A DNA stretch of 64,000 nucleotides from Maylandia zebra (lineage: Eukaryota > Chordata > Actinopteri > Cichliformes > Cichlidae): NCBI RefSeq assembly GCF_041146795.1, contig NC_135179.1, positions 14,009,047 through 14,073,046 on the forward strand, read 5' to 3'. The position numbers and the translations under genes were made by a program. The notes under the pieces are model-generated. The model ran no database searches. It was not told the origin of the DNA and saw only the letters and a program-made list of their open reading frames with translations. Within the stretch, counting starts at the first letter, position 1. The number at the start of each line of letters is the position of its first letter. This document shows positions 1 through 64,000 of the stretch, one piece after another.

Positions 1-220
1 ATCAGCATCCTGATGTGGCACACCTGTGAGGTGGGATGGATTATCTCAATATAGCAGATGTGCCCATTACCACACATTTGGACTGATTTGTGACCACTGT
101 TTGGGAGGGATGGTTATATTGTGTATCTGGAATGAATTTTAGGTCTCTACGTCCATCCCATGGGGAATGGGAGCAAAAACAAAAGTGTTGCGTTTATATT
201 TTTGTTCAGTGTATGTATAT
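1..220. mobile_element. Terminal part of a non-autonomous DNA transposon
   Basis: The stretch ends in a T-rich motif (gcgtttatatttttgttcag) that I recognise as a common end of dispersed fish DNA elements. The element is cut by the window edge, so its other end and target duplication cannot be checked. It lies in a pgbd5 intron. Confidence 0.45.
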
Positions 221-470
221 CAGAGCATCGAGGAGCTTGGAGACGAAGTTAGAGAGGCAAGGCTGAGATGGTTTGAACATATGAAGAGGAGGGATAACAG
301 ATATACTGGACAGGGGATATTGAATATGGAGCTGTCAGGCAGGAAGAAAAGAGGAAGACCAAAGAAAAAAATCATGGATGTAGTGAAGGAGGAAATACAG
401 AGGACGGTGTGAAAGAGAAGGATGTTGGGTATAAGGGGTAGATGACCCGCTGTGGCGACCTCTAAATTGA
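221..470 (+). mobile_element. 3' fragment of a non-LTR retrotransposon reverse transcriptase
   Basis: A conceptual translation gives VREARLRWFEHMKRRDN followed by a KKRGRPKKKIMDVVKEE stretch, ending at a stop at 410-412. RWF-H-KRR followed by a basic RGRP-K block is typical of the extreme C-terminus of fish LINE reverse transcriptases. No catalytic region is present, so this is a dead 5'-truncated copy. The ATG at 167 lies in the neighbouring element and is not a real start. Confidence 0.7.
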
Positions 471-864
471 GCAGGAACAAGACTTTCTTGTTTAAGGGAA
501 AATAAAATACATACTGCATTTGTGTTTGATCTCTTTTATTTTTACTTTAAAACCCAGAAGACTTTAAAAACGAGTTCTCAGCCTTCATTGTTGGTGGTCA
601 GAATAAGATTTAGGTTAAGGTAACGGTTGGGGTTCCTATTTACTTGATGACATAGCTGTGGTGATTGTTGACCAAATAAACGAAAAAACAAACAAACAAA
701 CAAGTTTCACCCTATAAAACTCTTCCTCTAACAGAAGTGATATGTCTGAGTAAGTAGGGCAGTCTTTCTGGAAATATGTGTTGATGTTGAATTTCTAATG
801 TCATTTTTCATTGCTGTGAGCACAAGTGAAATTCCATTCATCTCCACTGAGGGAGCAGAAGCCT

Positions 865-1706
865 TTAACTAATAAACTGTAGCTGGGTATCACTGGTATT
901 AAAAACATGGTCTCCTGTCAAGTATACCAATGCAAATGTTTGTGTGTTTGCTTGCGTGAGCTTGCATGTGTGTGGGTGGCTGAATGTGGGTGACCTGCAC
1001 AACATGCACACTATGATTAACACTGAGGAAGGCTGATGCATAAAAAGTGCATCAAGTTTAGCAAAAAAACACTGCACGAACAAAATCTTTTGGGGCATGT
1101 TCTCTCTTGTTTCCCCCCATGTCATACTGTGTATGGTTGTGTGTGTGTGTGTGACAAATAAAATTTGAATTTGAATTTGTTTTCCCACTGTATAATGAGC
1201 TCTGTAATGCTCAGAGTTGGACAGGTCTGTTAGTCCTTCCATGCAGGGTCTCAGTTAAATGGGTGTATTACATAACCAACCGGCGTAGGAGTGGAAGGTT
1301 GCAGTAAGGACAAGGTTGTTAGTCAGAGCAGCTCTGCCTGCCTGAGATGTGCCTGCTTGAGCTAGTAGCGCTTCCACTCAAAACCAACATCAAAAGACAA
1401 TATTTTTTACCCAGAAGGCTTTTCATGTGATCCATTTTAAACTCAAACCGTGCAGTTTGTTGCACATAAATTTACCAGTATAAAAAAAATATATAATAAT
1501 TTTCTGTGAAAAGTAATAGATTGAATGCTAAATGATGCAACATTCAAAGAATAAGATTTGAAATCTGCAATCATTTCTTTTTCATCTCCTCTAATGTAAT
1601 TTTTCACTCTCAAATCACACCTGAAACAATTGTGATTCTGAAGAAAGTTTCCCACCTCCGTGTCTCCAAATCACATACAAACACATCGAGTATTGTGTGC
1701 AGATAC
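865..1706. other. pgbd5 intron 3 (partial), no gene seen
   Basis: Noncoding. A short GT run and a tail reading aataaaatttgaatttgaat at about 1157-1178 look like the 3' end of an old retroelement. Nothing else was recognised. Confidence 0.4.
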
Positions 1707-1841
1707 CTGACAGATAAAACCGGTGGAGGTGCACTGTCGGACCCAGAGGCTGAACTTCCTCTTCTTTCTCTTCCTCAGCTCTCTTTCTGTACAAGTGGCG
1801 ATGAACACTGGGTCCTCATCTATCAAGGGCTCATGAAGAAC
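1707..1841 (-). CDS. pgbd5: PGBD5 coding exon 3
   Basis: A 45-codon phase-0 exon from [11 protein letters not shown] to STGFICQ. The acceptor is CCATGTTTCAG and the donor is GTATCT at 1706. It joins in frame to exon 2 (...[13 protein letters not shown]...), as in mammals. The following exon is not found between 1 and 1706, so the gene continues to the left of this window. Confidence 0.96.
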
Positions 1842-4800
1842 CTGAAACATGGGTCTAAGTGAATTTTTACATACATACATTGCATAGCCTCATCAAAAGC
1901 AAAAAGGTGCTAATGAACATAACTAGTTTTCCCTTGTGAGGCTTCCTGTGTGAGAGATAAGAATGAGATTGTGTATGATTTAATACCACACCAAGAGTTT
2001 AAAGAGAGAAGGCGGCCAACTGAAGATTCTCGCAAGTCCTGTATGTGTTTGAGCGTGATAGTAAAAAAACAAAAAACACTTTGTCAGCAGAAACATGTTC
2101 TCACTCGTGCAGCTCTGTTTGCAAACCCCTCCGAAAAATAACTTCTGCCTTGTCACTTTCACTTCATTTTGATGTTTCATCTTCACGTTGTCCATACCTT
2201 TTACATTTATGCATTATAACTTCCTTCTCTGCCTGGATTCATCCAAACAGTGGAAGCCTTTTTATATTTAGTTTTCTTTTTAGCATGGATGATTCTCCAT
2301 TCAAATGAAAATAGACAAAAATATATAAAAAACAAAATAAAATCCCCAAATAAATAAGGTGTGACTAACTTTTTCTCAGAGTGGCAAAAATAGAGAGAGA
2401 GGAAAAAAAAAGGTGTTCATTTGTATAAGAAGAAAATTCAGGGTGCCCTTAGAAACACACGATTTTATGATTCTCATTCTTTAAGACAATCAATTTAACA
2501 CACACACACACACACACACAAAAAAAAAGAGTTAAATTACTCATTACTCATAAGTTCTTTAACTAAAACTGATTTTCTTTGCTTTCTATGACACTAAGCT
2601 GAATATATTTGCATTCTGGACAGCTGTCAGAATTGGGTTTGATATGAAATGTACAGTTGTTACAAACTGATTTTTATTTGTATGTTCTATATTATTTCCC
2701 CTAAGCCCACAGTCATTAAATACTAGGATGAATGTGCAAGTCTCCCCCCCTTATTTTCCTAATGAGTCATATCAGATACTGAAGAGGAATTTCCAAATGG
2801 TGAACGAGAAACAAAGAAAGTATTTTAAAAGCCAACAGTCATAAATCCAAAGATACACATTGGTTTTGATACTCGGCAAATATTTGCATTTTAAATTTCT
2901 CAGGGCTCTCCCTTCCTCCGGTGTTTTCCCTGCCTCTTCTTCCCGCCCAGCCCATCATGATTTGACTAACCGAGTGGCGACCAGCACTTCCGTGCTGCTC
3001 TAGCAACAAGTCATTTTCCAGTCAAATATGGAATCACGGAGTCATAAAAGTTAAAAATAAATGAGGCCATCTAGACTTCGGATGGATGATGTCACCCAGA
3101 CCACAACAGCCTAAGAAATAATTCATGTTGTAGCTGCGGCACAGCTGCACAGTGACGTCTTCTCTCATCTTATTACAGCTGAAACCAAAGTGATTACATT
3201 TCAAAATGTTTGAAGTAAATCATTTGTCTGAGAAAATAAAACCATTCATTTGTTCACCGTCTTCGAGTGGATGTCTTCTAATGGCTTTCTGAATAATTAT
3301 TTTACACTTGCAAATCAATACAGCAGCAATAAAGCAGTCCAGACATGATCTGAGCGAATGCAAAACTAACCCCAGCACAGATCTAATGGACATAGAATAT
3401 GTGACGCATCACTGTTAGGAGTATCTCGAGGAACATGCTAGAGTTTGTTAGAGAAAAAAAAAACAGAGCGCATTTTTTCCCCCATAATTCTTCTCTACAT
3501 GATTAACTGTTAGATGCAAACTATGTCTATTTTCAATATTGCATTGCTAAGCCCCCCCTACTCCTACATTTACCTGTCTGGGAGCTGACCACCTAGCTGT
3601 TACCCATGTATATTAGTGACCTCTGAAATGGGTCTCTTGATTTGTTCTCCTGGAGAGCTGAACAATGACTGTTTCCCCACTGTTGGAGTTGCACTATATT
3701 CAATTTAGTCTAGTTCAATTTTATTCATGCAGCAGCAGTTCACAACAGCTGTCACCTTCAGGGCCTTACTCCATACTCACTGGAGAGGCAGCTCAAGGAC
3801 TGCGTGGAGCCCAACAACAGCAACAATAAGATAAGATAAGCTTTATTAGTCCCAAACGTGGGAAATTTGTTTTGTCACAGCAGGAAGTGGACAGCTGCCA
3901 ATGCTGCCAATGCCAATCTGTAGGCGTCTTCTTAACCCCTGGTTGAGAGCCTGGTTCTGCTGAGGCCTCTTCCTGTCAAAAGGGAGTTCTTCCTTCCTAC
4001 TGTCACCCACTGGGATCGTCTGATTGTTGGAAATTTCTCTTGAATATTTTGTAGGGTTTTTACCTTGCAATATACAGCCCCTTGAAGGTACTGCTGAAAT
4101 AAAACTGAACTGAAAGGATCGAGCTACCAGGCTAGCAGCAACATGACTAAAAAAATCAAATACTTAAATACATCCCATTTAAAACCATTATTATCTGCCA
4201 TTCAGAGTTCAACAACTACACTTGTTTCTTTCCCTCTTTCTCAGAAGGCAGTCATTTATTGAGAAGATTGCTTTTTCCTTGCCAGTGGAGCTACAGTTTC
4301 AGACTGTCTGTATTTTCTAGTCCACTCTGAGAGACTATCAGGAGCAGAAAATACAGAAAATGAACTGATAAAACAAACTGGCCTAGATTCACATAAACCC
4401 CGTCACTGCCAACGACACTCACTTGCTGACCTCACTGGCTCAGTTTTGTCATTTTTAGATTTAAGTTAACACACTTCACCCAACCAGTGACTATGCTGCA
4501 ATGAAATAAAGAGTAAAATATTGATATTTAAACTATTTGCACAGATGAATTAGATGTGGATGATATATGAGGAGGGCATTGCTTTTAAGTGCCTGTGTTC
4601 CCAAATGCTCCCATCACAGAACTGGCATCATCTTTCATAATGAAGATGATGTTGTAGCACTCATACAGTAGAAAGACAACAGCAAATAAATCAACTTGTT
4701 CACTTATTTTTGAAAGCAACCCCAGTGTCCTGCGCAAAAGACTGAGAATATTAAGTTGCAATATTTTAGCTATAATTATGAAAGAAAGAAAAGCCCTTAT

Positions 4801-7800
4801 AGGAACTGTATGCAATGCCGTATCCTCTACTAACAAATACTTTAAGAGTAAACTGCATCTTATGTAAGATCTTTGTTTTTTGCTTGAACTCTGGGAGCAA
4901 TCAGACACATTTTTAATGTTACATTTTCATCAGATTTACGTAAACAAGGTCGTGGTAAATTCTGTTGTGCCTTTTTGCTCAAGAAGAACACACCTAAAGA
5001 GAAAACTGATTCAAAAGCTTCCTCTTTTTGCTGTCATGTCAAAATAATACAAAAAAAATTAAGTTAAAAAGGGCACAGTGGTGAAAGATCAGTCTGATTT
5101 TAGGCAGGCTGGTTATTTGGGGTACTTTTAAATCTCCAGTGATGCAGAGTGATGAATTCATCCAGAGAAGAAAGTAAAGTAGGAAAGTTGAAAAAAAGTC
5201 CAGCCCACCCAAAATAGAGAAACAAGGCTGGCGCTCCACTGGCCTAGTTACATAAATGTGGATAGGATACACAAGTTAAGATTCCTCTGCAGGGGAAGCC
5301 TGTGTAAAACAGAGTGCGCCCCGGCTTTTCAAACAGAGACTCATTGCTGGAGCTATGAGCTGGTTTGCAATACTTGAAGCATTGTTAAAAAATTTACTCG
5401 CCGATGCACATCGGAGTGTGAATGCGAGTGAATGTTAGATAGAAGCACTAAAAAAAGCCTTAGATAAAGTGCTTGTGTGAATGCACGAGTTGTATAAAGC
5501 GCTTTCAGTGCTCAGTGAGAGTAGAAAAGTGCTACATAAGAACCAGTCCATTTACCATATTTAAACATATCCTCCAGTGAAACTGCAGCACTGCATATAG
5601 CTTTCTCAGCTATATGGCTGGCCTTGTGATTTGGTGCTGTATAAATACAAATTGAATTGAAAACAGTCATTCAACAAATTTCTCTTTTGCTTTACATCTA
5701 AAACTAAATAGCTCAAATGATTTTGTCAGAGAAGAGATAAACTAATTAAATTACAACTATGTATAAGACAATCTCTTGGCATACCCCTTGCAACTACACC
5801 TACATGCAACTCATACCCCACCTACTGATTACTGTCCTCTTCCTTCTCATTCTGCATCTGTGTAAATGTGTTATGGCTCCAGGTCAGAAAGTTAATATTG
5901 CACTGGAACACATAAACATGCTGACACAGCAAAACTTTGGATGTGGATGACTAAAAAGTGATTTCCTCAACATCATCACCTGTAAATGACTTCTGGAACT
6001 TTGGTCGTTTCTTTTTATACTACGCAATTCATGAGGCATAATAAAATGTAGCTGTGCTGTTAAAATGTGGTGCTCCTAAAGGCAAGAAGAATCTGTTGCC
6101 AGCTGAAAGAAAGCATCTAAAAATATCAAGAGAGGCTTGAAGAAAACGCCACCTGTCGCAACGCACACACCTGTGTTTGTGATGGTCTGAAAGTGCAGCT
6201 GAAGGACTGCTGCAGCGAGTCCAGGAAGGGCTGGATCTTGTAAAGGCCCTGGTTGCTTCCTTGTGATGGCCGGAAAGCCACAATGTGGAAGTACTTGAGG
6301 ATCTTCTCAAAACGCGACTGACTCATCTTCAAGGCGATGCTTTGGTTGCTGAAAAAGCCCGAGCTCCAGATGCTGAGCACTGACTCACAGCGGTGCACAC
6401 TGGTGGAGGTGACAAAGCCCAGGAACGCTTTCATTTCCTGGGCCGTGACGGGATGCCAGCCTTCGTCTGAGCCGAACCGCTCCTGAAACTTCTTGGCATA
6501 CATGTTAGTCTGAGTGACCATGTTTTGGATGCAGTTGTCCGGGACAAAGAGCTGGAAAAAGTCCAAGGCTGTAGCGGTGGCCGGCATCTTTTGAGCAGGT
6601 CCTGTGTTGGGAAAAAGGACAAAAGTGAAATGTTATGACAAAAAAAATTATGCTGATTGACAGACAGAGAATCGCACATGGGATAAGTCGCACACAGCAC
6701 TGTCACTTACGCCCAGCTTTTTAACTTTGGTACGAAGCCTTCAATTTGATTGACTTTGCTGAGTAGAAGGGTTTTTTTTGACACAATACAATATCATTTT
6801 GTTGAGCTGTCATCTTCAAAGCTGTGTGGGATGCACACAGGCTCATTCTTGCTTATATAAACTCCAGTGACATCTCAAAAGAATCTTGAGAACAGTAACG
6901 TAAAGCATCAATTAATTTTAGGTGTTACATTGTAGCAAAAAACCTCACCCGGCCCGGACACGGAAAGGATTGACAGATTGACAGATCAGAGGAACGCAGT
7001 ACACTTCGTGCATCAGCAGCTTTTGGGTATGAATGTCATAAGCCCAGGGCAGCAGTTAGAAAGTTTACATGACCTGACAGCCACCACACTGTGGTGCCAG
7101 TCAAAGTGTGGCATTTCTATGCTTGCGGAAGGCTTCAGTGTCTTGTTGCTTTTGTGTTACGGCAGGCAATAAGTCAAAATCACGCTTTAATGTTTGCGAG
7201 CCATGAGCCATTAAAAAACATCTGCACTATTTCAATTAATTTGACTGATGGTTTTGTTTATACAGAATGATTTGCCTTTTTATTAATGAAATTTGAATGT
7301 ATCTAAACCTGTGGAATAACACAGAAGCTTCACTTCATCTGTGTGTGGTTGTAAAGTTTGTGTGATCAGTGTACAGTGTTTAGTCCTTATAATGTACTAC
7401 TTAAATCTATTGAAAGTCTATGTTATCAAGCAAGAAGCTTCTTTTTGGAAACTGCAGCATAAGAACAACTTAAAGAGATGTCTAAAAGTGTAGGCCTTGG
7501 TCACATAGGCAGAGAGAACAGGTGGCTGTGAAGTGACAGTGACATGAACCATGCTAATTGTGCTGATGATCAAACCGCTCACAAGAAACTTGTCTGTGCA
7601 GCACCGTATAGCCCTTTTAGATCAGTTTCACCTAGTCACTGCCAGCAACCACTCACTAACTGGTTGAGGCATGCACAATTTTCCCTAGGAAGCGGTGGTT
7701 GCTAAGAAGTCGCCAACTGGTCTCTATGCCAGACTGTGGCCTATGTGTGACTGTGGCTAACAGCTTAAAGAATAAACATTCAAAATAACACTCACGTGGC

Positions 7801-10800
7801 CAAAATTTCAAATGACAACACTGTTTGAGTCGTTTTTTCCCGCTACTTTTAGACATTGTCAAATACAGGGAATACTCTTAATATGGTGTTCACAACCCAC
7901 AGCTCTAGACACATGCTGTTCAAACCTTCTGTTTGTCAGGTGCTGCCAATCTGAAGAGAGTTAGCCCAACATAAGATAAATAAGGACGCGGTTAAACTGT
8001 AAAATATGGAGATGGGACTGATCCATCCTTTAAAGTACTGAACGAAAACTTAAATTGTTGGCTTAAAGTAAAGAAGCCCTGACACAATTAAAATAACTGT
8101 ATTTACAAACATTAACATCAAAGAATTGTTAAAAGCAATAGATAAATGCTCAAATATGAAAAAAAAAGGTTCATCAGCTGCGGTATAAATGTTTGAAATG
8201 GCATAATTAATGAATTAGCAGCAAAACTAGCTAAAGGCAATGGATAAATAGGTAATTTAACTAAAATTAATCAACAAAGAATCAGAGCTGTTTTCTAAAA
8301 TGTGCTAATGGCAGCAACAGTGAAGCGTAGTCGGGACTTTTCTGCCTGACCTAATTATTCTCCCTCGCTGGTTAAGGACGAGATAACATTTATCTCCCAT
8401 TTAAAAAGCTCTCCGTCCGTCTGCCTTTGGATGTAGCTTTGGAGCCACACAGTCAATACTCAGTGCAGTTAACTGGCTTTGGTTCACTCTCAGGTTGTTG
8501 GATCCATGAGAGGTAATTTGGACTTTGAGCAGAACATCTTTTGGCTCGATTGAACAGCACAATCTCATTATCTCAGAACAACATAAAAAAAAAAAAAGGC
8601 TTTTACTCTCCCTTCTCAGGCCCTGTGTAGCTGGCTGCAACTAAAATAATGAAGGCTCTTTTCTTTGCGGATTTAACGATAACACACACGACTTCAACCT
8701 ATATAGTACACTGTTAAAAGTGTGCAGGAGGACAAGACATGAAGTGTAGAAAAGACAGAGTGGGATACAAGCACTCCCACTCAGTTGATGCTTGCAGACA
8801 AGACACAGAAATAGCCAGGGCACAGCTCAAAGATCAACTCATTCACATCCAATTAGACTTGAAAGCTGAAGGTAATATTCAACATGACTTCCAGTCCACC
8901 CCTGAATAAAAACATCAGACGTTCAGACTGAAGATCTACTGAGGCAAAATGATTTAACACGACTCATCTCAGAAGGGAGGTACGAATACAGCGTGAGGAA
9001 GGACTCGTCATTTTCCTGGATAATAGAATTGTCTCATCTGCTGCTGCTGAGCAAACACAACCTTCCTCTTTGAGTAGCCCTGCCAGCTCATCGTCAGTCC
9101 AGCCCGCATCAATCAGATGAAACAGGATTAATCATTTACATAACTCTTCTTTCAGCTGATGCTAGTCTATGTGGCAGTCCTATAAATATCGATTTCCCAC
9201 ATTGCTCAAAAGAAAAATCCACCTACAGTGCACACACAGACAGGTATAATCCCTCGCGATTATCAGCTGTTGTGGCATTTCCATTGTCCCAGGACAAACA
9301 TCTGTCTCATAGAGCTTTTATAGCCATGGATTTAGAAGGAGAGATTACTGTGTATTTGAAGTGCATCAACCCTTACATAGACTAAATGTGTTCCGAGTTC
9401 AGTTTTTAGTGGAAATTAAAGAGACAGCACCTAAGTGCAATTTCTCACCACCGCGACTATTGATTACATTTTTTTTGGACTTACAAATAAAACAATATCT
9501 ACTGTCTTTAAGCAAAAACGTTTTCATTTGTGTTGTTTAGTCCAATTACTTCAGCGTTCTACCTTTATGTGATTGATAGAGAATATTATGTATAAATATA
9601 ATAAAATGCATCTTTGTCTAAGTGTTTTTAATGGCTGAGAGATCTCATGCAGACAAGGTAGCAATACACAGTCAGGCAGATGAACTGACATATGGACAGG
9701 AGCAGTAATCTTTCAGTCAGCTTCAGCAAACTGAAGCAATAAATAGTTCTTTAATTCCCTTCGACATCATGATAAAGTGCTTATATAATCTAAGAGCTAC
9801 AGTTCATAATCTTTGGTCTAGTCATTTGCCACCCGCCTCGCACTGCAGGGGCAACCATCACAAACTCATTTGAAGACAGCATATTACATATGAACATCCT
9901 GTGTCAGCACGCACTGACTGACATAGAAATGGGCAGGCAGACAGACGGGCACTGACCGACTTTGCCGAAACGTCATTCGTGCCATTAAAATCTGCGGAGA
10001 CGCACATTTATGCAGACATGCTGCTCAGGATGGAGTCATTCTTATCTGTTCGGGCTGATTAAGTCAGAGTAAGGTCTTGGCTACTTGAGGTCTGAAGTGT
10101 GATTATGTGCTCTGGCAGTACTACATCCACGCTTTTAATCATACCTACCCTGATACAGGATGGCAGGCCTAGAGTTGCAGTGGCTTGTGCAAACAGACAC
10201 TGACTGCATTTTTAACAAATCAGACCAGACCATACAAACACACCTGCTGCCACCCTAGCTTAAGTCAACAAAGTCACAACAGCTAAATAGAGTCAGACAC
10301 TCCAGGATGTAGAAGTACTGAACATCCTCTAACATTTGTGGCACAGCAAGAACCTCTTATGGTACCCCAGCTCAGTGCAGCTTGGTTCAGACTATTTTGG
10401 GTGCTTAAAACAGACACCACTTTATATCCAGGCTCAGATTATCCCAGAGCAGGATTACTAAAGTTAGCTGGATCTGAAAAAAAAAAAAAAAAAAAAAAAA
10501 AATCCAGAAATAAATGTTATTTAGTATGTGTCTTTTTTTTTAGTTTTCTGTTTATTGGAACAGGCTGTTTCTTGAACCAAATAGCTCCAAAACAACATTT
10601 AAAAGCTTTATCTCATTTGTTCATATGTGGGTTTTTTTTTTTAATGATCATGTAGTACATTTCGGTGTTTGCTGCACTGGAACAGCTTGGGAACAATTCT
10701 TTGCAAACAGCGAGTGCTGTTCACTTACTTTGCAGTGGCATCTTGGCAGGTTATCTACAGCCAGGGCTTTTTATTCATTTGAATAAGTGTGTTCCTACTA

Positions 10801-12281
10801 GGTAGTGTGCCAGCACACTGGGGCTTGGTCCGTATCTACTACAGCCATATGCCGATTCCCCTCCAAGTCTGCAACAGTGCATCCTGTCACGGTGGAAACA
10901 GGATGGCATTCTCACAAATCGTTTTGGCTTCAGCGGAGGCAGGAAAGATGGACAAGGAGAACCAATCCAAACATAGCTTGACTGAAAGAGCTGCACTATA
11001 AACCCCAAACCCCACTCTCTGATCTATAATGGACTAAATAAATAAATACTGTTCTTAAGACTGACAGTCTAATGGTGTGGTAGAGAGGAAGGAGCAGTGT
11101 GGGTGCACACACTGCTGTTTAACTGTCACGATTCATGCACACAAATGTCTCTCCTTTGCGCACACACACACAAACAGACCTGCAGAAGTGTGCAGTTAAA
11201 AAGGAAAATAACCGAATGAATAAATCAGGATTCTCTGAGCTTGTGTCTCACATTTAAGCTGTTGGTACCAGTGGACAAAGGCTGGCATTTGTGCGTTAGT
11301 TCTGCATGAATGCACACACCTACATAGCATCAGAAGGCATGCATGCTAGGTTAAGTTGTGGCTCTACAAAGTGCATAGATATTTCTTGTTATGCACATTG
11401 AGTTTATATGCAACAAAATGTGCCATTTATTTATTTATTTTATTCTAAAATTTGCACATAATACATGTGCATGGAGCCAGGAGAGGCTTCATGCCGTTTC
11501 TCTAAACGAAACAGCTCTGAAACATGAGCACATACACATAAGACAGCATGTCTACAACAGCACCAAGGGGTGATGCATCAAAGGTTAAGCCTTTGCCATT
11601 AACTTAATAAAGCAATTAACGATGCATGTGTCACTACACACAAGCAAGAAGCGCACACATACACAGAGAGAGGGAGAGAGATAAAAACGAGAGCAGTATT
11701 CAGTTGTTTAAAAAAAAAAAAAAAAGCAGTAGTTGCTTTGTGGCTGTTGTGACAAACAGAAATGGCCTGCCTGACCTGAAAAATGTGAACACGGACGGCA
11801 CTCCTGTCTGTGTCTATCCAATCACTACACAGCCGTGAGCATTTGCTCCCCACCAGTGCAAAAATTAGCCCATCCATCGTGCCTCACCGTATGTATCATT
11901 GTACGGCGGGACCGTGACATCCTGCAGAGTCTCCGTCCAGCCCTCCTCCTCTGCCTGACTACGGGATAGGGAGCCGGGAGGTCCTGCTGCGCTGCCACCT
12001 CCTGTCCCCCCGCTGTGTCCACTCTCCTTATCGCCTCGTTTCTGGTGGTGATGGTGGTGGTGGTGCTGCTGCGGTGTCTGTTGCTGCTGCTGCTGCTGAT
12101 CCTCCTCACCTACCTCGGCTATGTAGTTATCAGAGTCGGAGTCTCCGGAGGTGCTGTAGAAGGGATTGTCGCTGCTGTCGTCCCCGGACTCGCCGAACAC
12201 GTCGTCGGATATCTGCAGGCTCTCGTACCGGGAGCGGGCCGCTTCCAGGAGAGACAGCGCCTTTCGCCCGCACTCCGCCAT
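1707..12281 (-). CDS. pgbd5: PGBD5, piggyBac-derived domesticated transposase (5' part; exons 1-3 of a gene that continues past base 1)
   Basis: PGBD5 is a vertebrate gene derived from a piggyBac transposase and expressed mainly in neural tissue. Three coding exons are seen: 12281-11888, 6601-6171 and 1841-1707. All are flanked by GT-AG and the phases close (394+431+135 nt, 320 codons). Exon 1 starts MAECGRK and carries the conserved [12 protein letters not shown] and DDVFGESG motifs. Exon 2 has [26 protein letters not shown] and [11 protein letters not shown]-like blocks of the transposase N-terminal region. Exon 3 has [13 protein letters not shown] and [15 protein letters not shown]. All three match mammalian PGBD5 closely. 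An in-frame ATG at 12347 would add 22 residues; I chose 12281 because the family starts MAE. The catalytic-core exons lie left of the window. The gene is divergent from cog2. Confidence 0.96.
2498..2529. repeat. (CA)n microsatellite followed by an A run
   Basis: About ten CA units followed by nine A bases, inside pgbd5 intron 2. Confidence 0.85.
2880..3140. other. Repeat-free block in pgbd5 intron 2, possible regulatory element
   Basis: This segment is more GC-rich and less repetitive than its surroundings. It contains an RFX X-box-like site (GTTGCTAGAGCAGC on the minus strand, about 2993-3006) and a CCATATTTGA-like motif. No open reading frame fits a gene. Regulatory function is inference; conservation would have to be tested. 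Confidence 0.25.
3690..4115. mobile_element. L2-like LINE tails in opposite orientations with an intervening fish repeat
   Basis: The segment at 3900-4115 carries the familiar gagcctggttctgctgagg ... tcaaaagggagttcttcctt ... aataaaactgaactgaa tail of fish L2-type LINEs, plus strand. A minus-strand tail (tagttcaattttattcatgc) lies at about 3700-3790. Between them, 3828-3870 holds the dispersed ataagctttattagtccc motif. All are noncoding fragments in pgbd5 intron 2. Confidence 0.65.
5395..5560 (+). mobile_element. 3' tail of a tRNA-derived SINE
   Basis: Contains taaagcgctttcagtgctca and the downstream aaaagtgctacataagaac tail that recurs at 61370-61410 and 63450-63510 in this window. The tRNA-like head is missing, so this is a 5'-truncated copy. 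Confidence 0.55.
5615..5665 (+). mobile_element. Short L2-like LINE tail
   Basis: The string ttgtgatttggtgctgtata followed by aatacaaattgaattgaaa matches the terminal tail of the L2-like fish LINE seen near 57.7 kb. Only the last 50 bp remain. Confidence 0.5.
6171..6601 (-). CDS. pgbd5: PGBD5 coding exon 2
   Basis: The acceptor CCCAACACAG precedes base 6601 and the donor GTGTGTGCG starts at 6170. The exon encodes 143 codons after completing the split Gly codon of exon 1. The protein runs [15 protein letters not shown] to FRPSQTQ and is nearly collinear with mammalian PGBD5, including the ESVLSIWS and [13 protein letters not shown] motifs. Confidence 0.97.
6602..11887. other. pgbd5 intron 1: no gene recognised
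   Basis: A 5.3-kb noncoding intron. Apart from an A run at about 10477-10501, another at about 11711-11725 and short CA/GT runs, I see no coding exon or clear mobile element. Repeat-poor stretches around 8.3-10.1 kb could hold conserved elements, but this cannot be judged from one sequence. Confidence 0.4.
11888..12281 (-). CDS. pgbd5: PGBD5 coding exon 1
   Basis: First coding exon, 131 codons plus one base, ending ...PPYNDTYG with donor GTGAGG at 11887-11882. The N-terminal half is acidic and Ser-rich ([15 protein letters not shown]). It is followed by a Gln/His low-complexity tract encoded at 12042-12098 and a Gly/Ser-rich stretch. This is the disordered N-terminal tail typical of PGBD5, with a fish-side Gln/His expansion that I do not recall in mammals. 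Confidence 0.95.
12042..12098 (-). repeat. pgbd5: In-frame CAG/CAC repeat encoding a Gln/His tract in PGBD5
   Basis: Read on the minus strand, seven Gln codons (12098-12078) are followed by Thr-Pro-Gln-Gln, seven His codons (12065-12045) and one Gln. The run is coding and keeps the frame. It lies in the disordered N-terminal tail and is likely polymorphic in length. Confidence 0.9.
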
Positions 12282-13333
12282 CTCTCTCTCTGTAGTGATG
12301 CTCCTCTCTCCTCCCCCCCTTTCTCTTTCTTCCACTCTCTTTCTCACCCTTTCACTACCTCCTCAGTGGCGTGCAAGTGGTCACGATCTTGCAGGAGCAG
12401 GAGACGTGTTTGCCTTCAGTGTGGCGATCACACCCTCCCCTGTGTTTGGTATGAATTATGATCCACCTGCCGTCCCGGCTCGGATGCGGAGCCCGGTGGT
12501 CAGCAGAGTGTAGATCCGGTGGCAGCTGTCCGCTTCAAGGGTACTGGAATATTTCCGCCCCCTTGCTCTGCCCACAGCGCTGCTCACTGGGCAAAATCAT
12601 CAATAGTTTTGGCTCAGCATCCGGGTTGAGAGACCAGCGAGTTATTTATCCACTCCGAGGAATAGCGAGAGTAGTGGCTGGCACTGAATCACCTGACGCC
12701 GTAGCGCTGCACCGCCAGCCAATAAGATTTCACTTTCTAAAGCAAACTCGGACAGGAGCGGTGCGGCTGATGGCAGCTGCTAAAGCTGAGGTGAAGGAAG
12801 ATTATGATGACTAACGATAATACAGTGCTAGAATAATAATGATGGACGCAGAAAATGACAACGAGGAAAATTAAAATTCAAAATTATTTTATTAGATTAT
12901 AGATATAATAAAATTACAACTATTATTTATTAATTTATTTTGATATTTAGAAGCATTTTTAGCGAAAACAGACTCATATTTTGGCCATCGCGAATTATTA
13001 ATTAAACAAGACCTCAATATATGGATTAAAATAGATTTTTCTTTTCATATCTACTGCAAAGAAAAGAGAAACGCTGTTGATGTTGGAAAGGACTGTCACA
13101 GTGAATGCGGATTTAGTTTTAATTATTTTTTTTCTATATACTGCAAATTAACAAAATGGCATTTGGAAATAAAAAATTGAGCACCTAAAAGTTTTGAGCA
13201 ATTTTATGTGACTACTCTGAAATCCAAAATTATTAGTAACAAACCATTTTATTTATTTAAATATTAAAATATTTAGGTTATATTCAACAGCGACCCCTGC
13301 GGTCTCAATGCACTGTGGTCACATTGCATGGGG

Positions 13334-13350
13334 CCTCTAGGGGGCGCAGG
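13334..13350 (+). promoter_or_regulatory. CTCF-like binding motif between pgbd5 and cog2
   Basis: CCTCTAGGGGGCGCAGG matches the CTCF core (CC-N3-AGGGGGCGC) closely. It lies 128 bp upstream of the cog2 start codon, within the divergent intergenic region. Occupancy is inferred from the motif only. Confidence 0.55.
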
Positions 13351-13477
13351 AGTATTATCTTAATCATTGTCTTCTTCGTCGGTGCGCTTGCCATGTTTGC
13401 GGAAGCTTGACTGCAGCTAGCTCAAGGCTGGTCGTCATTTCTTTGACTGTAGCTTCAAGTTGTGTTTTCTTATAAAA

Positions 13478-16400
13478 ATGAATCTACCAAAGGGACCGGA
13501 TTCTCTGTGCTTCGATAAGGATGTTTTTATGAAGGTAAGAGTGTGTAAATGCTGGTTAAAGCGTTACGTTGTCAAACTAGCTAGCATTAGGCTAGCTAAA
13601 TGTCGATAGTGGACGTTCATTCTGATGCTCCTGTGTCAGTAAAGGTTTACCAGTCAGTAGATATGAATGTTTTTACCGAGCCAGCAGAGTAACCTTAAAT
13701 AACAGGCAACATGCAGGCGTTTCTGCGTGAAACAGTCGACGCCTGAGGATTGCAGTTTGAGCACTTACCTGACACTTTGTTAGGTACACCTGTCCAAGTG
13801 CTTGTTAACTCAGAAATGTAAATATGTAATTAGCCAATCACATGGCAGTAATCCAAAGCGTTTGCTCGTGTGGACGAGGTTTAGACTTGGCTTGTTGAAG
13901 TTCAAACCGACCATCAAAAGGAGGGATGAGACTGATCAAAGTGGCTTTAAACGTGGCATTTCCCTGCACGACCCTCTATACGGTTCAGAGAGAATGGTGT
14001 AAAAATAGAGAAAATATGCAGTGAACAGCTGATCTCTGGGTGAAAATTCCTCGTCGATGTCACAGGAGAATGGCTGATAGAGCTGCAAAAGTAACTAAAA
14101 TAACCAGATGTTACAACCAAACTATGCAGAAGAGCATCTCTGAATGCACCACACACACCGGTGCCTTTCCTGTTCTTGAAATGAGTGGCATAGCAAGAAC
14201 AGGAAAGGCACCGATCTTTCCGAATCTATGTTCAGTCTATCACCAGTCAATTAAGGCAGTTCTCAAACCAAAAGGAGGGCCAAGATGTACCTATCAAAGT
14301 GACCAGAGTTAATGTGTCGTTGAATGCATGCTGCCTTCTTCCCTTTGTGTCTGCAGGATGACTTTGACGTTGACCAGTTTGTGGCTGAGTGTCGGAAACA
14401 GGTCCAGCTGGAAGAACTGAGAGAGGACCTGGAGCTCTACTACAAGCTGTTGAAAACAGCCATGGTGGAGCTCATCAACAAGGACTATGCAGACTTTGTT
14501 AACCTCTCTACCAACCTGGTCAGTTGTTATTCATGTTATCTAATGGCAGTAACTGTAATTTTAAATGTGTAAAGTTTAGAAACAGTAGCCAACAGGAGGA
14601 TGTCCCTTGGTGTAATTTAAAATTTAACATAATTGTAAACTGCCTTGATGAAATGTAGCTAATAAATCAGTCATTATTATTGGTAGGTATTGTTTTATTT
14701 ATGTAAATAAACAGAATGTATGTCTTGTCAGTTATTAGATCTACTCAATGATTTAATTTGTAAATTAAGTGATGGGAAAAATGGCCAAATCTGTAGAACT
14801 AATCAAGCAAACCTTTGCTGGTTCAACTTCGAAAATGTGAGCACTTCATACTTTTCTGTTTCAATAAGGAGAGGCCGTTGGGAACAATGATTTAGTAAGA
14901 AAGAGAATTGAATTGGCGTTTAGACTCTAGCCCATCATAGCAGAACAAAATCCTAGCAGTGTACAGGACCCTAACTAGAGGAGAAGATGAAGATGGAGGC
15001 TTGGATTGGGCTGTAAGTGATCAGTGTGAGATGGCAATGGGGAGAAGGCGGCTGCCTGAAAGGCAGAAAGATAGAAGAGCAGTGAGGTTTAAAGCACATT
15101 GAATGGGGACTGATTGGTGTGGAGATAGCAGGCAAGAAAATGATTGGATTAAAGTAATGATGGCTGTACTGAGTTTGACAGCGTATCAGCCTGAACACCC
15201 AAGAAAGCAGGCAGATGAGTGATTACGGATCTTACTTATTGAACTTGCATTCAAGTTTTTAACTTTTCATGCTTACTAGACTTCAAAACTTTGAGATGAA
15301 ACTGTAAAACAAATCTTTCTTGGTGTATCTTTTAATGATTATTTTTAACTGGAAAATGTCAAACTGTATCCATCCTTTGAATTTCTGTGGTGCAGAACTT
15401 ATCCAGAAAGATGAATACTCATTTGTAGTATGTTCATAAATTATTACACTTGTGGTTTAAAAATGCCAAAAGGTATTCAAGCCACCATTGATCAGTCACA
15501 GTCCACACAGCGTTATCGTCACAGGCTAAGTGCGCAAAAGTCTGCTGCGTCACAAAGTTGGCAAATTTTGGCAGAGCCAAACATGGGGTTTTCCACTTAT
15601 AGTTGAGAGGTTTACCAGATAAGGCCAGTGCACTGTTTATTTGCAGTTTTTGCACCCAAATAATTGTTACTGTTCAGTAAAAAATAATTGTTACTGTTCA
15701 GTAAAAAATAATTGTTACTGTTCAGTAAGAATTATTATTTGGATAGTTTTGGGAGATCTTTGCAGAGTTTAAGATTATAATAATAAACATTACAAATATT
15801 GGTTGTTCTTGATTGCATTTGGCCATTTTTGAGTGCAGCTGGGGCTCTTGTGTCCTTCGCTGGCTTTTCCCATGCTGAATCACAAATTTGTTTTGGACAA
15901 AGTTTGACTATAAATTGTCAGCTTGTGGCAAGAAATCATAACAGGAATTTCCATCTTTTCCACTTTTTTTTTTTTTTTTTTTTCCAGAGCAATGTATTCC
16001 GCAAAATATCTGTGACTTACTGTTATTAACAGTTATGAATCTAGTATTTGGTCTGTTAATATGCTTCTGAACAGTTAAACAAATCCTACAGTTTTAATAT
16101 TCTTAAATAAAGCCTGGGCCTAATCTGACATCTGCTCCTTCATCTTAGGTTGGGATGGACAAAGCACTCAATCAGCTTTCTGTGCCATTAGGACAGTTAC
16201 GTGAGGAGGTTATGGTACGTTCTTCTCTGAATAAATATACTTCCGACTGTAATTACTTCCTGCCACTGAGTACTTTTCTCTGGTTGCTATTTGTTGCAGA
16301 GTCTGCGGTCCTGTGTTAGTGAGGTGATACAGGCGATAGATAACCAGCTGTTGAAGCACGAGGACCTGCAGAAAAAAAAGGTTTGGCTCCTCTTTTTATG

Positions 16401-19400
16401 GTCAGACTTTATGCTTTGACCAAACTGTATTTTGTGTTAATTTTATGTTAAGCCCATAGCAAGCTCAGTTCTCCCTTTCATTGTCACCATCAATCAGGTG
16501 TGTGTGATGAGGCTGATTCAGGTTGTACGATCAGTGGAGAAGATTGAGAAAATCCTTCACTCACAGAGTTCCAAGGAATCCAGCTCTCTGGAGATCAGCA
16601 GGTAGAGAGCTGACATGCTAATCTAGTCAATCTGTGTATTAATTGGTAGATTGTTAAATTATATCTGAAATGATTAAGAAAAATTCAAACCAGATCCCAG
16701 GCATCACATCAGGAGTTATGTTTTGTTGAGCTTGGTCTTTGCAGGGACATAATGCTATCTTGCGAGTCAGACCATTTTCCATAGATCCTCTTTTTTTATT
16801 ATTATTTTTTTTATTGTGAGGGTTTTTATTTTTCTTTATTCACAGCCCCTTGTTAGCAGGACAGATCCTAGAAAGGATTGCAACAGAGTTCAACCAGCTG
16901 CAGTTCCACGCTGTACAGAGCAAAGGCATGCCCCTGCTGGACAAAGTCAGACCTGTAAGTATTAATGAACCAATCACTTAGGGTGTTTGCGGACCTATAA
17001 TTCATTTACTCTGGTCTGAATCAGTTGATGAGTTTGTAAACATGTAGCTTTATTCTGTGGTTTGGATATGTTCCGACAGAGAAAAATCAAAGTGAACTCC
17101 CAAATGTGTCACTACAACTCATGTGAAAAAGTTCAGTCTGCTCATTGGCCAGATGTGTCTGGGGTGGGAGCATAAAAGTAAAGACAGGAAGAAAGTGTTG
17201 TGTGAGAAAATGGAAAATTTACATTCATTTCACAGCTAGTTGCTAGCTCGTGCAGAGGTTTGCACATCTATAGTAACTTTCCACATCAAGAATACAAAGC
17301 ATGCGTGGCTATCTGTTCATTCTTTAGCTCAAACTTGTAGCACACACCTAGTAGTTGGTCTGGATCGGGGTTAGATCACATTTACCCCCAAAACAAACTG
17401 CACTGGGGTTTGTTTGGAACATACTGAGACTAACTCTTTTCAAAGGGTCTCAGTGTTTTTTTTTTTTTTTTGGGGGGGGGTTGTTATGTCTGCACCTGAG
17501 TATGACTACTGTGTTCACACCTGCACAAAACGAACCGCACCAAGTGGGAATGTCTTCTGCCAGCGTATTGCAGGGATCACGTCTATGCTGCAGCAGTCTC
17601 TGGAGGGTCTGCTGATTGAGGGCTTGCAGACATCGAATGTGGACATGGTACGTCACTGCTTGAGGACTTACGCCACCGTAGACAAGACTCGAGATGCTGA
17701 GGCCCTGGTAGGACAGGTGCTCGTCAAACCATATATGGACCAGGTAAATATGACACACATACCTCAGCTTTTTGCGTAAATATGTTTTAGATATTATCTA
17801 ACATGAATGGGAGCATTATTAGTTTATAATAAATATGGCAGAGAAAATTCTGACTTTTTAAAAAGACAGATTTCGATGAAATACTGAAAAAGAGATACAA
17901 AATTAATTTAATCCCCTGTCATGTTCTTTCTTTAGGTGATAGTTGAAGAAGTGGTAAAGTCCAGTCCAAGTGGTCTTCAGATGATGTACTCTAGACTTTT
18001 GGAGTTTGTTCCACACCACTGTAGACTGCTCAGAGAGGTGACTGGAGGAGCCATATCCAGGTATTAATGTTACGGGCGTATTCATCCAAAGCACATTCAG
18101 TGTCACTGCATTTAATATATGAACCAGGTTATGTGATTATCTTTACACCATTTTGGTAGCTATTTTTTTTAGTTAAGTGATGTCATTTCTTGGCCATATG
18201 CTTGGGGACAAATAAAAGGACATTTTGGGATAAATTTAAAGTTTAAGATTTGTGTCAAATAGGATATTTTTGTCCTAATTCTGAAAATTTGGGAGAACAA
18301 TTTTGAAAAGCCAAAAAACAATATATTCTAATAGTTTCACTGAGTAGTGGCTTTCAATTTTTGTACAAAACTGATAATTTCTACTAGTATTATGAACACA
18401 AAGTAAGTCAGTGGCTATAATAGTGACTACTGAATAAAGTTTCAAAGCATATTTTAAATGTACCCTTTATTCTCAGTGACAGAGCTGACATAGTGCCAGG
18501 TTATGATTTCCTGGTGAACTCTGTTTGGCCAGAGATGGTCAAAGGCATAGAGGAAAGGTTGGCCTACATCTTTAACCCTGGAAACCCCGACATATTCTAC
18601 GAGGTAAAGCTGCAGTGACACAATTAGACTGTGTATGCATGTGTATGGTCACATAATGCAAGGTTTGATTGTATAATTTTTTCTTGCGTTTCCTTTTCGT
18701 TTTATCATCTTTTTAGCGTTACAGTGTAACTATGGAGTTTGTGCAGAGGTTTGAACGACAGTGTAGCTCACAGGCCAGTGTGAAGAGACTGAGAATACAC
18801 CCTTCATATACAAGCTTCCAGAACAAATGGAACCTGCCTGTCTACTTTCAGTTACGGTGAGTATTACCATAATACACTCAAACACTCTGTGTCTATTTTC
18901 CAGAAGAAGTTTGTCATTTTTATAAACATAAAGGGCCTTAACTGTTCAGTCATGTTCACAGTGTTACTTTAAGTATGTTTGTATATTGTATGTTTGTTAC
19001 CCATAAGCTGAAAATCCAAAAACTTTTTAGGGAATTGGTTGAAGTAACATTTTTTTTTTAATGTAGAATAAAAATCATACACAACTTTTAGTTATACATT
19101 TTTCTAACAATATTGATATTATATAAATAAAGATGTGTACAGCATGTACTTTTGAAAAAAAAATTGAGTCTTTCTTCAAGAACTTAAGAGAAATGTTTGG
19201 ATTAAAATGGCAACCTGTCAGCAATTTTGGGGGATAATACAAGTTGGCAAATGGTCAGGAAGTTACTAAACATAGTCCATAAACATGCTGCTGGACCTTG
19301 GCTGAAAGGTGATTGATCTCTGTGGAAAAATAGAGAAGTTGTTTTTCAACCTCTTCCCACCCCCACAGACTCGCACACTGTAAAGCATACAACACAAATA

Positions 19401-22400
19401 CACACACACATTCATCATTGCACGTCAAGAGAAAGATTAGGGTTCATGTCTTTATTTCACAACCACCACGGTTAACCTTTTCTGGAAAGTTGAAAGTTTC
19501 CATTACACGTGTTGTTGTTTCACGCTATGAGCACGTACACATCAGAGCTGATGCAAGAAAGAAGCTGATAACAGATTGATTGTCTTCTTCCTTCCCTCTC
19601 TGTGTTGCTAATTTTGTTTTTCCAGATACAAGGAAATTGCAGGACGTCTAGAGAATGCTATTAGTGATGGATTGGTGGCAGCACCAGGTGGATTTATTGT
19701 ATTTTTTAAAATTGTATTTGAATTTTATCTGTTCCTTATACAGTACTTAGAGTAACTATGTATCTGCTTACGTTCAGCTGGCAGTGCATACCACCTGCAG
19801 GTATCTGAGGTGGTGTGGTCCTGCTTAGTGAGATGTTGGTCAGACAATGTCTATCTGTCACCTCTGGCACATCGCTTCTGGAAGCTTACGCTGCAGCTGT
19901 ACTCAAGATATGCCAAGTTTCTTGATGAGGTAAACTTAAAATATATGAATGATTATTTATTTATGTGATTATTTATTTATTGATTATTTTATTTATTTAT
20001 GAGATTTAAAAAAATGCCAAAGAAGCCAAATTAAAAGCCAGTTGTTATAACCTGTTTCTCATCTTGATTGTTGTCTTGTGCAGGTGCTGACTAAGTCTCC
20101 GCCCTCTGAGGTGACTAAGGAGCCAACCAGGCCTCTGCCGAGCTCAGCTTCTTCTACATCTAGCAGAACATCACTGGAGGAAGGCGGCAGTGAGAGTGGG
20201 AGTCCTGCCTCCCTGTCCACCAAACAGCTGGTTTACATTGCAGCAGACATCCAAAAACTGCAGGAGCAGGTGCTCACAAACAAACTAATTACATTTTTAT
20301 CTGTGTAGTTCCAACTTGTTTACATTTAATATATTACTGTTTAGCCTGATTTGCAGTTTCTTAAAGGATTTTCCTCTTTAGTTTCCTTTTTTTCATCTCA
20401 CAATTGGCTTGTCTTTCTTTAGATCCCAGAGTTGTCAGAGATGGTCAGAAAGCGGTTTGAAGCCATTGGATTCAAAAACTTTTCTCTTGTGGAAGGTGAC
20501 TTACAGTTTAGGTTCACTTCTTATGCAGTATTTCCTATCATTTCTTAAATCTCAGGTTTTTCCACTTCCTGATGTTAGCTCAAGTTGACTGTATGTGCAT
20601 TAACGAGTGCTCTCCTCTATGTCAGATGCTCTAGCAGACTCCAAGGCTTCCCTGTCAAGCAGCATTCCCTCTCTGAACACTAGGATGACCCAGCATCTGA
20701 CCGAACGCAGCTGTCGATTCCTGAAGAGTGCCTCAGAGGTTCCACGACTCTACCGCAGAACTAATAAAGTAAGAGAAGTTGCAATTATGTATACAAATGT
20801 CTTTATCCAATGTTTTCATAAGGTGCACTCTCACATATCATATCTTAGATGCCGTTGCGTTCAAATGGTTGTTTATGCAGGAAACACCATATGTAAAATT
20901 CAAAATCTTATCTTGGAAATGCACAACATATTCAACTCAAAATTAAGCTGAATTAACAACCATGGGTAGATTTTCTGTTTGATATTCAAATCCCAGAAGG
21001 CTTTTATTGAAATGAATAACGCTTCAGTATGGGGCTGATTTGATTTATTGATTGTGTGTAAAGTCGTGTAGTCACTGAGCATAAAGTTTCATTATGATTT
21101 TGTTGTAAATTGCAGTTTCATCAAAAAAAAAAAAGCAAGAGAAATTTACTGGACTTTTAAATGCTTTGACTTTATTTTTCTATTGAACATGTGTGTTCTT
21201 GCATTCATTCACCAACTTGCATGGTAATTTGCTGCAAGCCCTTTCAGCACATCACTGCAGTGCTGCTGGACTTTGCATAACTACATACATCTGAAATAGT
21301 CTGTTATTCTGATTAATCAGTCATTTCTGTGGCAATGTTGGCAGACTCCTTTATTATTAGTGATTGATAATTGTAGAGTGAATATCAGAACAATATCTGC
21401 CAAGTCTTTATAATCAATGTGATCCAAATCATTGCAAAATGAGTTCCACTTTGTAAACTCGGTCAATATATAAGGCAAAACAATGCTAATCTGAGTTGGT
21501 TAAAATATATTAAAAAGAAACTCATTAAATATCTCTAATTAAAGGTTTTTAGACATGTTGCACCTGTGACTGGTTGTTTTTTTGTCTGATATTTGATCCA
21601 CTATACTTGTAACTATGTACCAACTTACACTGCAATACTCGCACAACAAAGCAAGTGGTTCACAATAAGAGGCCAAGAAAAATAATTCAGTTTATATTAA
21701 TTTATTTTTTACATTTGGTCAAAACAGTATTAAAATGCTTAATATAAAGCTTGTATATTGATTTATAGTATATAATATCATACTTTGTACCTCCTCTCCA
21801 TGTAGGATATACCGGTGCGTGCATCAGCGTACATGGATAATGCCTTACGCCCGTTACATCAGTTACTGACTGATTCGACAGGGCTGGTCACCCCTCACAC
21901 AGCACAAGAGTGGCTGCGAGTTTCACTGTCTGAGTGCACACAGAAGTAAGCATTACACATATCCACCACTAAACCCTGATACAATAATAGATTTGATGAC
22001 TTAGAAATATGGCCTGTGATGATGTTACAATAATGTTTCTTTATTGCAACAGGGAGAATATTTCTTTCTAAAAGCTGGATTGTTTACATTTTATAAAGAT
22101 TTTTCCAGCCTCAGCCAGCGAATTAAATTTGTTTCTGCTTTCCCATCTCATGTTGTGTTCAGGTACTATGAGACCATCTCAGAGGTGCTGAGCTCAGTCA
22201 GAAAGATGGAAGAGAGTTTGAAACGCTTGAAACAAGCCAGGAAGGGTGCAGCCGCGACTACAACAGCAGGAGCAAATGGTGGACTAACAGATGATGGCAA
22301 GATTCGTCTTCAGCTGGCACTAGATGTGGAATACTTGGGGGAACAGGTGGGTGCTATTCCATGAGTGCACAACCACATGTAGTCCAAGTATGAAGACACA

Positions 22401-22593
22401 TATATGAACATGTGACAAGCAGTGCACATTTATCAGTCAACAAAATATGTTTTTAGAAACTCATGTCATAACTTTATACTGTTGTGTGCCTCAGATTCAG
22501 AAGATGGGTCTTCAGCCAACTGACATCTCTATGTTCTCCACTCTGATGGATCTTGTGAAGGAAGCCAGAGAGCTTGCTGAACAAAACCAATAA
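13478..22593 (+). CDS. cog2: COG2, conserved oligomeric Golgi complex subunit 2 (18 coding exons, 729 aa)
   Basis: COG2 is a lobe-A subunit of the COG tether, which captures vesicles in retrograde intra-Golgi transport and is needed for normal glycosylation. Exons: 13478-13534, 14357-14518, 16149-16214, 16300-16380, 16498-16601, 16846-16954, 17564-17743, 17936-18060, 18477-18603, 18717-18856, 19626-19687, 19778-19929, 20084-20269, 20423-20495, 20626-20768, 21806-21945, 22163-22346, 22495-22593. All have GT-AG borders and sum to 2190 nt with no internal stop. The N-terminal domain (about 1-150) has MNLPKGPDSLCFDKD and ELINKDYADFVNLST. The C-terminal domain (about 590-725) has KKMEESLKRLKQ-like and RLQLALDVEYLGEQ motifs. 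Residues 456-505 form a Ser/Pro-rich variable linker. Human COG2 is 738 aa, so this copy is complete. Confidence 0.98.
13765..14310. mobile_element. Internally deleted Tc1/mariner-type relic in cog2 intron 1
   Basis: It begins with ctgacactttgttaggtaca and ends near gtacctatcaaagtgaccag, an imperfect inverted pair. It shares gcagaagagcatctctgaatg-like sequence and other blocks with the longer relic at 23.15-23.98 kb, so both belong to one family. No transposase frame survives. Confidence 0.6.
14159..14213. repeat. Perfect 19-bp inverted repeat (hairpin)
   Basis: The left arm CGGTGCCTTTCCTGTTCTT (14159-14177) is exactly complementary to the right arm at 14195-14213, with a 17-base loop. It lies inside the Tc1/mariner relic in cog2 intron 1 on the sense strand. 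It may be the junction of the relic's internal deletion. Confidence 0.9.
15661..15730. repeat. 24-bp tandem repeat, three copies
   Basis: The unit taattgttactgttcagtaa plus AAAA starts at 15661, 15685 and 15709 with essentially no divergence, in cog2 intron 2. Confidence 0.9.
16980..17545. mobile_element. Probable non-autonomous DNA element in cog2 intron 6
   Basis: The intron is filled by sequence starting near gtttgcggacctataattca and ending near caaaacgaaccgcaccaagt, a pattern I associate with dispersed fish DNA elements. Ends and target duplication are not clear. It includes a T12/G9 run at about 17457-17480. The right end lies about 20 bp from the exon 7 acceptor. Confidence 0.3.
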
Positions 22594-23145
22594 AACAGAC
22601 TCTGCAATGACTGAAACACTGATATGCAGCACTTCACATCTTCACATTTCCTTGAGACTTGTGGAGGATAAAACTTGTCTGAGTCATGGGCTGGTAAGAG
22701 GTAGAAAATAATGGGAAGAATTAATGCTACTGGAATCATTTTCAAACATTTGTACCAAATCACTTAGTTCAATGTAAACTTTGGAACTAGGCTGTAAATT
22801 GTTGGCTGACACAGCATAGAAACTACTGCTGGAGCATCAGCAGTTCTGGTGTAGGCAAAATGGAGAAAAGGGACTGGATGGTACTATGATTATGTAATTT
22901 TATGTAACTACTGTATTGTACTTTCACTGGGCCAGAAAGTTGCATAGCAAGAGGCTCAAAATAAGTTACAAAGGGAGTACATTGATCATTATTTGGTGAT
23001 GGATTAATCTAAGAGAAGTCTGTTAATTTGTCACGTGTGCAAAACAGTTGTATAATATAATATGTTTAACATGAAGGTAATGAAGAACTTTGTACAGAAT
23101 GTTATACTGTGTGTGGTTTTATTACAAAGACACATTAGCAAGTTA

Positions 23146-23980
23146 TACTTAATGGCCACTTTATTAGGTAAACCTGTTCAACTGCTCATTCATGCAAATA
23201 TCTAATCAGCCAATCAAAATGCAGTTAACCTGCTGAGGTTCAAACCAAGCATGCGAATGAGAACAAAAGTGATTTCAAAAACTGCTGATCTATTGGGATT
23301 TTCCCCACATAGCCATTTTGAGAGTTTATAGAAAAAAATGTTCCAAAAAAGAGGAAGTATCCAGTGAGTGGCAGGTCTCTGGGTGAAAATGATCCCAGAG
23401 ATCAGAGGAGAATGCCCAGACAGGAAGGCAAGAGTAATTCAAATAGTCACTCGTTGCAACCAAGATGAGCAGAAGAGCATCTCTGAATGCACAACATGTT
23501 CAATCTTGAAGGAGGTGACCACCTGAAGTCTCACTTCCGTGAGCTAAGAACAGAAAACTGATGCTAAAATTCACATAGGCTCACAAAACTGGACAATGAT
23601 ATACTGGAAAAGCATTCTCTGGTCTAATGAGTCTCATTTTCTGCTGAAAAAAATCACATTTGCAAAATGAAATAGAAAATGGTTTCATGAACATGAAAAC
23701 ACTAAACTCAAATGGCCTCCACAGTCACCAGATCTCAATCGCTCAGTCTTAACAGAGCACCTTTGAATGGTGGAATGGGATGTTCAGAAATTCCGAGACA
23801 AATCTGCACCAGTATGGACAATGGAAACATTCCTCAGAGTAATATTTCCATGGTCCATTTTGACACAATAGCACCTTGTTGAATCTATGCCATGAAGAAA
23901 TTAGGCAGTTCTGAAAGCTAAAAGGGGGTCCAACCACATACTAGCTTGGTGTAACTAATGTAGTGTCCGGTGAGTGTATA
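23146..23980. mobile_element. Tc1/mariner-type transposon relic downstream of cog2
   Basis: It starts with ccactttattaggtaaacct and ends with a ggtccaaccacatactagct ... gtgtccggtgagtgtata tail. A degenerate coding block at about 23715-23740 reads WPPQSPDLN in concept, the motif preceding the last catalytic residue of Tc1/mariner transposases. Frames are broken by stops and shifts, so the copy is dead. Confidence 0.65.
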
Positions 23981-24601
23981 CGAGTCATTGTTTTCACCGC
24001 ATGCATGCTTATACTCAGTGCTACCAATAACGCTGCAGGACCATGAACCTTTAATAAACCGCAACATTATTACATGCACAGGAAAGCTAAACGGGAGAAT
24101 AACATTTGTTTTTGTGAATGCTGAAGCAAGTTATTCAAACCCTATAAATCACAGCCAGCCTTCAGTAATGCTGACATGCATGTGCATTATTTTCACTCAT
24201 TAACTAACGTATATAATTATGTGTAAAAGGTGATAAATAATTGCTAGTACAGTAACCTTATTTTAAGCCATGCCTTTATAACATCTTAGTTACAAATTTG
24301 CTGAGATCTACATTAAAATTATTTTTGGGATTATTTTCAGTAGATTTTCTCACTCTGTAACTGCTTTTCTATTAAATCCACAACCTGTTCATTACTTTTA
24401 GTTACATGGTATGGTGATGGTACGAGAGGCTTATTCCTAATACTATAATCGTTTTACGCACAGAATGTATGAGAATAAATATGATAGTCTGGACTTTCCT
24501 TACCTGTTTAAATGACTTCCCACAAGTCTCACAGATTAAGTAGGTCAATTGAAATGCTGATTAAAAACCAGTGAACTTTGTTTGCATTTGGAAACAGATG
24601 C

Positions 24602-24607
24602 TTTATT
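24602..24607 (-). terminator. agt: Polyadenylation signal of agt
   Basis: AATAAA on the minus strand, about 470 bases downstream of the agt stop codon. It is the first canonical signal I find after the stop. It implies a 3'UTR of about 0.5 kb. Confidence 0.6.
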
Positions 24608-25079
24608 TCAGCAAAACCAAATCATAACAAAACAAAAATAGACTCTTAGTTACAATATACAACATGCTAGCCGTGCATCACAGACAGTCGTGGTTACTGT
24701 ACTTCCTGTACTCTGCTGAAAAATACTGTACAGAACTCTGCTATAATAAATTTTACAAAAAAAACTAATTAGGATTTTCACATTATGCTTGAAAACAACT
24801 TAAAGTAACATGTTTTCATAAATACTGCAAATCAGAGCCATCAGTAACACTGTTAGATCCTTATTCCGTGTGAGTACACTTAATTCCTCATGCACTGTAT
24901 GTGAGAATTATTTCAGAAGGAAAACAAATCTATGATTTTAAACACAATGTCTGCAGCATGAGAGATTTCCTGCAGAAATGAAAGCTGTAGATGATAAAGT
25001 ACGTTGTAAAGAAATAGTCCTGGTATGTGGGAAATTTTTCATGTCAGGGGGGTTTGTTCACTTAAAGCACTATATATCA

Positions 25080-27431
25080 TTAGACCAGAGGATTTATGAT
25101 CTTGCCCAGCATAAGGATGGAGTTAGAATTTCCTTCTACAACAGAAAAAAAGAAAGGCCTGTTAATGGACAGCTTCAGAGGGACACCCTCTTCCTGTGTC
25201 TGGTCCTGAGGTTCTGCTCCTTCCTCTGACATCTCAAACAGCACTTTGTTGATGGCCTAAGAGGAGACATGAAGGTCTATTAATGTCTCATAAATATACA
25301 GAGAGTGATTTTTATATTATGACAAGCTGACTACTCAGGCTGACCTTATCTATGGTGAAGGGTTTGGTGTTGCTGAGTTGGCCGAAATCTGCCTCGGAGC
25401 CGAACAGTTTGGCATCGATTTCAGGATCCACGGTAGTCAGCAGGTCACGCAAATCAGTCACAGAGGACATAGAGAACTTGGGGAGTGACAGCTCCAGGAG
25501 ACTGGAAGAGGGAGACAGAGTTTATAATGAGTGTGTTTTTTGTTTTGTTGTTGTTTTTGTTTTTTGTTTTTTAAATTTTAACAGTATTGGACCTGAACCT
25601 AAAAATCCATAGCTTTTTTTTTTCTCCTATTTTGATCTTTTGAGTTAAAAACAGCATATAGGCACTACGTTTCTGTTCAAAAAAACAACAACCGTTCAAG
25701 GTCAAAGTTTATTCTAAGTCTAGTACTAGTAAAGTTCAATAATCACCCTTCCTGAAGGTTTTGGTGCCAGTCAGAAATTATGTCTGTGCGCAGCTTTGAC
25801 TCCACATCACCGAGTTTAACCCCCTCATGAGGCAAGACCAACAACATGTAGGAGCGTTTGCTCAGAGACAGCTTCACAATGGTGCATTGCCGCGCCTTCA
25901 AAATAAAAGAACAAAAATATTAGAGTCAGGTCGCTATGACTTTAACAAGCTAAATCCACCAACTTGTTATTAATCTTTGTTTCTTAAATACAAAGATTTA
26001 CCTTATCGTTGAAGTAGTGATACTGACCCGTGTGGGTCATCAGTGGAGCCATTACTGTAGTTGTTTGATCCACATGAAACTCCTTCAAGGTCGTTTCCTC
26101 TGGTTGGAAAGCTTTCTTCCAGTTTCCTAAAGAGACGAAACCAAACACAGATTCGAATTTTCTATATACGATAAAGACATTTTTAATGTGAGAGATTTAA
26201 GCAAAAGTCTGAGGAAAGGAAATGCTCCATGATGAAAAGGCTGAGACTGTGGCCCATCGATATCTCTATGGTACAATCAGCATTGTTATTTGTGAAGTTT
26301 GGCATCTGGATCAATGCACATAAAGCTGGTAATTAGAGTCACGATTAATAGAACTGCAAAAAGTTATATATTTATAGATTAGTGCCATACATAATGTACC
26401 AGGGTTGACAAGCTGGTGTAGGCTGCAGAAAGCTAGTTTGAACTTTTAATTGTGAATTCTAATCTACGTACTTTGTATAATCAACTTAACAGAGACAGAC
26501 CTTGGAAGTTGAAGGAGGTGATGAACAGAAGGTTACTGGTGGCATTCAGATCTTTGAAGATGTCCTTCACCTTCCTATCTGACGTCATCTCCACAAAGCT
26601 GTTGACCAGCTGCTCTGCTTCCTGAGGTTTGGAGAAGTCCACACCTCGGATAAACGACGTGTCTGACAAGTCCTGTGTGCCTTGAATAAAGTCCTCGGAC
26701 AGCTGAGCATCCTGACGAGTGAAGGCCCAAACCTGGGTAGTGATTTCATCTCTGGGTCCATCGTCCACTAGAGAATTAATGCCCTGCAGGGTCTTAAGAA
26801 CTTTGTGTCCATCCATTAAGGACACGCAGTCCTTTCCATCAGTATCCCTACTCAGGCCTAGTAGAAGCTGGATAGAAAGAAATGAATTGAGGTTGTTTAC
26901 TTCTTTGTAGAGTGAAAGTACAAGACATAATCAAATAATCAGATGGATGGTCAGACAGATAGCCTAGGCTCAGCAGGTTCTACTTCAACAGTGACAACAA
27001 AAGTAAATAAATACCTGGAATGAACCGGCTGTCTTCTTGGAGGCTCCCAGGTAGAAGGTGACCAGGGATCCAAAGGTGTTGACTGGAGATAAGAGCGTGT
27101 TAGTGCTGTGCTGCTTGCTGCTGAGAGCCTGGTACATCCTCAAGCCTAGAGCATTTAATAGCGCTGCCAAAACTGCTGTCCTCTCTGTGATGTTTTGCCT
27201 CTGTACATCAACTTTTGATGGATCCCTGTGGTCTGGTGTCAAGACTTCATTGTCAAGGGGAGCCACAGGAAGTGTCTCCAGAGGCTTAACCGTGGGGGCC
27301 TGCAGGGACTCACAGCTGACGTTCTCGGCAGCAAAAAGATAGAAGGGGTGAACGTAGACTCGGTTGGCTTGGCTTCCTGAGAGGCAGCAGTATAGTAGGA
27401 GGACCAGAAGAGGTGACCAGAGTCTCTGCAT
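25080..27431 (-). CDS. agt: Angiotensinogen (AGT, serpin A8), precursor of angiotensin; six coding exons, 463 aa
   Basis: Secreted, non-inhibitory serpin cleaved by renin to give angiotensin I. Exons: 27431-27015, 26867-26501, 26126-26002, 25895-25747, 25501-25345, 25256-25080. All have GT-AG borders; phases close over 1392 nt. A 22-residue signal peptide (MQRLWSPLLVLLLYCC...) is followed directly by NRVYVHPFYL, the angiotensin I decapeptide: Asn1 and Val5 as usual for teleosts, Tyr at variable position 9. Two cysteines (NVSC just after the peptide, KDC in exon 2) align with human Cys18 and Cys138, the redox-sensitive disulfide. Serpin motifs follow: HKVLKTLQG, FNFQGNWKKAF and the C-terminal NRPFFFSVVE. 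Introns after FNFQ-G, LQE-G and TIDK match clade-A serpins; two others are extra. It converges tail-to-tail on cog2. Confidence 0.98.
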
Positions 27432-27778
27432 TTTACCTTTGGTTGGAAGTTACCCTAAAATAGTTGTCTCTGTTGGTGGGGGAGACACATATTTAGTTAG
27501 TTCAACCTCAATCACCTCAAGTATAACTGACCATTTTCTGTATCAGCCTGGTTAGGAGAGCGCTGAGTTTGACGTCTTCTGGGAATGTTACGTGACTTTT
27601 TCAACAGCTTTCATCACAAATCAGGCTCAATCTGGTTTTCAGCTTGTATATGATTGGCTGGCAGGAACACTGGATGTCAGAGATTGATTGAATTCTTTGT
27701 GCGCTTTCTCTCCTGCTGGTCAGTGAGTGAGAGCAGACATTACCCTCGGCAACAGAGGTCGCGTAGATAATGAAGACG

Positions 27779-27783
<5 letters not shown>

Positions 27784-27839
<56 letters not shown>
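27784..27839. repeat. (GT)n microsatellite
   Basis: About 27 uninterrupted GT units, in the predicted first intron of agt. Confidence 0.95.
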
Positions 27840-28699
27840 TTGCATATGTTCACTGACCCAAATAAGATGGGAAACTTTGTATCCTATAAAAATTTATCTT
27901 GCAACGACAGGTACAAACTTAGTGTGCTTAAAATAAATAAAACAACTTATTTATATGTTGTTACTAACTTATTTGTGTGTTTACATAACAAGTCTATTAA
28001 AAAAACCATATAAAAAAAACCCAAAACACATAGAATGAAAGAATCAATAGAAGTACAAAACAAACTTTCACAGCTGTATAAATGCATAATTTATTTTATA
28101 GGTCCAATTTTACTGGACAGCTTTCAAGTCAAGTGACAATTTTCATTAATTCTTTCAAGGATTAGTCTAAAAAGCTGTGAAGCAGAGTGACTTTGGTAAG
28201 TGCTCTCTTATGCAAAAATAGGACTTTATCCTTTGACTTGAACATGCATAAGTGTGGACTGATGAACTCTTAGAAGCGGTAAGTAAACACTAGATTTTCA
28301 TCTATTAGGACATGTAACACAGGACATGGCCTTGGTCCCTGATCAATAAAACCAGTGCATTCGATGTTCCTATACACAACTAACCTATTGTGTACCTGCT
28401 TACCTTATTACAGACGTGGTGAAAATATGGGCTACTTCACGACTTATGTTATGAGGTTCAGATATGTGAATAGTTTTCTTGAAAATCTATTTTTCATAAA
28501 ATCTCTTTCTGTATATAGAAATTTTCAGAAACAAATTTCAATTTAATTTCAATTTCAAACATTCTTGCTTTTCAACACATTTAGTTTTTAATTCAGCAAA
28601 GCACTCTGGAAAAAAAAAATCCCTCCTCATCTTTAACAGTTCAAACTACCACACAATCAAAAAGCAATTACTGAAATAAAGAAAAAAAAATTCTCTTAC

Positions 28700-28745
28700 C
28701 AGATGGGTCTGCCGTTGTCGCTGGTGAATGAGGTGCTAAGTGAGG
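28700..28745 (-). other. agt: Predicted noncoding 5'UTR exon of agt
   Basis: On the minus strand, CATCTG is followed by a strong donor GTAAGAGA at 28699. An acceptor (CAACTATTTTAG) sits at 27455-27466, with 22 bases from exon start to the ATG at 27431. Mammalian AGT also has a short noncoding first exon. The 5' end is set by a TATA-like TTAAAG at 28773-28768 and is approximate. Confidence 0.5.
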
Positions 28746-28767
28746 TCCTGACTCCTCTGCACTCTTA

Positions 28768-28817
28768 CTTTAACCCACCCGGCCAGCTGTGTGCTCCCAC
28801 TCTAGTTACTGATTAAC
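28768..28817 (-). promoter_or_regulatory. agt: Candidate liver-type promoter of agt (HNF1-like site and TATA-like box)
   Basis: GGTTAATCAGTAAC on the minus strand (28818-28805) differs from the HNF1 consensus GTTAATNATTAAC at one position. A TTAAAG box lies at 28773-28768, about 32 bases from it. HNF1 drives liver genes, and angiotensinogen is made mainly in liver. A second, stronger TATA (TATATAAAAG at about 28947-28938) lies further upstream and could be an alternative. Confidence 0.5.
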
Positions 28818-28949
28818 CAAAGTACCATTGAGTCAGTCAGGGGCTCTCCTGTCATGACTCATATCCTGCTTTGTACAGACAGCGCTTGAGATATAGATAA
28901 ATAGGTTTGAGAGTAGGTTTGGGAGACCACCCAGTGCCCTTTTATATAA

Positions 28950-30130
28950 TGACTTTAGGAGAATGGTGCAAGAAAATCCTGAATGGGGTGAAAAGGAGAG
29001 CTCAACTTCTATAAAGAATTGGGAAAAGGAGGGATAAACAGTCTTGTTTCAGTTTGTCACCTTTCCAGGGTGATTCACTGAAAAGTCACCATATTGCACA
29101 CGTATTTATTTGTATGGGGGGATATTGTGTTCTGTATTGATTACGTATGTTCTTTGGAGTTTTTGCTCAACCTAGACGTCAAAGAGGAATTGAGGAAACA
29201 AGTTTCATTCAACCCTTTTAAGATTTTCTTGCTTTTTCTTTTTATCATAATGGATCATATGTCTCACATTATTCATTCCATATAATGCAAATTTCTTTTT
29301 TAGTGTACTTTTAAAATAACACTCACTAAGCCAGGTTAACAGAGAAACTCTGCGGACATCTGTGTAAGATTTTCATGAGTCTTGAGGGTGTTATCATTGG
29401 AACAAGAACTATAAAATAACCCCACCTGTTCTGGGAAAAGAGCAAACACTTTTCAAATGTTCAAATAGCTCTTTATGAGACAATGCATATCATATTTTTT
29501 TATCTTAAAATTATTATCTGTGACTACAGTACAGAAAATCCGTCACACTCACACCTGATTCAACAGGACAGGGCACACTAGATTTTCTCACCGGAGAGAA
29601 CCATCATCAGGTCAAGTGTTTTACACTCCTGCTTTTATCTTTAACAAACACTGTTACAACGTTAATGGGATAAGAAATTTTATTTGACCTTTCACTTCAT
29701 GTAATGTTTATAACAGTGCGAAGGATTGTTCTTTTATTTGTCACTGATCTCAGACTAATACAGTATGTCTTTTCTAATATCACAGTCTCTGCAATTGTCC
29801 TTTAAAATATATAATAACTTTCAGTTCCATTCAGATATTTTTTTAAATAGTGCCTCAAGATGCTTTAAGCTACAACAATAGAAAGAAAATCCCAATAATC
29901 AGATGAACCTCTGTGAGCAAGCGCTTGGCAACAGTAGGAACGAAAAACGTCTTTCTAACAGGCAGAAACAGACTCAAGGAAGTGCAGCCATCTGCTGCAA
30001 CCAGTTGGGGGTGAGGAGAAAGAGAAGAGACTCAAGAGAGACCGGACACGCAATGGGAGACAAAGCCAGAGCTAAATAATGACACATGGAGAGTGAAAAG
30101 GGAGTAGAGAAGAAATGCTCAGTGCATCAT
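28950..30130. other. AT-rich intergenic stretch, no gene seen
   Basis: Noncoding sequence upstream of agt. No exon with homology I recognise, no RNA gene and no clear repeat. Confidence 0.4.
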
Positions 30131-30149
30131 GGCAGCCTAGGCCTATTGT

Positions 30150-30375
30150 GACATAACTATGGATGGTCTAACAATAAGCTTTATTGTAAAGGAAAGTTTG
30201 GACTCTAATCTTATGGTAGAGAGGGTGTCTGCCTCCTGAATCTGAACTGGAAGCTGGTTCCGCAGCCGAGGGGCCTGAAAGCTGAAACTCTAGATCCACG
30301 AGTAAGCCAGCAGTCTGGGAGCAAAATGCTCTGTGAGGATAATATGGTAATAAGATATGATGTGTCTTGATTATT
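30150..30375 (-). mobile_element. L2-like LINE fragment
   Basis: The minus-strand complement of gtagagagggtgtct ... gaactggaagctggttccgc corresponds to the block at 57235-57300 in this window, which encodes the end of a LINE reverse transcriptase (a region reading like LWNSLP...FKxxLK in intact copies). The fragment is short and dead. Confidence 0.6.
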
Positions 30376-30408
30376 GAAGACTTTGTATATGATTCTGATT
30401 CTGATTCT

Positions 30409-31688
30409 GATTATTAGGCAACGTCCTTTCCTTTGGCAAAATGGGTCAAAAGAAGGACTTGACAGGCACAGAAAAGTCAAAAATAGTGCAGAGGGATGCA
30501 GCAGTCTCAAAATTGCAAAGCTTCTGAAGCGTGATCATCGAACAATCAAGCGTTTCATTCAAAATAGTCAACAGGGTCGCAAGAAGCGTGTGGAAAAGCC
30601 AAGGCGCAAAATAACTGCCCATGAACTGAGAAAAGTCAAGCGTGCAGCTGCCAAGATGCCACTTGCCACCAGTTTGGCCATATTTCAGAGCTGCAACATC
30701 ACTGGAGTGCCCAAAAGCACAAGGTGTGCAATACTCAGAGACATGGCCAAGGTAAGAAAGGCTGAAAGACGACCACCACTGAACAAGATACACAAGCTGA
30801 TGGATGGGCCCGTGGCTGGATTGGTAAAGGTCAGAGAGCTCCAGTCCGACTCAGACGCCAGCAAGGTGGAGGTGGAGTACTGGTTTGGGCTGCTATCATC
30901 AAAGATGAGCTTGTGGGGCCTTTTCGGGTTGAGGATGGAGTCAAGCTCAACTCCCAGTCCTACTGCCAGTTTCTGGAAGACATCTTCTTCAAGCAGTGGT
31001 ACAGGAAGAAGTCTGCATCCTTCAAGAAAAACATGATTTCCATGCAGGACAATGCTCCATCACACGTGTCCAAGTACTCCACAGCGTGGCTGGCAAGAAA
31101 GGGTATAAAAGAAGAAAAACTAATGACATGGCCTCCTTGTTCACCTGATCTGAACCCCATTGAGAACCTGTGGTCCATCATCAAATGTGAGATTTACAAG
31201 GAGGGAAAACAGTACACCTCTCTGAACAGTGTCTGGGAGGCTGTGGTTGCTGCTGCACGCAATGTTGATGGTGAACAGATCAAAACACCGACAGAATCCA
31301 TGGATGGCAGGCTTTTTAGTGTCCTTGCAAAGAAAGGTGGTTATATTGGTCGCTGATTTGTTTTTGTTTTGTTTTTGAATGTCAGAAATGTATATTTGTG
31401 AATGTGGAGATGTTATATTGGTTTCACTGGTAAAAATAAATAATTGTAATGGGTATATATTTGTCTTTTGTTAAGTTGCCTAATAATTATGCACAGTAAT
31501 AGTCACCTGCACACGCAGATATCCCCCTAAAATAGCTAAAACTAAAAACAAACTAAAAACTACTTCCAAAAACATTCAGCTTTGATATTAATGCGTTTTT
31601 TGGGTTCATTGAGAACATGGTTGTTGTTCAATAATAAAATTATTCCTCAAAAATACAACTTGCCTAATAATTCTGCACTCCCTGTGTA
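30409..31688 (+). mobile_element. Tc1/mariner-type DNA transposon, broken copy with DD37E-type spacing
   Basis: The right terminal repeat has two copies of a TTGCCTAATAATT motif, at about 31477-31490 and 31660-31673, ending near 31687. The left end keeps only the inner complementary ATTATTAGGCAAC (30411-30422) and abuts a short ATTCTG repeat, so the left tip is lost. The transposase sits between them in three broken frames. The 3' repeat pair suggests an inverted/direct repeat type end. Confidence 0.85.
30441..31356 (+). pseudogene. Tc1/mariner transposase pseudogene
   Basis: A start MGQKKDLTGTEKSKIVQRD at 30441 runs into a stop, then the frame shifts. The paired HTH region follows in another frame (KIAKLLKRDHRTIKRFIQNS). 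A segment around 30790-30900, expected to carry the first catalytic Asp, is deleted and shifted. The C-terminal third is open again (30913-31356) with MQDNAPSHV and WPPCSPDLNPIENLW. I count 37 residues between the Asp of QDN and the Glu of IENLW, against 34 in classic Tc1. The copy cannot make an active enzyme. Confidence 0.88.
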
Positions 31689-31965
31689 TTTTTTGTCTGT
31701 TTGTTTTGTTAGTTTTTGTTTTTTGCCCTTTATCACTGTTCCTCTTCCCTGCTGTTTTTTCCCTACCTCTTTCTTTCTCCCTTTTCTTTCCCCCAGTCAT
31801 GTCTATCCCATGTGTAGTAAGTGAAAATAAAATAAAACAACAACAATAACAACAAAGGTGAATCAAATAGACCAATATGGCAAGGCCGGGATGGTCCATT
31901 TGGTAAAGTAAATTTGTTGGGCATCTTTCTTTGCCTTTAGACAAGAATTCTGATGGCAAAAGAAC

Positions 31966-31992
31966 CAAAAAAAAAAAAAAAAAAAAAAAAAG
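31966..31992. repeat. Poly(A) run
   Basis: About 26 A bases. No retroelement body is clear on its left side, so its origin is unknown. Confidence 0.8.
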
Positions 31993-32400
31993 CAATTTAA
32001 CTTTAATCTCTTAAACCCTGTTTAAAATTCTCATTTTTCAATTCATTTTAAAATTCTCAGTGAAAACCCCTCCAGATTTACTCAGCTCCTTCCCTAGAAT
32101 CCAAATTTGAAAATAGTTATACCTTTATAACAGTTATTCAGCAAACACTGATGTTATTGAAGTTGATATTAGAAAAAAACTCAGCTTTATTATCAAGTTC
32201 CTGAAACTCTCATGTATATCTTAAGCAAATACATTAAAACATATCCTAAAACTAGACTGAAAAATATTTGCACACCTTTTATTATAATTAAACAAGTGTG
32301 TGGTTCTCATGGAAAGGATTAATGGGTAATCTCACTAAACATTTGGTGATATCAGTAATTTTGTAGGTGCTAAAACAAAGTGTCTGAGTCGGCTGCTGAG

Positions 32401-32408
32401 TATATAAG
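32401..32408 (+). promoter_or_regulatory. TATA box of the CUB/SMB/ZP gene
   Basis: TATATAAG lies 57 bases upstream of the ATG at 32458. A start of transcription near 32430 would leave a 5'UTR of about 28 bases. A TATA promoter fits a tissue-restricted secretory gene. Confidence 0.6.
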
Positions 32409-32457
32409 CTGCAATGCTCAGTACCTCTGACAAATTGGAAGGTGAACGAATACAAAC

Positions 32458-35400
32458 ATGTGGACTCTCTTGTTCCTTTGTGGTGTGCTCATCACACATC
32501 AGGTGCAAGGTACTTTCCATTCGTTTCTTATCATGCTTTTTTTCTTTTTGGATTTTCAAGCAAATTTGTTATTTTGTCATTTGATATTTTCAACAACATT
32601 TGCAAGTTGATGGCTTGTCGGTGCTGCATTTGTAGTCTGAAATTGATGTTATCTTTATGTCATTATCCATCAGGTGTAGATCGTGGCGACGCTGCTCGTT
32701 ATTGGTGGACTACAGCAGATTATTGGGAAACTTCAGGAGATTATTGGGAAACTACACCAGGTTATTCAGGTAAAAGGAAAGATATATGGTACTGTCTTTG
32801 TCTGTCTTAATATTGTTCATTTAATCGCTGTGGTCAACAGTTTACATCAAATAACAGTCATGAACAAAACAGAGTATTAGAGAGATTTTTTAAAATGGAC
32901 ATGAAAGCTAAATGTATAAAGGCTAATTTACACACTGAAACAGTTAATTTACACAAACTGACATAAATGTAACAATGTAGCTGGAATTAAGAAATAAGTG
33001 CTACAAGTTAAAGTTTTTAAAACATGTTTAGCGCCATCTTTTTCAGTACAGAACCTGAGTTGGTTGGTTGCAATCAACTGACTTACATTAGTTCATATAG
33101 CTAACTAATAACAGAACCAGCTAAAAATCTCTTTTGTTGTAAACTGGTTGGATGTACTTGGGAAGAGAAAGATTATTTTATTGAATAAAAACCACTGATA
33201 GCATCGGCTGATTCTGACTCCAGCTAGTAGATCCAGTGAACCACCTGTCACCTGACTCAAACAGGTTCTCCTCCACACTGGTCTCTTTTATGAAGTGCTT
33301 TGGAAACCCGAACATTACGGCTAACAGCTAGATTTCCCTGTGTCAGAGCAGCTAGCTAAACAGCTAAGAGCCACTTACTGCTAAAGGTAATGAGACAACA
33401 CCTACATACAATTTTTTTTCAATGCACCCGTTGCTGATGCAACAAATGCAAATTGTGCAATACATTCATGATTCTGGGCCAATTTGTTTTCTTTAGAATT
33501 TATATATATGACACATGCATATAAAGTTTATAAATAATATTATAGTTCTGGATATCTGTTTATGCTGTAGCAGTTACAATCTTATACATTCAAACAACTA
33601 AAATGTTAAACTCACTGTCCACAAAACTTATTGTTAATTGATTAGCTTTTTAACATTTATTTAATAGATTTTTTTTAATGACTCTGTGTTATTTCAGGAT
33701 GTGGTGGTTACCTGTATGGCAGCAGTGGCAGTTTTTACAGCCCCAACTATCCAAACCTGTACCCAGACAATTCTGACTGTATATGGTACATCAGACCAGG
33801 CAATCAAATTATTCAGCTGGAGCTGTCAGATGTAAAGTAAGCAAGTATTTTTCCATACCTAGGATGAGTGTGATCACTCTTTACTTTGAATTAAAAGTCA
33901 CCATAATACAACCAAAGTTGTGTTCTTGGTTTGTGTTAATCACAGCACTGAGTGTGGATATGATGATGTTTACGTCTATGATGGCTCCAGTACTGGAAAC
34001 CGGCTTCTGGGAAAGACATGTAACAACACCAAAAACAACACTTTCTATTCCACCAGTTATTATTTGACTGTGCGCTTCAGGAGTGATGGCAGTGTAAGAA
34101 ACACAGGATTTCATGCTTCTTACAGAGTTGTGTGTAAGTCACACCTGTTATGATACCTTTATAAATAAAGTTAGGTACCATGTCTACAGTTTATTTGTGG
34201 ATTTTATTGTCAGTGAAAGAAAACAAACAAGCAAAAAAGAAGTAAAAATCATAATCTTGAGATTTTAATTAATGGGAATTTTTTTTGTCTTTTTTGTCTA
34301 TCCTCCTTGAAGCTGGAGGTTCCTGCATTCACAACTGTGGTTACCAGGTTGGATATTGCTCTTGCTCTTCGAGCTGTGTATACAGAGGGGACTGTTGTTA
34401 TGACTACGAAGGTAAGCAATGCTGAAAAGTGCCAAAACGCATTTATTCAGGGCCTGTATTTAATGACAATTTGCGCAACTTGTACTTTATTTTGTGGAAC
34501 GAGGTATACAAACAAAATACGATAAATAATTCATGAATAAGAAAATATAGTACCCAAATATTTGAAAACAGCATGATCAGAGTATGTTTCTTTTTCTTCT
34601 TTCCTGACCCAACGTGCCTGTTATGATACACACAAACATAAAAGAAACTAGATCTTAAAATCTTTATCCCACAGATCACTGCGGATCCACAACAGTAACA
34701 GATATGCCAGAAACAGATGCAACAACAGGTAAATAAAAAGAATTAAGTAAAGATGCTGTTTTAAAAAAAATTAGATTAAAAGCTATAAAGTAAATGTTGT
34801 CTTCCAGATCTGTACTCATGTCTTTACAACTGTGGCTCACACCTGGGAAGCTGTTCCTGTACTAGCTCTTGTGAATACTACGGCAACTGTTGTCATGACT
34901 ACTACTGTAAGTATTCTGTCCTTCAAAGCTCAGCAGAAGGAGGCCCTGCTCACTATGATCACACTTTACAATGAAAATAATTTTTTCTTGCACTACAGGT
35001 GTGCTGCCACACTTCCAACGGTCTCACACTTACCCAGCCTATTAAACAGTCACGTTTATTCAAAAACAAAGGGGTGGGGTGGGGGGGAGCCAAAGATAAA
35101 CTGTTGAGTTTTAATCTGTATGGTTTGCTCCTTTGTTTCAGCTTACTGCCCAAGCACAGGAGATCCAGTCACAGGTATAAAAGTCTGTATGGGGAAACAT
35201 TTTTAAAGCAGCAGCTCAGTAAAAGCCATCTCATAGATTTTTTTAAATACTGTATCTCTCTCTGTTTTCAAGATCAGCCATCATGTCGTTACAACTGTGG
35301 CATGCACCTGGGAAGCTGTTCATGCAGAAGCTCTTGTCAATACAATGGTGACTGTTGCTATGACTACTATGGTAAGTGGCAAGTCTTACAGATCAACGTT

Positions 35401-38400
35401 GTTAACCGTCTCTGCAGCCATCTCTTGCAGGAGCAAACAGTCTGTCAGATTCCAGTGTAATGGTTTTCTGAAAATGACACATGACATTGTGACTTTGTGT
35501 TTAAAGAGACAATTTTCTTTGGCCTTCAGTGGGATATACTGTATGCATCTAGATTGTTTTGGTTGCTCAGTTTTGGAGATATGTCTGTCATGTTTTGAAT
35601 ATAATGAAACTCCCTTGTCATGCTAAGAAAGACAAATAAATGAGTAATAAACATAGTTTAAAAAAAAAGGAAAAGATCAGCCGTAATGTCTCTTTTCAGA
35701 AATTATGACCCTTGCATAATGGGTCATAATGCACAAACCTTGTTATGAGCAGCTTTATCCACTGACCCATACTTGCTTGTGTCTGTGTGTGCATCCTGGT
35801 AGATCTGCTTTTCCTTCTGCAGAATGATATACTTGGTAGTTGCAATTTGGTAGAAGACAAACAAACAAACAAAAAAACCCAACAACAACAACAACCAACT
35901 GCTTACTTGTTTGTGCTCATCTGAACTTGGGTTGCAGTGGCAACAAGCTAATGCAAGATATTCCAGACATCCTTCTCCCCAGCCTCAATTTCCAATTCCT
36001 CCTGGGGGATCCTGAATCCAGGCCTTATTAGAAATGTAATCTTTGCAACACATTCCCTGGGGTCTCCTCCAAGTTCAGCGTGCCCAGAACACCTCTGAAG
36101 ATAGGCAACTAGGAGTGATCCAAACCAGATCAGAATCACCTCAACAGGCTCCTTTTGACATGTTGGGGAAAAGAAAGTCCCTGCATGAAACTGCTCAAAA
36201 CAAGGTTTTACAATATTTCTTTGACAAACCTGGTCCTGATTTCTGAACAGAGACATTCCTGTTGAGTTTTCAAAAATATTTTAGTGCTTTACACACCACA
36301 ACACAATTACCATTTAGTTCCATTATATACTGTATAAGAGAAGGGAGACATCTGCACAGCGGACGTCTCCAAAACTGAACAATCCAGATAAATAAATGGC
36401 ACTCCAGGCTGGAGGGAAAATTAGTGTTTGTAATTTTAAAACTGCCCCCATCAGACTGCAAAGCAACAATTTTTGTTATATTTTTTGGAGAGTGTGGGAA
36501 TTATGTATCTAATTCCCACATCCACAATAATGCCCAATTATTTAAATACTATGTTTTATTTAGAAAACCTTTTCTTCTTTCTGTCAAATAGATTACTGCT
36601 CATCAACCACTACGTGGCCTGATGTTACAGGTGCAAACCCTTACTTAATTTTTAAAAAAATCAATAGTTTGATATTTAATGATTTGCCTGTAGTCTTATG
36701 TCCCCATGTGTTTTCTAGCTCAGCCTTCGTGTCGATACAACTGTGGCTGGAGCATGGGAAGCTGCTCCTGCTCAAGCTCTTGTGAATACTATGGAAATTG
36801 CTGTTATGACTACTACTGTAAGTGTTCAGCCCATCGAATTCATTAGTGCTCATATTAACATAATGTGAATAAGCGGTTTGTTAAACAAGCACATTAAATA
36901 AGTAAGAAAAGGTTAAACTGGCAAAAAGTCAAAATATTTTCTTTCCTCTGTCATGTAGCATACTGCCAATGGTCTACTGACATGCCCACTACCATGCCTG
37001 TTACAGGTATGACAATCTCTCAACAGACTGAATGACAAAAAAAAATTAAACACACCAATTATTCAAACACACTTTTACTCCCCACAGAACAGCCTTCATG
37101 TCAATACAACTGTGGCTGGAACATCGGAAACTGCTCCTGCTCAAGCTCTTGTGAATACTATGGAAATTGCTGCAATGACTACTACTGTAAGTAAAGCTCA
37201 GACGAGAACGTCACTGCAAATGGTGATCACAGTTCCTGCTCAACAGTATAGTGTATGGCTATAAAATTCACTGTATTTGCTGTATTATTTAAATAAACTT
37301 ACGATGATGCCCATAAAATAAGTAAATTCCTGACAGTAAGTAACTTGATCTAATGTTGTAATTATTTTCTTCACTTCTTCTAGATTACTGCCAGTCTCCT
37401 GACTTTACCACAGGTACGAAAACCTCAGTGACCTCGAGTAAAACCAGAAACTGTTAATGCCTCTGGCGAGAAAGCTTACTGAAATGATTTCTGTGTCCCT
37501 CAGCTCAACCCTCATGTCGATACAACTGTGGCAGTTACATGGGAAGCTGTTCCTGCTCAAGCTCATGTGAATACTATGGAGACTGTTGTTACGACTACTA
37601 CTGTGGGTATCTGGTCAAGCAATCTCAACATACATTTATTGCAATATTACTTAAAAAGAAAGTATCTAAAACCTTCATTTCTCCCTTTAAACAGCCTACT
37701 GCTTAGTCTCAACTAGGGAGCCAACAGGTAGGGTCCTCGATGTGCAGAATTAGTCTGGAGCAGTTTTGGTCATTGCAGTGACACTTTTTGCTATTTTATT
37801 AACATTCAACAGGGTCATGTGGAGGCAATCTGTTTGGCTCTGGCACCTTCTCTAGCCCTAACTATCCCAGCTACTATCATGACAATGCCTACTGCATGTG
37901 GCAACTAAGAGCTGCATACGACCAAAGAATCTTCCTGCAATTCACATTCCTACAGTAAGTAAATAGAAAAATGAGCAGCATTGTTATGTGAGGCACAGAT
38001 GGATCAATCATGTGAAGACAGAAGTTACATGCAGATCTTCTTTTTTTAAAATCTAGATCTATGTTTCAACTTTTAAGCTAATTTCTAATTTATGGCTTTT
38101 ATTGTGTTTAAAAAAAACACAGGCTGGAAAACTGCTGTTCCTGCGACTACATTGAAATCTATGATGGGCCATATGTTTATTCACCATTTTTGGGCAAAGT
38201 CTGCAACAACAGTCTGAGCACTTTCTTCTCCACTTCCAACTATATGACTGTGGTCTTCCGGACTGACGGTTCTATGGTTGGTCGAGGTTTCAACGCCGAG
38301 TTCACGAGCTCTTTGACACCAAGCTCAGGTACGCTTATTAGGAAGTAAAAGTCGGACTATTTTGGCCTCTGCTTCTTTGATTATATCGTTTTTCTTTTTT

Positions 38401-40067
38401 AAAACATCATGCATATCTGTACCATTTTTCATACTGTAAAAAGTGGCTGAATAATAATTCAATAAGAACCAAAATGTAGGACCGACAAACCCTGAAAAAA
38501 ATTCAAGCTGCTGTACCAATCTTGTTAACAACATGCTGTCAGGTCGAGTGGACTGCTCCTCAGACAACATGAACATCGTGATTGAGAAGTCTTACTTGAA
38601 CAGTTTGGGTTATGATGGTCACAGCCTGTACCTGAACGACCCACACTGCAGACCCCAGATTTCCTATTACAATGTGGTCTTCAGTTTTCCTCTCAACACT
38701 TGTGGCAACACAAGAGAGGTAGGAACCCCAAAACTTTCTAAAAACAACAAAAAACCCCCCCATTAACAGCAGTATTTTATAATTTTCAAAACAACTGATC
38801 TTCTTCCCTGAACAGTTTGAGAATGGCAAAATTGTGTACACAAACAGTCTTCGTGCCTACAACTCCAACTACGGCGAGATCACACGCCAGTCTAACTTTA
38901 AGCTAAACGTCAACTGCCGAATGGAGGAAGACTCGGTATCTCAGATTTTATACGAGGTCCGTGAACTAGAGAACACCACCATAACGGGCACAGGCAGATA
39001 CAATACCAGCATGGTTTTCTACCAATCCAGCAGCTTCTACTATCAGGTGTGTTTGGGCAGTGAAGGTTTGACTAGAGAGAAAACTCCTATCGTTATAGTT
39101 ATATGATGCTGATAATTTTCTTTCACGCTCAGGTGACTCAATTTCCATATGAGATAACACTAAACCAGAACTTGTATATTGAAATCGATATGAGGAGAGG
39201 TGACAGCAGTCTGGTCCTCTTTATTGACACCTGTATAGCATCACCATCAGCCTTTGATTTCCAGTCAAGACCCTACTACTTGGTTCGCAATGGGTAAGAT
39301 AATGAGTGCCCTCCACGGGTCAGTTTAATTCGCTAACTACACTGGTTTTTGTCCACAATAAGAACAAAGGGATTTGTGTTGTAAATACTAAAACTCCCAG
39401 TGAAAATAACTGAAAAAAGTACAATATTTAATAAGCACTATAATTTAGTATGCTTTTGAGATATCTGTAGCTTATACTCCAGCTATGGTTACTTTAAACA
39501 TTAGGATTTCACAGATACAATTTAAAAGATACAATGATCTCATAAAAGGACATTATTTTATAATAAATTAATTGTTCCACCACTTTTTCTAAATAATGGT
39601 CTCTTTTTGTAAGCAAAAAAACAAACCAGTAATGCGTGTATTTTCCAGTAACATCTCTTTCTTTATCATTCTCAGTTGTCCAATAGATAACACCTACTAT
39701 GCCTACACTACTGGCACCAGCCCGTTTGCTCGTTTCACTTTTAAGGCCTTCCAGTTCTTGCGGGCCACAGAAGACGTGTACCTCCAGTGCAAGGTCCTAA
39801 TATGTCCAGCCTCCGACTACAACTCCCGCTGCCGCCGCGGATGCACCAAACGAGTGGCCAGAGACGTGGGGTCTGAACATGAGAGTGAAACTCTGGTTGT
39901 GGGTCCCATTCACCTTTTAGGTAAGTGCGACTTTGTACTTTGTTTTGAATTCTTGTGCTAGAAGAACAAAAAGTGAACAAAGTATCTGACTATTACTTAC
40001 TTTTTTTTTTTTATTTCTAGACCCTGAGAAAAAGGAAGATGCGAATGATGAGCAGAAAGAAACTTAA
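32458..40067 (+). CDS. Secreted CUB / six somatomedin-B-like modules / CUB / ZP-domain protein (CUZD1/DMBT1-like; 23 exons, 837 aa)
   Basis: Exons: 32458-32509, 32674-32769, 33698-33836, 33946-34133, 34313-34411, 34675-34728, 34808-34906, 35142-35174, 35273-35371, 36592-36630, 36719-36817, 36959-37006, 37088-37186, 37384-37413, 37504-37602, 37695-37727, 37813-37954, 38123-38328, 38543-38718, 38816-39046, 39133-39293, 39676-39920, 40021-40067. All phases close over 2514 nt. Signal peptide [18 protein letters not shown]; a WET-repeat spacer; CUB 1 (about 51-158, [19 protein letters not shown]); six 8-Cys modules (about 160-435); CUB 2 (436-551); ZP domain (about 553-815). There is no C-terminal membrane helix. 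Human CUZD1 is CUB-CUB-ZP and, like DMBT1, lies near IKZF5, so orthology to CUZD1 is likely but unproven. Apical or luminal secretion is inferred from the family. Confidence 0.93.
34313..37727 (+). repeat. Tandem array of six 99-bp somatomedin-B-like exons alternating with short linker exons
   Basis: Exons 5, 7, 9, 11, 13 and 15 are each exactly 99 bp and start and end in phase 1. Each encodes the pattern CxCx3Cx5CCxDY, preceded by two further Cys. Linker exons of 54, 33, 39, 48, 30 and 33 bp follow, each opening with the eighth cysteine (HC or YC) and then a Thr-rich spacer. Modules 4 and 5 differ by about two bases over their last 50 bp including the donor, indicating recent duplication or gene conversion. 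Confidence 0.92.
35922..36160 (-). mobile_element. LINE 3' fragment in the intron between SMB modules 3 and 4
   Basis: On the minus strand the sequence includes ggatcccccaggaggaattg and a downstream gctggggagaaggatgtctgg block, typical of the 3' end of a fish LINE. It explains why this intron (35372-36591) is the longest in the module array. Confidence 0.55.
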
Positions 40068-40160
40068 ATCTTCTCCACTTCTCTCCCTCTTCTTCACACC
40101 TTCACTCTAACACTGAATATTATCCACCCTTTCTTTTTTTTCCTTTTCTTGCATTACATG

Positions 40161-40166
40161 AATAAA
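40161..40166 (+). terminator. Polyadenylation signal of the CUB/SMB/ZP gene
   Basis: AATAAA 94 bases after the stop codon, giving a short 3'UTR. Confidence 0.75.
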
Positions 40167-40189
40167 GGCATCATCAAAAGACAATATGT

Positions 40190-42333
40190 GTTTTTGTTCA
40201 TTATGTCAACTGTCATCATCCTGTAATAAAAGGACAGTGGTTGATTTTTGTTCTTGAAAACAAAACAAACAAAAAACGAAACAAAAACAAGAAGACATAC
40301 CACAACTCAGTTAGAAAACACTTTACTTATAAATTAGTTAGATTAATCCATCTCACAATGATTCACCATCCCAGAGGGATGTCACCGCCAGAAGGCTTAA
40401 ACATTCACGATTACCTACGAACCTACGACACACTGAGAGAACATAAGGCAGTCATTACTGGATGCCCCCATTACTGGTAAGTAAGGTAACAAGGTGGTCC
40501 TAAAAACAGATAACTATGTTCTTCACACATGTTGCTAAGCAACAGACAACAGTACCCAAGACACAGGACAATCTCGCTAAAGGAGCAGTCTTAACTGCGG
40601 CACGGTTTTGCTCGACACTGAACATCTATCCAACCATTCAGAATACAATACTCAGTAAATATTCAGAAAAATCACTGGGATCAATATGATGAATTGGAAA
40701 TCTCAGCGTGTGTAAACACAGAGGCTAAAACGTGGCAACCCAGTGCTACGTGGCCATTCTGAATGTGTTCACATGAGACACAAGACTTTGTAATTCTGTC
40801 CTAAACATGGAGATACTGGATATTAAAGTGACTTCATACAATATCGAAAGGTCAGAAAGTGACATGATGCAGTTAAAAGGGTCCACAAAACCCTTCTGAC
40901 AAAGTAAGTGGAGCTACTAGGATGGATTTCGGGAAACGGCACTCTCTGGAGGAACTTCAAAACAACAACTTCAAATATGGTCTAGGTTGACAACTTAGCT
41001 GGCTGACCAAAAACCAGTGATACACAGTTTGGCCAGATTTTACTCTCAATGCCATCTTTATAGTACAGCTGGCACTGATTCTTACGTTAGTTAGCAGCAT
41101 TCATGTAGCAGAATTTTGGCAAAAAATCAAAAATAAATCATGGCTACCATAGAAAACTACAATGGCCAAACTTTTTTTTCCTAAGGTTCTGGGTCTGTTG
41201 GTTACAATAAGAAGAGGCTAGTGTAACAATAAATCTATTCATCTTCAAAGTAACAGTCCTTTCTATCTACTCAAGAAAGTGACTATATCAGGCACTGCAA
41301 AGAAATTGTAAAAATGCACCAAGCACTGAAATAATTTCTACAAGGCGGCTTAACAAAGATACCTCAAGGCCAACAGTGTCACTCCTGAGTTAGTAATATT
41401 AGAGCAATACTTGGTTAAAGCTCCAGGAGTATTGAGAATTTATTTGTGTGGAGTTTCTTTTTTTTTTTTTTTTACAACTTTCTAATTTTGGGAAAGGGAC
41501 ATGTTGTTAATGCAAATTTGATATTCTAGTAGACCTTCCCTCTTTCACTCTCTTGGCAAGCAAGCAAATATTATGCAGTACTGTTTACAGAGATTTCAGT
41601 GAATACAACACTGAACACTGGGCGCTGTCAGTGTTACCCCTCATCCTGTAAGATGCCTCTATGGCATCAATTTCAAGTTTTGAAACTTGACGTCTGACCT
41701 TGAACTTAAGGTCAACGTCACTGGGATGGGAGCTGGGATTTTTTGCAGGATACACCCAGGGTATCAATTTCAAAATCCTATGTTGCCTCATTCTTGCAGC
41801 GTTTCACCTGTTCCATTCCCAAATGCAACATTAAAAGATCATCTACAAGAAACTGCCAAATAGCTGAAAGTTATTCATTCAGCAGTCACTGGTTTTACCT
41901 TGTAGAAAAAATCTGATCCGTTTGCCTGTGGGGGAAAGGTCCACTTTGAGCAAAGTTCTTTTTCTTTTTTATACCAAAGGAAAAAGAAGATTGAAACCAA
42001 CATGGTAAATTTAGTAGCCTTGAATAAAGTGTCTTACATTTCACTACATAGTCAAGCTTTTTCCTGATCAATAGGTGAATGTCACTGCAACTGCTGTCAC
42101 AAATAAATTCTCAACCTGTTAAAAACACTGACCATCCCTTTGTAATACACTTGAATGGGCACCTTTAACTATACAAAATTCATCTGAATGTTGCTATTTT
42201 CCTGTTTAAGTACAACTTTCAAAGACAAGGCTACATAAAGGCCAAATGAAAGATAAATAAATAATATTACTATAGAAATAATAAAACATAGGGGTCCATT
42301 AAAAGTTCTTTTAAAGTTTTCCTCATTCATCCA
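40190..42333 (-). other. ikzf5: Probable long 3'UTR of ikzf5
   Basis: Between the two convergent genes there is no coding signal. Minus-strand AATAAA candidates occur, for example at 41444-41439. A perfect RFX-like palindrome GTTGCTAAGCAAC lies at 40531-40543. A long UTR is plausible, but its end is not fixed. Confidence 0.4.
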
Positions 42334-44423
42334 TTACTTGTGTTGCCCGCGTGCAAAGTGGCAGGCAAAGTCGTACTTGCTCTTGCACTTGTGGCCGCAG
42401 ATGTTGCACTGGAATGGGTTCTCGTAGCCATGGCAGCCCATGTGAATGGTGTAGAGGATGTTGTCAGGGAAGTAGATATCACAGTGCTGGCAGTGATGCA
42501 GCATGTGGGGGTCCTGAAGTGGGGCGGACAGGCCGGGAGCTGGCGTACTGGGCTGGCTGTTGGAGATACTAGGGGTGCTGGTGCGCCCACTGTGCTCGCT
42601 GCACGGTCCCGCTCCAGGACTGCAATTACTGTGGGGAGGAGCCCGGGGTTCTGGGGGGATTGGGGATGAGGAAGAAGCATGGGCCATATTGGCTGTCACA
42701 GCAACAGGAGCCGTGGCAGGGTGTGGCTGCTGGATGAGGAATGGCTTCTCATCAATGATAGACTCTGCTCCTGGAGACATCGAAGGCTGAGTCTGGGGCT
42801 GGGACTCTGAGGGGAGACTGGCCAACTGGCCTGCCAGAGTAGACAACTGGTTCAGGGGGTTATCCACGACCATATCATGGTGATGGTGATTTTGGTTTGC
42901 GGAGAGAGCGTCCTCGCCTGCTCGACTTTGATTATCATAGGTTTCCTGACGTAAGTGGGGCAACTCATGGGAGAAGTCGTTCACATTGTCAGCCTTGTGC
43001 ACCACCATAGAAGGGGGGCTGAAATTGATAAGGAGCCTGCGGCCATAGCCCAATGAACTGGCTTTTTTCTGTAAAACACTCAGCATCTTCTTATGGGACA
43101 GTGAGCGGGCGCCTTTCATTGGCAGGAGTTTGTGACGTCTCCGGCGATGGTGTGACAAGTTGCTACGATCGCTGCAGCGGAATGAGCACAGCTCACACTT
43201 GTAAGGCTTCTCGCCAGTGTGCGATCTCATGTGGGCCTCCAGGTGACGCTCGTAGGCCGAAGCAAATGGGCAGAGGTGGCAGCGGTGAGGTTTCTCTCCT
43301 GTTCAAAAGAAAACAAGCTGAGCACCAAAATCTCATCAGTGTTACCTCCTGGAGATTAGCCGTTTTAATCTTACCTGTGTGAATTCGAATGTGTTCAATG
43401 AGCCGTGCTGTGCCTCTGGTAGCATAGTTGCAGTAGCGGCACTTGAGCTTGCCATCATAGGTCCTCTCGAAACCATCTACCAGGATCCCTGAGTTGTCCT
43501 CCAATGACATGTCCACTGAGGGGTGATCCAGTCCATTCTGACTGCAGTCTGCTTATAGGAAAATTAAAATGATTTTTTACATAGACCAAAAATAAATAAA
43601 TACATACATACAAAATAACAATAACTTCCTGACCCCTGCTTGCCTGCAGCAGTTGTGGCAGTTTTAGGGTTTGGGATGGGGTAGGGGGTTAGGGTCTTGT
43701 ATTGGACTTCCAGTGTCAACAGCATCTTGGCTTTGCACTACTTACGTGAAATCAATTACTAATCCCTCATAGTTGTTTTACAGATTTTACACTGGTACTT
43801 GCTGAGTTGATACAATTTAAACTTCACCTGAATGGAAGGACTTGTCCTTGTGCGGTAGGTCTTGAAAAAAAAATTAATATCAAAATAATTCAACAAAATT
43901 ACCTTGTCAGTTATACAGCACCATCTGGAAATGCAAAGATTTTGTTCTACATGGACAGAAACATCTACTGGTATTTTTTTTAAATCTTTTGTAGTACCTG
44001 TCATATTTGCTCAAACTAGAAGTAAAAATTTAATTTAATTTTTTTAATCTTTGTGATTTTCTTGTCAGTCGGCCATATAAAAAAAAATCTTCAAAACTAT
44101 TTAATAAATGAAGCTAAAATTTCACAGCAATAATTGTATATGTCCAATCCTTGAACCATAAGGTTTTTAGGCATATCTGAGATGGTCGAGCAGAAGGCCT
44201 ACGGGGATTTGAGATGGACTCATCCTGATTCAAACTTCACCACAAAGCACACAAAATTAATAGAGCGTTACAAACACAGCTTCTTGTTACCTGCTGGCAG
44301 CTCATCCGCCTCCTTGACGCCGCTGACAGAGCCTGATATCATGTTGACATGTTGAGTCTGCTGGCTCAGATACTCCTGAAAATCCTTCACAAAGTCCAGC
44401 GTGTCCGGTTTTTCCTCCCCCAT
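42334..44423 (-). CDS. ikzf5: IKZF5 (Pegasus), Ikaros-family zinc-finger transcription factor, 423 aa
   Basis: Nuclear DNA-binding factor of the Ikaros family. Coding exons 44423-44291, 43548-43375 and 43298-42334 (133+174+965 nt, 424 codons with stop); GT-AG throughout. It starts MGEEKPDTLDFVKDFQEYL as in human Pegasus (419 aa). Three N-terminal C2H2 fingers: one in exon 2 (CRYCNYATRGTARLIEHIRIH), then CHLCPFASAYERHLEAHMRSH-type and CELCSFRCSDRSNLSHHRRRRH. Two C-terminal dimerisation fingers: CQHCDIYFPDNILYTIHMGCH and CNICGHKCKSKYDFACHFARGQH. The middle is Ser/Pro-rich with conserved VDNPLNQLSTLAGQLASLP. An in-frame ATG at 44477 is unlikely because a splice acceptor (TTTTTAG) lies at about 44466-44460, between it and the start. 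Confidence 0.97.
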
Positions 44424-45369
44424 CGAAAGAATGTGCGAGTAATGCAAAGGTCCAACACTAAAAAGACGTTCAGACACGTGTTACTGACCAGCAAAGACGA
44501 AGACACGCGAGGTCGGAAGAACAATTTTCTGAACTGTTTAAGTAAAAGATTACAGGAAAACAACCGGATTTGAACAAGTCAAAGCATGACCATCATCAGC
44601 TAGCGGATTTTAAAAGAAGCACACCCACCTCTTCAAAGCTAAAACAACGACTTAAATGTTTCGATGGGTTTGATCTGAAATTCTGTTTTGTGGTAATCCA
44701 GACACACAGACAGGATAACCCTGGGATAATATGATTGACAAGCAGGAAATCGCCGCTTTCCGACGTCTGCTCCGTCTGTCCTACACGGTGCTCCTCATCT
44801 TCGCGATGTTGTTACCAAAGCTACGCTACGCTACATTAGCCGAAAAGCTAACTTTAGCTTATCTTGAAGAAAGCATCTCTGTTAAAGAGCTACCCCGGAT
44901 TTCTGGTCATCATTTACGCTTAACTAGATCCTCAATAATACCGGAGCGATTAAATGTTTCCCTCTGTCGACAAACTAGTAATTATTCACACGAAAAAGAA
45001 GCCTACTAAATCAAAACAATAGCCCATTTTACCAGGGTTAAAGTTCACTCTGTGTTCGTCCGCAAAAACCCTCCTGCCACAGCTACGGTGTAAAACGAGA
45101 GTTCCTACGAATAAAGCTCTAACAAACCCAGGAACGCGTGATATGTTAGTTACAGATACAAGAGGCCACCGTAGCTTCTTGTCGAGCTAGTTGTACTTTT
45201 TTTTTTTTTTTTTTTAGGAGAAAACAGCTTACGGTTTGACGTGACGTGCAGGCAGTATGATTCTGGCTCTCTGAGAATTCCTAGGAAAATGTGAAATATG
45301 TTCAGCAATTTACTGAATTAAGAGCAAACATAGACGGAATTTGAGTATATAAGGAAAAAACAGAGTTTG

Positions 45370-46455
45370 TACAATTCTAACGATCTTGAAAGTCAATATT
45401 TGGTATGACTAACTTCTTTCTTCACCATAGCTTGAACTTTCTTAGACCAGCTCTCTTGTAGTTTCTTTAAGTAGTCTCCAGGAATAGTTCTCCAGACTTC
45501 TTAAAAGACATTAAAAGTCTTTCTTTCGAGCTTGCTTGCCTTTTGTTCCATTCTCTATCAAGATCATCCTACACTGCTTCAGTAATATTGAGGTTCAGGC
45601 TCTGGGGAGGCCAAACCATGACTGAAAGTGTTCTTTTGTGCATGTGTGTGTTTTTTCTATGTAGATACACTGTAAAATCTAATATTGAGTTTAATTAAAA
45701 ATATTAAGTAGACTGAACTCAAATTTTAACAATTTGTTATTAGAACTCAATTTAAGTAAGTTACCAGTACTTTTTATTCAAAAAGCTGATCAACTCAATT
45801 TATTTGAGTCATTTAACTTAGAAAAACGAAGTAAGCTGGAAATGTTGCTTCTCAGTGTATTCTTTTACTGCACTATCAGCGTGTTTTGAATTATTGTTAT
45901 GCCAAGAAATTAATCCATTGCCAATCATACTTTTTCTAAATTACATTGAAAGCTGGATTAAAATTTGATGCCACTGTATTCATAATTCCATCAATTTTGA
46001 CAAGATGCTCCAGACCACTGGCTTAAATGCAGCCCCAAACCATGACAGAACCTCTAGCATATTTTACAGATGGCTGGAGACCCTTGCTTTTGAAGGACAC
46101 ACACCATGTTAAGATATGCCAGGAAATGACCTTATGCTTTTCAAACTGTGTTATCTTTGGCATTTTGATTGATTCAACTAAAAAAATAGAAACAAATTAT
46201 ATGTTTTTAACACTGTGCTGGTAGTAAGTACCTAAAGATAAAATTTAAAACTGGGTCATTACTAAGTTGTCTGTTATGTGAAGACCCAATACTGTATTAT
46301 CCCTTGAGGTAAATGGATTTTTATGAATGACTCATAGGTCAGTTAGGTGGCTTAAACAAAAAAAAAGTATTACTCATTCAAGTCTGGAAACTTGGAAGAC
46401 AAATACAAAGAAACTGGAGGTAGCTGAAGGCTTTTGCACAGTACTATAAAATCTT
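45370..46455. mobile_element. Non-autonomous DNA element with a second element nested inside
   Basis: It opens with tcttgaaagtcaatatttgg and continues with tttctttaagtagtctccag and gctctggggaggccaaacca, dispersed fish repeat sequence. It closes with gaaggcttttgcacagtact. At 45660-45860 it is interrupted by another AT-rich element (aactcaatttaagtaagtta). No transposase is present. Confidence 0.6.
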
Positions 46456-46469
46456 GTTTTAGATATCTT

Positions 46470-49400
46470 GATAGCTACTTAAAAATGCTTAGGATTTAAA
46501 AAAAAAAAGAAATCCTATAATTGTGTTGTTATTTCCCAGTACAGTTGTTATTCAAGCACACTGTCATGTTGATATGAATCACCCATCTCTTGCCATAAGC
46601 TAAAAAAAAGTTAAAAGATAGCCTGTCCATTCAAATCCATGTCAAAGCATATTTTCACATGTACATCTTGCAGTTATGCGCAAGAGGCAAATGAGGCACA
46701 GCAACTGCAATACTGTCAAAAGCTATCAACTCATTCATGTTTCATCACAATCAATAATTTACTAGTACGCGCCTAATGAAGATCACATTCCCCCATTTGT
46801 GTCAAAGTTGTAGAAGAACCACTGAAGAGAAGATAATAAATGACCAAAGTAGAGTGAGACCACTGTATCCTTTTACCATGTTGAAACTACTGTCAGGCCA
46901 TTAGTACTGCAGCAGTAATGTAAACCTGTTGCTGGTGAACCCTTTGTAACATGAGTTACTCAGTACTGTATTCTTTATAAGGAGTATGGTGTGTCTGTGA
47001 GTCACTTTAGAGAAGTAAGAGTATTTAAACACGATAATATAATGGTTTTTGATGTGCATTTGGTTGCATGTGCTATTGCCTGGAAACATGTAAATACAGT
47101 TTAACAATTTGGACACTAGGTGGTGCACATGCCTCAGTGGTGAAATAAGTTCTTTCCATTCTCATTTAACCGCATGCAGTTTTTAAACAAAAGTACTCCA
47201 CGTGACGCAACATACAAAGCAAACACAGTAATCTTCACAAGTCCAGAGTTCATTTTATTCGCCATGTTTACGCAGATTACAGCTCAAAGCTGTGCCCAGG
47301 CACGGGAAGCTCAGTGTACAGTACCCTACAGTGTGCGTCAGCTCCCAGTCCCAGGGACAGCACGAACAGGACCAGCGGAAGACATGACAGTCGACCTCAT
47401 CAGTTGAACCATGACCACCGGAGCAGCCAATTACATCACCTTCTAACAGCCTGTCCACACTAATGTTATTTTATTGCAATTTAATTATGCTCAGGTTTCC
47501 TCTGGGGCCTGATCCTGTTGAATAATTTACACGCAGCCACAATGATTTGTCGCCACCAAAAGACAAAGTGCGCACTTCTCTGTGCTCTCATTTGTTTCAG
47601 TAGTTTTGTTTTTAATTCCTGCCATATCAATTAGTGAAGCAATAATCTTGTGTTGTACTTCCTGCTAAACATTTCCTAAAGTTAGAACCAATGAGGCCTT
47701 TTACTTTGAAGGTGTAATTTATTAAGTCTAAAAATACTTAAGGTTCAAACTTAATTTTGCATTAATGCAATGCTCAACAGTGAGCAATGTATTATAAGAC
47801 TGACAGCAGGTGCTACTCTAATAGAGTTTATTTGGACTTACATTTACACATGGTATGTGATTTTATATGACTTTCCTATGTAAAAGGATGTGTTGAAGCT
47901 TACTGTCAAACATTGTACAAACAGACACATGGCTTCTACATCAAAATTTTGGTCTATTTGAATCACAATCACTCATATACTTAACATTTTCTAAAGGTCT
48001 GACTTGAACTCAAAGCCTTTACATGACTAATCTAATTTATATGAGTGAGTTTGAATATACACAGTCTGCCACATGTAAAATTTGCGCCGGGATAACACCT
48101 GCCTTTGAGAAGGCTACAGTGTTATCCACTTACTCTGATTCACATTTAAAAGGCCTGAATGAAAAGGTTCCCTTCTCCTCTTAACCGCTTGATTTACAGG
48201 CTGTTTGTGGTTTAATGCCACACGGGACAATTAATTTGCTCTTCCTCTCCTGAAAGAAATTGGAATTTAATTTAGAGAAGGCCTTGACCAGTTTTTTAAG
48301 ACTTGGTGTCATTTGTTGGGCTTGTGTAAGAGCTGCATTAGAGATCACCCTTCTGGAAAAGCTTTTTAATCCTAGACAAGTGCAGCCATAGTAACGGTAG
48401 ACGGGAGCCTCTTGGAGGGAGAAAGGTGAAGGGGGACTTTGACGAGATTTATTCTTCTTCTACTGAGACTGTTTCTTTCTTGAGGTCTCCCGCTCCACGT
48501 GGAGCATTTGAAAAAGAACTAAGAGGTGGGGGATAGGATAAAGGAGGTATATATTAAGCTTTTCTTTCCTCTCACCACTTAATTTCCTTGCAGGCGCGCC
48601 TTGCGCTGTTGTAATGAATGTAATTGCCGCCTTTGATGAGAATGCTATTATCTGGATCACACTTTACATGGGCAAACAAGACTGCCTCTCCCTCCACCTC
48701 CACCGCCCATTTAACTCAGCAGTGAGACCCCCCAATTATGCAGGGAACAAGTGGCTTTTCATAAAACCAGCGTGTCGCTCTTGATTGGTGAGGCTTGGAG
48801 CTAGCTACATGTGGACAAAGGATAGATTAGATTTGATATAGGCACACCAAAAACCCCATTTCCTTGATTAATTTCCTGCATGCCTCACAGAAAGGTCCCA
48901 CTTTCTCCTCACTGAATTCTATCTCTCCTTTAAAGACAAACTTTCATCTTATGATAGATGTGGCAACTCAATGGACAGACAGACACTTTATTGACCCAAG
49001 TTTGACCATAGCTGCCTGGGCTGCAGGAGAGAATATGAACAAAAAGAGAAATGTTTCAGTTCAGTGGGGAGGATGGGCTTATTTTTCTTACAAAACCTCA
49101 AAAATCTTTGTGATCCTACAGTATTTTCGCCTTGAGCTGGGATCAACTCACGTTTTGTGCCGATCCTTTTGTGTTTTAATGTCATCACCCACAGCTCGCG
49201 GACACAATTGAGGCCGTTCACTCATTCTGGTGTTCTCTCTTTCACACACCCACACACAGGCACACAAAAGCACACTAAACACCCATTTGATAATAGTGGC
49301 GAACAGATATGATGGGACTTTATGAGGCGATGCGTGATAAAGCCGCTGCCACCTTAGGAAGTCTAAGCGTGTTCTTCTGACTCCCTTATTACCGTATTAA

Positions 49401-52400
49401 AGCACCTCTCGACAAATTCACACACATCTTAGCCCAAATCTCACAAACTGGAGTGATTCTGTCCAATATTCCACCGAGCTGAAATATCCAGAACAATCAA
49501 ATAGACTGTCACAAGTGACAAATTATACTATTACTCCTCAAAGATTGTCATCCTTGAAATGTATTCATAGCCATTTCTTCTTTATCGCTGAGTGATTATT
49601 CCTCTAAGCAAGCAATTCCCCCAATGATAAATTGGTAATCAATTCATTTGACTGTTGTGCTCAAAGAAAGGCTGCAAGGGACTGGCAGCATTGGTCAGTC
49701 TCATTCACTTGCATATGTATCCAGCACTAACTCATGGTGTTGCTGAGTATGATGGATGCCATCATACCCACCACCTCACTCTTAAAGGTTTATACCATCA
49801 GAAACAGGTTGTCATCCGGACCCAGTCACGAACGAGAAAGAATTGGCCAATATTTTTGACTGAAGTGGCATTTTAGCAGTATTTATTTGATGGTCCCACT
49901 ACCAAAACCGTGGACCACAAATAAAGAAGATGGTATAATAGCTTTTGACTGGCCAGCTAGCTCCCAACTTGAAATGAAGTGTCCAGTTGTGAGTTATCGT
50001 GGCCAAACGTCATTTGTACAGCCTGAAAAGTGGGGACATTTTTCTACCTTGTCACTCTCTTGCTATAGCTCATTGTCCTGAATGATGCCTCTGAACGCAC
50101 AGTTGCCCTAATACGAGCGTTTCACTCTTGCTGCAAGAAGACTGATAATGGATTAGCCTGTCCATAGGAAGATAATATAGTGCATCCACTGGCACATCCT
50201 TAAATACCTATGGGGAACACAGAGCGTCAACTCTCAGCATGCGTGATACACTGCTTAAAAAGAGACTTCAGTTAACCAATGTCTTTAGCAATTAGTCTGC
50301 TAATTGTTTTCTAAAGTAATTAGGATATGAATTAATTTTGCTGTATTTAAAATTGAACATTAATGTTTCCTATAACTCAAAGTAAAGTTTTCATATTGCT
50401 TGTTTGACCTGACTAGTCATCAAAAGCTCAACGACAGTTAGTGAACTAGTCACGCAGCATATCCTGCATGTTCGCTCTAGAAACTACTTAAAAGATTATC
50501 TGATATGAAAAAGGAGTTTGATTATTCTTCTTTCAATTGGCAGTTACATGATTTCAGTTTGACTTTTAGTATTTATGTTCACTTTTGTTGGTTTTACCTC
50601 TCAAATTACAAATTGATGCTATTTTTTACATTTTCTTTGAAAATACTATATTCATGTCATTTACCCGTTTCATTTATCATGTCTTAATGCTATGAAACAA
50701 CTTCTTACTAATTTATTATTGTAAGGTAGCACAGAATATGAATAAATCCCCCCTACCATCTCTTTAAGTAGAACACAAAGTCCCAGTGTAATGAAAAATA
50801 AGACATAACAAGAAAAATTGTCCTCTTTTTAATTCTGAGTGTATAAATACATAAACCTAGGAGAAATATTTTTTTTCACCCATTTCTGTTGTCCAAAAAA
50901 CCAAAAACAAACCCAAACCTGAATAATGCTCTGTTATTTATCGATATCAAGTTGTTAACAAAGCAGGTCCCAGTATTCCTGGATCTGAGTGGCTATTGAG
51001 TTTGAGTAAAGAGTTGTCTGAATTGGACAGTTGTGCTAATGTGAAGGAAGTTTTAGATTAATGAGGCTTCTGCCCTTTGAGGATATTGATCAAATGCAAT
51101 CTGGCCAGAAACGATTTCCCATGCTCCCCTGTAATATTAATAATGTATCAACGTCACGAACAAAACTGGCCACAGTATTCCTTCGGGCACCTACAGGATA
51201 AAAACCCCAAAGATCCCAGAAAGGTGAGGGACACTTAAAATATCAACTGAGTTTTAATGTTTGTGTGACTGGCTTAGAGCTGCTTCCTTATCTCTGCTGT
51301 GTAGAGCTTTGAAATGGACATCTCTAATAGGAGCGGACATCCTAGATTATAAAATCGGCTTCAGCCGTTTGAAGGCAGATCTGTGATATGCTTTTATTTT
51401 TTAAATCTCACAAAGATACATAGTTGATACATACTTGAAAATAATTAGTGTACAAAACTTTACTTCTTGAAGTTGTTCATTGGCTTAAAGGCAAAGAAAA
51501 AGGACTGAAGGAGTTGCACTCATGTGTGTTATGTAACAACTGACATCCTATACAAAACCGAACAGATTAAACAGACAATATCAAAGTTCAACAGAACACT
51601 TTGAAATAAAGGAAATGTTATTTGTTTCAGAAACAAATAACATTTGAGGGTAATTTTAATATATTTATAATTTAAAACTAGAAAAACAGTAAAGATGTCT
51701 AGATAAGAGGAAAGAGGTTCACTTAATTTTAATTTACAGCCACTAGCTTTGACAATATTCATCATTACAAAAAGTGTAACGTAATGAGCAGAGTCAATAG
51801 GCTTAAAATTATTGATTAAACCAGTCTGACCAGTTTCCCATGATCCCCTGCTGTTTACTTTGTTCTTTTCTGACATTAGCCAGAGGCTAATGGGCTGATG
51901 GGACTGTCTTTTGCCCCACGGCGGTGGTACATATTCAGTGCTTCATGTGTGGTTTTTCAGCAAGATTACACAAGATTACACAAAAACCACAAAGATAAAT
52001 TTGGTAGCACAGTGAAGCATGGAAAAGGAAAAACTCTCAAAATTCTTTAATAGTGGGGAACTCGAACATTCATCTAAAATAAAATAAAATGAAATAAAAA
52101 AAAATATTAGTAAACTATTTTCAGAAAGACAAGGATCCCATGATTCAATAGATGGCAAACACTATGGTCTTTTATTTTATTTTATTTTTACCAATATTGT
52201 AGTTTTTCTGTGTCAAGCACATAAAAAAAAATCCCTCATATTTTCTCACATAACACATTTAACATAAAGGAAACTGCATTCACTACGCAAACATAATTAT
52301 TCCTGCTACTTCTTAGTAACATAACATGAAACTTGCCAAACATGGTGAAGTTTTTTTAACAGTGCTAACAAATCTCGTAGGCAGGAAGTTGAAACCAAAC

Positions 52401-55400
52401 CATTCTCAGTTTGATGCTCCAAAAGCTGCTCTCTGCAGTGACTCCATCACTGGACCTCCTCCAGGCATCGTTAGCCAGATGATGATGGGAGCTACCTTGG
52501 CCATAATAGGAGGGTTGACTGACCCCTGACCCCGTATCGATCTGCTGGCTGTGTCCAGCTGGGCCTCCCCAAACGCAGTCAGCTGGAGAGGTGTTTAAAA
52601 TCTAACACCCCAGCTCCTATCCAATCCACTACACCCTCATTAATTACATAATTTACCTGTGACAGTGACAAACCTGCTCAGCCACACCGCAGTTTATTAA
52701 GGTCGCTGTATAAAGCCCAGGCCAAGCCCAGATCAAAAGTGTGTGTGTGTGTGCACGCCTGTGCTCAATGGGGAGTGAAAGACCCCATCTCATACAGTAT
52801 GGGATTATGAGTATAGATGCATGCTCCTAAGGAGAGTGTGACTGCTTTGTCCTGCCCTGTCGAGCTCCTTAGTGGGGAAGTTTATTTTGATTCATTTGAT
52901 ATGTTGAAAAACAAAGATTACCAATTTTCTTGTATAGACAAGAATATGAGTACAGATTACAGAAACACGGGGGAGAAAAACACAAACAAAACGCCCCGGT
53001 AAAGTTTATCATTGTAGACCTTGTAAAACACTGTGCTTGGAATGGTATTTGACATGTTTTTGGATGAAGTATAAAAACCCAGAGATTTAAGACCACTTTC
53101 TTTTTATGTCTTTTCTGGTTTTACTTTCTTCAGTTTGCTGACTCAGTTCTTGTCCGGTCTTTGTTGTCTTTGCTGCTCCAGAGCAGAGCAGAGCAGCTTG
53201 GTGTTTGTGTGGCATTCATTCCTCAGCTTTCACCATTGCATTGCCTCTTATTTCTGCAGGTGTCTCCAATTCTATATCTGCCTAAATCCCCCCCCCCCCC
53301 CGCTCTTACCCCTCTATCGTTTCACCTCCTTCAGTATCCCCCTTCCTTTTCTCTTTGCTATAGCCCCCTACACAATAAAAGACTATTGGTTTCCTCTTGC
53401 CATACCTTTCCCACTACACACTGGTATTTCAATCTCGACTCAATCGAGAAGGCTGACCTGCAGACATAAAGAATTGGCTTTAAGGCTTTCAAAATGGAAC
53501 TAAATCTGCTGCAGGTCACACTGGGGGAAAATAAGCGGCAAATGTAAGTAAGCATGAAATAGTTTTTCATAAATAATCCAAATGACAGCAGGCTTTCTAA
53601 TGGTGCCAGGGGGCTGTAAAAGAATATGTTGCCAATTTCTCCCCTATTAAAGTGAAATAGAAAGCCAAATACATAACGTGCTGACGGAAAAGTTGCATAC
53701 TTGGGCCCATTGGATGGGAGATTGAGGACACAGTTGGGTATTAGAGGTGGTTGTAGTTGGAGGTAAGGTGGTGGAGTGATTGCTAGCCTTACAGTCAAGG
53801 TTTTTCCACTGTGGGGAAAAAGAATGCCCCTCCTTCACATCAAATCAATTGGTCAATAACTGCCCCCTTTTTCCAGCGTGTGCACAGGTAGGCAGTTCTC
53901 CCTATGCACTGTTGATTTGATTTGCACTTATGTTTTTACAAATAATCAATGTTCCATTTTGACTGATACAAGGCGTAATGACTGCATACACTGTCAAAGA
54001 GGGAAAAAGGAAAGAAGTAAGAAATATATATTTGTAACTGAAAAAAAGGATCAATGTGGGAGTGCTCAGCCAAGAGCCTGAAATAGCACAGATTCAACAA
54101 ACAGGTTACGCAATTCCTTCAGGCCAACGAATGTTGACGCAAGCGTTATCTTTTACTTATGTAAATACACAAATACTAAAATAAAAAATACAAAAAGAAA
54201 AATTTGCTTTCATTTATGTTATTTATGTGAATTTATACAACAGTTATTAACAAAATCTATTTAAACATCTGAAAAGTTCACATAATTCCCTGTCTTTTAA
54301 TATTTTATATTTCTGATGCATTCATTGATGACAAAAATGCATGTAATAATACAAATAAAAATAAAACATTTATATGTATAATTGAAGTGTGATTTCTGCC
54401 CAAGTATTTAAATAAATTTGTGCAGTTACATGAAAGTAAGCTTTGTATATCAACAGCTTTTTTTCTTGTTGTCGATTTGCTTTTATGCCTCCCAACCAAA
54501 CAACAGAGTGCACAATTTAGCAATACAGTGCGTTTTATAAACATGTCTTGTGTTGTTGTCTGCATAAATGGAGGAAAAAAAATGTGTTACATATGCTCTT
54601 CTATCTCAGTCATAAAACATTTGATTGAATTTTTTGGTGTTAAGCAGCTATGTGAGGCTACTCATTGTGTGTATGTGCCTAACAGAGAAAGTGATTTGAA
54701 GTCCCCTTGAGTCAGACTCTGTTATTTATTGCTATTAAATGGTTAATTTTCCTGGGTGCCCTGAGGACTTTGGCATGTGTTAAGATGTGAGGAAGATAGA
54801 GTTGTCAAGGCTTGGTCTGAATACTTGACATATGAAGAGAACAATTTTGAGAGGCCCATTAACGATTGGTATAGGACAAATGCAAAATTCTATTATCTAC
54901 ATTATATGATGTATCTGTATATGTACTATATATATGTCTTTATTTGTATAGACACTAAAGCCCTTACTTATCAACCTTTTAAATAAAGCAAAAATATTTT
55001 ATACCCACTTAAAACTCTTCTTATTCTTATTAAATTCTTCCTCAAAATGTATTTTATTTTGAAAATTAGCCCATACAACAACACATGAAAGTAAAACAAA
55101 CCCTTTGAGACTCGAACTGAGTGCAGAAAACAAAAAAGTGTTATAATGAGTAACTAAGTTAACTTATATGTTATACTTTTTTTCATCTTCAAATGTATTT
55201 ATTTATGTATTTATGTATTTCTAATGTAAATCCAAACATTAAACGAGGTCCTTTTGTAGCAAAAGACAAGGGTGTCCACATAGTACATAAACTTACTCTG
55301 CATATGTTCAAATTCATATATGTGTATGTGCAGGCCTCTCTTGTCTTTGTTGAAATTACCTGTCATTAGGCAGTCCTGAAAGCTGCTGTAAGAGGCAGAG

Positions 55401-56780
55401 GACACATACTAATCAGTTGACAGCAATAGCACTTGTTACCAAAACATGACAAGAGAAGGAGAAGAGAGAGCAAACAAACACCAATTACTGTCTGTTATGG
55501 GGAGGGGGAATTTGTATTTGAGCCCTGTTCGTGATCATATACTCCTTGCTATACTCACAAACCAACCAAGAGGGTCAGCAAAGCTTCGCCCACAGGGAAG
55601 ATATGAGCATTAGTGTCTAGTAGAAAAACAAGTTTTTTTGTTCTTTGACCTGGAAAAGTGAGATTTTCATTGAGTTTAATAGTCTTGCTCCTGTTCTGTT
55701 TTTGTTATTTCCCCAGTTATCCTCTTCAGTTTTGGAGCATCCATCCCCTTATGTGTCAGAGAGCTGCAGGTTTTCCACTAGAGCTGATGGAAAAGCAGAG
55801 ACAAAGAGGCAGTTAAACTGCTGTTAGTTTTGATTGGTTAGTAATGGGCTTTTATTCATTACCCAATTTATTGATCCATCAGTAATCAATTTTGGCTCAT
55901 TCCCAACCCATGAGCTGAATCTCAATCCATTTTCTGAAGTGCCTCCTTAATTCTACGAAGAAGCACTGGTGAGTCTTTAATGCGGCAGTCTCTCTCATTA
56001 CACTGGAGCGCACACATCAGTTACATGTATTTCTTACGGGCCACTGGCTTCTGTGGCAGTCTGACTGAAGTCGTGGGGAGATAGTCAGCTATGTCTGGCC
56101 TGTGAGTGCACTCTGTCTGTGTTTCTGGGCTCACTTGAGGTGGTTCCGCTGCTCTGCTTGTCGAGGTCTAAGGTGACACTTTCTCATCCCTGTCAGGATC
56201 ACATCCTTGATACCAACAACTCTTCAATTATGCAGTGACACAGAGAAATCAGCTGTCTCTGTGGATGGGGACAAGATAATATGGTGACGCTGACAGTGCA
56301 TTACACAAGTTCTCTGGGTGTGTAGCCAAGCTCTTTAGAGGACAGTACAGCCAGTTAACCTTATCTGCATATGTCTCTGCTATCTGATGCTCATTGTAGA
56401 GGTAGGCTTTTTGAATTAAGCCACTGATTCAGACAGACTTCCAGAAAGCTACTCATTCAGTAAATTACAAGGATAACTCAGTACAATTGGTTCAGTTAAG
56501 ATTTTGCAGTAAAGGTTTGCTCTAGTATCTGCTGAACTACTCACTTGGTCTACTAATATTACAAAGTTGCTGAACATATAGTCATCAGGCAGACTATGTG
56601 TACAAAATGCCCCATAACCTCCCAGTGCCTGTATAAATTGGAAAAGTTTGGCATATCCTGCTCCAAATGTCTTTTTAAAACATTTTTTAGATTACATGTG
56701 AAGCTGGAGCAAGAAGCAAATCCTTCTCCTTACATTCAAAGTCTTGAATAATCAGCCCCATCTTATCTTGACGAAAGAAT
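46470..56780. other. Repeat-poor gene desert, no coding gene recognised
   Basis: Open frames here are short and unlike known proteins. Several segments (about 48240-48680, 48700-49470, 49480-50290 and 55870-56420) have even composition, few simple repeats and many homeodomain-type TAAT/ATTA cores, as conserved noncoding elements often do. In human, IKZF5 is followed by HMX3 and HMX2, so enhancers for such genes are a reasonable guess. This is inference. Confidence 0.35.
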
Positions 56781-56799
56781 AATACTAGACGATCCCAAA

Positions 56800-57155
56800 A
56801 GGCAGCCCGGTGGTTAGCACTGCTGCCGCACAGCAAGAAGGTCCTGAGTTCAATTCCACCATCAGGCCGGGGTCTTTCTGTGTGGAGTTTGCATGTTCTC
56901 CCCGTGTTTGTGTTCCCTCCAGATACTCCGGCTTCCTCCCACCGTCCAAAGACATGCAGTCAAGTTTGTGGGGATTGATTAATCCAAATTGCCCATAGGT
57001 GTGAATGTGAGCGCAAATGGTTGTCTGTCTCTGTGTGTTAGCCCTGTGACAGACTAGCGATCTGTCCAGGGTGCATCTCGCCTCTTGCCATATGACAGCT
57101 GGGATAGGCTCCAGCACTCCCCGTGACCCTGAAAAAGGATAAGCGAATGGATAGA
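56800..57155 (+). mobile_element. tRNA-derived SINE-like repeat, copy 1
   Basis: The head cccggtggttagcactgctg resembles a pol III A box and gagttcaattccaccatc a B box. It is followed by tgtggagtttgcatgttctc and ends near ataagcgaatggatagatga. A second copy in opposite orientation lies at 61447-61833. Confidence 0.7.
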
Positions 57156-57750
57156 TGATCCCAACAGAGCAGTCCCTGACTACTGGTTTACTTGTGGTTC
57201 CAATAGAGTATTTAAAAGTAGAATGGGAAGCAGAGTCTTCCCTCTGCTGTAGAACCAGCTCCCAGTTTGGATTTGGGAGATGGACACCCTCTCTACTTTC
57301 AAGATTAGGCTTAAAGCCTTCTTTTCTGATAAAGCTTGTAGTTAGGCCTGGATTAAGTAACAGTGAATCAGTCGTTAGTTAGTGTTTCTTTTCCCCTCAC
57401 TATGTGTTTACACGTCTGTGCATTTAATGCTTAGTTATTATTCATCTCTGGCTCTCCTCCAAAGTGTGTATCTTGATCTTGACCCGTCTTCATCCCCTCA
57501 CCCCCAACCGGTCGGCAGATGGCTACCCCTCCCTGAGCCTGGTTCTGTTGAATGTTTCTTCGTGTTAAAAGGGAGTTTTTTCTTCCCACTGTCGCCAAGT
57601 GGTTGCTCAAATGAGGTCAGTTTGACTGTTGGAGTTTTCTCTCTATTATAGTATTGCAATATAAAACATGTTGAGGAGCTTGAAATGACTGTTGTTGTGA
57701 TTCGGTATGTAAATAAAATATAAAATGTAAATAAAAGTGAATTGAACTGA
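57156..57750 (+). mobile_element. L2-like LINE 3' end
   Basis: The coding remnant at 57235-57345 (agaaccagctcccagtttgg ... aagattaggcttaaagcctt) matches the last part of a LINE reverse transcriptase. The 3'UTR has ctgagcctggttctgttgaa and aaaagggagttttttcttcc. The tail is aataaaagtgaattgaactg. It directly abuts the SINE copy on its left. Confidence 0.7.
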
Positions 57751-57759
57751 AGCTGCAGC

Positions 57760-60380
57760 TAATTAGTTTTACTGGAGATCAAACTATGTCTAGTCAGGAA
57801 ATAGCAAAAATTACTGAAGCCTCATGCAGCAGTTAACAAATAACTTTTACTGAATTATACACACTCTCACAAATTTCCTTTTTCTTTTTAAGTGTTGAGG
57901 ATTTTCAATGAAATCTGCTCTACGAATTTTGGGGGGGGGGTTAACCTTTGGAGAAAGCCAGCCTAGCTTTTTCTCTGTGTTCTCATACAGACACACAAGT
58001 GTTGTATAAATGCTTTTTTAATGAACTCTCAGCAAGAATGTAAAGCAGCAAATTTCACAAAATGTCTAACTAATCTTTTACCATATTTTGCAATCAATCA
58101 ATTACGTGATTAATAAGATATGAGACAAACAAGTTCCTTTTTTAAAAAACTACATCCTTGGTTGAGTGGGTCGCCCGGGCCACATTTAGATATTGTTAAG
58201 TGGCTTTCAATAGCTCCCTTGATTTCACAGTTCCAAATGACCCACGATAATCAGGTCATTAAAATGAGCCCATTCTCCACATCTGACACACTTCCACTCC
58301 CGCCTCATCTGAATAACAAATCAGCTCTGCTGTGCTTTCTCAAATAGAAAGGGGGAGAAAAAAGAGGGAAAACTAACTTTGTCTTAAATTCCAGGTTAAC
58401 CTTATCTCTATACTCAGAAGTAAAGATTGTAAGTAAACTAGAGGGGTAAAAGGTTCTGTCAAAAGTGCCTGTGCCTGTGTGAAAGTACCCGGTTTTCTTA
58501 ATTCATCCCTTAGGACTGGATAAGTCTATCAATCTGTTAAATTGGAAAGCCATTAGGTGCCCTGGTTTATGTGTTTCAAGCTGTTAACTATAGGCTGATT
58601 GATTGTTGTTCCTTTGATGGGATATGCTGATCTAATCTCACTGTGTGCACGTTTGCAATAAATTACACAATTCATTTCCCCCATTTAGGGAGGGGGCGGG
58701 TGGGGGGAATCACACCTCCAGGCATGCCTTCTCTCTGCAGGCAAAAGAGCAGGGAACCTATTTTATGGTGCCATTTAGCCGGCAAGCTTTTAGCAATCCC
58801 AGCCTTCTTTCTAACCCCCTCTCTCACCCTCTACCCTTCCAAAAAATCGAAGCATAATCAAGGTGTATGTTTAGAAAATTTATTGTTATAATTTTCCCCC
58901 ATAATCTCTTCCATTCTCCTGCCGCCGCACTGACATAGATCATCATCTAAAAAGAGAAAATGGATAGCAGTTTAAAATTTATCGGTCTTTGATTCTCAAT
59001 TATACGTGTTTATGACTTCATCTGTCTTCAGTGACTTCAACCTTTTCCATTATGGTGGAATATTATTTGTACGGAATCCATTAAATTCACAAGGCAGGAC
59101 TCTAATGGTGGGGCTGCAGCGATTTGCAGAGGGAAAAGTTTTGAAAGGTTGGCTTTAGGAAAAGCGTGGCTGTTATGACACAAGAAATTGCTTTATTGAT
59201 GGTCTGCTCTGTTGCCTGTGCATTTGGCCATTTGTTACCCGGCCCATATCTATATCTCAGGCTGACACTGATGAGAACTTTTTTGCTACCCTCTCCAGAT
59301 TACCGAGTTGTAATGACACATACAGGCTGCCTAGGTAAAAGCTTACAATCCAGGGCAGAGTTTCTGGAGGTACAGAGGATGGACATTGAGCCTGTGTGCC
59401 TGGAGGGCTCAGATGAAGCTGCTCATAATGGAGAAAAAGGACTACATCACTCCTATGACTGTTTCCATCCAAACCTTACAGAGGTCATCATCTCTGCTGA
59501 GGAACAATAAAGAAAGGGAAAGGGTGATAAAATGTAGATAAAATGATAGCAGCAAGGATAAAAAGGAGAATATATCTTCTGTGTGCCCACATCTGTTCAT
59601 AAGGTGCTAAGCAACATGCTTTTTGATTATTTCTAAAAGAGAGTCGACACACATATATCGAATATTATGGCCTTGTGTGACATAAAAACATTTGCCAAAA
59701 GAGCTGTCATTTTCATACGTGTTGTGTTCTGTTTACACAAGAAGCAACAAGATTCAACCAAGTGCTGCCTGAATGACATTGAGCTCCTTCAACTAGCTGG
59801 TGCAAGGAGCCAAGTAAAAGCTAATCAGGCTGTAATTCAAGATTCGCCTGGCCACTTGCAATCAATACCTGCACAATCCCAATTAAAGCTTGCCGGGTCA
59901 GTGGACGGCCACCAATTCCTTTACAAGTTAAATGCAATACTTAAATCTAAGCAATCTCAGTGTGGCCTTCATTGGTTTAATGGCTCGTTCCAAGTGGAGT
60001 GGACAGCTAAAAGTGCAAGAAGGACACAGGTTGGACGGGTTTCACTGATCAATGGCGTCGTCTGTGTGGATGCAGTTTGACTCTAAGACCTTGTTGTCCT
60101 TCAGGGTTCTGTGTAAAAACTCTGTTTCAGAGTGACGTTTCGTCAGCTGGCATCTGCATTTACCTAAGCAGGTCATTTGCACTGTTGGGCTTCAGTTACA
60201 GTCCAAAGTACAGTAAAATACTACTATATTATTTTAATATTAAATAAGGCTGTTATCGTTTTAATTGCACTAAGTCCTTAATGAGTACACAATCTCATAA
60301 GCTCAGAACCTGTAGTGGAAAGTAACAAGGCTCCTTTTTGGAGTACTTCTGAGGTACCTGTACATAGAGTCCATGTATAG
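57760..60380. other. Repeat-poor noncoding block, candidate enhancer cluster
   Basis: No gene was recognised. Segments 58130-58340, 58600-59160 and 59640-60110 are unique-looking and moderately GC. The last contains three CAAGTG cores (59759-59764, 59853-59858 reversed, 59991-59996), the core bound by HMX/NK2-type homeodomains, with nearby TAAT sites. Two open frames here (59166-59510 and 59667-60080) have no resemblance to known proteins. Confidence 0.35.
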
Positions 60381-60409
60381 TTTTCACAGGACTCTGCAGT
60401 CCTTAGAAA

Positions 60410-60985
60410 AACTCTCCATGATTCTTCAGCTTGCAGAACCCCCTTTAGCAACAATAACTTGAATTAAATTGAAATAACTGCTTTCTGTATGACTTTATCA
60501 GTCTCTTCCAAAGAAGGGTTGCCAAGGCATACTGACAATTTAAGTTTACTGTCGTGAACTTTAAGATTTAACATGCTGACTGAGGCCTGTAGCTTTTGGA
60601 TTTCTTGTAATTTCTTTGAGCATTGCATGGTTTGACCTTGGGTGAATTTGCTGAGACAGACTCCTGAGAAGAACGGCAACTGTTTTGAATGTTTTTCCAA
60701 TTGTTAATACACTTTCCCACTGAAGAATGATGAACTTCACATTGTTTGGAAATACACTGTTAACCCTTCCCAGACTGATGGGCAGCAGTGATTGCTTCTG
60801 AACACTCCAGACCAAAACACTGGGTTATTGAGGTGCCCACACTTGCTGATGATCAGTCAATCAAGTGTTTGATTAGCAATACCTGGCTGCTACTTATCCA
60901 CTTAATTCTTATGAAAGCAGTGTACAATGTTTCACAAGACTGCATAAAAACCTGTTAAGTCTTTCTTTTTTCACATGACTGTAAA
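60410..60985. mobile_element. Non-autonomous DNA element
   Basis: The blocks ccaattgttaatacactttc, cagactgatgggcagcagtg and cctggctgctacttatccac recur widely in fish genomes as an internally deleted DNA transposon. No protein remains. Confidence 0.5.
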
Positions 60986-61009
60986 TGAAATGATTCTAGT
61001 CTGTATCTG

Positions 61010-61450
61010 GGGTGGCTGTAGCTCAGGGTCTAGAGCAGGACAACGACAAACTGGAAGGTTGGTGGCTTAACCCTTGACTGCTCCAGTTTCCAGTTTGCCT
61101 GTATCTTGTCCAAAGTATTACTCCAAGATACCAAATCTAAACTAGCTCTTGGATGTGTAACCGGAAGGTTGCCGGTTCGATCCCCAGCTCTGTCTGTCCT
61201 GGTTGTTGTGTCCTTGGGCAAGACACTTCACCTACCGCCTACTGGTGTTGGCCAGAGGGGCTGATGACGCGATATGACAGCCTCACTTCTGTCAGTCTGC
61301 CCCAGGGCAGCTGTGGCTACAACTGTGGTTTGCCTCCACCAGTGTGTGAATGTGAGAGTGAATAAATAGTGGAATTGTAAAGCGCTTTGAGTGTCTAGAA
61401 AAGCGCTATATAAATGCAATCCATTGTTGTTGTTGTTGTTATTATTATCC
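61010..61450 (+). mobile_element. tRNA-derived SINE with trinucleotide tail
   Basis: It starts ggggtggctgtagctcaggg (A-box-like). A pol III B box ggttcgatccc lies at about 61174, followed by ttgggcaagacacttcacct. The tail is gtaaagcgctttgagtgtct and ctagaaaagcgctatataaa, then a (TTG)n/(ATT)n run at 61424-61449. An internal duplication or insertion separates the head from the B-box region. Confidence 0.72.
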
Positions 61451-61833
61451 ATCCATTCACTTCCGCTTATCCTTTTCAGGGTCGCGGGGGGCGCTGGAGC
61501 CTATCCCAGCTGTCATAGGGCGAAAGGCGGGGTACACCCTGGACAGGTCGCCAGTTTGTCACAGGGCTAACACATAGGGACAGACAACCATTCACACTCA
61601 CATTCACTCGCACATTCACACCTAGTGGCAATTTGGATTATCCAATTAACCTATCCCCACAAGCTGCATGTCTTTGGACGGTGGGAGGAAGCCGGAGTAC
61701 CCGGAGAGAACCCACGCAAACACGGGGAGAACATGCAAACTCCACACAGAAAGACCCCGGCCTGATGGTGGAATTGAACTCAGGACCTTTTTGCTGTGCG
61801 GCAACAGTGCTAACCACCGTGCCAGCGTGCATT
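61447..61833 (-). mobile_element. tRNA-derived SINE-like repeat, copy 2 (inverted)
   Basis: Reverse-complement copy of the repeat at 56800-57155: gacagctgggataggctcca and gagtttgcatgttctccccg are read on the minus strand, and the tRNA-like head is near 61800-61830. An ATT run follows at 61830-61851. Confidence 0.7.
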
Positions 61834-61899
61834 ATTATTATTATTATTATTCATCAGAGTATGAATGTTAAAACATATATGCTTGTATGAACGGGTGTA

Positions 61900-64000
61900 A
61901 ATGGATAATTGAAGCATGATGTCTAAAGCGTTTCAAGTGCTCAAGTAGAGACGAAAGAAAGAAAGAAACCATCACATTTTAGTTTTACTTTTTTCTACAC
62001 TGCATTAACAAAGAATTTGGTTTTTAAATATAACCACCTTCAATGCTTTTTCATGCTTTAAGTACATTTTGCGATTATAACATATAATTTTCTATGTTTA
62101 CTTGTAATGGAGTAATTTTTAGAGTGATAATGGTATTTTTTTTTCAACTTGTATTCCTCTATCTCTCACCACATTAATCTTAAAGCTGTTTAGGCACTAG
62201 TTACTTTGAAGATCATGATTTTTACAAAAACAAGTGTACAGTTTAAAATGTAACAATGAAAGATGAAACAACAAAACAGTATAAATGTGCTAAATTAGCT
62301 TCACCGTAACAAATGACAATGGTAAAAATACTTGCTAGAAATTGGAACTGACAATAATAATAAAACACAGGAGCATTGTTTTACATTATGATTATACTTT
62401 TGATACTTTAGTAAAAGTAGACAAACAGAAAATATACTTAAAGTGGCATTTGCAGTGTCGAGCTATCACTGGTAAGAGGTTGTTTTTATATAGCAGTACT
62501 ACTATTTTTACTCATTTAAAGGATCTGAAAACTTCCTCCACTGCTGCTCACATCTCCAAAAACCAAACCCACAATTCTACTGTCAAAATCTCGTACCCAC
62601 CTATTTTCCCCCCATTCTCTTTCTAGTTTTCTTTCTCCGAGCTTTCGCCTTTGCAGCCATGTCTTTTATCACAGTTTTTACCCACAGAAAGGAATTCTCA
62701 CAAGATATCAAAACAAAAATCTATATTTAATATGGGCGCAATTACAAAGCAAAGTTGGCTGCACAAGGCTTTGTCACCAGAGCGCGTGTTTTTCATCAAA
62801 TAGGTCATTAGATGATGATGGATGTAAACCTATAAAGTATCTAAACTGGACCTTTTAACAAACCACGAGCAACACTATCATTTCTCTAATAGAACCTGCT
62901 GACCGTGTCATTCCCTCCTGCCATTTGTCATTTTTCCTTGTGAAATAATCAATATCTGGGCGCTTTGAAATAAATAATATAAAAGTCATAGTAACCTACC
63001 CGAGGAGCAACAAAAATAGACTTATGGAGCATTCAGAAGGCCTATATGGCTTCTGGGCAATGTCTACTGCATGTTTCTAATCAATGCATAATATGAACTG
63101 TACTTTTAAAAAAACAAAAAACAAAAAACAAAAAAACAGACTACGGGATCTGAGTTTGTACAGTTTGTTTTCAATATAAGCATTAATTGCATTCCTTCTT
63201 TTTCCCACTTAAGAATGGTTGTGTTTATGGAGTAAATATTACTTGTCAGTCATTTCTGTTGAGTCACATCACAATAAATAGGTACAAGAGTCAGTGTTAT
63301 GCAGGGGTTAGACTGGTGTTGTGACTCCAGTCTGTATTAATACATACAGAACAGTTTTCAAATTACACAGGTTATCACATAGATGGTTATTGGGGATTAG
63401 ATGCTTTTAAACCCTCCATTTGCTTGACTGTGCGTGTGAATGAGACTTGTAGTTAGAAAGTGCTTTGTGTGGTCAAATAGAGTAGAAAGGTGCTATATAA
63501 AGTACCGGTCCAGTTACAATTTCATAGGTACATTAAAGATGTTGTATCAGTTAAGCAAAACCCTATCTTATACTAAGAGCTGGAAAAGAAGATGACTTGT
63601 TTACATTTCTTAACTGTTTGATTTTTTTTCTTAATTCAACACTAAGCTATACGTATGAGAGTAAAGAGACTGGTAGAAAATAGGAGAAAAAAATGTCAGT
63701 GAACTTGACATTTACTTAATGAAGAAAATACACCAAAATTTAACCATTTGTACAAAAATGTCTCGTTTTATAAGCTAGCTGTCATATAGTCCACAAATAT
63801 GTGCGATGAATACTAACTACAGAGCTAAATTTGGCAATTCAATATTTATAGCTACACAAAGTAACCCCTTTGATGTGAACCAATTTAGACTTATTAAAAA
63901 GTAGTTCAGGATTTGAGGCCATTGTCATGAAATGCTTTTTAACATTTAACAGTGCTGTATAACACAAATCCTGCAAAAAAAACCCAAAACAAAAAAAAAC
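61900..64000. other. AT-rich noncoding end of the window
   Basis: No exon or RNA gene was recognised. A SINE tail fragment (gtgctatataaagtaccggt) lies at about 63430-63510 and an A-rich (CAAAAA)n stretch at about 63108-63140. Confidence 0.4.

Follow-up and report, generated by a model that had tools for sequence, protein, structure and literature searches.

A CUB/ZP gene of Maylandia zebra with six somatomedin-B modules between its CUB domains

Human CUZD1 is described as a nine-exon gene at 10q26.13, adjoining DMBT1, whose product has two CUB domains and one zona pellucida (ZP) module (PMC3654630). The account of DMBT1 (salivary agglutinin, hensin, muclin) sets out a longer protein, in which SRCR domains joined by Ser/Thr-rich units of 20–24 residues are followed by CUB-SRCR-CUB-ZP (PMC3100851). 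In cod, transcripts for a cuzd1-like ZP protein, described as having an unknown N-terminal domain, were higher in larvae reared in flow-through than in recirculating systems, and the authors suggested a secreted role in host-pathogen interaction (PMC5938384). Our literature search for somatomedin-B (SMB), CUB and ZP domains in one protein returned no such case among the matches listed.

We analyzed a window of 64,000 nucleotides from Maylandia zebra and rebuilt from the DNA a gene of 23 exons at 32458..40067, with a start ATG at 32458 and a stop codon ending at 40067, that encodes a product of 837 amino acids. The gene and all its features given here are on the + strand. The splicing pattern is predicted from consensus sites and phase; all 22 introns have GT...AG ends, and one open frame with matching phases runs through all 23 exons. 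Since the model comes from DNA alone, we considered whether two genes had been mis-joined, with one gene for SMB repeats lying within or next to another for the CUB and ZP domains. The long intron 9 (1.2 kb) and some weak splice donors (GTGCAA, and GTGGGT at exon 15) would allow for this. However, the frame is unbroken, all 12 exons of the SMB array are symmetric (phase 1-1), and a scan of the outer ends revealed a TATA box, TATATAAG, at 32401..32408, 57 bp 5′ of the start codon, where it may act as a promoter element, and a possible polyadenylation signal, AATAAA, at 40161..40166. We therefore consider a mis-joined model extremely improbable. The symmetry also means that an isoform skipping the array would stay in frame.

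The initial annotation had read a CUB-(SMB)6-CUB-ZP order from the sequence, and the gene model, Pfam and phmmer bear this out at the sequence level. When the conceptual protein was compared with Pfam, as had been suggested, two CUB stretches (E 3.8e-45), six Somatomedin_B stretches (E 1.3e-22) and the ZP-C part of Zona_pellucida (E 1.4e-28) were recovered, together with a DUF7592 match below its cut-off; Pfam found no SRCR domain in the 837 residues. Exon 1 (32458..32509) contains the start codon and, judging from hydropathy, a signal peptide, the sole segment that exceeded a value of 1.2 in the scan. Exon 2 (32674..32769) encodes an N-terminal stretch rich in Trp, Tyr and Thr. CUB1 (exons 3–4, 33698..34133) and CUB2 (exons 17–18, 37813..38328; Pfam CUB at residues 438–543) have the same exon phases, 1-2-1, and contain 4 and 6 Cys, respectively. 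Downstream of CUB2 lie the ZP module (exons 19–22, 38543..39920) and a final exon (exon 23, 40021..40067) encoding a hydrophilic C-terminal tail and the stop codon. No membrane anchor was detected, as no 19-residue segment past residue 40 had a mean hydropathy above 1.2.

Pfam reported ZP-C alone, whereas the annotation had claimed a complete ZP module. A phmmer search against PDB sequences aligned residues 551–819 with the uromodulin ZP module, and from this alignment both ZP-N and ZP-C appear to be present, in agreement with the claim. Ten Cys fall within residues 552–800, and the region closes with a candidate cleavage site of the R-X-X-R type, RVAR, and a putative hydrophobic patch, VVGPIHLL, both read by eye. 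Filament formation by this module is plausible from its sequence. ZP proteins often serve as matrix scaffolds. This favors a structural reading, in which the product is an apical matrix protein, for example of the lateral line, inner ear, egg envelope or gill, and the SMB modules are stiff cross-linked spacers, not ligand binders. We regard this reading as rather unlikely, since the accounts of matrix ZP genes that we consulted do not mention SMB modules.

The six SMB units share one construction, namely a 99-bp module exon followed by a short linker exon rich in Ser, Thr and Pro (44–64% of linker residues). By gene model and Pfam, they are located at 34313..34728 (module 1, exon 5; linker, exon 6), 34808..35174 (module 2, exon 7; exon 8), 35273..36630 (module 3, exon 9; exon 10), 36719..37006 (module 4, exon 11; exon 12), 37088..37413 (module 5, exon 13; exon 14) and 37504..37727 (module 6, exon 15; exon 16). 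Each module fits the cysteine spacing noticed originally, CxCx3Cx5CCxDYx3C, and, when submitted singly, each scored above the Pfam SMB gathering score of 23.1 (25.4–30.5 bits). Module 4, the one compared by itself with PDB sequences, matched SUSD2 (E 3.5e-4), ENPP1 (7.7e-4) and vitronectin (0.016), all of them SMB proteins. These Pfam calls and PDB matches support, at the sequence level, the identity of the Cys modules as SMB, and we rejected another fold. A regular expression for the SMB pattern matched six times in the six-frame translation of the window, every time within the CUB/ZP gene, and not once in 100 first-order Markov simulations. The modules are under constraint: dN/dS between them ranged from 0.14 to 0.69, with 14 of the 15 pairs under 0.5, although at about 32 codons each these values are noisy. 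An intron cuts every one of the six modules immediately before the last Cys; among nine other SMB loci translated, eight are unbroken up to that residue, the ninth having been read from the wrong strand. A search of the long intron for decayed SMB exons found none, the only match being one of 18 residues on the opposite strand (E 7.5).

The eight-Cys SMB signature is common to the fish modules and to vitronectin, ENPP1 and SUSD2, and the fish protein differs from all three in having six tandem copies. We asked whether the array could act as in vitronectin, by binding PAI-1 or uPAR and so regulating proteolysis or adhesion. Membership of the same domain family, the marginal match of module 4 to the vitronectin SMB, and a Tyr-Tyr pair kept after the fifth Cys in modules 2, 4, 5 and 6 speak for such an activity. 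Vitronectin Asp22 is reported to pair ionically with Arg91 of uPAR, its pose resembling the one adopted with Arg101 of PAI-1 (PMC8417595). The residue that aligns with it, immediately following CxC, is Ser in four of the fish modules, Thr in one and Arg in one, and thus Asp in none. Because the Asp22 equivalent is missing from all six modules, we rejected a vitronectin-type action, which we now see as highly unlikely.

No close relative of the SMB array was found by the search that we ran in the 962-Mb assembly. Nine candidates were scored and gave eight matches, seven of which lie within the CUB/ZP gene itself; the eighth, on contig C7 (48% identity), reads like a SUSD2-type gene. Likewise, no close ZP paralogue was present among 34 scored candidates, where four of seven matches were the gene itself and three had 21–23% identity. 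The CUB search (150 of 189 candidates scored) gave at least 36 matches, four of them in the gene itself; those listed include three adjacent CUBs on C18 with 37–41% identity. By eye, the C18 gene reads as a membrane-anchored CUBx3-ZP-N protein. SRCR-ZP (DMBT1-like) arrays on C3 and C6 resemble our gene in that Cys-rich modules lie near same-strand ZP-C exons, but the modules are SRCR instead of SMB. The ZP exons of these arrays did not match the ZP of the fish protein at E 0.001, and neither C3 nor C6 near 35 Mb matched CUB1 among the matches listed from the same 150 of 189 candidates. On C13, SRCR was absent from the matches listed (150 of 389 candidates scored). A tblastn search with the 837-residue protein, covering 40 kb on the right of the gene and 20 kb on its left, gave no match at E 0.1, and the last ZP exon had no relative in the genome_contigs and viral_contigs collections.

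To the right of the gene are a C2H2 zinc-finger gene and two homeodomain genes, in which Pfam recognizes nothing beyond zinc fingers and homeodomains; we take them to be ikzf5, hmx3 and hmx2, and no family was matched by the exon that we assign to the N-terminus of ikzf5. Presumably, IKZF5 and HMX3/HMX2 likewise adjoin human CUZD1/DMBT1. On the left, the neighbors that we assume to be agt, cog2 and a pgbd5-like gene are those of human 1q42, so that synteny with 10q26 is one-sided. Kinship with CUZD1/DMBT1, as originally proposed, is thus favored by the architecture and by the right-hand neighbors, whose names are partly assumed. The gene appears to occupy the CUZD1/DMBT1 locus.

The fish protein shares with CUZD1 as described (PMC3654630) its two CUBs and its ZP module at the C-terminus, and the exons for the signal peptide (one), the CUBs (two each) and the ZP module (four) add up to the nine reported for the human gene, to which they may correspond one to one. 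Instead of CUB-CUB-ZP, however, the fish gene has six SMB modules with linkers between the CUBs, and it has an extra N-terminal exon and the hydrophilic tail exon. A membrane segment is present at the C-terminus of human CUZD1 but not of the fish protein. Both the intervening modules and the missing segment argue against CUZD1 proper, and we rejected DMBT1 proper for the absence of SRCR from the Pfam search. Our best reading is a CUZD1-like CUB/ZP gene, putatively orthologous, with twelve symmetric exons between its CUBs.

We propose, at about an even chance, that this CUZD1-like gene at the apparent CUZD1/DMBT1 locus encodes a secreted ZP polymer with SMB arms for multivalent binding in mucus or an apical matrix. 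The protein would probably be secreted by epithelia; cleavage near RVAR would release the hydrophobic patch, whereupon the ZP modules could polymerize or aggregate, displaying six disulfide-stapled SMB knots as arms on presumably O-glycosylated linkers. Gut or pancreatic mucus, the site suggested initially, would be a possible location, going by where CUZD1 and DMBT1 relatives are reported. The layout would be that of DMBT1, with SMB replacing SRCR: a repeated Cys-rich module with Ser/Thr linkers, two CUBs and one ZP are common to both, according to the description of DMBT1 (PMC3100851), although in DMBT1 most repeats come before the CUBs, and the SMB modules are placed between them. More tentatively, the locus might yield an SMB-based mucosal agglutinin in the fish lineage, the SMB-linker cassette having multiplied where DMBT1 has SRCR and linker; this would be a convergent multivalent ZP polymer, with arm length variable by exon copy number or skipping.

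The domain combination is unusual, and the gene is otherwise a variant of the known CUB/ZP type. If our proposal is true, the CUB/ZP scaffold of a mucosal defense protein acquired, in fish, repeats of another Cys-rich module, and the conserved principle would be the scaffold-plus-linker design, not the SRCR module. The gene would then be a clean example of exon shuffling by module array, and a caution that fish genes annotated as CUZD1 or DMBT1 may differ from their mammalian namesakes.

We rebuilt the exons of the CUB-SMB-ZP gene (32458–40067, + strand) from the window DNA by splice consensus and reading frame. The model comprises 23 exons, with a GT donor and an AG acceptor at all 22 introns, and runs from an ATG at 32458 to a stop codon ending at 40067; its product of 837 amino acids has the length claimed earlier. 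A TATA box (32401–32408) and an AATAAA (40161–40166) can be read on the same strand. The initial annotation had also proposed six somatomedin-B (SMB) modules between two CUB domains, followed by a ZP module, and Pfam bore this out by returning two CUB domains (whole-protein E 3.8e-45), six Somatomedin_B domains (E 1.3e-22) and ZP-C (E 1.4e-28), together with a weak DUF7592 match under its cut-off. By comparison with PDB sequences, residues 551–819, the ZP part, align with uromodulin, both CUBs with cubilin, PCPE1 and neuropilins, and the SMB region with SUSD2 and ENPP1. The SMB identity of the cysteine modules is likewise supported: submitted singly, all six exceeded the Pfam gathering score (25.4–30.5 bits vs 23.1), and module 4 alone matched SUSD2 (E 3.5e-4), ENPP1 (7.7e-4) and, marginally, vitronectin (0.016). 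The SMB pattern had six matches in the six-frame window and none in 100 Markov simulations of it.

Each SMB module is encoded by a 99-bp exon that stops right before the module's last cysteine and is followed by a linker exon of 30–54 bp; Ser, Thr and Pro make up 44–64% of the linkers. Since all 12 exons of this array (six SMB and six linker) are phase 1-1, any SMB and linker pair, or the entire array, could be added, removed or skipped in frame. Modules 4, 5 and 6, numbered from the 5′ end, share 82–91% DNA identity, and module 1 is the most divergent (57–60% vs the other five). Between modules, dN/dS by a simple count over about 32 codons was 0.14–0.69, and below 0.5 in 14 of 15 pairs. In vitronectin, Asp22 makes an ionic contact with Arg91 of uPAR (PMC8417595). 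The equivalent position is Ser, Thr or Arg in every module and Asp in none, so a vitronectin-like action of the modules appears unlikely from their sequence.

Residues 552–800 contain ten cysteines and are followed, in order, by RVAR, VVGPIHLL and a hydrophilic tail; we read RVAR as a putative cleavage site and VVGPIHLL as a putative hydrophobic patch. As no segment past residue 40 exceeded a mean of 1.2 in a 19-residue hydropathy scan, no membrane anchor is apparent.

A genome search with the ZP part returned the gene itself and three places at 21–23% identity, and one with two SMB modules returned the gene's own exons and one SUSD2-like module. The Pfam SMB profile gave 15 matches over the genome and none on C13, the contig holding the window; having missed the split modules of this gene, it would miss other split modules too. 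A search of 60 kb of flanking sequence turned up no second copy of the gene, and prokaryote and viral contigs, scanned for stray DNA from fish, gave no match. On contig C18 (stretch L051, 324–3497, − strand), three single-exon CUB domains precede two features identified by eye, a ZP-N-like exon and then a transmembrane segment; we take this CUBx3-ZP-N membrane protein to be CDCP2-like.

The repeated unit of DMBT1, a protein that binds and agglutinates bacteria, is an SRCR domain with a Ser/Thr-rich linker of 20–24 residues (PMC3100851). This layout is similar to that of the fish gene, but has SRCR where the latter has SMB; the Pfam search found no SRCR, and DMBT1 proper was rejected. SRCR exons are abundant in the genome (at least 150, the best 150 of 389 candidates), with none on C13 among these matches. 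On contigs C3 (13.25–13.99 Mb) and C6 (35.27–35.30 Mb), SRCR arrays lie near ZP-C exons on the same strand, and several SRCR exons there share identical profile scores among the matches listed. Thus, separate DMBT1-like SRCR-ZP genes probably exist in this fish, and the arrays on C3 and C6 are probably expanded genes of this kind.

The window is part of contig C13; the assembly spans 962 Mb, and gene content points to a teleost. To the right of the gene lie C2H2 zinc-finger exons (42334–44480, − strand), which we recognized as ikzf5, and, beyond the window, two homeodomain genes (3290–3940 of stretch L009 and 1358–1939 of stretch L010), which we take to be hmx3 and hmx2. To the left are serpin-like exons (Pfam Serpin; 26481–27449, − strand), a COG2 C-terminal exon (COG2_C; 22023–22364, + strand) and a PiggyBac-type transposase domain (DDE_Tnp_1_7; 6126–6632, − strand), the last probably the domesticated pgbd5 gene that neighbors cog2 and agt. 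The first serpin-like exon has a signal-like start and then an angiotensin-like NRVYVHPFYLF, and the gene reads as angiotensinogen (agt) with Asn1 angiotensin, which is typical of teleosts. A Tc1/mariner-type transposon remnant (30371–31356, + strand; DDE_3 at 30766–31356) lies directly upstream of the CUB-SMB-ZP gene, close to where the agt block gives way to the ikzf5 block. The right-hand block (ikzf5, hmx3, hmx2) corresponds to human 10q26, home of CUZD1 and DMBT1, and the left-hand block (agt, cog2, pgbd5-like) to 1q42; synteny therefore favors a CUZD1-type gene on the right-hand side alone. Human CUZD1 is at 10q26.13, with DMBT1 directly upstream (PMC3654630).

Among fish, cod larvae reared in a flow-through system had higher levels of cuzd1-like ZP transcripts, which are described as lacking a clear mammalian orthologue (PMC5938384). 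A neurod1 mutant of zebrafish showed increased cuzd1.1 and cuzd1.2 (PMC8959185), and in salmon the non-differentiated cells of the gill contained Cuzd1 (PMC8129531). The passages of these reports on cuzd1 do not mention SMB modules (PMC5938384, PMC8959185, PMC8129531), and these genes, at most possible orthologues of the CUB-SMB-ZP gene, are cited for comparison. We found no description of one protein with SMB, CUB and ZP in the open-licence papers searched; protein databases very probably contain predicted orthologues from fish already.

Without the array, the N-terminal exon and the tail exon, the framework of the fish gene has nine exons (one signal, two per CUB and four ZP), and nine exons are reported for human CUZD1 (PMC3654630). 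ZP-module aggregation has been proposed for DMBT1 (PMC3100851) and, as speculation, for CUZD1 (PMC3654630). The fish gene differs from CUZD1 by its array between the CUBs and its lack of a membrane segment, on which grounds we do not class it as CUZD1 proper. Most simply, a CUZD1-like gene would have gained an SMB and linker cassette between its CUBs and then multiplied it.
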